This document shows, one piece after another, positions 1 to 64,000 of a stretch of DNA of 64,000 nucleotides. The stretch is from Pseudomonas sp. PDM15. GTDB taxonomy: Bacteria > Pseudomonadota > Gammaproteobacteria > Pseudomonadales > Pseudomonadaceae. The stretch is taken from positions 1 to 64,000 of the forward strand of contig NZ_JACVAA010000001.1 in assembly GCF_014851565.1 (NCBI RefSeq). Direction: 5' to 3'. The position numbers were made by a program, and so were the translations under genes. The first letter of the stretch is position 1, and each line of letters begins with the position of its first letter. The notes beneath the pieces were generated by a model. The model did no database searches. It was not told the origin of the DNA and saw nothing but the letters and a program-made list of their open reading frames with translations.

Positions 1-6
1 CCGAAT

Positions 7-123
7 TGCTTGACGACCATAGAGCGTTGGAACCACCTGATCCCTTCCCGAACTCAGTAGTGAAACGACGCATCGCCGATGGTAGTGTGGGGTTTCCCCA
101 TGTGAGAGTAGGTCATCGTCAAG
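7..123 (+). rRNA. rrf: 5S ribosomal RNA
   Basis: The sequence from TGCTTGACGACC to CATCGTCAAGC is a full-length Pseudomonas-type 5S rRNA. Its two ends are complementary and form helix I, and the internal CCGAACTCAGTAGTGAAACG block is the conserved 5S core. It is the last gene of an rRNA operon whose 23S gene lies to the left of the window. A strong terminator follows directly. Confidence 0.97.
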
Positions 124-132
124 CTCCTATCC

Positions 133-167
133 CCAAACCCCCATCCGCGTAAGCGGGTGGGGGTTTG
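133..167 (+). terminator. Rho-independent terminator of the rRNA operon
   Basis: The inverted repeat CCAAACCCCCATCCGC / GCGGGTGGGGGTTTGG has a short GTAA loop and is followed by CTTTT. It lies just after the 5S gene and would end the rrn transcript. The next ~180 bp up to the MCE gene hold no other gene; they must contain that gene's own promoter, though no clear -35/-10 pair stands out. Confidence 0.85.
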
Positions 168-346
168 GCTTTTGTGCGCAAGAAAATATTCAGCAATCCA
201 GTCCGACGCATGCGGTTGACCGCCGCTTGCGTTAGGCTTGCGCCTGCTGTTCGCCATGTTGTTGAACTAGCGTGATAGCGGGCGCTGACCTTGCTGCTGC
301 CGCAAGGAAGCCTTCGGACCCGCTCTGAGGAATGGAGTTTTCCTGC

Positions 347-2650
347 ATGACCGAGCTGAACACCGCGAAGACCCGGCGTACCACCAATTGGTCCGCTATC
401 TGGGTGCTGCCCCTGATTGCCTTGCTGATTGGCGGCTGGCTGGCCTATCGGGCCTACAGTCAGGCCGGCATCGAGATTCAGATTTTCTTCCCTACGGGTG
501 ATGGCATTCAGGTCAACAAGACCGAAGTCATCTACAAGGGTATGTCGATCGGCAAGGTCATCGGCATGGAGCTGGACGATCACGGTAAAGAGCGCGGTGT
601 GCGCGTCACCGTCGAGATGGACAAGCGTGTAGAGCAGCATCTGCGCAGCAATACGCGCTTCTGGCTGGTCAAGCCCAGCGTCTCGCTGGCCGGTATTACC
701 GGTCTGGAAACACTGGTGTCGGGTAACTACATCACCGCTAGCCCCGGCGATGGCGAGCCGACTCGCAAGTTCGTCGCACTCGGTGAACAGCCACCGTTGG
801 CCGATACGGTGCCCGGCCTGCACCTGACCCTGAAGGCCGACCGCCTGGCGTCGATCAACCGTGACAGCCCGGTGTTCTACAAGCAAATCCAGGTCGGCCG
901 GGTGAAGAGCTACAAGCTCGCGGAGGACCAGAGCACGGTCGAGATTCAGGTATTCATCCAGCCCGAGTTCGCCAGTCTGGTGCGCAAGCACACGCGTTTC
1001 TGGAACGCCAGCGGCGTGACCATCGATGCCGGCCTCTCGGGGGTTAAGGTGCGTACCGAGTCCCTGTCGAGCATAGTCGCAGGCGGTATCGCCTTTGCTA
1101 CCCCGGAACATCGCAAGGATAGCCCGCCCACCGATCCGGCCATTCCCTTCCGCTTGTACGAGGACTTCGATGCGGCCCAGGCCGGCATCAAGGTCACCCT
1201 CAAGCTACAGGACTTCGAGGGTATCGAGGCCGGGCGCACGCCCGTGATGTACAAGGGTATCCAGGTCGGCTCGGTGAAGGCCATCAAGGTTGATGAGAAC
1301 CTGGCTTCTGCTTCGCTCGACCTGACTCTGGATCCCAAAGCCGAGGATTACCTGACCGAGGACGCCGAGTTCTGGATGGTCAAACCTTCCATTTCCCTGG
1401 CCGGCATTACCGGTCTGGAGGCACTGGTCAAGGGCAACTATATCGCGGTCAAGCCCGGTGACCGGACCAAGCCGGTGGTGCGCGACTTCGTCGCCCGGCC
1501 CAAGGCGCCGCCGCTGGACATCGATGCGCCCGGTCTGCACCTGGTGCTGTTCGCCGACACCCTGGGCTCGCTGGAGGTCGGCAGTCCGATCCTCTATCGC
1601 CAGGTCAAGGTCGGTACCATCCAGAGCTTCCAGTTCTCCCGCGACCGCAAGCGCGTGGTCCTTGGCGCTCATATCGAGCCAACCTACGCCAACCTGGTTA
1701 ACAGCTCCACGCGCTTCTGGAATGCCAGCGGGGTGACGCTCAAGGGCGGCATCTCCTCCGGCATTGAGGTCAAGAGCGAGTCGCTGCAGAGTCTGTTGGC
1801 CGGCGGCGTGACCTTCGAGACGCCGGACATGAAGGCGCCGGTGAACCGCAAGATCCAGCGCTTCACGCTGCACGGCGATCGCGACGCTGCACTGCAGGAA
1901 GGCGTGGCGATTCAGATCAAGGCGCCCACTGGTGATGGCCTGAACCCTGGCACTCCGGTGCGCTTCAAGGGCATCGAAGTCGGCAAGGTGGAAAGCGTGG
2001 AACTGACCGACGATCTGCAGGCTGTGCTGCTCAATGCGCGCATCACCAAGGCAGTCGGGCGCGTGGCTTCCGTTGGGAGCGAGTTCTGGGTGGTCAAGCC
2101 CGAGCTGGGCCTGGTGCGTACTGCCAACCTGGAGACTCTGGTCAGCGGCCAGTACATCGAGGTGCTACCAGCGGCCAAGGTGGGCAAGCCGCAGAACTAT
2201 TTCGAGGTGCGTAAGCAAGCGCCTACCGCCGAGACGCGCGAGGAAGGGCTGCGCCTGATCCTCAGCACGGCGCGCCGTGGTTCGATCAAACCCGGCGTGG
2301 TGCTCAGCTACCGCGAAGTTCCGGTAGGCAAGGTCACTCACTTCGAACTGGGCCCGACCTCCGACCGAGTGCTGATCCATGTGCTGATCGAGCCACGCTA
2401 CGCCCCCTTGGTGCGTACTGGCAGTCGCTTCTGGAATGCCAGCGGCATAGGTGTGGACGCCGGTCTGTTCAAGGGCGTGAAGGTGCGTACCGAGTCGCTT
2501 GAGGCGCTGCTGGAAGGCGGTATCGCCTTCGCCACGCCGGACAACGCGGTGATGGGCGGCCCGGCCAAACCCGGCCAGACCTTTGCCCTCAACGACGAGG
2601 TCAACGAGGAGTGGCTGAAATGGGCGCCGAAGATCGCTCTGGAGAAATAG
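347..2650 (+). CDS. Six-MCE-domain intermembrane transport protein (PqiB/LetB family)
   Basis: This is an inner-membrane-anchored periplasmic MCE protein expected to form a lipid-conducting tube between the inner and outer membranes. One N-terminal membrane helix (about residues 16-36) is followed by six MCE repeats starting near residues 40, 155, 272, 385, 505 and 620. The repeats alternate between two kinds: odd ones carry FW-V-KP plus a G(N/Q)YI block, even ones carry FWNASG plus a TESL-GG-(I/V)-F-TP block. The start at 347 is preferred to ATG 332 because GGAG lies 9 nt upstream. At 767 aa it is longer than E. coli PqiB (three MCE domains) and shorter than LetB/YebT (seven). No pqiA-like gene is adjacent; the upstream neighbour is the rRNA operon. 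Confidence 0.9.
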   Translation: MTELNTAKTRRTTNWSAIWVLPLIALLIGGWLAYRAYSQAGIEIQIFFPTGDGIQVNKTEVIYKGMSIGKVIGMELDDHGKERGVRVTVEMDKRVEQHLRSNTRFWLVKPSVSLAGITGLETLVSGNYITASPGDGEPTRKFVALGEQPPLADTVPGLHLTLKADRLASINRDSPVFYKQIQVGRVKSYKLAEDQSTVEIQVFIQPEFASLVRKHTRFWNASGVTIDAGLSGVKVRTESLSSIVAGGIAFATPEHRKDSPPTDPAIPFRLYEDFDAAQAGIKVTLKLQDFEGIEAGRTPVMYKGIQVGSVKAIKVDENLASASLDLTLDPKAEDYLTEDAEFWMVKPSISLAGITGLEALVKGNYIAVKPGDRTKPVVRDFVARPKAPPLDIDAPGLHLVLFADTLGSLEVGSPILYRQVKVGTIQSFQFSRDRKRVVLGAHIEPTYANLVNSSTRFWNASGVTLKGGISSGIEVKSESLQSLLAGGVTFETPDMKAPVNRKIQRFTLHGDRDAALQEGVAIQIKAPTGDGLNPGTPVRFKGIEVGKVESVELTDDLQAVLLNARITKAVGRVASVGSEFWVVKPELGLVRTANLETLVSGQYIEVLPAAKVGKPQNYFEVRKQAPTAETREEGLRLILSTARRGSIKPGVVLSYREVPVGKVTHFELGPTSDRVLIHVLIEPRYAPLVRTGSRFWNASGIGVDAGLFKGVKVRTESLEALLEGGIAFATPDNAVMGGPAKPGQTFALNDEVNEEWLKWAPKIALEK

Positions 2651-2727
2651 GCGGATTCAGCTTGGGTTAAGTCGGCCTGGTTATCTTTACTCCCGTCGAA
2701 ACCAATCACTCCCGACGGAGAAACGAG

Positions 2728-3036
2728 ATGAACAAGCTGACTGCCCTTTTCGCCATTACCGCCCTCGCCACCACCGCCGGCATCGCCCAGGCCCGTGACC
2801 TGGGCCCGGACGAAGCGCTCAAGCTGCGCGACGCCGGCACCATCCAGAGCTTCGACAAGCTCAACGCCGCCGCCCTGACCAAGCACCAGGGTGGCCAGGT
2901 CACCGAGACCGAGCTGGAAGAGGAATACGGCCGCTACATCTACCAGGTGGAAGTCCGCGACGCCCAGGGCGTTAAGTGGGACATGGAACTGGATGCCACC
3001 AACGGCCAGATCCTCCAGGACCACCAGGACGACTGA
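2728..3036 (+). CDS. Secreted PepSY-domain protein
   Basis: A 102-aa protein with a typical signal peptide (about residues 1-22, cleavage after the AQA motif). It has a single PepSY domain ending in the usual pattern of a strand with aromatic residues, then the VKWDMELDATNGQIL stretch. PepSY proteins are small periplasmic proteins proposed to inhibit proteases or sense envelope conditions; no specific partner can be named here. GGAGAAACGAG before the ATG supplies the ribosome binding site. It is monocistronic and shares its terminator with the convergent mksB. Confidence 0.85.
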   Translation: MNKLTALFAITALATTAGIAQARDLGPDEALKLRDAGTIQSFDKLNAAALTKHQGGQVTETELEEEYGRYIYQVEVRDAQGVKWDMELDATNGQILQDHQDD

Positions 3037-3051
3037 TCCACTCCCAAGAAA

Positions 3052-3073
3052 AAGGGCCGCATGAGCGGCCCTT
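3052..3073. terminator. Bidirectional terminator between PepSY gene and mksB
   Basis: The stem AAGGGCCGC / GCGGCCCTT with an ATGA loop has an A-run on the left and TTTT on the right. It can therefore end the PepSY transcript on the plus strand and the mksFEB transcript on the minus strand. Confidence 0.85.
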
Positions 3074-3091
3074 TTCGTTTGCGCGTGAAGA

Positions 3092-5911
3092 TCAGGCCGG
3101 CTCGGCCTGTTCCTCCTGCACCTTGGCCGTCTCGCGGCGCTTGATGTACTTCCAGTCCGCCTCATCGATGTAGATGCCGTTCGGCCCGCTGCCACCTTCC
3201 AGGTCGATGGCCACAGTGGCCGACACCTGCGGCTTCACCGAGGCGAGGATCGGCACGAAGCCCAGCTGCAGGCTGGTCTCGATCAGCGCCTGCTGGTTGC
3301 GCTCGTCGATGTCCGCCGCCTCGTCGAGGTAGTAGGGCAGGCGCACCTTGCCGGCCTGCTCGCGGTCCATCAGGTGCAGCAACAGGTACATGTTGGTCAG
3401 CGCCTTGATGGTCATCGTGGTGCCGTTGGAGGCGGCGCCGTCGATGTCGGTATGCATCACCGGCTGGCCGCCGACCTTGGTGATCTCGAAGGCCAGTTCG
3501 AACAGGTCCTTGAGGCCCAACTGGTTGTGGTTGGCCGCCACCAGGCGCGCCAGGTACTCCTTGGCTTCCTCGTTCTTCGCGTCCTGATCGCCGCTCTGCT
3601 GCAGATCGAACACCGACAGGGTCTCTCCTTCCTCGTACTGGCCGGCGCTGTGGATGATCTGGTCGATGTGCTTGAGCGCGTCCTTGTTTGGCGCCAGCAC
3701 GATGCGGAAGCTCTCCAGGTTGGACACCTGGCGCTTGTTGATCTCGCGGTTGAACAGGGCCAGCTGATGTTCCAGGTTGTCGTAGTCGCTGCGGATATTG
3801 CGCAGGGTGCGGGCGATATCGGTGACCGCCGCGCGGCGCGCCTTGGCCAGCGTGAGTGCCTCGTCCTGGCGGTGCGCATAGGCGTTGACCAGCAAATGCA
3901 GACGCCGCTCGACGTCGTCCTCGCTGTCGAACTTGGCAACGCCTTTGAGGCGCACCTGGGCGTACAGCGCCTCGATCTGCCCGTCGATGCGCTGCAGCGC
4001 CTGCCAGCTGTCCTGATAGTCGTTGAGCAGCGGCTGCAGGTTGTCCAGCGAGTCGTCGACCGGGTCCATGAACGGCGTGCCGAACGGCAGGTCGGCCGGC
4101 AGCAGCTGGCGGCGGCGCAGGGCGTCTTCCAGGGTGCGCTGCTTGGCTTCCAGGTCGGCCAGTTGCCGGCCCACCAGCTGCAGCTTGGCGGAGAGCTGCT
4201 GCACGCGCTCGGTGAAGGCATCGGCGGCGCGCTTGAGTTCGTCCTGTGCGGCTTCCAGCTGCTCCAGCTGTTCCAGCTTGCTGGCGTCCTCGGCGGACAG
4301 GGTTTGGCAGCGGCGAAAGTCTTCCAGCGCCTTCTGTGCGTCCAGCACGGCCTGGTACAGCTGCTCGGCCTGGGCCTTGCTCGCGGCGCGGTCGTTGGCC
4401 ACCGCCTGCTGGGTCTTCAGTTGCTTGAGCTCGCGCTCCAGACGATCGCGCTGGTCGCGCAGGGCCGCACGGTCGGCCAGGGCCTGCAGGGCCGGTGGCT
4501 CGATGTGCGAGAGGTCAATGGACAGGCCGGGCACTTCGAAGTGGTCGCCTTTGAAGCGATCCAGTACGGCCTCGACCGCCTTGACCCAGTCATCGCCCTC
4601 GGCCTGGATGCCTTTCTCGCCCAGCGGCAGGCTGAACAGCTGGCCGTTGAACAGGCGCATCAGGCGATCCACATCGGCCTGGCTGAACTCCTCGCGCAGG
4701 CGCGAATAGCTGTTGTTGTCGGCGTGGTCGAGCTGCTGCTTGACCGACTTCAGGCGTTTCTCCAGATCGCGCAGGCGCTCGTCCAGATCCTCGGCGGAGA
4801 ACTGCCGCGACTGCGCCAGGGCACCGGCCAGTTCGTCGTGGGCGTCCTTGGCGGCGAGCAGCTGGGCTTCCAGCACCTTCACATCGTCGACCAGGGCGAA
4901 GCGGTTCTTCAGCACCGCCAGCTCGCCCATCCAGCGCTGGATCTCGCTGATCTCGCGCTCCAGGCGCATCAGCTCCTGGGTGCCCCCGCGCTGTTCGTGC
5001 TGCAGGCCGTCCTGCTCGGCGCGGTAGTGCTCGTGCTGGGTCAGCAGCTCGTCACGGCGCGCGCCGGCGTAGTCCTGCCAGGTGCCGAGCAGGTTATCCA
5101 GCAGCGGCGACAGACGATGCAGCTTGCCGCGCAGTATTTCGCGCTGGGCCACGCCAGCGGACAACGCCTCGATCAGCGGGCCGGCGGTTACCAGGGCCTG
5201 GTAGTCCTGCTCCATGCGGCGCACATCGCGGAAGGCTTCTTCGGTGGCGGCGATGTAGTCGACGCTGCCCGAGCGCAGGCTGTGCTCGAAGGCATCGAGG
5301 AACAGCTGCTTGAGCTTGGCCGCAGTGATCTCGCGCATATGCAGCAGGTTGATGAACAGCGCGCGGAAGGTCTTCAGGCTCTGCTCGCTGGTGGAGCGCA
5401 GCGGGATCAGGGTCAGGTCCAGCGGGATCGAGGTATGCCCGCCGACCAGCAGGCGGCGCAGCTCTTCCGGCTTCAGCTCGTAGGCGACGATGCCGGCCTG
5501 GCCGAGGTTGTTGAACAGCTCGCGCTGGCGCAGGCAGGTGCCGTTGCTCTGGTAATGCTGCAGGTCCAGCTCGCCTTGGTAGGCGAAGAACTGGTGGCCG
5601 AAGCCGCCGCCCGGGCCGCGTCCGGCCACGCCGATCACATGGGGGCCGTGGGGCAGGGACACTTCGACGAGGATGTAGCTGGTGTCGCTGGCGAAGTAGA
5701 ACTTGCGCGAGGCTTCCAGGCTGTACTTGCCGAAGCTCATGTCGGACATGCGCGCGAGGATCGGGAACTGCAGGGCGTTGATCGACGCCGATTTACCCAG
5801 GTTGTTGGCGCCGTATACCGACAGCGGGTTTTCCAGCGGGAACAGGCCGAGGCTGTAGCCGGCGGTGTTCAGCAGGGCGAAGCGGCGGATGCCGTAGCGT
5901 TCCTGGCTCAT
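3092..5911 (-). CDS. mksB: MksB, SMC-like ATPase of the MksBEF condensin
   Basis: A MukB-like SMC protein of 939 aa, much shorter than E. coli MukB, as is usual for MksB. The N-terminal head has the Walker A motif GANNLGKS (residues 34-41). Long alternating coiled coils fill about residues 200-700. The C-terminal head carries a signature-like SNGTT segment and the Walker B LDEAAD around residues 862-867. With MksE and MksF it forms a DNA-compacting, loop-extruding complex acting in chromosome segregation. It is the last gene of mksF-mksE-mksB, with its ATG overlapping the mksE stop (ATGA). No mksG/jetD nuclease gene follows, which argues for the housekeeping condensin rather than a Wadjet defence system. 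Confidence 0.9.
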   Translation of the reverse strand: MSQERYGIRRFALLNTAGYSLGLFPLENPLSVYGANNLGKSASINALQFPILARMSDMSFGKYSLEASRKFYFASDTSYILVEVSLPHGPHVIGVAGRGPGGGFGHQFFAYQGELDLQHYQSNGTCLRQRELFNNLGQAGIVAYELKPEELRRLLVGGHTSIPLDLTLIPLRSTSEQSLKTFRALFINLLHMREITAAKLKQLFLDAFEHSLRSGSVDYIAATEEAFRDVRRMEQDYQALVTAGPLIEALSAGVAQREILRGKLHRLSPLLDNLLGTWQDYAGARRDELLTQHEHYRAEQDGLQHEQRGGTQELMRLEREISEIQRWMGELAVLKNRFALVDDVKVLEAQLLAAKDAHDELAGALAQSRQFSAEDLDERLRDLEKRLKSVKQQLDHADNNSYSRLREEFSQADVDRLMRLFNGQLFSLPLGEKGIQAEGDDWVKAVEAVLDRFKGDHFEVPGLSIDLSHIEPPALQALADRAALRDQRDRLERELKQLKTQQAVANDRAASKAQAEQLYQAVLDAQKALEDFRRCQTLSAEDASKLEQLEQLEAAQDELKRAADAFTERVQQLSAKLQLVGRQLADLEAKQRTLEDALRRRQLLPADLPFGTPFMDPVDDSLDNLQPLLNDYQDSWQALQRIDGQIEALYAQVRLKGVAKFDSEDDVERRLHLLVNAYAHRQDEALTLAKARRAAVTDIARTLRNIRSDYDNLEHQLALFNREINKRQVSNLESFRIVLAPNKDALKHIDQIIHSAGQYEEGETLSVFDLQQSGDQDAKNEEAKEYLARLVAANHNQLGLKDLFELAFEITKVGGQPVMHTDIDGAASNGTTMTIKALTNMYLLLHLMDREQAGKVRLPYYLDEAADIDERNQQALIETSLQLGFVPILASVKPQVSATVAIDLEGGSGPNGIYIDEADWKYIKRRETAKVQEEQAEPA

Positions 5912-6612
5912 GCGTCGATCTCCTGGGCTTCACGTTCTTCGGCCATGGCGCGGGCCAGGGCGTCTTCTTCGCTTTCCTCTACAGCCACGTCAGCGACGGG
6001 TTCGATGATCACGATGTCCTCCTCGCTGTCATCGGCAACCAGCACCGGCGTCGGCAGCGGCAGAGCGCTGTGCAGGCTGGCAGCCAGGTCGCGGTCCTGC
6101 TGCACGGCCAGGCACACGTCGAGGAAGCGGTGCATCGGTGCGAGGAAGCGGTACACGCCGTTGTCCTCGCTGGCGAAGCCGAGTTGGATCAGGCGGCGCA
6201 TGACCTTCTCTTCCAGCTCGTCCTGGGTGGTGACTTCGGCCTGCAGGAACAGGTCCTTGTACTTCTCCAGCAGCGGCGGCAGCTCGTCGCGGCCGAGGCT
6301 GCCGCCGTCGAGCACGGCCAGCGGGTCGCGGCCCTGGTCGGCGAGGTGCTCGACCAGGATGAAGGTGAACAGCGCCAGGCGCTGGGCGGTCTTGTTGACC
6401 TGGGCGCCCATCTGCTCGGGGACGAAGTAGTAGAAGCCGCGGGTGTCGCAGGTCAGCTCGTAGCCGAGCGACTTGAACAGCGCGCGGTACTGGTCCTGCA
6501 GGTTGGACAGCTGGGTATACAGCTCAGGGTCGCGGCGGCTGATGTGGTAGCCCTTGAACAGCTCGCGGAAGATCGGCGCCAGCTGGGTCAGTTCTTTCAG
6601 GTCGATATTCAT
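5908..6612 (-). CDS. mksE: MksE, condensin accessory (KITE) subunit
   Basis: A 234-aa protein in the MukE position, between the kleisin and SMC genes, with 4-nt ATGA overlaps on both sides that imply translational coupling. MukE-like proteins are paired winged-helix subunits that bind the kleisin. The first ~190 residues fit this; the last ~45 are acidic (several EE and DD pairs), a likely flexible tail. Assignment rests on the operon order and on general resemblance to MksE. Confidence 0.85.
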   Translation of the reverse strand: MNIDLKELTQLAPIFRELFKGYHISRRDPELYTQLSNLQDQYRALFKSLGYELTCDTRGFYYFVPEQMGAQVNKTAQRLALFTFILVEHLADQGRDPLAVLDGGSLGRDELPPLLEKYKDLFLQAEVTTQDELEEKVMRRLIQLGFASEDNGVYRFLAPMHRFLDVCLAVQQDRDLAASLHSALPLPTPVLVADDSEEDIVIIEPVADVAVEESEEDALARAMAEEREAQEIDA

Positions 6613-7859
6613 GCGGTGGTGGTCCCGGCCGGCTTGATCAGGGCGTAGGAGCTCAGGCTGACCTGATGCTCGCGGGTGAGGTAGTCGCGGCGCTCGAGGC
6701 GCTCACGCTGGAAGCGGCTGTCGCGTGACAGGCGCGAGAACCAGTAGAGCAATTCGTCGGTGGCGCCGTTGGGCTCCTGGTCCAGCAGCCAACCCATCAG
6801 GTCCGGCAGCGGCAGGGCCTGCTCGCAGCGCTCGATCATCTCGCGGGCGGTGCGTGGCGCGCGTTGCGGCTCGCCCTTGCGCGTGCCGCTGGCCTTGGGG
6901 AATTGCGACGGCTTGGGCTCGAAGCGGGCGAGGGCGTAGACGTACGCCTCGACCTGCGAGGCGGTGCCGAGGAAGGTGCTCTGCGGGCGGCTGTGCAGCG
7001 GCAAGGATGCCTGCGGCACGGCGTCCAGGCCCTTCTTGCGGATCGCCGCCAGGGCCAGCGCCGCACCACGGGTCACGGCGTTGTGCCGGCGCGCTTCTTC
7101 GCGCAGCGGCAGCAGCAGCTCGCGGGCCTTGCGCAGGGTCAGCTGGGCAGTGGTCTGCATTTCCAGGATGCGCGCATGGGTGCGCAGCAGCAGGTCGTCG
7201 TCGACCAGCTGGCCGAGGCGCTGCTGTTCGCCGAGCAGCTTGAGCAGCGCCTGTTCGACACGGCGCACGCCCTGTTCGAAGGCGCCATCTGCGGCGACCA
7301 GCTGGATCATCGGCTCGACGTATTCGTCCCAGGTCGCCAGTACTTCGGCGTAGCGCTGGCGCAGCGGAATCTGTCGGTCGCTGGTCTTGGCCCTTTCGGC
7401 CACGCCGATCAGCGCCTGCTCGTCGTTGCCGAGCTTTTTCAATACATCGCGCACGCGCATGTCGAGCAGGCGCAGCTGGCGCGCCAGGTCGTTGCCGTCA
7501 CGGACTTCGAAGGCGTCCTGGATATAGCCGGCTAGGCGCTCCAAGTGGCGCAAGTAGGCTTCGATCTCTAGGCACAGGCCGAGGCGGTGCTCGCGGCGCA
7601 GGTAGGCGAGGAAGTCGTGGATCTGCGCGTTCAGCTCGAAGCGGTTGGGGCTCTTGGCCACCGGCACCAGGATATCCAGGCGGATCCACTGGTCGAGCAG
7701 GGCGGTGATGTCGGCAGGGCTGCCCTCGGGCAGTTGCGCACCGAGCTGGTTGCGCAGCTCGATCAGGCTCAGGGTGCCGGCATCGAAGCGCTCGCACAGC
7801 GGTTCGAGCAGCGTCCAGTGCTCGGCGAGGGCGCGCAAGACGCGCTTGGGGTCAATCAT
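6609..7859 (-). CDS. mksF: MksF, condensin kleisin subunit
   Basis: A 416-aa kleisin-type subunit expected to bridge the MksB heads and bind MksE. It is the first gene of the three-gene operon and overlaps mksE by 4 nt. The N-terminal ~100 residues look like a winged-helix domain, followed by long helical stretches, as in MukF/MksF. The promoter must lie in the 148-bp space shared with the divergent holD. The ATG at 7859 has no strong Shine-Dalgarno sequence, so the start is less certain than the function. Confidence 0.85.
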   Translation of the reverse strand: MIDPKRVLRALAEHWTLLEPLCERFDAGTLSLIELRNQLGAQLPEGSPADITALLDQWIRLDILVPVAKSPNRFELNAQIHDFLAYLRREHRLGLCLEIEAYLRHLERLAGYIQDAFEVRDGNDLARQLRLLDMRVRDVLKKLGNDEQALIGVAERAKTSDRQIPLRQRYAEVLATWDEYVEPMIQLVAADGAFEQGVRRVEQALLKLLGEQQRLGQLVDDDLLLRTHARILEMQTTAQLTLRKARELLLPLREEARRHNAVTRGAALALAAIRKKGLDAVPQASLPLHSRPQSTFLGTASQVEAYVYALARFEPKPSQFPKASGTRKGEPQRAPRTAREMIERCEQALPLPDLMGWLLDQEPNGATDELLYWFSRLSRDSRFQRERLERRDYLTREHQVSLSSYALIKPAGTTTA

Positions 7860-8007
7860 TGGGGCATCCGTTCGCTGGCTGCTTTCTTATAAAGCGCGGA
7901 ATTGTACTGCAAAGGTGCGCAGCTGGCCGTCACGCCCATCGGCCTTTTCCCGGGGGCCGATTCAGGCCACAATTCGTGCCTGATTCCGCCTTGTCTGGAA
8001 GCCTCTC

Positions 8008-8805
8008 TTGATCGAAGAAGTCCGCCGCCGTGCCTATCTGACCGCCATGCAGGTGGCCAGCTGGCTGCCGCGCGTGGGGCTGCCGTTCGCCGCGCCGTCG
8101 CGCGCCGAGCTGCTGCAGCCGCAGCCCGAGCCGGAAGTCGCATCCGCCGCGCCCGTGGTGCCCGTGGCAGCGCCGGTGGTCGAGGCCAAGGCGCCGGTCG
8201 AGCCGCAGCGCCCGGTCATCGAAGTACCGCGCCCCTCGGCCGCGTCCAAGGTATTCGCCAAGCCGGAGGCCAAGGCCGAGCCGGAAGAGGCGCCGGTCGC
8301 CGAGGTCAAGCCGGTGGTACCGCCACCACGCTTCGCCCTGCAGCTGCTGCGCGCCGGCGACTGCGCCCTGCTGGTCGAGCTGGCCACGGGCGAGCCCTTC
8401 CAAAGCCGCGACCCTTCCTATCTATTGCTCAAGGACCTGCTGCGCGCCGCCGGCCTGCCGGACGCCCCGCAGCAGGTTGGCGACGGCTCGCCGATCCGCT
8501 GGCCGCTGCTGTCGCGCGGCAACCTCGATCAGGGCCCCGAAGCCGCTCGCGATTACGTCCAGGGCGTGCTCGCCGGCCAGCTGGAAAGCCAGCCCTGCAG
8601 CTGCCTGTGGCTGATCGGCCTGCCGGCCGTGCGCTTCGCTGGCGAGGCGGACGAGGAGGCCTACAACCGCGAGCTGCAGGTCGAAGGCCTGGGCGCCGCC
8701 TGGGCGCTGCCGAGCCTGGAGCTGCTGATGGACGAGCCGCAGCGCAAGGCTGAGCTGTGGCGCGCCATGCGCCGGCTGATGCCGCGCTGGAAAGCCTCGG
8801 CATGA
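8008..8805 (+). CDS. holD: Probable DNA polymerase III psi subunit (cryptic HolD)
   Basis: A 265-aa protein with a short helical N-terminus (1-30), an Ala/Pro/Glu-rich linker (about 35-108) and a globular C-terminus (about 110-265). Pseudomonad psi subunits are known to be highly diverged and to sit directly upstream of rimI, as holD does in E. coli. This gene overlaps rimI by 4 nt (ATGA). In the clamp-loader complex psi links the tau/gamma ATPases to chi (HolC, also in this window at 39341-39757). The start is a TTG; an ATG at 8047 is the alternative. Position and architecture support the call more than sequence identity. Confidence 0.65.
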   Translation: MIEEVRRRAYLTAMQVASWLPRVGLPFAAPSRAELLQPQPEPEVASAAPVVPVAAPVVEAKAPVEPQRPVIEVPRPSAASKVFAKPEAKAEPEEAPVAEVKPVVPPPRFALQLLRAGDCALLVELATGEPFQSRDPSYLLLKDLLRAAGLPDAPQQVGDGSPIRWPLLSRGNLDQGPEAARDYVQGVLAGQLESQPCSCLWLIGLPAVRFAGEADEEAYNRELQVEGLGAAWALPSLELLMDEPQRKAELWRAMRRLMPRWKASA

Positions 8806-9254
8806 GCGGCGCCATCAGCTTCCGCCCGATGACCGAGGCGGACCTGGACCGCGTGCTGCAGATCGAGAACGCCGCCTTCAGCCACCCGTGGAACCGCAAC
8901 CTGTTCGCCGATGGCCTGAAGTCCTACGACTGCTGGGTGATGTTCGACGGCGACGAACAGGTCGGCCACGGCATCATCCAGGTGATCATCGACGAGGCGC
9001 ACCTGCTCAACATCACCGTGCGCCCGCAGAGTCAGGGCCGGGGCCTCGGTCTGCTGCTGCTGGAACACCTGATGCGCCGGGCGATGCAGCTCAAGGCCGG
9101 CGAATGCTTCCTCGAAGTGCGCGCCAGCAACCAGGGCGCCTACCGCCTGTACGAGCGCTACGGCTTCAATGAGGTCGGCCGGCGCCGCGATTACTACCCG
9201 GCCGCCGGCGGCCGCGAAGACGCCTTGGTAATGGCCTGCACCCTGATCGACTAG
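8802..9254 (+). CDS. rimI: RimI, ribosomal protein S18-alanine N-acetyltransferase
   Basis: A GNAT-fold acetyltransferase of 150 aa that modifies the N-terminal alanine of ribosomal protein S18. The acetyl-CoA-binding motif QGRGLG is at residues 78-83, and the ENAAFSHPW segment near residue 22 is typical of RimI. The ATG at 8802 overlaps the holD stop; longer readings into holD are less likely because this start matches the E. coli RimI length of 148 aa. The holD-rimI pairing is conserved across gammaproteobacteria. Confidence 0.92.
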   Translation: MSGAISFRPMTEADLDRVLQIENAAFSHPWNRNLFADGLKSYDCWVMFDGDEQVGHGIIQVIIDEAHLLNITVRPQSQGRGLGLLLLEHLMRRAMQLKAGECFLEVRASNQGAYRLYERYGFNEVGRRRDYYPAAGGREDALVMACTLID

Positions 9255-9286
9255 TGCTTGCTGCGGCGGGCGACAAGGACCACGAC

Positions 9287-9931
9287 ATGAGCGACCTGCA
9301 GCACCTGTTCGACAACAACGCGCGCTGGGCCGAAGCGGTCAACGAGAAGGACCCGGAGTTCTTCGCCAAGCTGGCCAAGCAGCAGACTCCCGAGTTCCTC
9401 TGGATCGGCTGTTCGGACGCCCGGGTGCCGGCCAACGAGATCGTCGGCCTGCTGCCTGGCGATATCTTCGTCCACCGCAACGTCGCCAACGTGGTGCTGC
9501 ACACCGACCTCAACTGCCTGTCGGTGATCCAGTACGCGGTCGACGTGCTGCGGGTCAAACACATCCTGGTCACCGGCCACTACGGCTGCGGCGGCGTGCG
9601 CGCGGCCATGCAGGACCGCCAGTTCGGCCTGATCGACGGCTGGCTGCGCTCGATCCGCGACCTCTACTACGAGCAGCGCGAGCACTTCGCCACGATCGAG
9701 AACGAAGAAGACAAGGTCGACCGCCTGTGCGAGCTCAACGTCATCCACCAGGTGGCCAACGTCAGCCACACCACCATCGTGCAGAACGCCTGGCATCGCG
9801 GCCAGGAGCTGTCGGTGCACGGCTGCATCTACGGCATCAAGGATGGCCGCTGGAAGAACCTCAACGTCACCGTCAGCGGCCTGGAACAACTGCCGCCGCA
9901 GTACCGCCTGCGCCCGTTCGGCCAGTCCTGA
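9287..9931 (+). CDS. can: Beta-carbonic anhydrase (Can type)
   Basis: Cytosolic zinc enzyme interconverting CO2 and bicarbonate. The zinc ligands C42, D44 (CSDAR), H98 and C101 (HYGCGG) sit at the same residue numbers as in E. coli Can. The protein is 214 aa. ATG 9287 is chosen because AAGGAC lies a few bases upstream; an in-frame GTG at 9254 would add 11 residues. It follows rimI by 32 bp and the next gene begins 1 bp after its stop, so rimI, can and the exporter are probably co-transcribed. Confidence 0.95.
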   Translation: MSDLQHLFDNNARWAEAVNEKDPEFFAKLAKQQTPEFLWIGCSDARVPANEIVGLLPGDIFVHRNVANVVLHTDLNCLSVIQYAVDVLRVKHILVTGHYGCGGVRAAMQDRQFGLIDGWLRSIRDLYYEQREHFATIENEEDKVDRLCELNVIHQVANVSHTTIVQNAWHRGQELSVHGCIYGIKDGRWKNLNVTVSGLEQLPPQYRLRPFGQS

Positions 9932-9932
9932 G

Positions 9933-10832
9933 GTGCCACGCGCGCAACTGCTGGCCTGGCTCGGGTTGGCCCTGGCCAGCCTGTTCTGGGCCGGTAACTC
10001 GCTGGTAGCGCGGGCCTTCACTGGCGCCATCCCGCCATTCTCCCTGGCGTTCTGGCGCTGGGCCGTGGCCCTGATGATCCTCCTGCCGCTGGTCGGCCCC
10101 TCGCTCTGGCAGCATCGCCAGACGCTGCGCAACTCCGGCTGGCGCCTGTGGTTCGCCGCGCTGCTGGCCATCACCCTGTACAACGTCCTGCTCTACACGG
10201 CGGCGCTGAGTACTGCGGCGATCAACCTGAGCCTGGTCAGCACCTGCCTGCCGCTGGCCACTTTTATTGGCGCGGGCCTGCTGCTGGGGGAATGGCCGGC
10301 GCGGCGCGCCTGGGTCGGCCTGGGATTGGCGCTGGTCGGCCTGCTGTGGCTGATCGCCCAGGGCAACTGGCAGGTGCTGGCCAGCCTGTCCTTCGCCAAG
10401 GGTGACCTGCTGATGGTGCTGGCCACCCTCGACTGGGCGTTGTACTCGCTGTTGCTGCGCCGCTGGAGCGCGCATTTCCAGCTGCCGCCCTTCACCCTGC
10501 TCGGCGCCCTGGTACTGATCGGTTTGCTGATGCTGGCGCCGTTCTATGCCTGGGAACTCTGGCAGGGGGCGCAATTCGAACCCAGCCTGCCCAACCTCGC
10601 CGCCATCGGCTACACCGCGCTGTTCGCCTCGGTGCTGGGCTACCAGTTATGGAACATCGGCCTGCGCGAACTGGGCGCCGCGCGCACGGCCATGAGCAAC
10701 TACCTGATGCCGGTATTCACCGCCATCCTCGGCTGGGTGCTATTGGGTGAAAGCCTGCAGACCTACCACTGGGTAGGCGGCGCGCTGATCGTCAGCGGCC
10801 TGCTGCTGGCCGGGCGCGGGCAGAGCCGCTAG
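9933..10832 (+). CDS. EamA-family (DMT) transporter
   Basis: An inner-membrane drug/metabolite transporter family protein of 299 aa with about ten hydrophobic helices arranged as two EamA repeats (about residues 10-140 and 150-290). The substrate cannot be told from sequence. The GTG at 9933, directly after the can stop, gives the usual N-terminus PRAQLLAWLGLALASLFWAG; earlier in-frame starts would lie inside can. It is probably the last gene of the rimI-can unit. Confidence 0.85.
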   Translation: MPRAQLLAWLGLALASLFWAGNSLVARAFTGAIPPFSLAFWRWAVALMILLPLVGPSLWQHRQTLRNSGWRLWFAALLAITLYNVLLYTAALSTAAINLSLVSTCLPLATFIGAGLLLGEWPARRAWVGLGLALVGLLWLIAQGNWQVLASLSFAKGDLLMVLATLDWALYSLLLRRWSAHFQLPPFTLLGALVLIGLLMLAPFYAWELWQGAQFEPSLPNLAAIGYTALFASVLGYQLWNIGLRELGAARTAMSNYLMPVFTAILGWVLLGESLQTYHWVGGALIVSGLLLAGRGQSR

Positions 10833-10836
10833 GCGC

Positions 10837-11043
10837 TCAAGGCGCGGTGATCTGCAGCCCACTCAGGGCCAGCTTGACGAACAACCACCAGCCAGCGGCG
10901 CTCAGTACGCCCAGCACCGAGTAGCCGACCACGATGCCCAGGGCGATCTGCTTCCACAGCCCGGCGTAGTTCTGGCTGGGCGTACTGGAGCGGTGCAGCG
11001 GCACGTCGCGCTCGGCGCGGATGTTCTCGAAGTTGTCTCTCAT
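10837..11043 (-). CDS. Small single-pass membrane protein of unknown function
   Basis: A 68-aa protein with a charged N-terminus (about residues 1-30) and one hydrophobic helix (about 33-60). It ends 4 bp from the convergent EamA gene. High-GC codon use matches the core genome, so it belongs to the host rather than to the low-GC segment that begins upstream of it. No function can be assigned. Confidence 0.65.
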   Translation of the reverse strand: MRDNFENIRAERDVPLHRSSTPSQNYAGLWKQIALGIVVGYSVLGVLSAAGWWLFVKLALSGLQITAP

Positions 11044-11180
11044 GGTGGTGTCCGGGTGTGGGCAAATGCTGGAGTGGTGGCTCAGGCCAATAGAGCAGCC
11101 GAATGCGTAGGGGCTATGTAGTCACTCGTCAAGGTGCCTATTGTAGGATGCTGGATTCTACCGCCGCTGGGAGGTGAGTA

Positions 11181-12137
11181 ATGGGGCGAGAAGCAATTCC
11201 CGCAGAGATTAGGCGAGCTGTATTGGTCGAGGCTGGGCATCGATGTGCAATACCTAGGTGCGGTGAGACAGAGCTAGATGTCCACCATATTGTTCCTTGG
11301 GAAACGTGCCAAAAGCATGAGTATTCTAATCTTATAGCCTTGTGTGTGATATGCCACCGTCGAGCACATAAAGGAGATATAGATCGGAAATCATTATTTC
11401 AATATAAGGCCGCTTTGGCATCGAATGCCGGCCCAATGGCAAGAATAGGCTTTGACTCTCCTGTGATAGAGATTCGCAGAAGAATATCTGAGGTGTCCGA
11501 GGGGTATAAGTTCGAATTTGATTTCCCAGATTTCCCGGGCCCTGCCCAGAGAGTGGTTTCCAAGAACATTGAAGCATGGGGGAATGAATTATTAGTTCAC
11601 TTTCGTTCAAGTAGTTTTTTGGAGGATGAGGCTGAGGCAGATTTAGTCGGTGGCGATGTGGAGGCACTTTCTCGCTTGCCGCATCGGCTTACAGGAGGCT
11701 ATAGAGTTGTTCGAAACGATTCTGGTGTAATTAGCCTCGAATACAAGCTGCACTATTTTTACAGCGGAGCCGCGCATGGTGGAATAGAAACCCGTGTTCA
11801 GAATTTTTTGGTGAACCCTTTTCGTCCAATTACTGTTATTGATCTCTTGGCTGATGGAAAATCTATTGAGGATCTGGCCGGCCTTATTCGAGGAAAGCTT
11901 CGTGCCACTGGCTACTATGACGAAGAGTGGATGATGGGAGGAACAAAACCTACGGAGGAAAACTATTCGCGATTCTTGATTTGTAATTATGGTATTGAGT
12001 TTGTTTTTGAAGAGTATCAGATAGCCTCTTATGCTGACGGCCGGCAAAGTTTGTTTTTGGATTTCTATCAGTTAAAAGAAGTTTGTGATGTTGATCTGCT
12101 TGATAGGCTTCAAGATCATGATAATTATGATTGGTAG
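11181..12137 (+). CDS. HNH endonuclease fused to a DUF3298/RsiV-like C-terminal domain
   Basis: A 318-aa protein. Residues 20-66 form a complete HNH nuclease site: zinc cysteines C22, C27, C55, C58, the HH pair at 35-36, N50, H59 and H63. Residues ~95-318 resemble the extracytoplasmic PdaC/DUF3298 fold seen in RsiV. There is a central strand with the YSGAAHGG hallmark (about residues 194-201) and a C-terminal segment with FEEYQIASYADG followed by a strand and helix. No signal peptide or membrane segment is present, so this domain would be cytoplasmic here. GGAGG lies 6 nt before the ATG. Codon use is clearly AT-richer than in the neighbours, and an integrase remnant lies downstream, which points to transfer. 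A defence or DNA-damage role is possible but unproven. Confidence 0.75.
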   Translation: MGREAIPAEIRRAVLVEAGHRCAIPRCGETELDVHHIVPWETCQKHEYSNLIALCVICHRRAHKGDIDRKSLFQYKAALASNAGPMARIGFDSPVIEIRRRISEVSEGYKFEFDFPDFPGPAQRVVSKNIEAWGNELLVHFRSSSFLEDEAEADLVGGDVEALSRLPHRLTGGYRVVRNDSGVISLEYKLHYFYSGAAHGGIETRVQNFLVNPFRPITVIDLLADGKSIEDLAGLIRGKLRATGYYDEEWMMGGTKPTEENYSRFLICNYGIEFVFEEYQIASYADGRQSLFLDFYQLKEVCDVDLLDRLQDHDNYDW

Positions 12138-12258
12138 TGAGGTCGTCAAGGGTCTCGATGAGATAAGCGGTAGTCTGTTCATGAAGTGCACTGCTGTTGC
12201 CACTGAGATTCTGAGCTTGCGTTAGTTTATTAAGTCTTTGATCTTGGCTCTTAGGTAA

Positions 12259-12450
12259 TGTTGTGCAGCAGTGACGCACACCTTCGGCAGCCACTACATG
12301 ATGGCGGGATGCAGCATTCTTGGTTTGCAGCGCATTCTGGGGCACTCCTCAATCGCGATAACTATGCGCTACGCACACTTTTCATCGGATTATTTGGAAT
12401 CGGCGCTTAGATTGTCTCCACTTCAACAAGCCAGATGCCGGGTTACTTGA
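12259..12450 (+). pseudogene. Remnant of a phage-type tyrosine integrase (C-terminal end)
   Basis: The frame beginning at 12259 reads like the last ~60 residues of a phage integrase: a THTFGSHYMMAG segment, then LQRILGHSSIAITMRYAHF with the conserved GH and the catalytic Tyr in MRYAH. Intact relatives have THVLRHTFASHF, so four residues including the catalytic Arg appear to be missing, which corresponds to a 12-bp deletion. A stop lies just upstream (12256-12258) and no N-terminal part is present. It is therefore a non-functional scar of an integrated element next to tRNA-Met. The stretch 12138-12258 before it shows no recognisable gene. Confidence 0.75.
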
Positions 12451-13006
12451 AGATCCGGTTGGGGTTCTCTAGCGGGCGGTGTTCTTTGTCAGTGCCCGTA
12501 AATGATGAGCGGTACTGGATGTGCTGAACGATATATCCAAAGTGCCATTCGCGGACATAGAGGATATAAGAACCACGGCTGGGGAATTTCGAGAACTCCT
12601 CAGGCGTTACGCATATATGATTCGAGAACGCGGGTTTGAGCAGGGGACCGCCCATCCGCTGCTTACATCCTTTCCGTTTAGGAGGCAGTTTCTCGAGCGT
12701 TTCGACCCGGGTCCGATCAGTGCCGATGATGAAAGTCGCGATGTAGGGAAGGCCGCTCACTGTGGCGGGCATTATGAATATGTAGCTGATGAACGGAGCG
12801 ACAAGCCAGTGTGCAAGCTTCTTAATAAATGACTTGTTTGGGGCTCGATAGATCTGCCGCCAGAAGAACCAGACAACGGGAATCGAAGCTAGGAAGGTAA
12901 AGGCTTTGCTGAATAGGGACCAGCCACTGGTAGGAATGAAGTCAGCCCATATGCCAACCAAGGCTAGGGCTAAGACGATTACCAGACTAGCTGCTTTGGG
13001 CTGCAT
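12443..13006 (-). CDS. Uncharacterised membrane protein of the low-GC segment
   Basis: A 187-aa protein with hydrophobic helices at about residues 6-22, 33-49 and 65-93 (the last possibly a hairpin) and a soluble, basic C-terminal half (about 98-187). Its stop overlaps the end of the integrase remnant by 8 nt in convergent orientation. Base composition is lower in GC than the core genes. No family was recognised. It is either cargo of the element that left the integrase scar or a resident gene next to tRNA-Met. Confidence 0.6.
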   Translation of the reverse strand: MQPKAASLVIVLALALVGIWADFIPTSGWSLFSKAFTFLASIPVVWFFWRQIYRAPNKSFIKKLAHWLVAPFISYIFIMPATVSGLPYIATFIIGTDRTRVETLEKLPPKRKGCKQRMGGPLLKPAFSNHICVTPEEFSKFPSRGSYILYVREWHFGYIVQHIQYRSSFTGTDKEHRPLENPNRIFK

Positions 13007-13085
13007 CCAGCTTCATCCTTGAGTTGCCTTGGGTTTCAGCGGTTTAGGGGGGTAGATGGGGCGTATCTATTGGCCAGAAACGACA

Positions 13086-13109
13086 AAGGGCTAGCTTTCG
13101 CTAACCCTT
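13086..13109 (-). terminator. Terminator of tRNA-Met
   Basis: The stem AAGGGTTAGC / GCTAGCCCTT (one mismatch) with a GAAA loop lies 10 bp beyond the 3' end of the minus-strand tRNA and is followed by a T-rich stretch on that strand. Confidence 0.7.
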
Positions 13110-13118
13110 CGTTTTGTA

Positions 13119-13195
13119 TGGTGGCTACACCGGGACTTGAACCTGGGACATCAGCATTATGAATGCTGCGCTCTAACCGACTGAGCTATGTAGCC
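13119..13195 (-). tRNA. tRNA-Met (CAT), elongator
   Basis: The reverse strand folds as a 77-nt tRNA with the CCA end encoded. The 5' GGCTACA pairs with 3' TGTAGCC, and the anticodon stem CAGCA / TGCTG encloses TTCATAA, giving anticodon CAT. The GGTTCAAGTCC T-loop is intact. The 5' end has an ordinary base-paired first position, so it is the elongator rather than the initiator. The low-GC segment with its integrase remnant lies immediately beyond its 3' side, the usual side for integration. Confidence 0.96.
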
Positions 13196-13307
13196 GAGTG
13201 GCGCGCATTATTCTCTTGTCGGCTTGGGCTGTCAACCCCGTTTGGCGGACAAATTGATTCGTTATCAAGCGCTTAGGCTCGACGGGGGAGGGCGCTTGGC
13301 GGATGTG

Positions 13308-13333
13308 AAAAGCCCCGCGATTGCGGGGCTTTT
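13308..13333 (-). terminator. Terminator of the pth-ychF transcript
   Basis: A perfect 11-bp stem, AAAAGCCCCGC / GCGGGGCTTTT with a GATT loop, lies just after the ychF stop on the minus strand, with a T-run on both strands. Confidence 0.88.
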
Positions 13334-13340
13334 GAGGGGC

Positions 13341-14441
13341 TTAGACGTTGAAGCGGAAGTGCATCACGTCGCCGTCCTTGACGATGTATTCCTTGCCTTC
13401 CAGGCGCCATTTGCCGGCTTCCTTGGCACCGCCCTCACCCTTGAACTGGATGAAGTCGTCGTAGGCCACCACTTCGGCGCGGATGAAGCCTTTCTCGAAG
13501 TCGGTGTGGATCACGGCGGCGGCCTGCGGGGCGGTGGCGCCGATGCGTACGGTCCAGGCGCGGACTTCCTTCACGCCAGCGGTGAAGTAGGTCTGCAGGT
13601 TGAGCAGGTCGTAGCCGGCGCGGATAACGCGGTTCAGGCCCGGCTCTTCCATGCCCATGGACTCGAGGAACATCTGCTTCTCTTCGTCTTCGTCCAGCTC
13701 GGCGATCTCGGCCTCGATCTTGTTGCACACCGGCACCACGACGGCGCCTTCTTCCTCGGCGATGGCGCGGACCACGTCGAGGTGCGGGTTGTTGTCGAAG
13801 CCGTCTTCGGCGACGTTGGCGATGTACATCACCGGCTTGCTGGTGAGCAGGTGGAAGCCGCGGATGACCAGCTTCTCGTCGGCGCTCATGTTCTTCATCA
13901 GGCTGCGCGCGGGCTTGCCTTCGCTGAAGTGGGGGATGAGCTTCTCGAGGATGGCTTTCTGCGCCAGGGCTTCCTTGTCGCCGCCCTTGGCGTTGCGGGC
14001 GACCTTCTGCAGTTGCTTCTCGCAGCTGTCGAGGTCGGCGAAGATCAGTTCGAGGTCGATGATCTCGATGTCGCGTTTAGGATCGACGCTGTTGGCGACG
14101 TGGATGACGTTTTCATCCTCGAAGCAGCGCACCACGTGGGCGATGGCGTCGGTCTCGCGGATGTTGGCGAGGAACTTGTTGCCCAGGCCTTCACCTTTGG
14201 AGGCGCCCGCCACCAGGCCGGCGATGTCGACGAACTCCATGGTGGTGGGGATCACGCGCTCGGGCTTGACGATAGCGGCCAGGGCGTCCAGGCGGCTGTC
14301 AGGCATGGGCACGATGCCGCTGTTCGGCTCGATGGTGCAGAAGGGGAAGTTCTCCGCGGCAATACCGGATTTGGTGAGGGCGTTGAACAGGGTGGACTTG
14401 CCGACGTTGGGCAGGCCGACGATGCCGCAGTTGAATCCCAT
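13341..14441 (-). CDS. ychF: YchF (OLA1-type) ribosome-binding ATPase
   Basis: A translation-associated P-loop NTPase of the Obg superfamily that prefers ATP and is sensitive to redox state. The 366-aa protein shows the G1 motif GLPNVGKST (residues 9-17), the variant G4 NKIEAE that replaces the GTP-specific NKxD, and a C-terminal TGS domain that ends in the MHFRFNV tail. It is the last gene of the minus-strand rplY-pth-ychF run, which is conserved in many bacteria. Confidence 0.96.
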
Positions 14442-14477
14442 GGTGTATCCCTCGCGGAGATGAAGTCGTAAAAAGGG

Positions 14478-15062
14478 TCAGGCTTTCTGGCTGTGCAGCT
14501 TTTGCATGGCCTTGGTCCAGTCGCCGGCAAGCATTTCTGGCAGCACGTCGAGGGCGAAGTCGACGCTCTTGTCCAGCAGCTCCTGCTCGCTACGCGGCGC
14601 GCGGCCGAGGACGAAGCCGGAGACCAGGCTGGCGTGGCCAGGATGGCCGATGCCGAGGCGCAGACGGTAGAAGCCGTTCTGATTGCCGAGCTGGGCGATG
14701 ATGTCGCGCAGGCCGTTGTGCCCGCCGTGGCCGCCGCCGAGTTTGAGTTTGGCGACGCCGGGAGGCATGTCGAGTTCGTCGTGGGCCACCAGGATGGCGT
14801 CCGGGCTGATCCGGAAGAAATTCGCCAGCGCCGCCACGGACTGGCCACTGCGGTTCATGAAGGTGGTGGGGATGAGCAGACGAACGTCGCGACCCTGATG
14901 GCTGAATTTGCCCACCAGGCCGAAATACTTTTTGTCGAGGCTCAGGCTGACGCGTTGCTTGTCGGCCAGGCGCTCAACGAAAAGGGCCCCTGCGTTATGC
15001 CGGGTCTGGTCGTATTCGGGGCCTGGATTTCCCAGGCCGACGATCAGTTGAATGGCAGTCAC
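14478..15062 (-). CDS. pth: Peptidyl-tRNA hydrolase
   Basis: Releases tRNA from peptidyl-tRNA that drops off ribosomes. At 194 aa it has the expected family length. Visible motifs are VGLGNPG with the substrate-binding Asn12, TRHNAG with the catalytic His22, and HDELD with the catalytic Asp. It lies between rplY and ychF, 37 bp after rplY, in the usual translation-related cluster. Confidence 0.97.
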
Positions 15063-15099
15063 GTCAGGGGCCCTTTTACAGGAGGAGCAGCGTGAGTGA

Positions 15100-15696
15100 T
15101 TACTCGGCGCTGTCGTCCTTCACGCGGGAAGCGTGAATGTTGGCAACTGCCAGGTCGTTGCCGTGGGCCAGGGCCACCAGCTCGACGCCTTTCGGCAGTT
15201 TGATGTCGGACAGGTGAACGATCTGACCGACTTCCACTTTAGCCAGGTCGACTTCGATGAATTCCGGCAGGTCTTGCGGCTGGCAGGAAACTTCGACTTC
15301 GGAGATGGTGTGGGACACTTCGCCGCCTTGCTGCTTCACGCCAACCGAGCTGGCTTCGTTGACGAAGTGCAGGGGAACGTGGGCGCTCAGCTTCTGGCCG
15401 GCAACGACGCGAACGAAGTCAGCGTGCATTACGTAGCCTTTGGCCGGGTGACGTTGCAGGGCCTTGATCACGACGTTTTCGGCAGCGCCGTCAACGGTCA
15501 GGGCCAGTACGTGGCTGAAGGCAGCTTCGTTTTCCAGCAGCTTGGCCAGTTCTTTGGCCAGCAGGCTGATGGATTGGGCCGGCTTCTCGCCACCGTAGAT
15601 CACGGCAGGAACCAGGTTTTCGTTACGACGCAGGCGGCGGCTCGCACCTTTCCCCAGGTCGGAACGCACATTGGCATTCAGGGCAAATTCAGTCAT
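15100..15696 (-). CDS. rplY: 50S ribosomal protein L25/CTC
   Basis: Binds 5S rRNA in the large subunit. The 198-aa protein has the N-terminal L25 domain (about 1-95) and the C-terminal TL5/CTC beta domain (about 100-185), so it is the long form unlike the 94-aa E. coli protein. TTGGAGAAC before the ATG supplies the ribosome binding site. A stable hairpin occupies the leader just upstream (see the leader feature). prs precedes it and pth follows it on the same strand. Confidence 0.96.
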
Positions 15697-15718
15697 TACA
15701 GTTCTCCAAATAAACCAA

Positions 15719-15754
15719 ACCGTCCGAAGCGCTTGCGACCAGCGTGCGGACGGT
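15719..15754 (-). promoter_or_regulatory. Hairpin in the rplY leader, possible control element
   Basis: On the minus strand ACCGTCCG and CGGACGGT form a perfect 8-bp stem, with an inner CGCT/AGCG helix and a 7-nt loop. The hairpin ends about 22 nt before the rplY start codon, close to its ribosome binding site, and is followed by TTGGTTTATTT. It comes after a complete terminator for prs, so it could be a second terminator/attenuator or an RNA site for L25 feedback, as reported for E. coli rplY. Confidence 0.5.
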
Positions 15755-15759
15755 TGGGC

Positions 15760-15783
15760 AAAAAGCCCCGCACGCGGCGGGGC
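15760..15783 (-). terminator. Terminator of prs
   Basis: On the minus strand the stem GCCCCGC / GCGGGGC with a 5-nt loop is followed by TTTTT. It lies 24 nt after the prs stop. Confidence 0.85.
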
Positions 15784-15806
15784 ACTTGTCGCCAGGGAGG
15801 TTCCGC

Positions 15807-16748
15807 TTAGCGGAACATCGCGCTGATCGATTCTTCGTTGCTGATGCGGCGAACCGCTTCGGCGATAACCGGGGCCATGTCCAGCTGACGGATGCGTGGG
15901 CAGGCCTGAGCCGCGGCGGACAGCGGGATGGTGTTGGTCACCACCAGTGCGTCCAGCACGGAATTTTCCAGATTCTCGATGGCGCGGCCCGACAGCACCG
16001 GGTGGGTGGCGTAGGCGTAGACCTTCGAGGCGCCGTGCTCTTTCAGCGCCTTGGCGGCGTGGCAGAGGGTGCCGGCGGTGTCGACCATGTCGTCGACCAG
16101 CACGCAGGTGCGGCCTTCGACATCGCCAATGATGTGCATGACTTCGGACTGGTTGGCCTTCTCACGACGCTTGTCGATGATGGCCAGGTCGACGCCCAGG
16201 CTCTTGGCCACGGCGCGAGCGCGGACGACGCCGCCGATGTCCGGGGAGACGATCATCAGGTTCTCGAAGCGCTGATCCTGGATGTCATCGGTCAGTACTG
16301 GCGAGCCGTAGATGTTGTCCACGGGGATGTCAAAGAAGCCCTGGATCTGGTCGGCGTGCAGGTCGACGGTCAGAACGCGGTCGATGCCGACCACGGTCAG
16401 CATGTCGGCCACGACCTTGGCGCTGATTGCCACGCGGGCGGAGCGCGGACGGCGGTCCTGGCGGGCATAGCCGAAGTAGGGGATCACGGCAGTGATACGA
16501 GTCGCCGAGGAGCGGCGGAAGGCGTCAGCCATCACTACCAGTTCCATCAGGTTGTCGTTGGTCGGCGCGCAAGTCGGCTGGATGATGAAGACATCCTTGC
16601 CGCGCACGTTCTCGTTGATCTCGGCGCTGATTTCGCCGTCGGAGAACTTGCCTACGGATGCATCGCCCAGGGGGATATGCAGCTGACGCACGATGCGACG
16701 AGCCAGATCGGGGTTGGAGTTCCCCGTGAAGACCATCATCTTGGACAC
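15807..16748 (-). CDS. prs: Ribose-phosphate pyrophosphokinase (PRPP synthase)
   Basis: Makes PRPP from ribose 5-phosphate and ATP for nucleotide, His and Trp synthesis. The GTG at 16748 gives a 313-aa protein starting [10 protein letters not shown], the length and N-terminus of Pseudomonas Prs; longer readings would run into the tRNA-Gln gene. Visible are the flexible-loop region [19 protein letters not shown], the [17 protein letters not shown] metal/PRPP segment, and the PRPP-binding [10 protein letters not shown]. It follows the two tRNA-Gln genes closely and is probably read from the same minus-strand unit. Confidence 0.97.
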
Positions 16749-16823
16749 GCGCAGTACCTGCCTGTGGTTCCGATGAAAAAAGCTGTTCAAAAAGACCGGC
16801 TTTCTGAACAGCTTTCGAGAGTA

Positions 16824-16898
16824 TGGCAGGGGCGGCTGGATTCGAACCAACGCATGGCAGGATCAAAACCTGCTGCCTTACCGCTTGGCGACGCCCCT
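16824..16898 (-). tRNA. tRNA-Gln (TTG), promoter-distal copy
   Basis: A 75-nt cloverleaf with encoded CCA. The acceptor stem is AGGGGCG / CGCCCCT, the anticodon stem GCAGG / CCTGC encloses TTTTGAT, giving anticodon TTG, and the T-loop GGTTCGAATCC is intact. It is identical to the copy 28 bp upstream and lies 75 bp before the prs start codon. Confidence 0.97.
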
Positions 16899-16926
16899 AA
16901 AGTGTTTATCGAATGCTGGGAGGTTA

Positions 16927-17001
16927 TGGCAGGGGCGGCTGGATTCGAACCAACGCATGGCAGGATCAAAACCTGCTGCCTTACCGCTTGGCGACGCCCC
17001 T
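16927..17001 (-). tRNA. tRNA-Gln (TTG), promoter-proximal copy
   Basis: A 75-nt tRNA identical in sequence to the next copy: acceptor stem AGGGGCG / CGCCCCT and anticodon TTG. It begins 26 bp after the ispE stop on the same strand, so it is likely processed from an ispE-tRNA-tRNA-prs transcript, with no terminator visible between. Confidence 0.97.
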
Positions 17002-17027
17002 GTATCGGATAACCGACTGTCCCGCAT

Positions 17028-17903
17028 TCACTTCCGAGTTGCCGTTTCGAGCTTGCGATGCAACGGAGACCGATTGCAGCCGCGAGCAACAAAGCTCGGC
17101 AGGGTGGCCGGAAGTTGGCGCGAGACTTTATCAGCATCGGCCTGGTTTGGGAAGCTCCCAAACACGCAAGCTCCGGTTCCGGTCATCTTCGCAGCAACAA
17201 ATTTGTTGAGCGTTTTCAGGGCGTTACGCACTTCGGGGTAACGCTTCTCGACAACCGGTTGGCAGTCGTTACGACCGCCCCCCTCGGGAAGGCTGCGAAC
17301 TGTAATGGCGGGGGTATCACGTGTCAACTCGGAGTCGGCAAAAACCTCGGCCGTGCTGATGCTCACCTGGGGGATGGCGACCAGGAACCACGGCTCGTCC
17401 AATTCCACCGGTTGCAGCTGCTCGCCGACGCCTTCGGCGAAGGCCGCACGACCGCGCACGAACACCGGCACGTCGGCGCCAAGACTCAGGCCCAGGGCGG
17501 CCAGGCGATCCTCGTCCCAGCCCAGCTGCCACAGGTGATCGAGGCCGAGCAGGGTGGTGGCGGCATCCGAGCTGCCGCCGCCTATACCGCCGCCCATGGG
17601 CAGGCGCTTGTCCAGCCAGATATCGGCGCCGAGGGCGGTGCCGCTCTCGGCTTGCAGCTTGCGTGCGGCGCGCACGATCAGATTGCTGTCGTGGGGGACG
17701 CCGGCGACCTCGGTGTGCAGGCGTATTTCGCCGTCCTGACGCAGGGCGAAGCCCAGCTCGTCCCCGTGGTCGAGGAACTGGAACAGCGTCTGCAGCAGGT
17801 GATAGCCGTCGGCGCGGCGGCCGAGGATGTGCAGCATCAAGTTGAGCTTGGCCGGGGCGGGTAGGATCAGTTCGGCGTGGGTGGGGATGGCTTGGATTGT
17901 CAT
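17028..17903 (-). CDS. ispE: 4-diphosphocytidyl-2-C-methyl-D-erythritol kinase
   Basis: The GHMP-family kinase of the MEP isoprenoid pathway, phosphorylating CDP-ME. The 291-aa protein has PAPAKLNL with the substrate Lys19 near the N-terminus and the ATP-binding motif [15 protein letters not shown] (residues 102-116). The C-terminal motif [10 protein letters not shown] is also intact. The last ~15 residues differ from the usual ending and run close to the tRNA-Gln gene. It lies between lolB and the tRNA-Gln pair, the standard Pseudomonas order. Confidence 0.96.
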
Positions 17904-17933
17904 ATGCAGAGCTGGAATGCCGAGTGGGTATGT

Positions 17934-18019
17934 CCCCTCTCCCGTTTACGGGAGAGGGGTAGGGGAGAGGGTTCTTGGGGCAGCCCCCTCTCCCTGGCCC
18001 TCTCCCCGAGGGGAGAGGG
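17934..18019. repeat. Palindromic intergenic repeat, copy 1 (CCCTCTCCC type)
   Basis: Two adjacent hairpins, one with an 11-bp perfect stem (17934-17944 / 17949-17959) and one with a 10-bp perfect stem (17998-18007 / 18010-18019), both built on CCCTCTCCC / GGGAGAGGG. It lies between lolB and ispE. The same motif recurs at 22911-23007 and 26993-27024, always between genes. It resembles the small REP-like elements common in Pseudomonas. Confidence 0.8.
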
Positions 18020-18041
18020 AATAATCGGTGCGAGCTGGCGC

Positions 18042-18656
18042 TTACTGGCCCAGCTGGCGCGGCTGCCAGTCCTTGATCACCAGGGTGATGTCGAGGTCGG
18101 TGCCGTGCAGCTTGATGCGTTCGGGCAGGCGATAGCCGTTCTGCTCGACGTAGCTCAGGTACTGCAGCTGCCAGCCGTCCTGCTCCAGGCTGGCCAGGTG
18201 ACTGTCGGTATCGAGGGTAACGCGGCTCTTGCTGTCCGGCGCCGGCAGGCCACGTACCCACCAGAACAGGTGGGAGACCGGCAGACGCCAGCCCAGCTGC
18301 TCCTCCAGCAGAGCCTCGGGGGATTCGGCCTGGTAGCGGCCCTGGTTGGCCACTTCCAGCAGCACGTCGCCCTCGCGTCCGGTCAGGCGCGCGGCACCGC
18401 GGCCGAGGGGGCCGGACAGGCGAATGTCGTAGTAGTCCTGGCGCTGTAGCCAGAACAGGGTGCCGCTGCCGGAATCCTTGGGCGCACGGATGCCGACCTT
18501 GCCGCTGATTTGCCAGCCATCCAGGGCGGCGACCTTGGCCTTGTGCGCCTGCCACTGCTGCGGGTCGCCCTGGCCCTCGACGGACTCGCGGCTGGTGAGG
18601 CCGGCGCAGCCGGCGAGCAAGGTGATCAGGCTGAAAGCGAGGGCGTGGCGAAACAT
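18042..18656 (-). CDS. lolB: LolB, outer-membrane lipoprotein receptor
   Basis: Accepts lipoproteins from LolA and inserts them into the outer membrane, and is itself a lipoprotein. The signal peptide ends in the lipobox LLAGC with Cys17. The 204-aa protein shows the LolB pattern: a W-ISGKVGIR strand near residue 48 and a [16 protein letters not shown] segment in the middle. It sits 3 bp after the TPR lipoprotein gene and before ispE, as in other pseudomonads. Confidence 0.95.
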
Positions 18657-18659
18657 GGG

Positions 18660-20387
18660 TCAGAGCTTCTCGGAACCGGTCAGGCGCTGGATGGTGGAGC
18701 GCAGGATGGGACTGTCGGGCTGGGCTTCGAGAGCGCCGGCCCAGACCTTGCGGGCCTCGCGCTGCTTGCCCTGGGCCCACAGCACTTCGCCCAGGTGGGC
18801 GGCGACTTCGTGGTCGGGGAACTTGGCCAGGGCCGCGCGCAGGTGGCGCTCGGCTTCCTCCAGGTTGCCCATGCGGTAGTTGACCCAGCCCAGGCTATCG
18901 AGGGTGGCGGGGTCTTCCGGGTTGAGCTTGTGCGCCTGCTCGATCAGGGCGCGGGCCTCGTCGTAGCGGGTGGTGCGGTCGGCCAGGGTGTAGCCGAGGG
19001 CGTTGAGCGCCGTGGCGTTGTCCGGCTCGCGCTCGATGATGTTGCGCAGGTCGCGCTCCAGGCCCGGCAGGTCGCCGCGTTTCTCGGCGAGCATGGCGCG
19101 GGTGTAGAGCAGGTTGGTGTCGCCGGGGAACTGCTCCAGGGCCTGGCCGATCACCTTCCACGACTCTTCCAGGCGCTGGCGGTTGGCCAGGGCCTCGGAC
19201 TCGATCAGGTACAGCTGGATCGCGTAGTCCGGCTGGGATTCGCGGCTGCGCGCCAGGCGGCTGCTGGCTTCGTCGGCACGCTGGCCGTCGAAGAGGATCT
19301 CGGTCTGGCGCACCTGGGCCGGCAGGAAATCGTCGCCGGGGCCGACCAGGGCGTATTCGATCAGCGCGCTTTCCTTGTCGCCGCGTTGCTCGTAGATGCG
19401 CCCCAGGTTGAAGTGGGCGGCATCGACATGGGCGTTGCGCGCCACCAGTTCTTCCAGGTAGACCGCGGCCTCGTCCCAGGCTTCGGCTTCCAGGCAGACC
19501 AGGGCCAGCGAGTAGCGCAGGTCATCGTCATCGGGGAAGCGCTGAACCAGGCCGGAGAACTCGCTCTTGGCCTCGTCCAGGCGCTGCAGCTCGACCAGCT
19601 GACGGGCATAGGCCAGGCGCACGCGCTTGTCTTCCGGGTGGCGTTCGATGCCGTTTTCCAGCAGCGGCAGCGCTTCCTCGCCACGGTCCAGACCCTGCAG
19701 CAGGCGGGCGCGCAGCAGCAGTGGAGGAATCTCTTCCTCGCTGGCGGCATGGCCTTCGAGCAGCTCCAGGGCTTCCTCGGCGCGGCCGTCCTGGTGCAGC
19801 AGCAGGGCCTTGCCGAACAGCAGCTGGCCGTTCTCCGGGTATTTCTGCAGCAGGCGGTCGAAGCTCTGCAGCAGGCCGGCGCGGGTGTCCGGGTCGGTCT
19901 CGGCGGCGGACAGGGCTAGGAAGTCGAAGTGGGTGTCGCCCTGGCCCTGCAGGACCTTCTCCATATATTGCATGGCGTCGTCGTAGCGACCGGCGCGGGC
20001 CAGCTGCACGGCGGCGGCGCGCTGGGCATTGAGGCTGTCCGGGGCGGACTTGGACCAGATCAGCGCGCTGTCCAGCGCGGCCTGCTCGGCGCCCAGATAC
20101 TCGGCGATGCGGAAGGAGCGCTCGGCCACGCCCGGGTCCTGGGTGGCATTGGCCTGCTGCACGTAGTTGCCGAGGGCGATGTCGAAGCGATTACGCTGGC
20201 CGGCCAGTTCGGCGGAGAGCAGCGCGTACAGTGTCTCCTCGCTGAACGAGGCGTACTGCTTGGGTTCGGCTGGGGCCTTGCTGTCCGCTGCGTCCTCGAC
20301 CGGCGGGGTGCCGTCCGGCGTGGGTGCCAGGGTCTGGCAGCCAGCGAGCAGGAGGGAGGCGGTGAGCAACGCGAGGGATTTGTTCAT
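18660..20387 (-). CDS. Large TPR-repeat lipoprotein
   Basis: A 575-aa protein with a lipoprotein signal (LLLAGC, Cys17) followed by a low-complexity linker (about 18-45) and then tandem tetratricopeptide repeats over the rest of the protein, clear in the A-LN-LGY-LAD and TLDSLGWVNYRMGNLEEA segments. Such proteins act as periplasmic scaffolds at the membrane; no enzyme activity is evident. The ATG at 20387 is chosen because it opens the signal peptide; an upstream in-frame start adds 14 residues without signal features. It precedes lolB in one transcript and is divergent from hemA. Confidence 0.88.
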   Translation of the reverse strand: MNKSLALLTASLLLAGCQTLAPTPDGTPPVEDAADSKAPAEPKQYASFSEETLYALLSAELAGQRNRFDIALGNYVQQANATQDPGVAERSFRIAEYLGAEQAALDSALIWSKSAPDSLNAQRAAAVQLARAGRYDDAMQYMEKVLQGQGDTHFDFLALSAAETDPDTRAGLLQSFDRLLQKYPENGQLLFGKALLLHQDGRAEEALELLEGHAASEEEIPPLLLRARLLQGLDRGEEALPLLENGIERHPEDKRVRLAYARQLVELQRLDEAKSEFSGLVQRFPDDDDLRYSLALVCLEAEAWDEAAVYLEELVARNAHVDAAHFNLGRIYEQRGDKESALIEYALVGPGDDFLPAQVRQTEILFDGQRADEASSRLARSRESQPDYAIQLYLIESEALANRQRLEESWKVIGQALEQFPGDTNLLYTRAMLAEKRGDLPGLERDLRNIIEREPDNATALNALGYTLADRTTRYDEARALIEQAHKLNPEDPATLDSLGWVNYRMGNLEEAERHLRAALAKFPDHEVAAHLGEVLWAQGKQREARKVWAGALEAQPDSPILRSTIQRLTGSEKL

Positions 20388-20554
20388 AGATAAAGCTGCG
20401 GTCCGTGGCGTGGCTGCATCATGACACAAGCGACGGCGGCAAGCCCACCGCGCCGCGCGGGTTTGCCGAGCGGGTCAATTTGTCGCGCCAGTTGTTCTCC
20501 CATGGGCGACGTAGGACAATCGCCCGCTATCCAGAATTCCCTTAGCGACCCTGC

Positions 20555-21823
20555 ATGGCCTTCCTCGCCCTCGGCATCAACCACAAGACCGCCTCGGTGG
20601 ACGTCCGCGAACGCGTGGCCTTCACCCCCGAGCAGCTGGTCGAGGCGTTGCAGCAGCTGTGTCGCGTCACACCGAGCCGCGAGGCGGCGATCCTCTCCAC
20701 CTGCAACCGCAGCGAGCTGTACCTGGAGCAGGACCAGCTGTCCGCCGACGAGGTGCTGCGCTGGCTGGCCGACTACCACCGCCTGAGCCTCGACGAGCTG
20801 CGCGCCTGCGCCTATGTGCACCACGACAACGACGCGGTGCGGCACATGATGCGTGTGGCCTCGGGGCTGGACTCCATGGTCCTCGGCGAACCGCAGATTC
20901 TCGGCCAGATGAAATCCGCCTACGCCGTGGCGCGCGAGGCCGGCACCGTCGGCCCGCTGCTCGGTCGCCTGTTCCAGGCCACGTTCAGCACCGCCAAGAC
21001 CGTGCGCACCGACACCGCCATCGGCGAGAACCCGGTGTCGGTGGCCTTCGCCGCCGTCAGCCTGGCCAAGCAGATCTTCGCCGACCTGCACCGCAGCCAG
21101 GCCCTGCTGATCGGCGCCGGCGAGACCATCAGCCTGGTCGCCCGCCATCTGCATGACCAGGGCGTGAAGCGCATCGTGGTCGCCAACCGTACTCTGGAGC
21201 GCGCCAGTCAGTTGGCCGAGCAGTTCGGCGCGCACGCCGTGCTGCTGGCGGACATTCCCCAGGAGCTGGCCAACAGCGACATCGTTATCAGCTCCACCGC
21301 CAGCCAGCTGCCGATCCTCGGCAAGGGTGCCGTGGAGCGCGCGCTGAAGCAGCGCAAGCACAAGCCGATCTTCATGGTCGACATCGCCGTGCCGCGCGAT
21401 ATCGAGCCGGAAGTGGGCGAGCTGGACGACGTCTATCTCTATACCGTCGACGACCTGCACGAAGTCATCGAGGAAAACCTCAAGAGCCGCCAGGGCGCCG
21501 CCCAGGCCGCCGAAGAGCTGGTGTCCTGCGGTGCCGATGAATTCATGCAGCGCCTACGTGAGTTGGCCGCGGTGGACGTGCTCAAGGCCTATCGCCAACA
21601 GGCCGAACGCCTGCGCGACGAGGAGCTGAGCAAGGCCCAGCGTCTGCTCGCCAACGGCGGCAGCGCCGAAGAGGCTCTGGCCCAGCTGGCCCGCGGCCTG
21701 ACCAACAAGCTGCTGCACGCACCCAGCGTGCAGCTGAAGAAAATCTCCGCCGATGGCCGCTTCGAAGCGCTGGCCGTGGCCCAGGAACTGTTTGCCCTCG
21801 AAGAGGGCCCGAGCAAGACATGA
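20555..21823 (+). CDS. hemA: Glutamyl-tRNA reductase
   Basis: First committed enzyme of C5-pathway tetrapyrrole synthesis, reducing Glu-tRNA to glutamate-1-semialdehyde. The 422-aa protein has the catalytic Cys50 in STCNRSELY, the [17 protein letters not shown] block, the NADPH-binding LIGAGET motif, and the C-terminal helical dimerisation domain. It is divergent from the TPR lipoprotein gene and overlaps prfA by 4 nt (ATGA), the classical hemA-prfA-prmC operon. Confidence 0.97.
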
Positions 21824-22902
21824 AAGCCTCCCTGCTGAAGAAACTCGACATCCTCCACGACCGCTTCGAGGAGCTCACCGCGCTGCTCGGCGACGCCGAG
21901 GTGATCAGCGACCAGACGCGCTTCCGCGCCTACTCCAAGGAGTACGCCGAGGTCGAGCCGGTGACCGCCGCCTACCGCGAACTGCGCAAGACCCAGGACG
22001 ACCTGGAGGGCGCCCAGGCGCTGCTCAAGGACGGCGATCCGGAAATGCGCGAGATGGCCGAGGAGGAAGTGGCCCAGGCGAAGGAGGCGCTGGTCGAGCT
22101 GGAAGATCGCCTGCAGCGCATGCTGCTGCCCAAGGACCCAAACGACGGCCGCAACGTGTTCTTGGAAATCCGCGCCGGCACCGGCGGCGACGAGGCGGCG
22201 ATCTTCTCCGGCGACCTGTTCCGCATGTACTCGCGCTACGCCGAGCGCCAGGGCTGGCGGGTCGAGATCCTCTCCGAGAGCATCGGCGAGCACGGTGGCT
22301 ATAAAGAAGTCATCAGCCGCGTGGAAGGCGACAACGTCTACGCCAAGCTCAAGTTCGAGTCCGGCGCCCACCGCGTGCAGCGCGTGCCGGAAACCGAGTC
22401 CCAGGGCCGCATCCACACCTCGGCCTGCACCGTTGCCGTGCTGCCGGAGCCGGACGAGCAGATGGCCATCGAGATCAACCCGGCCGACCTGCGCGTGGAC
22501 ACCTACCGCGCCTCCGGTGCCGGCGGCCAGCACGTGAACAAGACCGACTCGGCTATCCGCATCACCCATATTCCGTCCGGCATGGTGGTCGAGTGTCAGG
22601 AAGAGCGCTCGCAGCACAAGAACCGCGCCAAGGCCATGGCCTGGCTGGCGGCCAAGCTGCAGGACCAGCAGGACGCCGCCGCGCACAAGGAGATCTCCGA
22701 CACGCGCAAGCTGCTGGTAGGCTCCGGCGATCGCTCCGAGCGCATCCGCACCTATAACTTCCCCCAGGGCCGCGTCACCGATCACCGCATCAACCTGACC
22801 CTGTACTCGCTGAACGAAGTGATCGGCGGCGCGGTGGAGCAGGTTATCGAGCCGCTGCTGCAGGAATACCAGGCCGACCAGCTGGCGGCCCTGGGCGATT
22901 GA
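21820..22902 (+). CDS. prfA: Peptide chain release factor 1
   Basis: Terminates translation at UAA and UAG. The 360-aa protein has the GGQ motif in [14 protein letters not shown] and the RF1 anticodon-type PxT tripeptide as PET, where E. coli has PAT, within [15 protein letters not shown]. Its GGQ glutamine is the substrate of PrmC, encoded next. The start overlaps the hemA stop. Confidence 0.97.
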
Positions 22903-22910
22903 TTTCACCT

Positions 22911-23007
22911 CTCTCCCGCCGGGAGAGGGGGTGGGGGTGAGGGGCTTTCAGGTTGCTCCGAGTGGCCTGCAACTCCCTTACCCCAGCCCTCTCCCAAGGG
23001 GAGAGGG
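22911..23007. repeat. Palindromic intergenic repeat, copy 2 (CCCTCTCCC type)
   Basis: A 7-bp hairpin at 22911-22917 / 22921-22927 and a 9-bp hairpin at 22987-22995 / 22999-23007, again made of CTCTCCC / GGGAGAG, fill the prfA-prmC gap. They separate two genes that are otherwise in one operon. The right half, AGCCCTCTCCCAAGGGG, closely matches copy 3. Confidence 0.8.
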
Positions 23008-23031
23008 AGCCACAGGCATAGGACCTCGTGC

Positions 23032-23862
23032 ATGGCCTCCATCCAATCCCTGCTCGATAGCGCGACGCTGCCGGACTCGCCGACGGCGCGGCTGGATGCC
23101 GAGCTGTTGCTGGCCGCTGCTCTGGGCAAGCCGCGCAGCTACCTGCGCACCTGGCCCGAGCATGAGCCGGGCGCCGAGCAGCTGAGTGCCTTTGCCACCA
23201 TGCTCGAACGCCGCCGCGCGGGCGAGCCGGTGGCCTATATCCTCGGCCACCAGGGCTTCTGGAGCCTGGATCTGGAAGTCGCGCCGCACACCCTGATTCC
23301 CCGCCCCGATACCGAGCTGCTGGTGGAGACTGCCCTGCAGCTGGCACCGGCCGCGCCGCGGCGCGTGCTCGACCTGGGCACCGGCACTGGCGCCATCGCA
23401 CTGGCCCTGGCCAGCGAACGCGGCGGCTGGAGAGTGACCGGGGTGGACCGTATCGCCGAGGCCGTAGAGCTGGCTGAGCGCAATCGCCAGCGGCTCAAAT
23501 TGACCAATGCCGGCTTCCGCCTGAGCAGCTGGTTCGACGCCCTGGCCGGCGAACGCTTCGACCTGATCGTCAGCAATCCACCTTACATTGCGACGGCGGA
23601 CCGCCATCTGGACGAGGGCGATGTGCGCTTCGAACCGATGAGCGCACTAGTGGCCGGCGCCGACGGCCTGGACGATATTCGCCAGATCATCGACCAGGCG
23701 CCGCGGCATCTCGAAGCCGGTGGCTGGTTGCTGCTGGAGCACGGCTACGATCAGGCCGAGGCGGTGCGCGGGCTGCTGAGTGCGGCAGGCTTCGCTGCCG
23801 TGGAAAGCCGCCGCGATCTCGGCGGCCACGAACGTATTTCCCTGGGGCAGTGGACAGCATGA
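23032..23862 (+). CDS. prmC: PrmC, release-factor glutamine methyltransferase
   Basis: Methylates the GGQ glutamine of RF1 and RF2. The 276-aa protein has an N-terminal helical domain (about 1-75) and a Rossmann SAM-binding domain with DLGTGTGAIAL, and the substrate-binding NPPY motif in IVSNPPYI. It follows prfA after a repeat-containing gap and overlaps moeB by 4 nt. Confidence 0.97.
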   Translation: MASIQSLLDSATLPDSPTARLDAELLLAAALGKPRSYLRTWPEHEPGAEQLSAFATMLERRRAGEPVAYILGHQGFWSLDLEVAPHTLIPRPDTELLVETALQLAPAAPRRVLDLGTGTGAIALALASERGGWRVTGVDRIAEAVELAERNRQRLKLTNAGFRLSSWFDALAGERFDLIVSNPPYIATADRHLDEGDVRFEPMSALVAGADGLDDIRQIIDQAPRHLEAGGWLLLEHGYDQAEAVRGLLSAAGFAAVESRRDLGGHERISLGQWTA

Positions 23863-24620
23863 GCCTGGAACTCACCGACGACGAGCTGCTGCGCTACAGC
23901 CGGCAGATATTGCTGCCGCAGATCGACGTGGCCGGGCAGCTCAAGCTGAAACAGAGCCGTGTACTGATCATCGGCCTCGGTGGCCTCGGCTCACCGGTGG
24001 CTCTGTACCTGGCCGCCGCCGGTATTGGCGAGTTGCACCTGGCCGATTTCGATACGGTCGACCTGACCAATCTGCAGCGGCAGATCATTCACGACAGCAC
24101 ACAGGTCGGCGTGACCAAGGTCGACTCGGCCATGACTCGTCTGGCCGCCATCAATGCGCAGATCAGGCTGGTGCCGCATCGCGCGGCGCTGGACGAGGAT
24201 TCCCTGGCCGCCGCCGTGGCAGCGGTGGACCTGGTGCTGGACTGCTCCGACAACTTCACCACCCGCGAGGCCGTCAACGCCGCCTGCGTGGCCGCCGGCA
24301 AGCCGCTGGTGTCCGGCGCGGCGATTCGCCTGGAGGGCCAGCTCGCGGTGTTCGACCCACGCGAGGCGGCCAGCCCCTGCTACCACTGCCTGTACGGCCA
24401 TGGCAGCGAGGCCGAACTGACCTGCAGCGAGGCCGGCGTGGTCGGCCCGTTGGTGGGCCTGGTGGGCAGCCTGCAGGCGCTGGAGGCACTCAAGCTGCTG
24501 GTCGGTTTCGGCGAACCGCTGGTGGGGCGTCTGCTGCTGATCGACGCCCTCGGTTCGCGCTTCCGTGAGCTGCGAGTCAAGCGCGATCCCGAGTGCTTGG
24601 TCTGTGGAGCGCGCGCATGA
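23859..24620 (+). CDS. moeB: MoeB/ThiF-family adenylyltransferase
   Basis: An E1-like enzyme that adenylates the C-terminal glycine of a ubiquitin-fold sulfur carrier, probably MoaD for molybdopterin synthesis. The 253-aa protein has the nucleotide motif GLGGLGSP near residue 40, the LQRQIIH segment, zinc cysteines CYHC and CLVC, and [11 protein letters not shown] in the crossover region. The ATG at 23859 overlaps the prmC stop (ATGA); an earlier GTG adds only three residues. ThiF and MoeB cannot be fully separated by sequence alone; the prfA-prmC-moeB-murI context favours MoeB. Confidence 0.88.
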
Positions 24621-25408
24621 GCCAGGCGCCCATCGGTGTGTTCGACTCCGGCGTCGGCGGCCTCTCAGTGCTGCGCGAGATCCGCGCACGCCTGCCTGAC
24701 GAGTCGCTGTTGTATGTGGCCGACAGCGGTCATGTGCCCTACGGCGAGAAGACCCCGGAATTCATTCGCGAGCGCAGCCAGAAGATCGCCGAGTTCCTCC
24801 TGGGGCAGGGTGCCAAGGCGCTGGTGCTGGCCTGCAATACGGCGACTGCCGCCGCGGTGGCCGACCTGCGTGAGCGCTATCCGGAGTTGCCCATCGTCGG
24901 CATGGAGCCGGCGGTGAAGCCGGCGGCTGCCGCCACCCGCAGCGGGGTGGTCGGCGTGCTGGCCACCACCGGCACCCTGAAGAGCGCGAAGTTCGCCGCG
25001 CTGCTCGATCGCTTCGCCAGCGACGTGCGGGTGATCACCCAGCCCTGCCCGGGGCTGGTCGAGCAGATCGAGGCCGGCGAACTGGATGCCCCGCGCACTC
25101 GCGAGCTGCTGCGTGGCTGGGTCGAACCGCTGCTGGCCGAGGGCTGCGACACGCTGATTCTCGGCTGCACCCACTATCCCTTTATCAAGCCGCTGCTGCG
25201 TGAGCTGGTGCCGGAATCGATCAGCCTGGTGGACACCGGTGCGGCGGTGGCGCGCCACCTGCAATCGCTGCTCGACCAGCGCGGCCTGCGCGCCACAGGG
25301 CCGGCCCAGGGCATCCGCCTGTGGAGCAGTGGCGACGCCGTGGCGATGCAGTCGGTGATGCCGAAATTATTGTTGGAACTCGCAGCGGTAGAGGCGCTCC
25401 CTGTGTGA
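24617..25408 (+). CDS. murI: Glutamate racemase
   Basis: Supplies D-glutamate for peptidoglycan. The 263-aa protein has the substrate motif [10 protein letters not shown] near the N-terminus and the two catalytic cysteines in LACNTATA and ILGCTHYPF. The ATG at 24617 overlaps the moeB stop; the longer reading from 24593 lies inside moeB. It ends the hemA-prfA-prmC-moeB-murI run. Confidence 0.97.
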
Positions 25409-25440
25409 TAGGGATGAATGCTTTTTGAGCGGGGTTATAC

Positions 25441-25469
25441 CTTTCTCTAATAAGAATTTTTCCTATACT
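25441..25469 (+). promoter_or_regulatory. Candidate pagL promoter
   Basis: In the AT-rich gap after murI, TATACT (25464-25469) is a good -10, with a weak -35, CTTTCT (25441-25446), 17 bp upstream. No clear PhoP box (repeated GTTTA) was found, although PhoPQ controls PagL in P. aeruginosa. Confidence 0.45.
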
Positions 25470-25516
25470 GCGAGACGATAAAAAACTCCCACCTCCATCG
25501 CTACAGGATGTTGTGT

Positions 25517-26029
25517 ATGAAGAAGATACTTTCCCTGGCCGCAGCAGCAGCCCTCGGTCTGAGCAGCCTGACCGCCCAGGCCGTCGACTTCACCGCCGCC
25601 ATCGGCCAGAGCGGCGACTCCACCATGGTCTATCGCCTGGGCGCCCAGTGGGACTGGGATAAAAGCTGGTGGCAGAGCAATGTCGGTCGCCTGACCGGCT
25701 ACTGGGACGCCGGCTATACCTTCTGGGAAGGTGACGAAACCTCCAGCAACCACAGCCTGTCCTTCGCTCCGGTATTCGTTTACGAATTCGCCGGCGAGAC
25801 GGTGAAGCCTTACGTCGAGGCCGGTATCGGTGTCGCGGCCTTCGCCAATACCGAGCTGGAAGACAACGACCTGGGCTCCTCCTTCCAGTTCGAAGACCGC
25901 ATCGGCCTCGGCCTGCGCTTCTCCGGCCAGGAAGTCGGTATCCGTGCGATCCACTACTCCAACGCCGGCATCAAGCAGCCCAATGACGGTGTCGAGGCGT
26001 ATACCCTGCATTACCGCACCAGCTTCTAA
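25517..26029 (+). CDS. pagL: PagL, lipid A 3-O-deacylase
   Basis: An outer-membrane beta-barrel enzyme that removes the 3-position acyl chain of lipid A. The 170-aa precursor has a signal peptide of about 20 residues (cleavage after AQA) and a 150-aa barrel. The catalytic His and Ser are in AIHYSNAGIKQPND, and the RLTGYWDAGYTFWEGD and LSFAPVFVYEFAGE stretches are near identical to P. aeruginosa PagL. The ATG at 25517 is preferred over 25508 because AGGA lies 8 nt before it. It is located after murI as in P. aeruginosa but has its own promoter and terminator. Confidence 0.95.
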   Translation: MKKILSLAAAAALGLSSLTAQAVDFTAAIGQSGDSTMVYRLGAQWDWDKSWWQSNVGRLTGYWDAGYTFWEGDETSSNHSLSFAPVFVYEFAGETVKPYVEAGIGVAAFANTELEDNDLGSSFQFEDRIGLGLRFSGQEVGIRAIHYSNAGIKQPNDGVEAYTLHYRTSF

Positions 26030-26045
26030 GTGCTGGGCGCAAAAA

Positions 26046-26066
26046 AGCCGGGCCTGGTGCCCGGCT
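26046..26066. terminator. Bidirectional terminator between pagL and the YkgJ-like gene
   Basis: The perfect 8-bp stem AGCCGGGC / GCCCGGCT is flanked by an A-run on the left and a T-run on the right, so it serves both converging genes. Confidence 0.88.
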
Positions 26067-26082
26067 TTTTCATGCCCGTTCG

Positions 26083-26388
26083 CTAGCGGTAGATGCCGTT
26101 CATGCCGCCGCGCTCGTCACGGCATTCCGGCGAGCCCATCTCGAACTCGCGGCAGATCAGCGGGCGCACCTCGTAGATGGTGCAGCGCATGCTGTCGCGG
26201 TCCAGCGCCGCGCACCAGCCATCGTCCAAACGGCGCATCACTTCGCCACCCCAGTCATCGGTGGCGATGAAGCGCTGCGGCACGCCGGTGTCGGTGATCA
26301 GCATCACTTCCAGCTGGCAGCAGCAGGCGGCGCAGTTGCTGCAGCTGATGTCGGCGGCGGGAAGCTGGAGATGGGGGATGGTACTCAT
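26083..26388 (-). CDS. YkgJ-family cysteine-cluster protein
   Basis: A 101-aa protein of the CxxCxxCC (YkgJ/UPF0153) family, thought to bind zinc or an iron-sulfur cluster. The cluster is CSNCAACCC near residue 16, followed by further cysteines in DGWCAALD, RCTIYEVRPLICREF and PEC. The ATG at 26388 opens the usual short N-terminus; upstream in-frame sequence has no family features. Function is unknown. Confidence 0.85.
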   Translation of the reverse strand: MSTIPHLQLPAADISCSNCAACCCQLEVMLITDTGVPQRFIATDDWGGEVMRRLDDGWCAALDRDSMRCTIYEVRPLICREFEMGSPECRDERGGMNGIYR

Positions 26389-26444
26389 GGCGCGCAGTGT
26401 ACGGCAGGTCGCCGTGGGTGGCTCGCCTGACCGACCGGCGTGCC

Positions 26445-26948
26445 TCAGGTCGGGCTCGGTCTGCCCATCATCCGGTGCGCCAGCGGCATCACCCCGGCCC
26501 AGATCGCGCCGAGCAGGAGCAGCGTCGGCCACAGCCCCAGCGGCAGCTCGACGCCGGCCAGCCGTGCGCCGCCGAGATAGGACAGCGGCGCGCCCAGGGC
26601 GCCGAGCAGACTACCCAGCCACCAGGGGCGAGCGGTCCAAGCCAGGCTGTGCCTGAGGGTGCTGGCAAACAGCGCCCAGAGCAAAGCCAGCCAGGCGGGC
26701 AGCAGGAGGCTTTCGCCGGCGAAGTCGAACACGCCGAGGTTGAGCAGGACGCTGTCCAGGGCGCAGCCGAACAGCGTGACGGCGAGCAGTCCGCGCCACT
26801 CGCCGGGGTGAGCCAGCAGGCGCAGATGCACGGCCAGGCAGAGCGCGGCGAGCGACAGTAGCCAGGGCTGCTGGGCACCGAACACGCAGGCCAGCCAGCC
26901 GAGCTGGAACAGCAGGGCGTTGAGCAGCAGCGAGTGGGTTGGACGCAT
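26445..26948 (-). CDS. DUF2878-family membrane protein
   Basis: A 167-aa integral membrane protein with about five hydrophobic helices and a LDSVLLNLGVFDF segment typical of the family. Its function is unknown, but it commonly lies beside Cfa-type methyltransferase and DUF1365 genes, as here, where it is the last gene of the photolyase/Cfa operon. The gap to cfa (75 bp) holds a palindromic repeat, so its expression may be reduced relative to the upstream genes. Confidence 0.78.
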   Translation of the reverse strand: MRPTHSLLLNALLFQLGWLACVFGAQQPWLLSLAALCLAVHLRLLAHPGEWRGLLAVTLFGCALDSVLLNLGVFDFAGESLLLPAWLALLWALFASTLRHSLAWTARPWWLGSLLGALGAPLSYLGGARLAGVELPLGLWPTLLLLGAIWAGVMPLAHRMMGRPSPT

Positions 26949-26992
26949 GCAATTGGGCCGAAAGTTCGAGTGGTCTAGAGGGTCCTCACTCC

Positions 26993-27024
26993 AGCCCCTC
27001 TCCCAAGGGGTGAGGGGAGAGGCT
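26993..27024. repeat. Palindromic intergenic repeat, copy 3 (CCCTCTCCC type)
   Basis: AGCC(C)CTCTCCC and GGGAGAGGCT form a stem of about 10 bp with one bulge, around an AAGGGGTGAG loop. The left half is nearly the same as the right half of copy 2. It lies at the 3' end of the cfa-like gene. Confidence 0.7.
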
Positions 27025-28301
27025 CAGGCGCTGAAGCGGCCGAGCAGCGGCGCCGGGCGCGCGGCTTCCTTGGCCAGCAGCAGCTGGGCGGTGCCGATGC
27101 TGCGTTCGAGGAAGCCGCCCTCGCAGTAGCACAGGTAGAACTCCCACAGCCGGTAGAAGTATTCGTCGTAGCCCAGCTGCTCCAGCTGGTGGCGGGCGCG
27201 GCGCAGGTTGTCGTGCCACAGGCGCAGGGTGCGCGCGTAGTGCAGGCCGAAGTCCTCCATGTGGTGCAGGTTCATGTCCGTTTCCTCTGTCACCACCTGC
27301 AACAGCTTGTGCACCGAGGGCAGGGCGCCGCCGGGGAAGATGTAGCGCTGGATGAAGTCCACCGAGCGGCACGCCTGCTCGTAGCGCTGGTCACGGATGG
27401 TGATGCTCTGCAGCAGCATCAGCCCGTCGGCCTTGAGCAGGCGGCTGCACTGGCGGAAATAGTCGGGCAGGTAACGATGGCCGACGGCCTCGACCATCTC
27501 GATGGACACCAGCTTGTCGTACTGACCCTCGAGGTCGCGATAGTCCTCCAGCAGCAGGGTGACGCGCTGCTGCAGCCCCTGTTCCTCGATGCGCTGGCGG
27601 GTGTAGTCGTACTGTTCGCGCGACAGGGTGGTGGTGGTCACCCGGCAGCCGTAGTGGGTGGCGGCGTAGATGGCCATGCTGCCCCAGCCGGTTCCGATCT
27701 CCAGCAGATGGTCCTCGGGGCGCAGGGCGAGCTTCTGGCAGATGCGCTCGAGCTTGTTCAGCTGGGCCTGTTCCAGGCTGTCGTCGGCAGCCTCGAACAT
27801 GGCCGCGGAGTACATCATGGTCGGGTCGAGCATCTGCTCGAACAGCTGATTGCCGAGGTCGTAGTGGGCGGCGATATTGCGGCGCGAGCCCGCGCGGGTG
27901 TTGCGATTCAGCCAGTGCAAACCCTGCATCAGCGGGCGGCCGAAGAGCAGCGCCAGGCCACGCTCCATGCCGTCCAGCACATCGAGGTTGGCGACGAACA
28001 GGCGGATCACCGCGGTCAGGTCCGGGCTGCTCCAGTAGCCGTGGATATAGGCCTCGCCCGAGCCGATCGAGCCATTGCCGGCCACCAGCGCCCACAGCGC
28101 CGGATCGAGCACCTCGATCTCCGCGTGCAGGCTGGCGCCGTCCCGGCCGAACTCCAGGCGTTCGCCATTCTCCAGCACGCTGAGCCGGCCGTGGCGCAGC
28201 TGGCCGAGCTGGCGCAGTACCAGGCGGCGCAGCAGCCCGGCGCCCAGGCCGTTGCCGCTGCGTACGCTGCTCTTGGCGGATATCAGGTCAGGACTTTTCA
28301 T
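27024..28301 (-). CDS. Cfa-family SAM-dependent fatty-acid methyltransferase
   Basis: A 425-aa protein of the cyclopropane-fatty-acid synthase family, which transfers a methyl or methylene group from SAM to double bonds of phospholipid acyl chains. The SAM-binding motif is LEIGTGWGSMA, followed by SREQYDYTRQR, the IEMVEAVGHR segment and the C-terminal YCEGGF motif. It is 40 residues longer than E. coli Cfa at the N-terminus. Its neighbours (flavin oxidoreductase, DUF1365, SDR, photolyase) are the companions of methylases made under light or singlet-oxygen stress rather than of stationary-phase Cfa, so the product may be a methylated or furan fatty acid. It overlaps the DUF1365 gene by 14 bp. 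Confidence 0.85.
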   Translation of the reverse strand: MKSPDLISAKSSVRSGNGLGAGLLRRLVLRQLGQLRHGRLSVLENGERLEFGRDGASLHAEIEVLDPALWALVAGNGSIGSGEAYIHGYWSSPDLTAVIRLFVANLDVLDGMERGLALLFGRPLMQGLHWLNRNTRAGSRRNIAAHYDLGNQLFEQMLDPTMMYSAAMFEAADDSLEQAQLNKLERICQKLALRPEDHLLEIGTGWGSMAIYAATHYGCRVTTTTLSREQYDYTRQRIEEQGLQQRVTLLLEDYRDLEGQYDKLVSIEMVEAVGHRYLPDYFRQCSRLLKADGLMLLQSITIRDQRYEQACRSVDFIQRYIFPGGALPSVHKLLQVVTEETDMNLHHMEDFGLHYARTLRLWHDNLRRARHQLEQLGYDEYFYRLWEFYLCYCEGGFLERSIGTAQLLLAKEAARPAPLLGRFSA

Positions 28302-29079
28302 GGCGGGGCTCCAGTAAGGCGGTGGGGCGCTCGTCATCTGCGGCGCGGTGGTCGAACAGCGGCATGCGCTTGAGCAGCAGGCGCAGGGCCTGCCAATAGA
28401 TGGCCAGCAGGGTCTTGGCCGTCATCCAGGGAAAACTCAGCAGGTGGCGGTGCAGGCTGGCGCGGCTCAGCTCGATGCGGCCCAGGCCGAGGCCGGCCTC
28501 GAACAGTCGGTCCGCGCCTTGCCAGTCCTCCATGTGGATGCGCAGGTGCTCGCCGGGCGGGGCGAAGCGCATGCGGTATTCCACATCGCGGGGCAGGAAG
28601 GGCGAGACATGGAAGGCCTTGGCCACCCGTTGCCGCGACTCGCCCTCGGCATGTGCCGGCAGCACGTAGTGATAGCGCTGGCGCCAGGGCGTGTTGCTCA
28701 CTTCGCAGAGGATCGCCGCCAGGCGGCCGTCCGCCTCGAAGCAGTAGAAGAAGCTGGCCGGGTTGAAGGCCAGGCCCCAGCTGCGCGGCTGGGTCAGCAG
28801 GCAGATGCGGCCCTGCGGCGCATGGCCCAGGGCCTGTGCGACGCATTGGCGAACCGCCTGCTGCAGCGCCAGGCCGGTGCCGGTGAGGTGCGGCAGGTAA
28901 TCACTCTCGCGAAACGCAAAGGGCGCCCAGCGCGAGCGGCCGGCCAGGGGCGAGAGCGCGAGCACTTCGTCTTGCTCAGCCAGGTCCAGGTAGAGCATGC
29001 CCATGCGATAGCGGAAGCCATGGCCGCGCGGCAGGTGCCGGCGGTGGCTGACCCAGCCCTGGTAGAGCGCGCTGTTCAC
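28288..29079 (-). CDS. DUF1365 protein
   Basis: A 263-aa member of DUF1365, a family found almost always between a flavin amine-oxidase-like gene and a Cfa-like gene, as here. The YxGWVSHRRHLPRGHGFRYR start and the FNPASFFYCF motif are diagnostic. The reaction is unknown; a part in fatty-acid methylation or desaturation is inferred from context. It overlaps both neighbours. Confidence 0.85.
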   Translation of the reverse strand: MNSALYQGWVSHRRHLPRGHGFRYRMGMLYLDLAEQDEVLALSPLAGRSRWAPFAFRESDYLPHLTGTGLALQQAVRQCVAQALGHAPQGRICLLTQPRSWGLAFNPASFFYCFEADGRLAAILCEVSNTPWRQRYHYVLPAHAEGESRQRVAKAFHVSPFLPRDVEYRMRFAPPGEHLRIHMEDWQGADRLFEAGLGLGRIELSRASLHRHLLSFPWMTAKTLLAIYWQALRLLLKRMPLFDHRAADDERPTALLEPRHEKS

Positions 29080-30323
29080 AGGTGCTCACCGAAGGCTTCG
29101 GCCACGCGCAACGCGCTGGCGACGCCGTCTTCATGGAAACCGTTGGCCCAGTAGGCACCGCAGAAGTAGCTGTGGTGCACGCCGTGCAGTTCGCGCCAGC
29201 GTTCCTGGGCGCGCAGGCCGGCCAGGCTGTATTGCGGATGGGCGTAGCGGTAGCGCCCGAGGATCTGCGCCGGGTCGATGGCGGCGGTCTGGTTGAGGCT
29301 GACGCAGAAGGTCCGCGGCGCCTCGATGCCCTGCAGGATGTTCATGTTGTAGGTCACCGCCGCCGGCTGTTCGGCGGGGCCGCCCAGGCGGTAGTTCCAG
29401 CTGGCCCAGGCCAGCTGGCGGCGTGGCAACAGGCGGGTGTCGGTGTGCAGCACCACCTCGTTGTCGGCGTAGCGCAGTGCGCCGAGGATGGCGCGCTCGG
29501 CCAGGGTCGGCGAGGCCAGCAGGTCCAGGGCCTGGTCGCTGTGGCAGGCGAACACGATGCGGTCGAAGCGTTCCACCCCCGCCGGGCTGTGCACGGTGAC
29601 GCCCTCGGCGTCGCGCTGCACGCGCTGCACCGGGCAGTTCAGGCGGATGTGCTCGGCGAAGCCGCTAGTCAGTGGTTCCACGTAGCTGCGCGAGCCGCCT
29701 TGGATGACCCGCCATTGGGGCCGTTGGCTGACCGACAGCAGGCCGTGGTTCTTGCAGAAGCGCACGAAGAACTGCAGGGGAAAGCCGAGCATGTCCTGCA
29801 GTGACATGGACCAGATGGCCGCGCCCATCGGCACGATGTAGTGCTGGATGAAGCGCTGGCCGTAACCGCGCTGCCGCAGGTACTCACCCAGCGTGGTGTC
29901 GCCGGCGATGCGGCTCGCGGCCAGGTCGGCCAGGGCTTCGCGATTGAAGCGCAGGATGTCGCGCAACATGCCCCAGAACGGCGGGCTGAGCAGGTTGCGG
30001 CGGCGGGCGAAGAGGCTGTTGAGGTTGTTGCCGTTGTATTCGTCGCCGCTCACCGGGTCGTGCACCGAGAAGCTCATCTCGGTAGGTTGCGAGGCAACCC
30101 CCAGCTTGTCCATGAGGCGGATGAAGTTGGGGTAGGTCCAGTCGTTGAACACGATGAAGCCGGTGTCGATGGCGTAGCTGCGCCCCTCCACCTGCACGTC
30201 GACCGTATGGGTATGGCCGCCGATCCAGTCGCCCGCCTCGAACACGGTGACCTCGTGCTGGCGCTGCAGCAGGTAGGCGCAGGTGAGGCCGGAAATACCA
30301 CCGCCGACGATGGCAACTTTCAT
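29076..30323 (-). CDS. FAD-dependent amine-oxidase-like oxidoreductase
   Basis: A 415-aa flavoprotein with the dinucleotide motif VGGGISGL at the N-terminus (residues 6-13), then EAGDWIGGHTHTVDV, which binds FAD ribose. In the family that accompanies Cfa and DUF1365 it is thought to oxidise acyl chains. The ATG at 30323 overlaps the SDR stop (ATGA); longer in-frame readings upstream fall inside the SDR gene and carry no motif. Confidence 0.85.
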   Translation of the reverse strand: MKVAIVGGGISGLTCAYLLQRQHEVTVFEAGDWIGGHTHTVDVQVEGRSYAIDTGFIVFNDWTYPNFIRLMDKLGVASQPTEMSFSVHDPVSGDEYNGNNLNSLFARRRNLLSPPFWGMLRDILRFNREALADLAASRIAGDTTLGEYLRQRGYGQRFIQHYIVPMGAAIWSMSLQDMLGFPLQFFVRFCKNHGLLSVSQRPQWRVIQGGSRSYVEPLTSGFAEHIRLNCPVQRVQRDAEGVTVHSPAGVERFDRIVFACHSDQALDLLASPTLAERAILGALRYADNEVVLHTDTRLLPRRQLAWASWNYRLGGPAEQPAAVTYNMNILQGIEAPRTFCVSLNQTAAIDPAQILGRYRYAHPQYSLAGLRAQERWRELHGVHHSYFCGAYWANGFHEDGVASALRVAEAFGEHL

Positions 30324-31069
30324 ACGGATTCCTTGCGGGCGAGGCGACGGCCGAGGGCCAGGCGCAGGCGGGCGGGTAGGTGGGCGAGCAGGCGCAGGAC
30401 GCCGATGAACAGGCCGGGGAAGGCGAGCTCCAGCGGGCGCCGCTCGAGGCGCGCGGCGATATGCCGAGCGGCGCGCTCGACCGGCCACAACATGGGCATG
30501 GGGAAGTCGTTGCGGCGGGTCAGCGGCGTATCGACGAAGCCGGGACTGACCAGGGTGATGTCGATCTCCGGCAGGTCCAGGCGCAGGGATTCGGCCAGGT
30601 AGCGCAGCGCGGCCTTGGACGCGCCATAGGCCCCGGCACGCGGCAGGGCCAGGTGCGTCACCGAGCTGCCCATCAGCACCAGGTGCGGAGCCTGGCCCAG
30701 GCGCAGCAGCGGCAGGGCGGCCTCGATGCAGTAGGCGGCGGACAGCAGGTTGCCGCGCACCACCCGCTCGACCAGGGCGGCCTCGAAATGCTGGGCGTCG
30801 ATGTACTCGCAAGTACCGGCGTTGAGTATCACCTGGTCCAGGGCGCCCCAGCGCTGGGCGATGCGTTCGCCGATCAGGCGTACCTGGTTGGCGTCGCCGA
30901 GGTCACCGGGCACCAGCAGCACCTGCTGCGGGTAACGCTGGGCGATCGCTCCGAGTGCCTCGGCGTTGCGGGCGCTCAGGGCCAGGCGTTCGCCGCGCTG
31001 CAGCAGCAGTTCGGCCAGCGCCGCGCCGATGCCGCTGCTGGCACCGGTGAGCCAGATGCGCCGGCTCAT
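30320..31069 (-). CDS. Short-chain dehydrogenase/reductase
   Basis: A classical SDR of 249 aa: cofactor motif TGASSGIG (residues 8-15), LNAG near residue 88, catalytic Ser in GSSVTHL and the active-site YGASK. The C-terminal ~45 residues contain basic and hydrophobic stretches that could attach it to the membrane. The substrate is unknown. It overlaps both neighbours by 4 nt. Confidence 0.88.
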   Translation of the reverse strand: MSRRIWLTGASSGIGAALAELLLQRGERLALSARNAEALGAIAQRYPQQVLLVPGDLGDANQVRLIGERIAQRWGALDQVILNAGTCEYIDAQHFEAALVERVVRGNLLSAAYCIEAALPLLRLGQAPHLVLMGSSVTHLALPRAGAYGASKAALRYLAESLRLDLPEIDITLVSPGFVDTPLTRRNDFPMPMLWPVERAARHIAARLERRPLELAFPGLFIGVLRLLAHLPARLRLALGRRLARKESV

Positions 31070-31488
31070 GCCAGCCTCCGCTTGAGCCAGGCGATGACCC
31101 CGCCCATGAGCGGCAAGTGCTCATAGAGCAGCGCGCCGGCGTCGAAATAGTCGCGGTGCTGGTAGACCTTGTCCCACCACAGCAGGTGCGAGCAGCCCTC
31201 CACGGCGATCGGTACGCCGCCGCGCAGGCGCGGGTGACGGAAGGTCATGGTCCAGCGCAGGTAACCCTCGCCGTCGGCGACCTGGTCGAAGCCGTGGAAC
31301 TCGAAGTGCAATTCCTGCACGTTGGCGTACAGCTCGGCGAAGTAGGCCCGCAGCGCGGGCAGGCCACGTACCTCGTGCAGCGGGTCGCGGAACAGGATGT
31401 CGTCGCTGTACAGCTCGCCGAGCCGCTGCAGATTACCGGCATCCAGGGCGGCGAAGCGCTGGGCGAAGTTACGCAGGAAGTCACTCAT
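31066..31488 (-). CDS. SnoaL-like (NTF2-fold) protein
   Basis: A 140-aa protein with the NTF2/SnoaL pattern: an N-terminal FAQRFAALDAGNLQRLGELY helix, DDILFRDPLHEVRG, and strands with FEFHGFDQVADGEGYLRW and MTFRHPRLRG. Such folds bind small hydrophobic molecules or act as isomerases. Nothing more specific can be said. It overlaps phrB by 8 nt and the SDR gene by 4 nt; ATG 31488 is chosen as the start of the fold. Confidence 0.8.
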   Translation of the reverse strand: MSDFLRNFAQRFAALDAGNLQRLGELYSDDILFRDPLHEVRGLPALRAYFAELYANVQELHFEFHGFDQVADGEGYLRWTMTFRHPRLRGGVPIAVEGCSHLLWWDKVYQHRDYFDAGALLYEHLPLMGGVIAWLKRRLA

Positions 31489-32920
31489 GGCCGCTCGCCT
31501 TCTTGGGTAGGTCGCGGAACGCGTTGAGGGCGCGCTCGCGGGAGGCGCCGAGATCGACCAGCGGCGCCGGATAGCCGGGTACGCCGAACAGCCCGCCACG
31601 AGCGGAGGGATCGTGGATGTCGTGCTTGTCCAGCTCCGCCAGCTCCGGCAGCCAGCGGCGAATGAAGCGGCCGTCCGGGTCGAACTTCTGCGACTGGCTG
31701 ACCGGGTTGAAGATGCGGAAGTAGGGCGCCGCGTCGGTGCCGGTGGAGGCGCTCCACTGCCAGCCACCGTTGTTGGCGGCCAGGTCGCCGTCGATCAGGT
31801 GGCGCATGAACCAGCGCTCGCCCTCGCGCCAGTCGATCAGCAGGTTCTTGGTCAGGAACATCGCCACCACCATGCGCAGGCGGTTGTGCATCCAGCCGGT
31901 GGCCAGCAGCTGGCGCATGGCGGCGTCGACCAGCGGGATGCCGGTGCGGCCCTGCTGCCAGGCGGCCAGCTCGTCGGGGGCGTGACGCCAGCGCAGTGCC
32001 TCGGTCTCCGTGCGGAAGGCGCGATGGCGGGAGACGCGGGGATAGCCGACCAGGATGTGCTTGTAGAACTCGCGCCAGAGCAGCTCGTTGATCCAGGTGA
32101 CGGCGCCGGGGTTGCCGGTCTCGAACTCGCCCTGGTTGCTGCGCAGGGCGGCATGCAGGCACTGGCGCGGCGAGATCGCGCCGCAGGCCAGGTAGGGCGA
32201 CATCTGGCTGGTGCCGTCCACGCCGGGGATGTCGCGGCGCTGCTGGTACCCGCTCAGCAGCTCGTCGGCGAACAGGGCCAGGCGCTCACGTGCGGCTTCC
32301 TCGCCGGCCGGCCAGTACTCGCGCAGGCTGGCTTCCGGGGTGGCGAAGCCTTCGATCGCGCCGGGAATGGCATCGCTGGCGATCTCCAGCGGTTGCTGCG
32401 GTGCAGGCATTGGCACCAGTGCCGGCAGGGCGCTGTGCAGGCGCTGGTAGCAGACCTTACGGAACTGACTGAACACCTGGAAGTAGCCGCCGGACTGGGT
32501 CAGCACGCTGCCGGGGCGGAAGAACAGCTGGTCCAGCCAGTGGTGGAAGGCCATGCCATGGCGACGCAGCTCGCGCTCCACCGCCTGGTCGCGGACCTGC
32601 TCGTGGATGCCGTATTCCTCGTTGACCCACACCCCAGCGATGTCGTGTTCGCGGCACAGCTCGGCCAGCACGGCGGGAGCGTCGCGCCAGCGTGGCGCCA
32701 CGCGGATCAGCAACGGCACGTTGAGCGCGGCCAGGCGTGGCTGCAGCTCGGCCAGGTTGCGCAGCCAGAAGTCGACCTTGCACGGCGCGTCGTCATGCTC
32801 GCGCCACTGCTCGGGGCTGATCAGGTACACGGCCAGGGTCGGGCCGGCGGCCATGGCGGCGGCCAGCGCGCTGTTGTCGGCTACGCGCAGGTCGCTGCGC
32901 AGCCACATCAGCTGGCGCAT
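31481..32920 (-). CDS. phrB: Deoxyribodipyrimidine photolyase (CPD, class I type)
   Basis: Uses blue light and FADH- to split cyclobutane pyrimidine dimers. The 479-aa protein has the N-terminal alpha/beta antenna domain (about 1-130) beginning LMWLRSDLRVADNSAL, and the C-terminal FAD domain with the CPD-photolyase blocks WINELLWREFYKHIL, TGIPLVDAAMRQL, TGWMHNRLRMVVAMFL and NNGGWQWSASTGTDAAPYFRIFNP. It overlaps the upstream regulator gene by 13 bp. The ATG at 32920 is the family start. Confidence 0.96.
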   Translation of the reverse strand: MRQLMWLRSDLRVADNSALAAAMAAGPTLAVYLISPEQWREHDDAPCKVDFWLRNLAELQPRLAALNVPLLIRVAPRWRDAPAVLAELCREHDIAGVWVNEEYGIHEQVRDQAVERELRRHGMAFHHWLDQLFFRPGSVLTQSGGYFQVFSQFRKVCYQRLHSALPALVPMPAPQQPLEIASDAIPGAIEGFATPEASLREYWPAGEEAARERLALFADELLSGYQQRRDIPGVDGTSQMSPYLACGAISPRQCLHAALRSNQGEFETGNPGAVTWINELLWREFYKHILVGYPRVSRHRAFRTETEALRWRHAPDELAAWQQGRTGIPLVDAAMRQLLATGWMHNRLRMVVAMFLTKNLLIDWREGERWFMRHLIDGDLAANNGGWQWSASTGTDAAPYFRIFNPVSQSQKFDPDGRFIRRWLPELAELDKHDIHDPSARGGLFGVPGYPAPLVDLGASRERALNAFRDLPKKASGHE

Positions 32921-33834
32921 GGCGCGTCCTCCAGCAGGCCCAGTTCGCGCAGGCGCTGCTCGGCCAGCAGCGGATCGGCGGCCAGATGTAGGCCATGCAG
33001 CTCCTCGGCATGGATGGTGGCGGCCGGGCCGGCCAGCAGCACGGGGATGGCGCAGGCCTCGAGCAGGCGCGGCAGCTGGTGGCGCAGCGGTGCGGCCAGG
33101 GCCTGGCTGGAGTACAGCAGCAGGGCGCGCGGGGCGATATGGTCCACCGCCTGCACCAGTTCGCTGGTCGGCACCGCCCAGTCCAGCACCTGCACCGGGC
33201 AGCCGGCGCTGTTGATCAGCCAGGCGCACAGCCACAGGCCGGGCTCCAGGTACAGGCCGGACTGGCTGGCCAGCAGCAGCGGCGCGCCGTTGTACTGGCG
33301 GTTGTCGTGGTACAGGCGCGCACCGAGCTTGCTACGCAGCCAGGAGTGGAAGAACACTTGCTCCAGCTGGGCGCCGAACGGCAGGTCGCGCCAGCGCCGG
33401 TCCAGCTCGGCCAGCAGCGGCAGGAGCAACTGGCGGCACAGGATCTGCGGCGGGTACAGCGACTGGGCGCGGTTGAAGGCCTCGTCCAGGCTGCGTTCGG
33501 CCTGGCGCGCCACGCTGTTGAGCATGGCCTGGCGCAGTTCGTCCCACACGCCGTTGCTGAGGGTTTCCGGCGGTGTGCTCTGCTCCAGCAGCTCCTTGAC
33601 CTGGCCGACGGCGACGCCGCGGTTGAGCCAGGTCAGCACCTGCTGGATGCGCTGCACCTGCTCGGGCGCATACAGGCGATGCCCCTTGGGCGTGCGGAAG
33701 GGCACCACCAGGCCGTAGCGCCGCTCCCAGGCGCGCAGGGTCACCGGGTTGACCCCGGTGGCGCGCGCCACGTCGCGGATCGGCAGGTAACCCAGGGCCA
33801 GGGCGCTGGGGTAGTCGACGGGGGTGTCGCTCAA
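32908..33834 (-). CDS. MerR-family regulator, CarH/LitR-like with degenerate cobalamin domain
   Basis: A 308-aa protein. Residues ~15-70 form a MerR winged helix (ARATGVNPVTLRAWERRYG, then RTPKGHRLYAPEQ) of the CarH/LitR type, and the rest follows the helical plus Rossmann plan of their cobalamin-binding region. The His that ligates cobalt in CarH (GERHELG segment) is not present; the aligned stretch reads SGLYLEPG. It therefore resembles class II LitR proteins of Pseudomonas, which act without adenosylcobalamin and take the light signal from a separate LOV protein. The start is a TTG overlapping the upstream stop (TTGA). It probably controls its own operon through the TTGTACAA sites. Confidence 0.85.
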   Translation of the reverse strand: MSDTPVDYPSALALGYLPIRDVARATGVNPVTLRAWERRYGLVVPFRTPKGHRLYAPEQVQRIQQVLTWLNRGVAVGQVKELLEQSTPPETLSNGVWDELRQAMLNSVARQAERSLDEAFNRAQSLYPPQILCRQLLLPLLAELDRRWRDLPFGAQLEQVFFHSWLRSKLGARLYHDNRQYNGAPLLLASQSGLYLEPGLWLCAWLINSAGCPVQVLDWAVPTSELVQAVDHIAPRALLLYSSQALAAPLRHQLPRLLEACAIPVLLAGPAATIHAEELHGLHLAADPLLAEQRLRELGLLEDAPCAS

Positions 33835-34781
33835 ATCGCATTCCTCAGGCTGAGATCGTCCGGGTACGGCTGCAGGTAGTCCTGGTTGGCCACGTAGGCA
33901 TCCGGATGACGATTGAAGTGGTGGCGCAGCAGGGTCAGCGGCACCACCAGCGGTATCACCCCGGTGCGGTACTGCTCGATCAGCCGCTGCAGCTCGGTGC
34001 GCTCGGCATCGCCGAGGTGCTGCTTGAGATGACCGCTGAGGTGCTGCAGCACATTGCTATGGGTGCCGCGGGTGGCCGGGCGGCTGAGCGCGTCCATCAG
34101 CTGACGGAAGTAGCGCGGCGCCAGGTCGACCAGATCCTGGTTCGAGAGGTTGCTGAGCAGCCGGCCGAGGGCCTTCTGCTGCTGCGGGTGGGTCGCCATC
34201 AGCAGGTACTTGTGGCGGGCATGGAAGTCGAGCAGGCCCTGTTGGCTCAAGCCGCCGGCGAGCAGGCGCTGCCAGCGGCCGTAGACGAACACCCGGTTGA
34301 GGAAGTTCTCGCGCAGCACCGGGTCGTGCAGGCGGCCTTCGTCTTCCAGCGGCAGCTCGGGGCGCTGCTGGTGCAGGCTGGCGGCGAACACGCCGCGGGT
34401 GGTGGCCTCGGCCAGGTGGCCGTTGTCACGGTACAGCTTGACCCGGTGCAGACCGCAGGACGGCGACTTGTGCATCAGCACGAAGCCACTGATGTCATCC
34501 AGCTCGCGGGCGACGCGGGCGCCCTGGTCGCGCAGCTCGGCGGTCAGGTCGCGACCATGTTCCTGGGGAACCAGCGCGCGGGGTGCATCGGCATCGCCAA
34601 CCAGGCGGATGGCCGGGCGCGGGGTGCCCAGGCCGATTGCCACTTCCGGGCAGACCGGGACCAGTTCGAAGTGTTCAGTCAGGACCTCGGTGCACAAGGC
34701 GGAGCGCTTGTGGCCGCCGTTGTAGCGCACCCGCTCGCCGAGCAGGCAGGCGCTGATGCCGAGCTTGAGACGATCACCCAT
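33831..34781 (-). CDS. DUF523-DUF1722 protein (YbgA-like fusion)
   Basis: A 316-aa two-domain protein. DUF523 occupies about residues 1-150, with GISACLLGERVRYNGGHKR and KSPSCGLHRVKLY. A YbgA/DUF1722 domain covers about 180-310, with LDFHARHKYLLMATHP. The same fusion lies beside photolyase and MerR genes in many pseudomonads. Function is unknown, though the conserved cysteines suggest metal or RNA thiolation chemistry. ATG 34781 follows GGGAGG at a normal distance and opens the DUF523 motif. It is the first gene of the operon, directly after the four palindromes. Confidence 0.85.
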   Translation of the reverse strand: MGDRLKLGISACLLGERVRYNGGHKRSALCTEVLTEHFELVPVCPEVAIGLGTPRPAIRLVGDADAPRALVPQEHGRDLTAELRDQGARVARELDDISGFVLMHKSPSCGLHRVKLYRDNGHLAEATTRGVFAASLHQQRPELPLEDEGRLHDPVLRENFLNRVFVYGRWQRLLAGGLSQQGLLDFHARHKYLLMATHPQQQKALGRLLSNLSNQDLVDLAPRYFRQLMDALSRPATRGTHSNVLQHLSGHLKQHLGDAERTELQRLIEQYRTGVIPLVVPLTLLRHHFNRHPDAYVANQDYLQPYPDDLSLRNAI

Positions 34782-34801
34782 GCGCACCTCCCATTGAAAA
34801 C

Positions 34802-34873
34802 TTGTACAAGGACTATGTGTTGTACAAGTAAACACTGGAATGCATGGTTGTACAAATAAATTGATTTGTACAA
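34802..34873 (-). promoter_or_regulatory. Operator array: four TTGTACAA palindromes before the photolyase/Cfa operon
   Basis: Perfect TTGTACAA palindromes occur at 34802-34809, 34820-34827, 34848-34855 and 34866-34873, with start-to-start distances of 18, 28 and 18 bp. They form two pairs of equal spacing. On the minus strand, TTGTAC of the third copy (34855-34850) can serve as a -35, and TTTACT (34832-34827) as a -10 with a 17-bp spacer, so bound protein would cover the promoter. The encoded MerR-type regulator is the obvious ligand. Confidence 0.75.
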
Positions 34874-35010
34874 GTTTTTGCAAGGGGCGCGAGTAAGGCC
34901 TGGAAGGCAGCGCAGCGCTGGCCACCCTAAGAGCGTGGATGCGTGTTTAGTACCCCGGTCGGATCAGGCGGCGCGCTGAGGAGCTGAAGCGGTAGGGCGG
35001 CCAGGATGGC

Positions 35011-35307
35011 TCAGGGGTAGCCGAGCAGCGCCTTGATCTGTGCCAGGTTGGCCTCGACCCAGCTACGGTCGATCGGCCCCCACTCGCGGATCAGGTAGTG
35101 GCCGGCATTGTTGCGTTCGCCGTCGTGCTGGACGAAGTCGCAGAGGATATCCAGCTCGGCCAGGGCCGCCAGGGTGTCCTGGGCGGTGCGCCGGGGCATG
35201 CCGGTGGCGGCCATCAGGGCCGGCACGCTGGTGGCACCGCCGCTGTCGATCAGCCAGGCCACGTACAGGCGGCGATAGAAGCTGGTCTTGGTCTTGCTCA
35301 CGTCCAC
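35011..35307 (-). CDS. Small winged-helix DNA-binding protein
   Basis: A 98-aa protein with a helix-turn-helix in SVPALMAATGMPRRTAQDTLAALAELDI (about residues 27-54), followed by a wing-like strand and a C-terminal helix. It is on the same strand as, and upstream of, the photolyase operon, and starts 17 bp after the SRPBCC gene. Whether it regulates either neighbour cannot be told. The 229-bp gap to the next gene holds the TTGTACAA array and a GC-rich stretch with no gene. Confidence 0.75.
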   Translation of the reverse strand: MDVSKTKTSFYRRLYVAWLIDSGGATSVPALMAATGMPRRTAQDTLAALAELDILCDFVQHDGERNNAGHYLIREWGPIDRSWVEANLAQIKALLGYP

Positions 35308-35323
35308 GGGTTTGCTCCTTGGC

Positions 35324-35782
35324 TCAGCGGGCCTGACGTGCGGCGCGGCGGCGCAGCACGCGGTGGCGGCTGGAGAAGAACAGCTGCAGGAAGGCGCGCA
35401 CGATGAAGTCTGGCAGCAGCGGGTCGACCGTCAGCTGATCGACCACGCGGGTGCCGCCGTCCAGCGGCTGCAGGGTGCGTTCATGGCGCCACAGGCGCAT
35501 GCCGGTCATCGGTGACTGTTCGACGAAACCCTTGCCGGGCTTGAGCGTCAGCAGGGTCAGCTTCGAGGTGCCCAGCGGCAGCAAGCCGAACAGCCACAGC
35601 TGGCTGGTGAACAGCGGCGTGCCGGGCTGCACCTGCACGTCCTGCAGGTTACGCAGGCCGAGGGGGATGCTCATCCACAGCCAGGGCCGCATCTCCTGGC
35701 GCAGGCTGTGGACCTCGGTGATCCAGCCCCAGGCGATCTCGGGCGTGATTGGCAGGGTCGATTCGAAACGTAACTGGATCAT
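35324..35782 (-). CDS. SRPBCC (START-like) domain protein
   Basis: A 152-aa protein with the helix-grip pattern of the START/polyketide-cyclase superfamily: first strand and helix at MIQLRFESTLPITPEIAWGW, later MTGMRLWRHERTL and GGTRVVDQLTVDPLLP, and a basic C-terminus. Such proteins bind lipids or other hydrophobic ligands. It lies between valS and the winged-helix gene on the same strand. Confidence 0.8.
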   Translation of the reverse strand: MIQLRFESTLPITPEIAWGWITEVHSLRQEMRPWLWMSIPLGLRNLQDVQVQPGTPLFTSQLWLFGLLPLGTSKLTLLTLKPGKGFVEQSPMTGMRLWRHERTLQPLDGGTRVVDQLTVDPLLPDFIVRAFLQLFFSSRHRVLRRRAARQAR

Positions 35783-35800
35783 CGGCTTTCCTTGGCCAGA

Positions 35801-35822
35801 AAAAGGCCCGCATGTGCGGGCC
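35801..35822 (-). terminator. Terminator of valS
   Basis: The stem GGCCCGC / GCGGGCC with an ACAT loop is followed on the minus strand by TTTTT, 9 bp after the valS stop. The T-run ends close to the SRPBCC gene start. Confidence 0.85.
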
Positions 35823-35830
35823 TCTTCGTC

Positions 35831-38662
35831 TTACAGGTTGGCGATCTTCTCGCGCTGCTCGACCAGCTTGGCCAGCGCCTGTTCGGCTTCGGCCAGCTTG
35901 GCGCGCTCCTTGTCGAGCACTTCGGCCGGCGCCTTGGCGACGAAGCCTTCGTTGCTCAGCTTGCCGCCGACGCGCTGCACTTCGCCTTGCAGGCGCTGGA
36001 TTTCCTTGTCCAGGCGCGCCAGTTCGGCGTCCTTATCGATCAGCCCGGCCATCGGCACCAGCACCTGCATCTCGCCGACCAGGGTGGTGGCGGACATCGG
36101 CGCTTCCTCACCGGCGGCCAGCACGCGGACCGATTCCAGCTTGGCCAGCTTGTTCAGCAGCGGCTCGAAGTCGGCCAGGCGGCGCAGGTCTTCGGTCCCG
36201 GCGTTGGCGACGATGATATCGATGCGCTTGGCCATGGAGATCTTCATCTCGCCACGGATCTGCCGTACGCCGAGCATCAGTTGTTTGACCCACTCGATGT
36301 CGCCTTCGGCGGCAGCATCGATGCGGCTCTCGTTAGCCACCGGCCAGGCCTGCAGCATGATGGTCTCGCCGGTGATGCCGGCCTGGCCCTTGATGCGCTG
36401 CCAGATTTCTTCGGTGATGAAGGGCATGAACGGGTGGGCCAGGCGCAGGATCACTTCCAGCACGCGCACCAGGGTACGGCGGGTGCCGCGCTGGCGCTCG
36501 ACTGGCGCGTTCTCGTCCCACAGCACCGGCTTGACCAGCTCCAGGTACCAGGCGCAGTACTCGTCCCAGATGAACTCGTAGAGGGCCTGGGCGGCCATGT
36601 CGAAGCGGAAGGCGTCGAGGTGGCGGGTCACGTCCTGCTCGCAGCGCTGCAGGGCGGAGATGATCCAGCGATCCACCGGCGACAGGTCCACTGCTTCGCC
36701 GTTGATGCCGGTGTCCTGGCCATCGGTGTTCTCGATGACGAAGTTGGCGGCGTTCCACAGCTTGTTGCAGAAGTTGCGGTAACCCTCGACGCGGCCCATG
36801 TCGAACTTGATGTCACGACCGGTGGAGGCCAGCGCCAGGTTGGTGAAGCGCAGGGCGTCGGTACCGTAGGCGGCGATGCCTTCGGGGAACTCGGCGCGGG
36901 TCTGCTTGGCGATTTTCTCGGCCAGCTTGGGCTGCATCATGCCGCTGGTGCGTTTCTCCAGCAGGGCGTCCAGCTCGATGCCGTCGACGATGTCCAGCGG
37001 GTCGAGCACGTTGCCCTTGGACTTGGACATCTTCTGGCCCTGGCCATCGCGCACCAGGCCGTGCACGTACACGGTCTTGAACGGGATCTGCCCGGTCAGG
37101 TGGGTGGACAGCATGATCATCCGGGCGACCCAGAAGAAGATGATGTCGAAGCCGGTGACCAGCACGTCGGTGGGGTGGAAGGTCTTGAGGAAGTCGGTCT
37201 GCTGCGGCCAGCCGAGGGTGGAGAAGGTCCACAGGCCGGAGCTGAACCAGGTGTCCAGCACGTCTTCGTCCTGGCGCAGGTTGGCGTCGCCGAGGTTGTG
37301 CTTGGCGCGGACTTCCGCCTCGTCGCGGCCGACGTAGACGTTGCCGGCATCGTCGTACCAGGCCGGGATGCGGTGCCCCCACCACAGCTGGCGGCTGATG
37401 CACCAGTCCTGGATGTCACGCATCCAGCTGAAGTACATGTTTTCGTACTGCTTGGGCACGAACTGGATCTCGCCGCTCTCGACCACGGCGATGGCTTTCT
37501 CGGCCAGCGGCTTGGTGGAGACGTACCACTGGTCGGTCAGCCAGGGCTCGATGACGGTACCGGAGCGGTCGCCCTTCGGCACTTTCAAAGCGTGGTCGTC
37601 GATCTTCTCCAGCAGGCCGGCGGCTTCAAACGCAGCGACTATCTGCTTACGGGCGACGAAGCGGTCGAGGCCGGCATATTCGGCCGGCAGAGTGCCGTCG
37701 ATCTCGGCGTTGACGCTGCCGTCGATGTTGAACACCTGGGCCTTGGCCAGTACGGCGGCGTTCTTGTCGAATATGTTGAGCAGCGGCAGATTGTGGCGCT
37801 TGCCGACTTCGTAGTCGTTGAAGTCGTGGGCCGGGGTGATCTTCACGCAGCCGGTGCCGAACTCGGGGTCGCAGTAGTCGTCGGCGATGATCGGGATACG
37901 GCGGCCCACCAGCGGCAGCTCGACGAAGGTGCCGATCAGCGCCTTGTAGCGCTCGTCTTCCGGGTGCACGGCCACGGCGCTGTCGCCGAGCATGGTTTCC
38001 GGGCGGGTGGTGGCGACGATCAGGTAATCCTTGCCGTCGGCAGTCTTGTTGCCGTCGGCCAGCGGGTAGCGCAGGTTCCACAGGTGTCCCTTCTCGTCGT
38101 GGTTTTCCACTTCGAGGTCGGAGATGGCGGTGTGGAACTTGGTGTCCCAGTTGACCAGGCGCTTGCCGCGGTAGATCAGGCCGTCCTGGTGCAGGCGCAC
38201 GAAGGCCTCTTTAACGGCTTCGGACAGGCCTTCGTCCATGGTGAAACGCTCGCGCGACCAGTCCACCGAGGAGCCCAGGCGACGGATCTGCCGGGTGATG
38301 GTGCCGCCGGACTGCTCCTTCCACTCCCAGACCTTCTCCAGGAACTTCTCGCGGCCCAGGTCGTGGCGACCGATGCCGTCGGCGGCCAGCTGGCGCTCGA
38401 CCACCATCTGCGTGGCGATGCCCGCGTGGTCGGTGCCCGGCTGCCACAGGGTGTTGCGGCCCTGCATGCGGCGGAAGCGGATCAGGCAGTCCATGATCGA
38501 ATTGTTGAAGCCATGGCCCATGTGCAGGCTGCCGGTGACGTTCGGCGGCGGGATCATGATGGTGTAGGGCTCGCCGGAACCTTGCGGGGCGAAGTAGTTG
38601 TTCGCCTCCCAGTTCTCGTACAGGGCGGTTTCGATGGCGTGGGGCTGGTAGGTCTTGTCCAT
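35831..38662 (-). CDS. valS: Valyl-tRNA synthetase
   Basis: A class Ia aminoacyl-tRNA synthetase of 943 aa. The HIGH-type motif is LHMGH near residue 45 and the KMSKS motif lies in [14 protein letters not shown]; an editing domain is inserted between. The C-terminus is the ValS coiled coil (about 880-943), clear in the [19 protein letters not shown] segment. ATG 38662 gives the standard N-terminus [11 protein letters not shown]; an upstream start would add 25 residues with no motif. Confidence 0.97.
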
Positions 38663-38770
38663 GGGTGCGGCGGGACCGTATTGGCAACTGAGCGGGAAAG
38701 CCGCGAAGTATAACGGCTGGCACCCACCCGGGGCCACTGGCCGCCGGCTGGCGTCCAGAACAGGGCGGTG

Positions 38771-39262
38771 CTAGGGCTTGGGCTGCTTGATCAGGCGGTC
38801 CAGGCGGGCATCGAGACGGCGTTTGAGCTCGGCCTCGATCTGCGGCACGAAGTCGTCGATCACGTCCTGCAGGATCAGCTGGGCGGCAGCGCGCAGCTCG
38901 GCATCCAGGCGGTTCTGGATCAGGCCGCTGTGCGCCAGGCTGGCGCTGGCTTGGGGCTGTGGCGGTGTCGCTCTGGGCGTCGCCGCGGCGGTAGGGGCAG
39001 CGGGCGCCGGGGCGATGGCCGGCTGTACCGGGTAGGACAGCGGCACGCTGGCAACCGGAGTGGCAGGTATCGCTGGTGCAGGGGCTGACGCGGGAGTGCT
39101 CGGGCTGGGCTCGATGATTTCCGACAGCAGCGGAATCTGCAGATCGTCGTCCAGGGTTTCGGTCAGCAGCGGCGGCTCCAGCTGCTCCTTTTCCAGCAAC
39201 TGGCGGATGGCTTCCAGATCGTCCAGCAGGAGATCGGACTTGGGCGGTTTGGAGCTGTCCAT
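38771..39262 (-). CDS. Conserved hypothetical between holC and valS
   Basis: A 163-aa protein with an acidic N-terminal helix (about 1-50, LLLDDLEAIRQLLEKEQ), a Pro/Ala-rich low-complexity linker (about 55-110), and a C-terminal amphipathic helix region (about 115-163, rich in Leu, Arg and Asp). It keeps the holC-X-valS position seen in Pseudomonas. It has no signal peptide and no enzyme motifs. A scaffolding or interaction role is plausible from the helix-linker-helix layout. Confidence 0.7.
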   Translation of the reverse strand: MDSSKPPKSDLLLDDLEAIRQLLEKEQLEPPLLTETLDDDLQIPLLSEIIEPSPSTPASAPAPAIPATPVASVPLSYPVQPAIAPAPAAPTAAATPRATPPQPQASASLAHSGLIQNRLDAELRAAAQLILQDVIDDFVPQIEAELKRRLDARLDRLIKQPKP

Positions 39263-39340
39263 GGACGTTGCGAGCAAGGAGAGGTGGGCGGGGTGGCAGA
39301 TTCTACGCCGAGTCTAGGCCTATTTCGACCTCGGTGACCT

Positions 39341-41286
<1,946 letters not shown>

Positions 41287-41380
41287 CTATTTTTTCGAGG
41301 CCTGCTGCTGCGGGCCGTGTAACCGAGTGCGGCTAGTGTGAGCGTTGCCGCCTGAGCCTGACAACCCTGGAGCGTCCGGT

Positions 41381-42511
41381 TTGATCGTCTTCCGTTATCT
41401 GTCCCGCGAAGTGCTGATGACCCTCAGCGCGGTGAGTGCCGTGCTGCTGGTGATCATCATGAGCGGGCGCTTCATCAAGTACCTCGCCCAGGCCGCACAG
41501 GGAGTGCTGGACCCGGGCGTACTGTTCCTGATCATGGGCTATCGCATGCCCGGCTTCCTCCAGCTGATCCTACCGCTGGGCCTGTTCCTCGGCATCCTCC
41601 TGGCCTACGGACGTCTGTACCTGGACAGCGAGATGACCGTGCTGTCCGCCACTGGCATGAGCAACCGCCGCCTGCTCGGCTACAGCATGGCGCCGGCCGC
41701 CATCGTCGCCGTGCTGGTGGCCTGGCTGAGCCTGGGCCTGGCGCCGCAGGGTGTGGCCGAAGTGGCGAAGATCTTCAACCAGCAGGACGCCATGACCGAG
41801 TTCGACACCCTGGTGCCGGGGCGCTTCCAGGCCATGAAGGATGGCTCGCGGGTGACCTACACCGAAGGCCTGTCCGAGGACCGCGGCCAGCTGGCCGGCG
41901 TGTTCACTACGGAGAAGCGGGCGCGCAGCAAATCCGAAGGCGAGAAGAAGGAAAGCGCCATCACCCTGCTGGTGGCGGAGAAAGGCCGTCAGGTGATCCA
42001 GGCGGACGGCAGCCGCTACCTGATCCTGGAAAACGGCTACCGCTATGACGGCAACCCCGGCCAGGCCGATTACCGCGCCACCAAGTACGAAACCCACGGC
42101 GTGCTGCTGGCCAAGCCCAGCGTCAGCGCCGAGATCGGCGAGCGCGAGGCGATTCCGACCCGCGAGCTGATCGGCAGCGACGAGCCGCGCCACCAGGCAG
42201 AACTGCAATGGCGCCTGTCGATTCCGCTGCTGGTATTCATCGTCACCCTGCTGGCGGTGCCGCTGGCCCGGGTCAACCCGCGCCAGGGCCGCTTCCTCAA
42301 ACTGCTGCCGGCGATCCTGCTGTACATGGCCTACCTGGCGCTGCTGATCGGCGCCCGCGGCCAGCTGGACAAGGGCAAGATTCCCATGGAACTGGGGCTG
42401 TGGTGGGTGCACGCGCTGTTCCTGCTGATCGGCGCCGCGCTGTTCCTCTGGCAACCGATGAAACTCAAGCTGGCCAGTCGCCGTGCAGTGAAGGAGATGG
42501 CCCATGCATAA
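41381..42511 (+). CDS. lptF: LptF, LPS export permease subunit
   Basis: One of the two membrane subunits of the LptB2FG ATPase that extracts LPS from the inner membrane. The 376-aa protein has six membrane helices, three on each side of a periplasmic beta-jellyroll (about residues 130-275). The start is TTG at 41381, giving MIVFRYLSREVL as in P. aeruginosa LptF, with GGAG 8 nt upstream. It overlaps lptG by 8 nt. Confidence 0.95.
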   Translation: MIVFRYLSREVLMTLSAVSAVLLVIIMSGRFIKYLAQAAQGVLDPGVLFLIMGYRMPGFLQLILPLGLFLGILLAYGRLYLDSEMTVLSATGMSNRRLLGYSMAPAAIVAVLVAWLSLGLAPQGVAEVAKIFNQQDAMTEFDTLVPGRFQAMKDGSRVTYTEGLSEDRGQLAGVFTTEKRARSKSEGEKKESAITLLVAEKGRQVIQADGSRYLILENGYRYDGNPGQADYRATKYETHGVLLAKPSVSAEIGEREAIPTRELIGSDEPRHQAELQWRLSIPLLVFIVTLLAVPLARVNPRQGRFLKLLPAILLYMAYLALLIGARGQLDKGKIPMELGLWWVHALFLLIGAALFLWQPMKLKLASRRAVKEMAHA

Positions 42512-43565
42512 GCTCGACCGCTACATCGGCACCAGTGTCTTCCTCGCCATCCTCTCGGTGCTCGGCATCATCGTCGGCCTGGCCCTGCTGTTCGCCTTCG
42601 TCGACGAACTGGGCGACCTCAGCGATAGCTACGGCACCCTCGAAGCCCTGATCTACGTGCTGCTGACCCTGCCGCGCCGGGCCTACGAGATGCTGCCGAT
42701 GGCAGCGCTGATCGGCTGCCTGATCGGCCTCGGCAGCCTGGCCAGCAACAGTGAGCTGACCATCATGCGCGCCGCCGGTGTATCGGTCGGGCGCATCGTC
42801 TGGGCAGTGATGAAACCCATGCTGGTGCTGATGCTGGCCGGCGTGCTGGTCGGTGAGTATCTGGCGCCCTGGAGCGAGAACCTGGCCCAGGCCCACCGCT
42901 CCCTGGCCCAGGGCGGCGGCGAGGCGCAGAGCTCCAAGCACGGCCTGTGGCACCGCCAGGGCCAGGAGTACGTGCACATCAACGCCGTGCAGCCCAACGG
43001 CAAACTGGTCGGCGTGACCCGCTACCAGTTCGACGAGCAGCGCAAGCTGCAGTCCGCCAGCTTTGCCCGTCGCGCCCAGTACCAGGGCGACCACTGGATG
43101 CTAGAGGACGTGAAGACCACCGTCTTCCACGACAAGAGCACCGAGGTGCAGAAAGCCGACAGCCTGCGCTGGGACATCGAGCTCAACCCGCAGCTGCTCG
43201 GCACCGTGGTGCTGGAGCCCGAGGCCCTGTCGGTCAGTGGCCTGTGGCGGTACATCCATTATTTGGCCGAGCAGGGCCTGAACAACGGCAGCTACTGGCT
43301 GGCGTTCTGGACCAAGGTGCTGCAGCCGCTGGTGACCGCCGCGCTGGTGCTGATGGCGATCTCCTTCATCTTCGGCCCGCTGCGCTCGGTGACCCTCGGC
43401 CAGCGCGTGTTCACCGGCGTGCTGGTGGGCTTCGTGTTCCGCATCGGCCAGGACCTGCTTGGCCCGTCCAGCCTGGTGTTCGGCTTCTCGCCGCTGCTGG
43501 CGGTGGCGGTGCCGGCGGCCATTTGCGCCGTGGCCGGGGTGTTCCTGTTGCGCCGCGCTGCCTGA
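42504..43565 (+). CDS. lptG: LptG, LPS export permease subunit
   Basis: The partner of LptF in the LptB2FG transporter. The 353-aa protein has the same plan: about three N-terminal helices, a periplasmic jellyroll (about 125-265) and three C-terminal helices. The start MHKLDRYIGTSVFLAIL is typical. It overlaps lptF and ends before a strong bidirectional terminator. Confidence 0.96.
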   Translation: MHKLDRYIGTSVFLAILSVLGIIVGLALLFAFVDELGDLSDSYGTLEALIYVLLTLPRRAYEMLPMAALIGCLIGLGSLASNSELTIMRAAGVSVGRIVWAVMKPMLVLMLAGVLVGEYLAPWSENLAQAHRSLAQGGGEAQSSKHGLWHRQGQEYVHINAVQPNGKLVGVTRYQFDEQRKLQSASFARRAQYQGDHWMLEDVKTTVFHDKSTEVQKADSLRWDIELNPQLLGTVVLEPEALSVSGLWRYIHYLAEQGLNNGSYWLAFWTKVLQPLVTAALVLMAISFIFGPLRSVTLGQRVFTGVLVGFVFRIGQDLLGPSSLVFGFSPLLAVAVPAAICAVAGVFLLRRAA

Positions 43566-43582
43566 TTCGTCGACGCAAACAA

Positions 43583-43608
43583 AAAGGCCGGGCATTTGCC
43601 CGGCCTTT
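43583..43608. terminator. Bidirectional terminator after lptG
   Basis: A perfect 11-bp stem, AAAGGCCGGGC / GCCCGGCCTTT with an ATTT loop, has A and T runs outside. It serves both lptG and the convergent small lipoprotein gene. Confidence 0.9.
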
Positions 43609-43614
43609 TTCGTT

Positions 43615-43818
43615 CTACTGATCGAGCTGCTCGTTCATGTCCTGCAGCTTCTTCTCGTTCTGCGCATTGACCTGATCGATTTGCTGCTTGATCTGTTCTA
43701 TCTGCTGCTGGGCCTGCTGCGCCTTGTCCGCCTGCAGCTTGGCGGTGTTGGCGGTAGCCGCGCCGCCATCGCAGGCGGCGAGGATGAACAGGCTGAGCAG
43801 TAGCAGGGCGTGGCGCAT
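43615..43818 (-). CDS. Small coiled-coil lipoprotein
   Basis: A 67-aa protein with a lipoprotein signal (FILAAC, Cys at residue 16) and a mature part that is nearly all coiled coil, with Gln/Lys-rich heptads such as QQQIEQIKQQIDQVNAQ. The size and plan are like Lpp-type or entry-exclusion-like small lipoproteins, but no family is recognised. ATG 43818 opens the signal peptide. Confidence 0.75.
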   Translation of the reverse strand: MRHALLLLSLFILAACDGGAATANTAKLQADKAQQAQQQIEQIKQQIDQVNAQNEKKLQDMNEQLDQ

Positions 43819-43893
43819 GGCGGTCTCCATCGGGTAGATGAGCCACCTTAGCGGTTTGCCGGTCGCCCTGCAGCGACCGCCTTCACCAGTGGT

Positions 43894-45159
43894 CTAGCCG
43901 TAACGACGCGCGGCCTCGATGGCCAGACCGCTGCCGATGCTGCCGAAGCTGTTGCCCTCGGTGACGCGGGCGTTGGGCAGCAAGGCGGCGACGCTCTGGC
44001 GCAGGGCCGGCACCGAGCTGGAGCCGCCGGTGAAGAAGATGGTGTCGACCGCCGCGTGGTCGATGCCGGCGCGCTGCAGCAGCTCGTCGACACCCTCGCG
44101 GATGCGTACCAGCAGGCCGTCGATGGCCTGGTCGAACAGCGGGCGGTCGAGCAGCACCTGCAGATCGGCCTCGATGCGCGCCAGGTCGATGCGGTACTCG
44201 GGCTGTTCGGTCAGGGTGATCTTCGCCTCTTCCACCTGCATGGCCAGCCAGTGGCCGGCGCGCTGCTCGGTGAGACGCAGCAGGCGGTCGATGCCGGTCG
44301 GGTCGACGATGTCGTAGCGCATGCTCTTCAGCGCCAGCTGGGCCTTCTGCGCGTAGGCCGCATTGATGGTGTGCCAGGTGGCCAGGTTGAGGTGGTGGCT
44401 GGTGGGCATCAGCGCGTCGCTCTTCATCCGGCTGCCGTAGCCGAACAACGGCATCACCCCGTCCAGGCTCAGCTGCTTGTCGAAGTCGGTACCGCCGATA
44501 TGCACGCCTCCGGTGGCCAGGATGTCGTCCTGGCGCTGGTCCAGATGGCGCCGCTCCGGGGCCAGGCGCACCAGGGAGAAGTCTGAGGTACCGCCGCCGA
44601 TGTCGACGATCAGCACCAGCTCCTCGCGCTGGATGCTGCGCTCGTAGTCGAAGGCCGCGGCGATCGGTTCGAACTGGAACGACACGTCCTTGAAGCCCAG
44701 CTTGTGCGCCACCGCCAGCAAGGTGTTGGCGGCCTCGGCGTCGGCTTGCGGATCATCGTCGACGAAGAACACCGGGCGGCCCAGCACCACCTGCTCGAAC
44801 TCGCGGCCGGCCTGGGCTTCGGCACGGCGCTTGAGCTCGCCGATAAAGAAGCCGAGCAGATCGCGGAACGGCAGGGCGCTGCCGAGCACGGTGGTCTCGC
44901 TCTTCAGCAGCTTGGAGCCGAGCAGGCTCTTCAGCGCGCGCATCAGGCGGCCTTCGTAGCCTTCCAGGTATTCGTCCAAGGCCTGGCGGCCATACACCGG
45001 GCGGCGCTCCTCGGTGTTGAAGAAGATCACCGAGGGCAGGGTGATCTTGCCGTCCTCCAGCTCCAGCAAGGGCTCCACGCCGGGACGCCACCAGCCGACG
45101 GTGGAGTTGGAGGTGCCGAAGTCGATGCCCAGGGCATTGGCGGGGGAGGCGTGGTTCAT
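43894..45159 (-). CDS. Hsp70-family protein (YegD-like)
   Basis: A 421-aa actin-fold ATPase with the Hsp70 phosphate-1 motif GIDFGTSNSTVGWW near the N-terminus, a phosphate-2 motif VDIGGGTSDFS, and the adenosine motif FTGGSSSVPALR. It stops where the DnaK nucleotide-binding domain ends, so it has no normal peptide-binding domain, as in E. coli YegD. Its clients are unknown. No DnaJ or GrpE gene is nearby. ATG 45159 is chosen as the start of the fold. Confidence 0.88.
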   Translation of the reverse strand: MNHASPANALGIDFGTSNSTVGWWRPGVEPLLELEDGKITLPSVIFFNTEERRPVYGRQALDEYLEGYEGRLMRALKSLLGSKLLKSETTVLGSALPFRDLLGFFIGELKRRAEAQAGREFEQVVLGRPVFFVDDDPQADAEAANTLLAVAHKLGFKDVSFQFEPIAAAFDYERSIQREELVLIVDIGGGTSDFSLVRLAPERRHLDQRQDDILATGGVHIGGTDFDKQLSLDGVMPLFGYGSRMKSDALMPTSHHLNLATWHTINAAYAQKAQLALKSMRYDIVDPTGIDRLLRLTEQRAGHWLAMQVEEAKITLTEQPEYRIDLARIEADLQVLLDRPLFDQAIDGLLVRIREGVDELLQRAGIDHAAVDTIFFTGGSSSVPALRQSVAALLPNARVTEGNSFGSIGSGLAIEAARRYG

Positions 45160-45305
45160 GGCGCGGTGTTCCGGAAAAACGGCCGCGCATTCTATGCGAG
45201 CGCGTCGCCCTGTGCATGCCACAGGTCGGCTGATAGTTCGGCGGGGTGCTAGATTGCACAGAGGCGGCCCTGGCCGCTGCCCCCATTGCCATGGAAGCGC
45301 CATCG

Positions 45306-46226
45306 ATGTCTGCCGTGCCCCGCCGTAGCCTGCTGGCGTGTCTGTTGCTGCTGTCGTCGCCGCCGGCGCTGGCGGACTGCATCGGCATGGTCACCAGTGC
45401 TGGCGGCCAGTCGTTCTGGCAGCAGGTGCGCGAAGGCGCGGCGCAGGCGGCCGACGAGCAGGGCGTGCGCCTGCATTCTCGCGGGCCCGCCCGCGATGCC
45501 GATGCCGGGGTGCAGCTGCGCCTGATCGACAAGGTGCTGAGCAGCCAGTGCCGGGTGCTGATCATCGCGCCCAGCGGGCCGGAGATCGCCGTCCACCTGC
45601 AGGCGCTCAAGCGCAAGGGCATCGACAGCCTGTACATCGACCGCGATCTGGGCGGCGACGCGGTGGTCGCCGCCATCGCCACCGACAACTTCAGTGCCGG
45701 ACTGCAGGCCGGCCGACAGATGGCGCGTCTGCTGGATGGCAAGGGGCGGGTCGCGTTGCTGCGCTTCAATGCCCAGGTGCAGTCCACCAGCGAGCGTGAG
45801 CGCGGTTTCCTGCAGGGTGCGCGCGAGGGTGGCCTGCAGATTGCGCTGGAGCGTTACCTGCCGCTGGGCGACGAGCCGGCACTGGCGCGTCTGGCCCGTG
45901 AGCTACGCGAGCTGGATGGGTTGTTCACACCCAGCGAGGGCACCACCCAGGAGGTGCTCGGCGCCCTGCGCCGGCTCAAGTCGTCGGGCAAGTTGGTGCA
46001 TATCGGCTTCGATGCCAGCCCGCTGCTGGTGGAGGCGCTGCGCCAGGGCGAGCTCAGCGCGCTAATGGTCCAGCAGCCGCGGCAGATCGGCTACCAGAGT
46101 GTGTTGCGCGCCCAGCGCCTGCTGCGTGGCGAGCGTGATGGGCCGCGTGAGGTGAAGCTGGCGGCTGTGTATGTTGATCGCCACAACCTGGACGAGATTG
46201 CCATCCAGAGTCTGCTGAAACCCTGA
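45306..46226 (+). CDS. Periplasmic sugar-type solute-binding protein without transporter
   Basis: A 306-aa exported protein with a signal peptide (about residues 1-24, cleavage near PALA/D). The mature part has the type I periplasmic-binding fold of ribose-binding proteins: the opening IGMVTSAGGQSFWQQVREGA, SGPEIAVHLQALKRKGI, the linker IATDNFSAGLQAGRQMA and HIGFDASPLLVEAL. No ABC permease or ATPase gene lies near it, so it may feed a remote transporter or a membrane sensor. Confidence 0.82.
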   Translation: MSAVPRRSLLACLLLLSSPPALADCIGMVTSAGGQSFWQQVREGAAQAADEQGVRLHSRGPARDADAGVQLRLIDKVLSSQCRVLIIAPSGPEIAVHLQALKRKGIDSLYIDRDLGGDAVVAAIATDNFSAGLQAGRQMARLLDGKGRVALLRFNAQVQSTSERERGFLQGAREGGLQIALERYLPLGDEPALARLARELRELDGLFTPSEGTTQEVLGALRRLKSSGKLVHIGFDASPLLVEALRQGELSALMVQQPRQIGYQSVLRAQRLLRGERDGPREVKLAAVYVDRHNLDEIAIQSLLKP

Positions 46227-46278
46227 TCCCGCGTGTGCCTTGGGCTAGTCTCAAGGTCGTTGGGGAGGGAGTTCGTCG

Positions 46279-47016
46279 ATGCGTGCGTGGCTGTTCGCCT
46301 GGCTGGTTCTCGGCCTGCTGCCCGGTTGGGCGGCGGGTGATTTGCGCCTGCTGACCGAAGAAGCCCCGCCGACCAGCTTTATGCGCGATGGCCAGCCCGA
46401 CGGCTATGCGGTGGAGGTGGTGCACGAGCTGATCCGCCGTACCGGCAGCAGCGCCAGCGTCGAGCTGTTGCCCTGGACCCGCGCCTATCACCTGGCCAAG
46501 AGCGAGGCGGACACCGGTCTGTTCTCGGTGGTACGCACGGTGGAGCGGGAGTCGTCGTTCCAGTGGGTCGGCCCGATCCTGCGCGGCTCCACCCGCTTCT
46601 ACTCGCTGAAGGCCAGTGGGTTGCAGATCGACAGCCTGGAACAGGCGGCCCATGCCGGCACCCTGGCGCTGCCCAAGCAGTGGTACACCTACGAGAGCCT
46701 GGAGCGCATGGGCTTCACCAACCTGTACGGCGTGCCGAGCGCCAAGCAGATGGTGACCATGCTCAAGCACGGCCGGGTCAAACTGATCGCCACCGAGGAC
46801 CTGACCCTGCGCGAGGAGCTGGCCAGCGGCGGCCTGACCCCCGAGGAGGTGCAGGGCCATCTGGCGTTCATGAAGTCCGACTACTACATCGCCTTCTCGC
46901 CGCGCACTTCGCCGAACCTGGTGATGCAGTGGCAGCGCCAGCTCGACGGCATGCGCCAGGATGGCAGCCTGGATGCCATTCGCCAGCGCTGGCTGCCCCA
47001 GGCCACCGCGCCCTGA
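46279..47016 (+). CDS. Periplasmic amino-acid-type solute-binding protein (SBP_bac_3)
   Basis: A 245-aa protein with a signal peptide (about 1-19) and a type II binding fold of the polar-amino-acid family: TEEAPPTSFMRDGQPDGYAVEVV, LPWTRAYHLAKSEADTGLFSVVRT, and the C-terminal DGSLDAIRQRWLP. It lies 52 bp after the type I binding protein and has no transporter genes. Standalone members of this family often serve as sensors. Confidence 0.82.
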   Translation: MRAWLFAWLVLGLLPGWAAGDLRLLTEEAPPTSFMRDGQPDGYAVEVVHELIRRTGSSASVELLPWTRAYHLAKSEADTGLFSVVRTVERESSFQWVGPILRGSTRFYSLKASGLQIDSLEQAAHAGTLALPKQWYTYESLERMGFTNLYGVPSAKQMVTMLKHGRVKLIATEDLTLREELASGGLTPEEVQGHLAFMKSDYYIAFSPRTSPNLVMQWQRQLDGMRQDGSLDAIRQRWLPQATAP

Positions 47017-47020
47017 GGTG

Positions 47021-47740
47021 CTACTCGCGATGCTCGCTGCCGAGGAAGGTCAGCGAGCTGAAGAAGCCGAGTTCGTCGATGTCCGCGTCGCCCTTGACCG
47101 GCAGGTACAGCGACGCGGCGATCACGTTCAGCCCCTCGTTGCGCAACTTCACCTCGGCATAGCCATTGGCATCGGTGGTGGCGCTGACTTCGTGGGGCAT
47201 GCCGCGGTAGTCGCCGATCAGTTTCACGTCCTTGGCCGGCTGGCCGTCGACCAGTACCCGCACGCGCAGCTTGTTGCCCGGCCCGACGCCCAGGGGGTCG
47301 ACTTGCGGCACGATGGCCAGGCGCAGCTGCTTCAGGTCCGGCAGGCTGGCCCCGGCCTGGTGGATGGCCAGGCTGTACTTGTAGGTGTGCAGCGAGTGGG
47401 TCGAGTTCGGCACCTGGCGGCGGCCCTGGTTGACCCATTGCTTGTCCGGGGTCTGCGACCAGGTGCCGTTGTCCAGCGCCACGGCCAGCACCGCCGGGGC
47501 GCGCAGCGGCTGCAGGCGGGCGTGGTCATCCAGGCGCTGGATGCCGACCGGGATCATCTTGCCGGCGCCGGAATAGGCCCAGGCGCCACTGATTTTTTGC
47601 GCCTTGAAGGCGTCGTCCTGAGCACCGTGGCCGTATATCACTTCGTGATTGCCACGGCGCTGTTCGGTCCACAGGCCGTGGGCGGTGGCCTGGCCGCAGA
47701 CGAGCAGACCGGCAAGCAGGAGGGAGAAAGCAGTACGCAT
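47021..47740 (-). CDS. DUF4198-family periplasmic protein
   Basis: A 239-aa exported protein with a signal peptide (about 1-20, cleavage before HGLW). The mature protein begins at the His of HGLWTEQ, a feature shared by DUF4198 proteins and suggestive of metal binding. A carboxypeptidase-like beta domain (about 165-215) carries the TDANGYAEVKLRNEGLNVIAA motif. The family is commonly linked to TonB receptors for metals, and a TonB receptor gene lies directly upstream in the same orientation. Confidence 0.78.
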   Translation of the reverse strand: MRTAFSLLLAGLLVCGQATAHGLWTEQRRGNHEVIYGHGAQDDAFKAQKISGAWAYSGAGKMIPVGIQRLDDHARLQPLRAPAVLAVALDNGTWSQTPDKQWVNQGRRQVPNSTHSLHTYKYSLAIHQAGASLPDLKQLRLAIVPQVDPLGVGPGNKLRVRVLVDGQPAKDVKLIGDYRGMPHEVSATTDANGYAEVKLRNEGLNVIAASLYLPVKGDADIDELGFFSSLTFLGSEHRE

Positions 47741-47757
47741 CGGTGAAGTCCTTGTGA

Positions 47758-49848
47758 TCAGAGGTTGAGGCTCAGGCTGAAGCTGAGGTTGCGGGGTTCG
47801 CCGGGCAGTACCCAGACGCTGTTGTAGGAGCGCTCGTAGTATTTGCGGTCGAAGAGGTTGTTGAGGTTCACGCCCAGGGTCAGGTCCTCGCTGGCCTTGT
47901 AGTGGGCGAGCAGGTCCAGGGTCTGGTAGTCCGCCAGGCGGAAGTCGCTGCCGGCCTGGCCGGAGCGTTCGCCGACATGGTTGAAGGCCGCGCCGATATC
48001 CGAGCCGCGCAGGGCGCCGTCCTGGAATTCGTACACGGCCAGCAGACTGCCGGCGTGGCGCGGGATGCCGAGCAGGTCGCTGCCGGCCGGGACGGCGGCG
48101 TCGCCCTTGGTCACTTCGGCGTCGATATAGGCGTAGGCGCCAATCACCCGTACGGCATTGCTGAGCTGGCCGCTGAACTGCAGGTCCAGCCCACGGCTGC
48201 GCGCCTTGCCGGCGGCCACGCTGTCGCCGAGGGCGTCGGTAGTGACCACGTTCTCCTTGTCGATATGGAACAGCGCGATGGTGCCGCCCAGGCGGCCGTC
48301 GAGCAGGTCGAGCTTGAGGCCGGTCTCGTAGCCGAGGCCCTTCTCCGGCTTGTACACCTGGCCCTGGCTGCCGATGGCGTTGGGCTTGAACGAGGTGCCG
48401 GCGTTGGCGAATACACCCACCTCCGGGGTGAGCTGGTAGACCAGGCCGGCACGCGGGGTGGCGACATCTTTCTCCTGCTGGTTGCTGACGCCCGTGGCGC
48501 GGTTCAGCGAGGTCTGTTCCACGCGCTCCAGGCGCACGCCAATCAGGCCGCGCAGGCGCTCGGTGAAGGCAATCTGGTCCTGCAGGTTGAGGGCGTAGCT
48601 CTCGGTGTGTTCGTGGAAGTCGTTGGGCCTGGTGATCGGTGGCTTGGGCGCGCCATACACCGGCTTGTAAATATCCAGGCCGTAGCTGGCCAGGGTATCG
48701 CTCTGCGGGTACTTCTGGCTGTTGCGGTAGTTCTCGTACTCCAGGCCGATCAGGCTCTGGTGCTGCCAGCCGCCCAGCTCGAAGCTGCCGTGCAGCTCGG
48801 CCTGGGTGATGCTGTCGTTCCACTCGAAGTCGCGCTGGCGGTAGAAGCGGGTGATGGTGTCGCCGACCAGTTTCTGCGGCTCCGAACTGTCGCCATTCAG
48901 GGTGCCCTGGGTGTAGTGGTTGGCCAGGCGCAGTTTCCAGTCCTCGTTGAGGTAGCGCTCCAGCGCCAGGTCCAGGGTCTGGTTGTCGTTGCGGATATCG
49001 CCGTCGTTGGGCTCGCCGAGGAAGGTGGCGCGCTGCACCGAGCCCAGCTCGCCATTCACCGCCGGGATGCCGCGGTCGAACACCGACTCGGTGCGGGAAA
49101 ACTCGGCGTCGAGCATCAACTGAGTGTCTTGATCCAGCTGCCAACTCAGCGAAGGCGTGACCACCTGGCGGCGATTGCCGACGTGGTCGCGGAAGCTGCC
49201 GTTGTCTTCCACCGCCAGGTTGATGCGCGACAGCAGAGTGCCGTCCTCGTTGAGCGGGGTGTTGGCGTCCAGGCTGCTGCGGTAGCGATCCCAGCTGCCG
49301 GCACTCAGGTTGAGAGTGCTGAACGCCTCGGCCTGCGGGCGCTTGCTGATGATATTGACCAGGCCGCCCGGGTCTCCGCGGCCGTAGAGGCTGGCGGACG
49401 GCCCCTTGAGCACCTCAACGCGTTCGATGGCGGAGGCATCCGGCGAACTGTAGCTGCCGCGGTTGATGGCGAAGCCGTTGCGGTACAGCTCGCCGGTAGT
49501 GAATCCGCGCACGCTGTAGTTGAGGAAGGTCAGACCGCCGAAGTTGTTCTGCCGCGACACGCCGCCGGCAAAGTCCAGGGCGCGGTCGATGCGCGTGGTG
49601 TTGAGGTCTTGCAGCACCTGGGCCGGCACCACGTCGATGCTCTGCGGCGTGTCGTGGATATCCACATCGCTGCGCGTGGCCGTGGCGGAGCGGGTGGCGC
49701 GGTAACCCGCGACTGGGCTGGTGGCATCCTCGTAGTGGCTGTCGGTGATGGTCAGGCTTTCCAGTTGGACCGGTTCTTTCGCCCAGACCGCGCTGCTGAA
49801 TAGGATGGTTGATATTCCCATTAGCCCGAATTTGAACAGATTTTCCAT
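47758..49848 (-). CDS. TonB-dependent siderophore-type receptor
   Basis: A 696-aa outer-membrane receptor. It has a signal peptide (about 1-23), a plug domain with DTPQSIDVVPAQVL and IERVEVLKGPSASLYGRGDPGG, and a 22-strand barrel ending with a C-terminal hydrophobic pattern. It lacks the N-terminal signalling extension of FecA-type receptors. The ligand is unknown; with DUF4198 it may be a metal complex. AAGGA lies 8 nt before the ATG. No clear Fur box was found in the AT-rich leader. Confidence 0.88.
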   Translation of the reverse strand: MENLFKFGLMGISTILFSSAVWAKEPVQLESLTITDSHYEDATSPVAGYRATRSATATRSDVDIHDTPQSIDVVPAQVLQDLNTTRIDRALDFAGGVSRQNNFGGLTFLNYSVRGFTTGELYRNGFAINRGSYSSPDASAIERVEVLKGPSASLYGRGDPGGLVNIISKRPQAEAFSTLNLSAGSWDRYRSSLDANTPLNEDGTLLSRINLAVEDNGSFRDHVGNRRQVVTPSLSWQLDQDTQLMLDAEFSRTESVFDRGIPAVNGELGSVQRATFLGEPNDGDIRNDNQTLDLALERYLNEDWKLRLANHYTQGTLNGDSSEPQKLVGDTITRFYRQRDFEWNDSITQAELHGSFELGGWQHQSLIGLEYENYRNSQKYPQSDTLASYGLDIYKPVYGAPKPPITRPNDFHEHTESYALNLQDQIAFTERLRGLIGVRLERVEQTSLNRATGVSNQQEKDVATPRAGLVYQLTPEVGVFANAGTSFKPNAIGSQGQVYKPEKGLGYETGLKLDLLDGRLGGTIALFHIDKENVVTTDALGDSVAAGKARSRGLDLQFSGQLSNAVRVIGAYAYIDAEVTKGDAAVPAGSDLLGIPRHAGSLLAVYEFQDGALRGSDIGAAFNHVGERSGQAGSDFRLADYQTLDLLAHYKASEDLTLGVNLNNLFDRKYYERSYNSVWVLPGEPRNLSFSLSLNL

Positions 49849-49921
49849 GTCATTTCCTTATATAGATGAAATAACATAACAAAATAGATTCGAAGGAATC
49901 CACCCCTTGTCGGAAGGTACG

Positions 49922-49995
49922 GTCTATCGCAAGGCTGCGATTGCGCCACTGAAAGGCGAGCGCAAGACTGATCTGGCAACTTCGCTTGGCGGGAC
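49922..49995 (+). mobile_element. Possible remnant of an IS3-family OrfA transposase
   Basis: A GC-rich island inside an AT-rich intergenic region. Its plus-strand frame 49925-50005 reads YRKAAIAPLKGERKTDLA, followed by TSLGGTLGW. This resembles the helix-turn-helix of IS3-type OrfA proteins (KVALEALKGERT-ELA--FGVHP). It is only about 25 codons long, with no inverted repeats visible, so it is at most a decayed fragment. Chance similarity cannot be excluded. Confidence 0.35.
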
Positions 49996-49997
49996 AC

Positions 49998-50027
49998 TTG
50001 GCTGGTTTTGTAGTTTTACTACATAAT
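49998..50027 (+). promoter_or_regulatory. Promoter with palindromic operator, oxaloacetate decarboxylase gene
   Basis: TTGGCT (49998-50003) and CATAAT (50022-50027), 18 bp apart, form a plausible sigma-70 promoter. The palindrome TGTAGT-TTT-ACTACA (50009-50023) fills the spacer and touches the -10, the usual position of a repressor site. A near copy lies within the gene at 50218-50232. Confidence 0.6.
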
Positions 50028-50068
50028 TGGTCGATCCAAATGACAACGAATCGGCAGTAGCGGCTCTC

Positions 50069-50932
50069 ATGCACAGAACCTCGCATCACGACCTTCGCGC
50101 GCAGTTCCGCGCGTTACTCGACTCGAGTGCCTGCTATCACACGGCTTCGGTGTTCGATCCCATGTCTGCGCGGATCGCCGCCGACCTCGGTTTCGAGGTG
50201 GGCATCCTGGGTGGCTCTGTAGCTTCACTACAAGTTCTTGCTGCGCCGGACTTCGCCCTGATCACGCTCAGCGAGTTCGTCGAACAGGCCTCGCGCATCG
50301 GTCGCGTGGCGCGTCTGCCGGTCATCGCCGACGCCGACCACGGCTACGGCAACGCGCTCAACGTGATGCGCACGGTGGTGGAGCTGGAGCGCGCCGGCAT
50401 CGCCGCGTTGACCATCGAGGACACCCTGCTGCCGGCCCAGTTCGGCCGCAAGTCCACCGACCTGATCGGCGTCGACGAGGGCGTCGGCAAGATCCGCGCG
50501 GCGCTGGAGGCGCGGGTTGATCCGGACCTGGCGATCATCGCCCGCACCAACGCCGGCGTGCTCGAGGTGGACGAAGTGATCCGCCGCACCCAGGCCTACC
50601 AGCAGGCCGGTGCCGATGGCATCTGCATGGTCGGCATCCGCGATTTCGAGCACCTGGAGCAGATCGCCGAGAATCTCAGCGTGCCGCTGATGCTGGTCAG
50701 CTATGGAAACCCGTCTCTGCGCGACGATGCCCGCCTGGCCAGCCTTGGCGTGCGCATCGTGGTCGACGGCCACGCGGCCTACTTCGCCGCGATCAAGGCT
50801 ACCTACGACTGCCTGCGCGAGCAGCGCGGCATCGCCGCCAGCGACCTCAATGCCACCGAGCTGACGCACAAATACACCCAGCCCGAGGACTACATCGTCT
50901 GGGCGCGCGAGTACATGAACGTCAAGGAGTAG
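50069..50932 (+). CDS. Oxaloacetate decarboxylase (PEP mutase/isocitrate lyase superfamily)
   Basis: A 287-aa protein, the exact length of the P. aeruginosa PA4872 enzyme, which decarboxylates oxaloacetate to pyruvate. The opening [20 protein letters not shown], the metal-site [13 protein letters not shown] and [15 protein letters not shown] are near identical to it. It lacks the KKCGH catalytic loop of isocitrate and methylisocitrate lyases. ATG 50069 gives this length; an upstream in-frame start adds 14 residues. Codons ending in A or T are rare in the gene except in one run at 50216-50242, which covers a second palindrome. It is divergent from the TonB receptor gene. Confidence 0.9.
50218..50232 (+). 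promoter_or_regulatory. Intragenic copy of the palindromic operator
   Basis: TGTAGC-TTC-ACTACA matches the promoter palindrome at 50009-50023 in 13 of 15 positions. The centres are 209 bp apart, very close to 20 helical turns, which suits DNA looping. It lies in codons for SVASLQ of the decarboxylase. The nine codons TCT GTA GCT TCA CTA CAA GTT CTT GCT (50216-50242) all end in A or T, unlike the rest of the gene. Confidence 0.6.
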
Positions 50933-51659
50933 CGGTTGCCTGCTGCACCAGGCGCTGCAGCGAACCGTCCTGGCGCATGTCCCGTAGTACCTGGTTGAAG
51001 CGCTGCAGCAGCTCGCGTTGGTCGGCCTGCTTGGCGAACACCAGGAAGGTGGGGTTGATGCTCAGCGGCTGGGGCAGGGCGGTCAGGTGCTCCATGCCGG
51101 GCAACTGCAACAGCCGTTGTCCGGCCAGTTCTATCACCACCACGGCATCCAGCCGGCCGGATGCCAGTTTGCGCAGGTTGGCCTCGTCCGAGCTGCCTTC
51201 CTGGGCGAGGATTCGCCCTTCCCGTACCGCCTGGTCGAAGGCGCCGGTATAGCTCCAGCCGCGAATAACCCCGATGCGTTTGCCATGCAGGTCGCTGATC
51301 TGGTCGAAGGCCAACGGCTTGTCCTGCTGCACGTAGAGCAGCAGGCGTTCTTCGAAGATCGGCTCGGAGTAGTCGAACAGCTTGATCCGCTCGGCGTTGC
51401 GATAGATGCCGGCGATGCCTACTTCTCCAGCGGCGCCCCTGAGCAGCGCACGCTTCCACGGCATGGGCTGAATCAGCAGCGGTTCGCCGAGGCGGGCGAA
51501 GATCGCCTGCAGCATCTGCGGATAGAGCCCCTGCGGCTGCTCCTCATGCTGATACATGAACGGCGGGTTGGCATTGTCGATGGCAACCAGTGTCTCCGCC
51601 CGCGCCAGCAGGGCAGCGCAACTGAGCAGCAGGATCGTCAGCGGGCGTAGGCAGGACAT
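50922..51659 (-). CDS. Periplasmic amino-acid-type solute-binding protein (SBP_bac_3)
   Basis: A 245-aa exported protein with a signal peptide (about 1-21, cleavage after ARA). It has the polar-amino-acid binding fold: [50 protein letters not shown] and the domain-crossing [15 protein letters not shown]. Its 3' end overlaps the convergent decarboxylase gene by 11 bp. No transporter genes are adjacent. It belongs to the same broad type as the protein at 46279-47016 but is only distantly similar. Confidence 0.85.
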
Positions 51660-51778
51660 CGGCAGAATTCCCTCTCGACTGCCGCAAGCATAGTCAGCCG
51701 GTGGCCCCGGCGCTGCGCTTGCATTCGTGCCTCGGCGGGCGCATATCTGCCAGCAAGACAGATTTCCGGAGGTGCTTC

Positions 51779-52045
51779 ATGGCCGGCGGATGGACCAACG
51801 ACAGCGCGGTGCAGGAGCAGATCGACAGCAGCATCGAGGATGCCGTCGCCCGGGCGCGCAGCCAGCTGCCCAGGGGGGAGAGCCTGCATCACTGCGAAGA
51901 ATGCGACGCCCCCATCCCCGAGGCCCGCCGCCAGGCGGTGCCCGGCGTGCGCCTATGCGTGAAGTGCCAGGCGGAGCACGACCGGGAGCAGGCGGCGTTC
52001 AGCGGTTACAACAGGCGTGGCAGCAAGGACAGCCAACTGCGCTGA
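51779..52045 (+). CDS. DksA/TraR-type zinc-finger protein (YbiI-like)
   Basis: An 88-aa protein, the length of E. coli YbiI. It has an N-terminal helix (about 5-33) and a four-cysteine zinc finger CEEC...CVKC (about residues 39-64). It lacks the long coiled coil of DksA, so a direct DksA-like reach into the RNA polymerase secondary channel is uncertain. ATG 51779 begins MAGGWTNDSAVQEQI, typical for the family, and CCGGAGGTG lies just upstream. Confidence 0.85.
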   Translation: MAGGWTNDSAVQEQIDSSIEDAVARARSQLPRGESLHHCEECDAPIPEARRQAVPGVRLCVKCQAEHDREQAAFSGYNRRGSKDSQLR

Positions 52046-52510
52046 TCACGGGTTGATCGAGTAACCACGGGCGCTCATGCAGTTCATATAGGTCTGGCTG
52101 GAGCCGCTCTGGGCGGTCTGCTCGTTGCGCCTGTCCTCACGGCGATCGCGGCGCTGTCGGGAGCCGCCGACCACCACACCGGCGGCGGCCGCCTCGCGGG
52201 CCTGGTTCTGTCGATATTCCTGCTTCACATCGTCGTCGACGCGGTCGTAGGCCTCCTCGTGGCGCTGGCCGCGCACCTCGGCGGCGGCGGCACCGGCGGC
52301 CGCGCCCACGGCAGCACCGCGCAGGCGCTCGCCACCGCCGGAAGAGCTCGAGGACGAGGAGGCGCTGCTGGCGGCCTGGCTCTGGCAGGCGGAGACATCG
52401 CTCTGGATCTGCTGTTGGCTCTGGCCATTGAGCGGGATCAGGGTTTCGGCGCCGGCCGTCGTGGTCAGCAGCGAGCAGGCAAGCAGGGCAGTGCGGGCGG
52501 ATGTGAGCAT
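52046..52510 (-). CDS. Glycine-zipper-type exported protein
   Basis: A 154-aa protein with a signal peptide (about 1-21, cleavage after AGA), a poly-Ser stretch (about residues 48-57), and a Gly/Ala zipper RGAAVGAAAGAAAAEVRG (about 64-81). A basic, Arg-rich segment and a C-terminal QTYMNCMSARGYSINP follow. The C-terminal CM-ARGY motif is common in exported glycine-zipper proteins. Function is unknown. ATG 52510 is chosen because GGAGG lies 5 nt upstream; the earlier ATG would lie on top of this site. Confidence 0.75.
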   Translation of the reverse strand: MLTSARTALLACSLLTTTAGAETLIPLNGQSQQQIQSDVSACQSQAASSASSSSSSSGGGERLRGAAVGAAAGAAAAEVRGQRHEEAYDRVDDDVKQEYRQNQAREAAAAGVVVGGSRQRRDRREDRRNEQTAQSGSSQTYMNCMSARGYSINP

Positions 52511-52643
52511 GGCAACCTCCATGAGCGCAGCGGTGTATTCACTCTAGCCCCGTAGCCGATCGGCGCCGGGTCAGCGGACGGTCGGCGCTGGTTGGCGGAA
52601 ATGGTTTTGGCAAAATAGTTAGCCGGCTCATTATTAGGTTGTT

Positions 52644-53510
52644 TTGATCTTGCACGAGCATTCCCGCCCCGGTCTGGGCATTGCGCTGATCCTCGCCGCC
52701 GGTCTGCTGCTGTCCAGCCAGGATGCCCTGGCCAAGACCCTCACCGCTTCCTATCCGCTGTTGCTGGTGGTGTGCCTGCGTTACCTGGCGCAGAACCTGC
52801 TGATGCTGGTGGTGTTCGCTCCGCGCATGGGGCTGGACCTGGTGCGCACCCGCCGGCCACTGCTGCAGCTGGCGCGTGGCCTGAGCCTGGTAGGGGTGAC
52901 CTTGCTGTTCTACTGCGGATTGCGCTACATCCCGCTGGGCGAGGCAACGGCGGTGATCTTCCTAGCGCCGCTGGTGGTCGTGGTGCTGTCGGTGCTCTGG
53001 CTGAAGGAGGCGGTCAGTCGCGGGGTATGGCTGGCGGTGGGCGGCGGCCTGCTCGGGGTGCTGCTGATCGTGCGTCCCGGCGGCGAGCTATTCACTCCGG
53101 CGAGCCTGCTGCCCCTGGCCGCTGCGTTCTGCTTCGGCCTATACCAGCTGCTCACTCGCCGGCTCAGCGCTACCGATGCCCCAGCCACCAGCAACTTCCT
53201 CACTGCGCTGGTGGGCACCCTGGGAACCGGCCTGCTGCTGCCCTGGACCTGGCAGACACCGGCACCGATGGACGTGCTGCTGATGGCGGCACTCGGTGGC
53301 CTGGCGATGACCGGACACATGCTGCTGACCCATGCCTACCGCTTCGCCAGCGCCGCCAGCCTGGCGCCCTTCACCTATGGGCAGATCCTGATTGCCGCGT
53401 TGATCGGCGCGCTGGTGTTCGATCACTTGCCCGATGCCTGGGCCGTGCTCGGCATGGCCGTGATCATCCTCAGTGGCGCGGCGCTGGCCTGGAGCCAGCG
53501 GCGCTCCTGA
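52644..53510 (+). CDS. EamA-family (DMT) transporter
   Basis: A 288-aa inner-membrane protein with ten predicted helices and two EamA repeats (about 10-140 and 150-285). It is of the RhaT/YdcZ-like exporter class; SSQDALAKTLTASYPLLLVVCLRY and LGEATAVIFLAPLVVV are typical. The substrate is unknown. The start is a TTG at 52644 or 52650, with TAGG upstream. It converges on ureC with 10 bp between. Confidence 0.82.
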   Translation: MILHEHSRPGLGIALILAAGLLLSSQDALAKTLTASYPLLLVVCLRYLAQNLLMLVVFAPRMGLDLVRTRRPLLQLARGLSLVGVTLLFYCGLRYIPLGEATAVIFLAPLVVVVLSVLWLKEAVSRGVWLAVGGGLLGVLLIVRPGGELFTPASLLPLAAAFCFGLYQLLTRRLSATDAPATSNFLTALVGTLGTGLLLPWTWQTPAPMDVLLMAALGGLAMTGHMLLTHAYRFASAASLAPFTYGQILIAALIGALVFDHLPDAWAVLGMAVIILSGAALAWSQRRS

Positions 53511-53520
53511 ATCGCAGGGC

Positions 53521-55220
<1,700 letters not shown>

Positions 55221-55221
<1 letters not shown>

Positions 55222-55526
55222 CACAGCGCTCCCATGATGCGTCCGGCAAAGCCGAACACACGGCGGTCGCCGGCCAGCTCGACCAGTTCCACCTCGCGCG
55301 ACTGGCCCGGCTCGAAGCGCACGGCGGTGCCGGCGGCAATATTCAGGCGCATGCCCCGCGTGGCCGCGCGGTCGAAGGTCAGCGCGTCGTTTGTTTCGAA
55401 GAAGTGGAAGTGCGAGCCGACCTGGATCGGCCGGTCGCCGCTGTTGGCCACGGTCACGCGCAGGGTGCGGCGGCCGACGTTGAGTTCGATCTCGCCATCC
55501 TGGATCTGGTATTCGCCTGGGATCAT
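55221..55526 (-). CDS. ureB: Urease beta subunit
   Basis: A 101-aa structural subunit of urease. It starts MIPGEYQI and has [16 protein letters not shown] and [24 protein letters not shown], all highly conserved. It overlaps the GNAT gene upstream by 4 nt and the ureC start downstream. Confidence 0.97.
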
Positions 55527-56035
55527 GGTGCGCTGCGCTCCGGGGTGAGGATCAGTTGCATGAAGGTCAGGTCCATCCAGCGGCCGAACTTGCGGCCCAC
55601 CTGCGGCATCTGCCCAGTGGTGACGAAGCCGAGGCGTTCGTGCAGGCGGATCGAGGCGGCGTTGCCGCTCTCGATGGCGGCGACCATCACGTGCTTGCCG
55701 CAGGCCTTGGCACGTTCGATCAGCGCCGCCATCAGTAGCGGGCCGAGGCCATTGCCGCGCTGGTCGGCGCGTACGTAGACCGAGTGCTCGACGGTGTTGC
55801 AGAAGCCATCGAAGGGACGCCAGTCGCCGTACGAGGCGTAGCCGACCACCTCGCCGGCGGCGTTCTCCGCCACCAGTACCGGGTAGCCCTGCTGGGCGCG
55901 ACTAGCGAGCCAGGCCTGGCGGTTGGCCAGGTCGACCACGTTGTCCATCCAGATCGCGGTGGTGTTGAGTACCGCGTCGTTGAAGATGTCACGCAGGGCG
56001 GGCAGGTCGGCCTCGGCTGCGTCGCGAATGATCAT
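55523..56035 (-). CDS. GNAT acetyltransferase within the urease operon (phosphinothricin-type)
   Basis: A 170-aa N-acetyltransferase close to the phosphinothricin/methionine-sulfoximine acetyltransferase family. It has [20 protein letters not shown] at the start, the acetyl-CoA motif [13 protein letters not shown], and the [13 protein letters not shown] and [14 protein letters not shown] blocks. It overlaps ureB by 4 nt and lies between ureA and ureB, as in P. aeruginosa (PA4866). The substrate may be methionine sulfoximine or sulfone; a role in urease function has not been shown. Confidence 0.88.
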
Positions 56036-56115
56036 TCTTCTTCAGTCTCCAGGAAGTCGTTCAAGGTCGTAGCGAGCGCAGCATGAGCAAGCGCAGTAGA
56101 CATTGGACGATTTCC

Positions 56116-56418
56116 TCAGGCAATCGGCTGGTGGACGGTCACCAGCTTGGTGCCGTCGGGGAAAGTAGCTTCGATCTGGATCTCCGGAATCATCTCCGGT
56201 ACACCTTCCATCACCTGTTCGCGGCTCAGCAGAGTGGTGCCGTAGTGCATCAGCTCGGCCACCGTGCGGCCGTCGCGCGCGCCTTCCAGCAGGGCGGCAG
56301 AGATCAGCGCCATGGCTTCCGGGTAGTTGAGCTTCACGCCACGCGCCAGACGGCGCTCGGCGACCAGGCCGGCGGTGAAGATCAGCAGCTTGTCCTTTTC
56401 GCGGGGTGAAAGATCCAT
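56116..56418 (-). CDS. ureA: Urease gamma subunit
   Basis: A 100-aa structural subunit of urease, starting [18 protein letters not shown], with [21 protein letters not shown] and an [19 protein letters not shown]-terminus. Its start overlaps the ureD stop by 1 nt. An 80-bp gap separates it from the GNAT gene. Confidence 0.97.
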
Positions 56419-57266
56419 CAGGTACTCCAGATTCTCGGAGGCACGGCCTCGCGGCCGAGCAGGGCAGGGCGCAACAGGCGCCAGAGTTCGATCAGCCAGG
56501 CGCGGGCGTGCAGCGCCTCGCCGGCCAGGCAGCGGGCCACGACCAGGCCCGGCAGTTGAGTCAGGTCACCACGCACCGTCTGGCCGGCCGGGCAGGGTAG
56601 CTCGCGGCAGCGTTCCAGCAGTTCGCCATCGATCTCACCGCTGACCAGCAGGGTAGCGAACACCGGCTGGCGATCCAGGCCGATGGGAGAGTCGAGCAGG
56701 CCATCGCCGCCGATCACTCGCTGGCGTTCGTGCCACAGCGGCTGGCCGTCGCGGCGGACATCCAGGGCGGACTGGAAGTGGCCGGTGGCGAAGCGCTCAC
56801 CGGCCGCCGGACGGCCGAGGGCGACGATGTCCCAGTAGCACAGGCGTGCATCGCCGTTGAGTTCGATGCGGGTGCTCAGTTCCGCCTGGGCGCCGGAGTA
56901 GACGATGGTTTCCTGCGGCAGCCATTCCAGGGTGGCGCCGGGCGCCACGCGCAGCTCCACCTGCTGCCGAGCCGGACAGGTGGCGCGGTACCACTTGGCG
57001 GCGCCGGGGCTGGTCAGCTGGGCCCAGGCCTGTTCGCCAACGCTGGCGCTGATATTCAGGCTGTCGCCACCGGCAATACCCGCCGGCGGGTGGACGATGA
57101 TGTGCTGGCACACCTGCGGGCCCTCGGCATGCAGGTGCTTCTGCACCCGCAGCGGGCCGAGATAGCGTCGCAGCACGGGGCGCGTCCACTCCTGTTGGCG
57201 GGCGTAGGCCAGCTCCAGCTCGGCGTGCCACGCGGGGGTGAAAAGCGCGGGTTGAACGGCGGTCAT
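56418..57266 (-). CDS. ureD: Urease accessory protein UreD
   Basis: A 282-aa nickel-insertion chaperone that binds apo-urease with UreF and UreG. It shows [29 protein letters not shown], the conserved block near the N-terminus, and [14 protein letters not shown]. It is the first gene of ureD-ureA-GNAT-ureB-ureC; the promoter must lie in the short gap to the araC-type gene. Confidence 0.95.
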
Positions 57267-57320
57267 GCGGTGGTTCCAGGCAGACTGGACGAGGCGGCAG
57301 TGTAGCGTGGCGGCATAGGT

Positions 57321-58370
57321 TCAGGCCGTACTCGTCTGCAGCCATTGCCGCGGGCTGGTGTCGAACCAGCGGCGGAAGGCACGGGAGAAGGCGCTGGTCT
57401 CGGAGTAGCCGAGCAGCGGCGCCAGTTCGCTGACCGGCAGGCGCCGGCGCAGGTAGTGCAGGGCCAGTTCGCGGCGCACCTGGTCGATCAGCGCAGAAAA
57501 GCACAGGTTCTGTTCGCGCAGGCGCCGCTGCAATGCTGCCGGGGTCAGGCCGAGGTGCGCGGCGATCTGCTCAAGCGCCGGCTCGCCCAGCGGCAGCGCG
57601 TCGCGCACCAGGCCGCGCGCCTGGTCGACCAGGCATTGCTGGTGTTGCTGGCCGCCGAGGCGGGCGATGGCGTCTTGCACCAGCATCAGCAGCACCGGGT
57701 CGCGCTCGGGCATCAGCTGGCCGGCGAGGTCGCGCTTGGGAATCAGCAGGGCGTTGCAGGGCTGGGCGAACAGCACCGGCGCATCGAACGCCTGCTGGTG
57801 CTCGCGCCAGCCTTCCGGCCGCGCGTGCTCGAACAGCACCGCGCGCGGCGCCCAGGTCGGGCCCAGCACATGACGCACCAGGTTCAGCGCCATGCCCATG
57901 GTCAGCTCGGCGTCCTGGCGCTTGTCGAGGATCGCCGGGTGGCGCACCTGGTAGTCGAAGCGGTAGCACTCGCCGATATCCACCAGGCGGATCAGCGTGT
58001 CGTGCTGGTGATAGGGGAAGGCACGAGCGAAGTTCTGCAGCGCCTGCTCCAGGCTGTCCGAGCACAGCCCGACATAGCCGAGCAGGCCGAGGGCGCGCGG
58101 CTGGAACTGCTGGCCGTAGCGCAGGCCGAAGTTGTCGCAGCCCGATTGCGTGGCCGCTTCCTCCAGCACCTTGCAGTAGTTGCTCAGGCTTAGGCTCAGC
58201 GTCGGGTGCAGCAGCAGGTCGGGATCAATGCCGGCCACGCCGAAGACCCGCTCGGCATCGCCACCCTGCATACCGATGAAGCGATCCAGTCCGCTGGCGG
58301 CGGCCGACAGCACGCCGAGATTGCTCGGGGCATCGGTCATGGCCAGCGGATGAGGAATGTTCAGGGACAT
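57321..58370 (-). CDS. AraC-family transcriptional regulator
   Basis: A 349-aa regulator with an N-terminal ligand-binding domain of the arabinose-binding-like type (about 20-210) and a C-terminal double helix-turn-helix (about 250-345) ending in LGYSETSAFSRAFRRWFDTSPRQW. It is divergent from the ethanolamine permease gene, so it probably responds to ethanolamine and activates eat-eutBC, though control of the urease genes on its other side cannot be excluded. Confidence 0.85.
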   Translation of the reverse strand: MSLNIPHPLAMTDAPSNLGVLSAAASGLDRFIGMQGGDAERVFGVAGIDPDLLLHPTLSLSLSNYCKVLEEAATQSGCDNFGLRYGQQFQPRALGLLGYVGLCSDSLEQALQNFARAFPYHQHDTLIRLVDIGECYRFDYQVRHPAILDKRQDAELTMGMALNLVRHVLGPTWAPRAVLFEHARPEGWREHQQAFDAPVLFAQPCNALLIPKRDLAGQLMPERDPVLLMLVQDAIARLGGQQHQQCLVDQARGLVRDALPLGEPALEQIAAHLGLTPAALQRRLREQNLCFSALIDQVRRELALHYLRRRLPVSELAPLLGYSETSAFSRAFRRWFDTSPRQWLQTSTA

Positions 58371-58555
58371 GGACGGGCGCGCTAGGGTGATGAGAAGGGG
58401 ATTAGCAATAGTCGTGCCCCGCGCTGCGAAGGCTCTGGACTGGCCAAGCCATTTTCATCTCGGTAGTTGTCTGCATCGCCTTGGGGCGCGTTCGCGCCGA
58501 AATGCACCCATGTGGCGCAAAAGCCCGGCGCAGAGCGGTCTGCAGGCCTGGTGAC

Positions 58556-58598
58556 GACTTGACTCTGCAGCCGTGCGCGGACTTTGCAAGGTCAAGTC
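58556..58598. promoter_or_regulatory. Inverted repeat in the araC-eat intergenic region
   Basis: GACTTGAC (58556-58563) and GTCAAGTC (58591-58598) are a perfect 8-bp inverted repeat with arms 35 bp apart centre to centre, in the 301-bp region between the divergent araC-type gene and eat. TCTGCAG also occurs twice nearby (58539 and 58564). These are candidate regulator sites. The rest of the intergenic region shows no gene and no clear -24/-12 promoter. Confidence 0.45.
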
Positions 58599-58671
58599 TC
58601 GGCCGGGGTTGGCTGGATATCCTCGCCAAGCGATCGACGTCTGACGTGGCTCTCACATCGAGGAATTGGCA

Positions 58672-60036
58672 ATGACAACAACGACACTGAAACCGACGCT
58701 CGGCACCCTGCACCTGTGGGGCATCGCCGTGGGTCTGGTGATTTCCGGGGAATATTTTGGCTGGAGCTATGGCTGGGGCGTGGCGGGTACGCTGGGCTTC
58801 CTGGTCACCACGCTGATGGTGGCGGCGATGTACAGCTGCTTCATCTTCAGCTTCACCGAGCTGACCACTGCAATACCGCATGCGGGTGGGCCCTTCGCCT
58901 ACAGCCGTCGTGCCTTCGGCCCCACCGGCGGGATGATCGCCGGCATGGCCACCCTGATCGAATTCGTCTTTGCTCCGCCGGCCATCGCCATGGCCATCGG
59001 TGCCTACCTCAACGTGCAGTTCCCCGGGCTTGACCCGAAGCTGGCGGCGGTCGGTGCCTACCTCATCTTCATGACTCTCAACATCCTCGGCGTCAGCATC
59101 GCCGCCACCTTCGAGCTGGTGGTCACCGTGCTGGCGGTCGCCGAGCTGCTGGTGTTCATGGGTGTGGTCGCGCCGGGCTTCAGCTTCAGCAACTTCGTGC
59201 TCAACGGCTGGGCCGGTAGCGACGTGTTCGGCATGCCGGCCATCGCCGGTATCTTCGCCGCGATTCCGTTCGCCATCTGGTTCTTCCTCGCCATCGAGGG
59301 GGCAGCCATGGCAGCCGAGGAAGCCAAGGACCCGAAACGTACCATTCCGCGCGCCTATATCGCCGGCATCCTGACCCTGGTGTTCCTGGCCATGGGTGTG
59401 ATGGTGATGGCCGGTGGCGTGGGCGACTGGAAGGCCCTGTCCGGCATCAACGACCCTCTGCCGCAGGCGATGAAGGCCGTGGTCGGCGAGAACTCCGGCT
59501 GGCTGCACATGCTGGTGTGGATCGGCCTGTTCGGCCTGGTGGCCAGCTTCCACGGCATCATCCTCGGCTACTCCCGGCAGTTCTTCGCCCTGGCTCGCGC
59601 AGGCTACCTGCCGCCGGCCCTGGCCAAGCTGTCGCGCTTCCACACCCCGCACCGCGCCATCATCGCCGGTGGCCTGGTCGGCATCGCGGCGATCTACAGC
59701 GACGGCCTGATCGCCCTGCAGGGCATGAGCCTGACTGCGGCGATGATCACCATGAGCGTGTTCGGCGCCATCGTTATGTACATCATGAGCATGCTCAGCC
59801 TGTTTAAGCTGCGTAAGAGCGAGCCGAACCTGGAGCGCACCTTCAAGGCACCGGGCTACCCGGTGGTGCCGGGCATCGCCCTGGTCCTGGCGCTGGTGTG
59901 CCTGGCCGCGATGATCTGGTTCAACGGCACCATCGCGCTGCTGTTCCTCGGCCTGATGAGCATCGGCATGGTGTACTTCCTGCTGACCGGCGCCCAGCGC
60001 GACGCCGTGCCGGCCGACGTTCTGCTGCAACCGTAA
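58672..60036 (+). CDS. eat: Ethanolamine permease
   Basis: A 454-aa amino-acid/polyamine/organocation-type permease with about 12 membrane helices. It opens with TLHLWGIAVGLVISGEYFGWSYGWGVAGTLGFL, typical of ethanolamine permeases, and the IEGAAMAAEEAKDPKRTIPRA segment is conserved. ATG 58672 has GAGGA 7 nt upstream. It is followed by eutB (48 bp gap) and eutC, making an uptake-plus-breakdown operon. Confidence 0.93.
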   Translation: MTTTTLKPTLGTLHLWGIAVGLVISGEYFGWSYGWGVAGTLGFLVTTLMVAAMYSCFIFSFTELTTAIPHAGGPFAYSRRAFGPTGGMIAGMATLIEFVFAPPAIAMAIGAYLNVQFPGLDPKLAAVGAYLIFMTLNILGVSIAATFELVVTVLAVAELLVFMGVVAPGFSFSNFVLNGWAGSDVFGMPAIAGIFAAIPFAIWFFLAIEGAAMAAEEAKDPKRTIPRAYIAGILTLVFLAMGVMVMAGGVGDWKALSGINDPLPQAMKAVVGENSGWLHMLVWIGLFGLVASFHGIILGYSRQFFALARAGYLPPALAKLSRFHTPHRAIIAGGLVGIAAIYSDGLIALQGMSLTAAMITMSVFGAIVMYIMSMLSLFKLRKSEPNLERTFKAPGYPVVPGIALVLALVCLAAMIWFNGTIALLFLGLMSIGMVYFLLTGAQRDAVPADVLLQP

Positions 60037-60084
60037 TGGCTTCACGCCCGCCGGCAACGGCGGGCGCTTGTTCAGGAGTACTCC

Positions 60085-61479
60085 ATGGCCACATTCGCCC
60101 ATACCGTCGGCCATCACACCTGGCGCTTCGACAGCCTGCGCGAGGTCATGGCCAAGGCCAGTCCGGCGCGTTCCGGCGACTACCTGGCCGGCGTGGCCGC
60201 CAGCAGCGATGCCGAGCGTGTCGCCGCACAAATGGCGTTGGCCAATATCCCGCTCAGGCATTTTCTGAGCGAGGCACTGATTCCCTACGAAGACGACGAG
60301 ATCACCCGGCTGATCATCGACACGCATGACGCGGCGGCCTTCGCCCCGGTCGCTCATCTCACTGTCGGCGGCTTCCGCGACTGGCTGCTCGGCGAGCGCG
60401 CAGACGAGGCCAGCCTGCGTGCCCTGGCGCCGGGGCTGACGCCGGAGATGGTGGCGGCGGTGTCGAAAATCATGCGCGTGCAGGACCTGATCCTGGTGGC
60501 GCAGAAGATCCGCGTGGTCACTCGTTTTCGCAACACCATGGGCCTGCGCGGACGCATGTCGACGCGCCTGCAGCCCAACCATCCGACCGACGATCCGTCC
60601 GGCATCGCCGCCAGCATTCTCGACGGCCTGCTCTACGGCAACGGCGACGCCATGTTCGGCATCAACCCGGCCACCGATAGCCTGGGCGCGCTCACCGACC
60701 TGCTGAAGATGCTCGACGCGATCATCCAGCGCTACGAGATCCCCACCCAGGCCTGCGTGCTGACCCACGTCACCAGCTCCATCGCCGCCATCGAGCGCGG
60801 CGCGCCGGTGGACCTGGTGTTCCAGTCCATCGCCGGCACCGAGGCGGCCAACGCCGGCTTCGGCATCACCCTGCAGGTGCTGCAGGAGGGTTACGAGGCC
60901 GGGCTGTCGCAGAAGCGCGGCACCCTGGGCGACAACCTGATGTACTTCGAGACCGGCCAGGGCAGCGCGCTGTCGGCCAACGCCCACCACGGCGTCGACC
61001 AGCAGACCTGCGAGGTGCGCGCCTATGCGGTGGCGCGCCACTACAAGCCGTTTCTGGTCAATACCGTGGTCGGCTTCATCGGCCCCGAGTACCTGTACAA
61101 CGGCAAGCAGATCATCCGCGCCGGGCTGGAGGACCACCTCTGCGGCAAGCTGCTCGGCGTGCCGATGGGCTGCGACATCTGCTACACCAACCATGCCGAG
61201 GCCGACCAGGACGACATGGACACCCTGCTGACCCTGCTCGGTACGGCCGGCATCAACTTCATCATGGGCATCCCCGGCTCCGACGACGTGATGCTCAACT
61301 ACCAGACCACCTCATTCCACGACGCGCTCTACGCGCGTCAGGTGCTTGGCCTCAAGCCCGCGCCGGAGTTCGAGGCGTGGCTGGAGCGCATGGAAATCCT
61401 CTCCCAGCGCGATGGCCAGGTACGCCTCGGCGGCGGCTTGCCGCCGGCCTTCCGCCAGGCACTGGCGCAACTGGGCTAG
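60085..61479 (+). CDS. eutB: Ethanolamine ammonia-lyase large subunit
   Basis: The catalytic subunit of the adenosylcobalamin-dependent enzyme that converts ethanolamine to acetaldehyde and ammonia. At 464 aa it is near the E. coli length of 453. [22 protein letters not shown] and [16 protein letters not shown] are family hallmarks. GGAG lies just before ATG 60085. No microcompartment genes are present, as is usual in Pseudomonas. Confidence 0.96.
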
Positions 61480-61486
61480 AACAGCT

Positions 61487-61533
61487 CGCGGGTTGCACTC
61501 GCCCTACGATGTTTAGGGCGGGGGCAACCCGCG
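61487..61533 (+). repeat. Long stem-loop between eutB and eutC
   Basis: CGCGGGTTGC (61487-61496) pairs perfectly with GCAACCCGCG (61524-61533), and CGCCCTA (61500-61506) with TAGGGCG (61514-61520), giving a 17-bp two-part hairpin with a 7-nt loop. It begins 8 nt after the eutB stop and ends 11 nt before the eutC ribosome binding site. It may be a REP-type element or an RNA stability/processing site. Confidence 0.7.
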
Positions 61534-61556
61534 GGAGCGACACAAGGAAACAAGCG

Positions 61557-62381
61557 GTGAAAGACGACAAGCCACTGAGCGGTGCCATCGACAACCCCTG
61601 GCAGGAACTGCGCCGCCTGACCCCGGCGCGAGTCGCCCTGGGCCGTGCCGGCACCAGCCTGCCCACGGCGGCGCAGCTGGATTTCCAGTTCGCCCATGCC
61701 CAGGCGCGCGACGCCGTGCACCTGCCGTTGCATGCCGAGGCGCTGGCCGAGGACCTGGCCAGCCAGGGGCTGCCGGTGCTGCAGCTGCACAGCGCGGCCA
61801 GCGACCGGCATACCTACCTGCAGCGCCCCGACCTGGGGCGACGCCTGGACGCTGCTTCGGCGCAGCGCCTGCGCGACCACCGCGCCGAGCACCCGCAGGG
61901 CTACGACCTGGCCATTGTCATCGCCGACGGCCTGTCGGCTTTGGCCATCGAGCGACATGCCACGCCTTTCCTCGCCCGCCTGCGCGAGCAGATGAGCGGC
62001 GATGACTGGTCGCTGGCGCCGCTCTGCGTGGTGCGCCAGGGGCGGGTGGCGGTGGCCGACGAGGTGGCCGAGCTGCTCGGCGCGAAGATGGTGGTGATCC
62101 TGATCGGCGAGCGTCCGGGGCTGAGTTCGCCGGACAGCCTCGGCCTGTATTTCACCTACGCGCCGAAAGTCGGCCTCACCGATGCCTTTCGCAACTGCAT
62201 CTCCAACGTACGCCTGGAGGGGATGAGCTACGGTGTGGCCGCGCACAAGCTTCTGTACCTGATGCGCGAGGCCTGCCGGCGCAAGCTGTCTGGCGTCAGC
62301 CTCAAAGACGAGGCCGAGCTGCCAGTCCTGGAAGGCGAGCAGCCGACGCGGCTGAATTTTCTGGTGGATTCGCTGCAGTAG
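61557..62381 (+). CDS. eutC: Ethanolamine ammonia-lyase small subunit
   Basis: The cobalamin-binding partner of EutB, 274 aa. It has [16 protein letters not shown], the DYxx-type [11 protein letters not shown] segment, [17 protein letters not shown] (as [12 protein letters not shown]) and [18 protein letters not shown], all typical for EutC. The start is a GTG at 61557 with AAGGA 8 nt upstream; longer readings would begin inside eutB. It converges on urtE with a 26-bp gap. Confidence 0.95.
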
Positions 62382-62407
62382 GAGCGGGCGCGACGCACCC
62401 GCCTGCC

Positions 62408-63106
62408 TCAGATTGCCACCAGCCCGCGCACGCCGTCGGCCTCCATGGTTTCGCCACGGCCCTGCTGGACGATCTCGCCGCGGCTCATCACGAGGTACTG
62501 GTCGGCCAGCTCGGCGGCGAAGTCATAGAACTGCTCGACCAGCAGGATGGCCATATCGCCGCGTTCCGCGAGTTTTCTGATGACCACGCCGATCTCCTTG
62601 ATCACCGAGGGCTGGATACCCTCGGTGGGCTCGTCGAGGATCAGCAGGCGCGGCTTGCTGGCCAGCGCGCGGCCGATGGCCAACTGTTGCTGCTGGCCGC
62701 CGGAGAGGTCGCCGCCACGGCGCTGCTTCATCTCGCGCAGCACCGGGAACAGCTCGTAGATGAACTCGGGGACGGTCTTCGCCTCGCTGGCGCCGAAACG
62801 GGAGAGGCCCATCAGCAGGTTCTCTTCCACGGTCAGGCGCGGGAAGATCTCGCGGCCCTGCGGGACGTAGGCGATGCCGGCGTGCACGCGCTGATGCGGC
62901 TTGTGACCGTTGATGGTCTGGCCCTCCCAGGCGATGCTGCCTTCCTTGGCCGGGATCAGGCCCATCAGGCATTTCAGCAATGTGGTCTTGCCCACGCCGT
63001 TGCGGCCGAGCAGGCAGGTGACTTCGCCAACCTTGGCCTCGAAGGACAGGCCGCGCAGGATGTGGCTGCCGCCGTAGTACTGGTGGAGTTTGTCGACTTG
63101 CAGCAT
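62408..63106 (-). CDS. urtE: Urea ABC transporter ATP-binding protein UrtE
   Basis: A 232-aa ABC ATPase of the LivF class. It has Walker A GRNGVGKTT, signature LSGGQQQQLAIGRAL and Walker B LLILDEPTEGIQPSV. The urea-type assignment rests on pairing with UrtD 3 bp upstream and on location near the urease genes. It is the last gene of the urtABCDE order; urtA-C lie beyond the window. Confidence 0.93.
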   Translation of the reverse strand: MLQVDKLHQYYGGSHILRGLSFEAKVGEVTCLLGRNGVGKTTLLKCLMGLIPAKEGSIAWEGQTINGHKPHQRVHAGIAYVPQGREIFPRLTVEENLLMGLSRFGASEAKTVPEFIYELFPVLREMKQRRGGDLSGGQQQQLAIGRALASKPRLLILDEPTEGIQPSVIKEIGVVIRKLAERGDMAILLVEQFYDFAAELADQYLVMSRGEIVQQGRGETMEADGVRGLVAI

Positions 63107-63109
63107 GGT

Positions 63110-63961
63110 TCAGCGCCCCAGATAGACTTCGATAACCCGTTCGTTGGCCTGCACTTCTTCCAGTGAGCCCTCGGCCAGCACGCTGCCCTGGTGCAGCACG
63201 GTGACATGGTCGGCGATGGTGCCGACGAAGCCCATGTCGTGCTCGACCACCATCAGCGAGTGCTTGCGCGCCAGCGACTTGAACAGCTCGGCGGTGAACT
63301 CAGTCTCGGCGTCGGTCATGCCGGCCACCGGCTCGTCGAGCAGCAGCAGTTGCGGGTCCTGGACCAGCAGCATGCCGATCTCGAGGAACTGCTTCTGGCC
63401 GTGCGACAGCAGCCCGGCCGGGCGATGGCGCGAGCCTTCCAGGCGAATGGTGGTCAACACTTCCTCGATACGCTCCTTCTGCGCGCCGGAGAGGCGGGCG
63501 CGCAGGCTGGCCCATACCGATTTGTCGGTCTTCAGTGCCAGCTCCAGGTTCTCGAACACACTCAGCGCCTCGAACACCGTGGGCTTCTGGAACTTGCGGC
63601 CGATGCCGGCCTGGGCGATCTCGACCTCGCTCATCTGAGTCAGGTCGAGGGTCTCGCCGAAGTAGGCGTGGCCATTGTCCGGGCGGGTCTTGCCGGTGAT
63701 CACGTCCATCATGGTGGTCTTGCCGGCGCCATTGGGGCCGATGATGCAGCGCAGTTCGCCGACACCGATGTACAGGTTGAGGTCGGTGATGGCGCGGAAG
63801 CCGTCGAAGCTGACGTTGATGCCTTCCAGAGTAAGGATGGTGCCATGGCGCACATCCAGGCCCTTGGCCGCGGCGCTGCCGAGGCCGACCGCATCGCGGC
63901 CGCTGCCGGCCGGGTCGAAGGCGGGTTCGAGCATGAATTCGGGTACCGGAGCGGCTCTCAT
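63110..63961 (-). CDS. urtD: Urea ABC transporter ATP-binding protein UrtD
   Basis: A 283-aa ABC ATPase of the LivG class with Walker A GPNGAGKTTMMDVITGKTRP, signature LSHGQKQFLEIGMLL and Walker B LLLLDEPVAGMTD. The Q-FLEI variant signature and the MMDVITGKTRPD segment are typical of UrtD. About 40 extra residues precede the ABC domain. The ATG at 63961 overlaps the urtC stop (ATGA); a later start near residue 10 is possible. Confidence 0.93.
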   Translation of the reverse strand: MRAAPVPEFMLEPAFDPAGSGRDAVGLGSAAAKGLDVRHGTILTLEGINVSFDGFRAITDLNLYIGVGELRCIIGPNGAGKTTMMDVITGKTRPDNGHAYFGETLDLTQMSEVEIAQAGIGRKFQKPTVFEALSVFENLELALKTDKSVWASLRARLSGAQKERIEEVLTTIRLEGSRHRPAGLLSHGQKQFLEIGMLLVQDPQLLLLDEPVAGMTDAETEFTAELFKSLARKHSLMVVEHDMGFVGTIADHVTVLHQGSVLAEGSLEEVQANERVIEVYLGR

Positions 63962-64000
63962 TGGTCCTTCTCCTTGCGCAGCAGTCCTATGACCCCTTTG
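63958..64000 (-). CDS. urtC: UrtC, urea ABC transporter permease (C-terminal end only)
   Basis: Only the last 13 codons are in the window, reading KGVIGLLRKEKDQ then a stop that overlaps the urtD start. The identity is inferred from the fixed urtABCDE order and from the basic cytoplasmic tail usual for this permease. Confidence 0.7.
   Translation of the reverse strand, partial: KGVIGLLRKEKDQ

Follow-up and report, generated by a model that had tools for sequence, protein, structure and literature searches.

What might a bacterium do with a seemingly cytoplasmic protein in which an HNH nuclease is joined to a domain whose fold, DUF3298/PdaC, is known to us solely from outside the cytoplasm? 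The question is raised by a single gene in the window, that is, the whole stretch of 64,000 nucleotides from Pseudomonas sp. PDM15 that was analyzed here. The gene and the parts of its product are as follows.

11181-12137, forward strand: HNH-DUF3298 fusion gene, 318 aa (open frame and Pfam)
11170-11177, forward strand: Shine-Dalgarno-like GGAGGTGA, 3 bases 5' of the ATG (read by eye)
11181-11429, forward strand: HNH nuclease head, residues 1-83 (Pfam HNH and fold match to the Cap5 HNH domain)
11463-12122, forward strand: PdaC/DUF3298 domain, residues 95-314 (Pfam, profile against the PDB, fold match)
11766-11783, forward strand: loop G196-A-A-H-G-G201, where RsiV has its lysozyme-binding loop (alignment)
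12012-12041, forward strand: EYQIASYADG (278-287), the second conserved loop (alignment; Y279 lies opposite Y255 of RsiV)

The protein contains no hydrophobic segment, the maximum 19-residue Kyte-Doolittle mean being 0.95, and neither a signal nor a membrane segment is visible, in agreement with an earlier, sequence-only reading of this DNA, which had also given the position and length of the open reading frame correctly.

The HNH head

By its fold and signature residues, the N-terminal head is a nuclease domain, predicted to cleave DNA. Pfam HNH (PF01844) is matched over residues 21-64 with 36.0 bits, against a cut-off of 21.4, and the complete HNH site claimed from the sequence is indeed there: all eight residues named (C22, C27, H35, H36, N50, C55, C58 and H59) are present in the window protein and identical in 24/24 full-length sequences of the fusion (see below). 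We take C22, C27, C55 and C58 to be the zinc cysteines, and H35-H36, N50 and H59 to provide the His-Asn-His. The NCBIfam, PADLOC and PHROGs libraries match the head alone, up to residue 77 (for PHROGs, in the best 25 of 26 matches), and the net charge of the head is positive in all 24 fusions.

In structural alignments of the head with VIA-align, the HNH domain of P. syringae Cap5 comes first (Z 10.3 to 10.2; 10.3 over 86 residues), followed by Asticcacaulis Cap5 (9.7), IscB (8.8), EcoKMcrA (8.6) and ScoMcrA (8.5). As modeled, the head is structurally closest to the defense nuclease Cap5 among the matches listed, by a small margin, Cap5 being ahead of IscB and McrA by about 1.5 Z units, that is, within 2. 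By sequence against solved structures, EcoKMcrA is the best match (E 5.7e-7), and both McrA and IscB beat Cap5, to which the similarity is marginal (E 0.08-0.6). Like the fusion protein, Cap5 of CBASS (HNH-SAVED) has a zinc-type HNH head at its N-terminus and a ligand domain at its C-terminus, the latter being DUF3298/PdaC in the fusion but SAVED in Cap5. EcoKMcrA and ScoMcrA have the HNH domain in common with the fusion, but theirs is C-terminal and is combined with other recognition domains.

Short, widespread proteins, mostly of 165-171 aa (most of loci L038-L055, as well as L095-L098, four proteins on IMG/VR viral contigs), carry this head as well, with up to 77% identity over residues 3-79. 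The last ~85 aa of these proteins are, by eye, winged-helix-like, not DUF3298, and in the three that were scanned (L038, L042, L057), Pfam gave no second domain above its cut-off. Other C-terminal parts again are joined to the head in L046, L017 and L018. Given that several C-terminal partners are found on one head, the head appears to be modular, with DUF3298 being one partner among them.

The C-terminal domain

The second half of the protein matches Pfam DUF3298 (PF11738) over residues 221-293 with 32.5 bits, against a cut-off of 24.1. PdaC/DUF4163 (PF13739) remains below its cut-off over residues 106-200 (21.2 against 29.1 bits, E 6.4e-4); nevertheless, the fold match covers the PdaC-equivalent part. 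A C-terminal profile built from 20 relatives and run against PDB sequences recovers 3s5t (E 1.5e-12), RsiV (5jen, 1.5e-8) and 3cyg (3.3e-8), more weakly MPT64 (2hhi, 6e-4) and 4e72 (5e-3), and nothing else in the PDB up to E 10. The AlphaFold model made from 46 sequences reaches a mean pLDDT of 89 (7 sequences gave only 56), the linker, residues 85-94, being modeled with low confidence. Foldseek searches with this model return six matches at 0.001 or better, every one of them a DUF3298-type chain; among predicted viral structures, there is no match at E 0.001 or better. VIA-align of residues 92-316 gives Z scores of 18.9 for 3cyg, 16.4 for 3s5t, 15.9 for 4e72 and 15.4 for RsiV, PDB families missing from these matches not being counted as absent. 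Structure prediction thus bears out the DUF3298/PdaC fold that had been proposed from the sequence, and the domain, profile and fold matches jointly imply that both halves of the protein are real and complete. The chains 3cyg, 3s5t and 4e72 (PA4972) share with it both the fold and the GGAHG form of the loop, and MPT64 (2hhi) shares the fold more weakly (Z 6.5), but all these chains are without an HNH head.

An AHGG motif had been singled out as the hallmark of this fold. It is present, at residues 198-201; A198 is kept in 23/24 fusions, H199 in 24/24, G200 in 18/24 and G201 in only 10/24, so that the true hallmark is G-x-A-H. Notably conserved C-terminal residues are G196 (23/24), A198 (23), H199 (24), Y279 (24), A285 (23) and G287 (24). 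The net charge over residues 95-318 of the window protein is -16, and the C-terminal domain is acidic in 23/24 fusions, with a mean of -10. An acidic C-terminal domain next to a positive head speaks against DNA binding by the former, and we know of no DUF3298/PdaC relative that binds DNA.

In a class-wide search, the C-terminal profile matches 18/369 genomes, the window's own among them. After removal of L121, which has an internal stop, 16 of the 17 non-window proteins were left to be read for export signals, and 16/16 of these stand-alone relatives carry an apparent Sec or lipoprotein signal, as judged by eye, with no predictor. The 24 fusions start straight at the HNH head. It would seem from the sequences that, in the fusions, an envelope-type domain has moved inside the cell. 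Two proteins, L125 and L126, combine an apparent export signal with a DUF3298 half and an NlpC/YiiX-like hydrolase half, the latter recognized by eye.

Comparison with the lysozyme receptor RsiV

The DUF4163/PdaC plus DUF3298 fold is common to the window protein and RsiV (5jen), an anti-sigma factor and lysozyme receptor. Unlike RsiV, the window protein has neither a membrane segment nor a sigma-binding part, and carries the HNH domain in residues 1-83 instead. Table 2 of PMC5014341, a source used here in excerpt, gives 16 contact residues for the RsiV-lysozyme complex, including E163, T165, Q166, A167, S168, S169 and T171 of the first loop and Y255, E256, G260 and Y261 of the second; in the same excerpts, Rv1980c (MPT64) is described as having a similar fold without lysozyme binding (PMC5014341). 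Our assessment covers the 11 contacts in the two loops, with E88, S93, K137, H139 and D225 outside the count. In the profile alignment, 2 of these 11 are kept in the window protein, A167 (A198) and Y255 (Y279), the RsiV residue numbers being our reading of the alignment against the table of that paper and the loop alignment being uncertain. Little is kept of the lysozyme loop E163-T171, the first loop of RsiV being replaced by the G-A-A-H-G of the DUF3298 class, whereas Y279 aligns with the lysozyme-contacting Y255. Because the fold and the position of the saddle are common to both proteins but the contacts are mostly replaced, the specificity of RsiV seems not to be shared, and lysozyme sensing via RsiV's own contacts is disfavored. 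The description of the domain as RsiV-like, which had been given from the sequence, calls for correction: this is a domain of the DUF3298/PdaC class in general.

Distribution and evolution of the fusion

The architecture had been read from one gene, and it recurs. A search of the genus at E 1e-12 matched 11/398 genomes (own included), seven with full-length proteins and four with the head only, and a scan of genome contigs gave 76 loci, namely, 19 full-length (L019-L037), 22 strong head-only (L038-L059) and 35 weaker HNH loci (L060-L094). Two of the genus hits are on the same contigs as L024 and L032 and were counted once, so that the set comprises 24 full-length copies, found in several phyla and in mostly unrelated surroundings. 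Their hosts belong to Pseudomonadota, Thermodesulfobacteriota, Fidelibacterota, Verrucomicrobiota and Acidobacteriota; for each of the three phyla named last, there is a single MAG contig, which could have been assigned to the wrong bin. In the tree of these proteins, the window protein is the sister of the one from Alloalcanivorax (100/99), the Desulfoluna protein is the sister of the one from Nitrosomonas (100/99), and the Pseudomonas copies are spread over separate clades; the long rows L034, L036 and L037 are placed unsurely. The fusion gene is horizontally transferred.

Whole-gene dN/dS (Nei-Gojobori) is 0.06-0.16 in 8/9 close pairs, the ninth pair being saturated; in the same eight pairs, the head taken separately gives 0-0.10 and the C-terminal part 0.05-0.18, dS above 1 making the figures rough in four of the eight. 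In the pairs examined, both halves are under purifying selection. The searches of mobile elements recovered the head alone: no relative of the window protein was found in phages; plasmids yielded no full-length copy, with head matches only in 2 records; and viral contigs gave nothing with the single protein as the query and head matches only, at 13 loci, with the alignment as the query. In searches of the open-licence PMC literature, no characterized protein with the HNH-DUF3298 architecture was found, and within that literature, the earlier statement that none was known stands. The fusion is thus real, it recurs and it is mobile, and the literature searched gave no description of it.

The insertion site

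At the locus itself, the fusion gene stands out, with a GC content of 0.446, GC3 of 0.386 and CAI of 0.154, whereas in none of the 50 other window genes, called with our own script, does GC3 fall below 0.729 or CAI below 0.488; the low-GC, transferred character that the sequence-only reading had attributed to the segment is thereby confirmed. The segment and its surroundings contain the following features.

11055-13073, no strand: variable low-GC segment, cargo absent in the relative G012 and replaced by other DNA in the relative G013
12259-12450, forward strand: C-terminal fragment of what is, to judge by its motif, presumably a tyrosine integrase (HTFGSHYMMAG...RILGHSSIAITMRYAHF; open frame; aligns with the G013 fragment)
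12443-13006, reverse strand: hydrophobic ORF of 187 aa, without a function by match, inside the low-GC segment (open frame)
13119-13195, reverse strand: tRNA-Met (CAT), near the right edge of the variable segment

The site comparison rests on two relatives, 3/38 genomes (own included) having matched the left-flank gene. In G012, the homolog of the 68-aa flanking gene, the tRNA-Met and a YchF-like gene follow in succession, with no cargo and with ~170 bases between the homolog of the 68-aa gene and the tRNA. In G013, similarity to the left flank extends to position 11054 of the window, and ~3.6 kb of different DNA follow before the tRNA; the integrase-like fragments beside the tRNA in the window and in G013 (L137 8114-8410) align. 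The empty site in G012, the other cargo in G013 and the integrase fragments jointly point to a place that has been used for insertion, with the fusion gene as acquired cargo, and the tRNA-Met site is a small insertion hotspot. Flanking direct repeats of at least 14 bases, as expected of attachment sites, were not found. What was found, then, is a variable place together with a codon adaptation index outside the range of the other window genes, rather than a fixed place with core-like codon use.

Several further observations concern the site. In G012, a stretch of ~165 bases with the tRNA-Met (L138 5820-5984, corresponding to window 13074-13239) is inverted, with the flanking genes keeping their orientation. 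The cargo of G013 (L137 4715-8322) is mostly low-GC, with short ORFs and the integrase-like C-terminal fragment. The ORF at 12443-13006, which has no match in four libraries (Pfam, NCBIfam, PADLOC and PHROGs), may or may not be a real gene. An Rfam scan of 10800-13400 gave 5 matches, only the tRNA reaching the gathering score, and a non-coding RNA partner was rejected on these grounds. Promoter-like sites number 6, against 2.9 +/- 1.5 in shuffles, with five on the reverse strand, one within the fusion gene and none upstream of the fusion gene on its own strand; there are 2 terminator-like sites, against 2.0 in shuffles.

Neighboring genes and defense

The ORFs, called with a crude script of our own, number 335 around the 24 loci, of which 170 are no more than 5 kb away and no shorter than 130 aa; of these, 146 were scanned, and the count of neighbors is not an unbiased rate because the other 24 (the window's 11 and 13 mostly core-looking ones at L032, L035, L036, L108 and L109) were left out. 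The controls are the first 146 of 185 ORFs from 20 Pseudomonas regions, that is, 16 regions, the last in part. At E 1e-10, PADLOC families number 144 in the 146 neighbors against 36 in the 146 genes of arbitrary regions, a gap that shrinks once it is considered that one cyclase or reverse transcriptase can hit dozens of models at once and that candidate defense genes also occur among the controls, with strong matches to PDC-M07, HEC-01A and AbiLi. Two ATPase-type models, mad3 and AriA, have more matches in the control genes than in the neighbors. UzuA and PDC-S52 are also among the models matched by the neighbors; cyclase models, among the matches listed, hit 1/146, at L020, the window's 11 being outside the tally. 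Measured against this rough control, the association with defense genes is suggestive only.

Individual PADLOC scans covered 32 neighbors of our own choosing, many of which matched nothing, and found matches at E 1e-8 or better near 9/23 non-window copies, a figure that, given this choice, should be read as a minimum for those loci rather than as a rate. The matches are PDC-S60 at L019, a CBASS cyclase and 2TM effector at L020, PDC-S49 at L022, PDC-S11 at L024, PDC-M68A/HNH at L026, a type IV retron reverse transcriptase with a 2TM protein at L031, the latter ending 60 bp upstream of the copy, a caspase-domain protein matching PDC-S65 and ending 40 bp upstream of the copy at L034, HEC-03B/NsnB at L109, and an ATPase with Ppl/mad3-like matches at L111. 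Beside the fusion gene in the window, no cyclase and no defense gene was recognized by eye.

The arrangement at three of these loci can be described more closely. The cyclase, the 2TM effector and an ATPase of L020 occupy 4225-8933, within 6 kb upstream of the HNH-DUF3298 gene, and the ATPase (4225-6165) is probably GajA, to judge from the neighbor tally. In L026, the second HNH protein (5438-6145), ~4 kb from the fusion gene, matches the PDC-M68A and Cap5/SAVED-HNH models. In L034, the caspase gene (3090-4634), the HNH-DUF3298 gene (4674-5591) and a further ORF 9 bp after it possibly form an operon.

A conserved operon partner was rejected, the widest neighbor cluster extending to only 5/24 loci and the others to at most 3. 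This widest cluster is an ORF of ~102 aa, present at one common site in L024, L108 and L109 and at 2.1 and 4.1 kb in L031 and L111. At most of the Pseudomonas loci that align, DNA similarity ends at the gene or within ~100 bases of it; in the pair L030/L110, ~240 upstream bases are also alike, and L024, L108 and L109 lie at a common site. Similarity that ends at the gene, together with the lack of a wide neighbor cluster, suggests that the fusion moves as one gene.

Proposed function and alternatives

We propose, giving it roughly even chances, that the fusion is a one-gene system, a cytoplasmic DNA nuclease gated by a ligand and most likely an effector directed against phages or other mobile elements, that spreads as moving cargo; it is a good candidate for a one-gene defense effector. 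The two conserved loops, GxAH and EYQIxxYAxG, would let the acidic C-terminal domain bind its ligand, probably some protein produced in the course of infection. Binding would rearrange or oligomerize the HNH heads, in the way that a ligand bound to SAVED acts on those of Cap5, and the activated nuclease would then degrade phage DNA, cell DNA or both. In the excerpts of PMC8568899 used here, Cap5 is described as a dimer formed via the HNH domains, in which 3',2'-cGAMP bound by SAVED activates DNA degradation, with the HNH domain first and the ligand domain second (PMC8568899). The order of the parts is the same in the fusion and the ligand domain is another one, so that activation of the HNH head by a ligand is proposed by analogy.

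The relationship of the head to EcoKMcrA, the closest solved structure by sequence (Z 8.6 in the structural comparison), would also suit a restriction-type nuclease, akin to the type IV enzyme McrA, whose head cuts incoming DNA and whose C-terminal domain reads DNA or its modification without a separate ligand, and the C-terminal parts of the head's cousins (most of L038-L055), winged-helix-like by eye, are consistent with such a role. However, the C-terminal domain is acidic in nearly all fusions, its relatives seem to be exported, and the related RsiV binds a protein. No known modified-DNA recognition domain was found, Pfam recognizing only DUF3298 and PdaC outside the head and PADLOC nothing, and we regard restriction as unlikely. 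HNH proteins are common in phages, as the PHROG matches attest, and the window copy adjoins an integrase fragment and a tRNA-Met, which is what a mobility or housekeeping nuclease of an integrating element, engaged in homing, DNA processing or recombination, could look like; but the DUF3298 part would then be merely structural, whereas the C-terminal domain is under purifying selection and the copies mostly lie in unrelated surroundings, which makes such a role clearly unlikely.

The apparent export of the stand-alone relatives could instead point to a nuclease toxin that is delivered to rivals or released on lysis, with the PdaC-like domain helping to bind the wall of the target cell; the HNH fold is also found in a pyocin nuclease (4uhp), which the head matches weakly (E 0.007), and the L022 copy lies near a protein resembling, by eye, a contractile-tail sheath. 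Yet neither a signal nor a hydrophobic segment is present in the window protein, its nuclease is N-terminal and not C-terminal, and no small gene recurs at a constant adjoining place, so that we consider a toxin very improbable. That PdaC/RsiV-type domains act at the cell wall, as indicated by the name of PF13739 and the excerpts of PMC5014341, would agree with an effector of stress or cell-wall damage, in which muropeptides or a misplaced envelope protein trigger growth arrest by the nuclease, without any link to phages; but a gene as rare and patchy as this one, with 7 full-length copies in 398 genomes of the genus, and with defense-like genes near several copies, makes this reading quite improbable. 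Within the preferred reading, a ligand-gated defense nuclease, one can conceive of a more specific scenario, which we hold to be unlikely as well: a cytoplasmic immune sensor derived from an envelope receptor fold, the DUF3298/PdaC domain associated with lysozyme and peptidoglycan, would sense the endolysin or lysozyme-like enzyme of a phage before lysis and destroy DNA first, with GxAH and EYQIxxYAxG forming the binding saddle and with contacts unlike those of RsiV.

Implications

If the fusion is indeed a ligand-gated nuclease, a nuclease of the Cap5 kind could have its C-terminal ligand domain replaced by an extracellular receptor domain, and defense would gain a nuclease gated by something besides a cyclic nucleotide. 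A cytoplasmic job would also be added to the roles of the DUF3298/PdaC fold. The fusion gene is small, solitary and conserved, and its function is, therefore, directly approachable.
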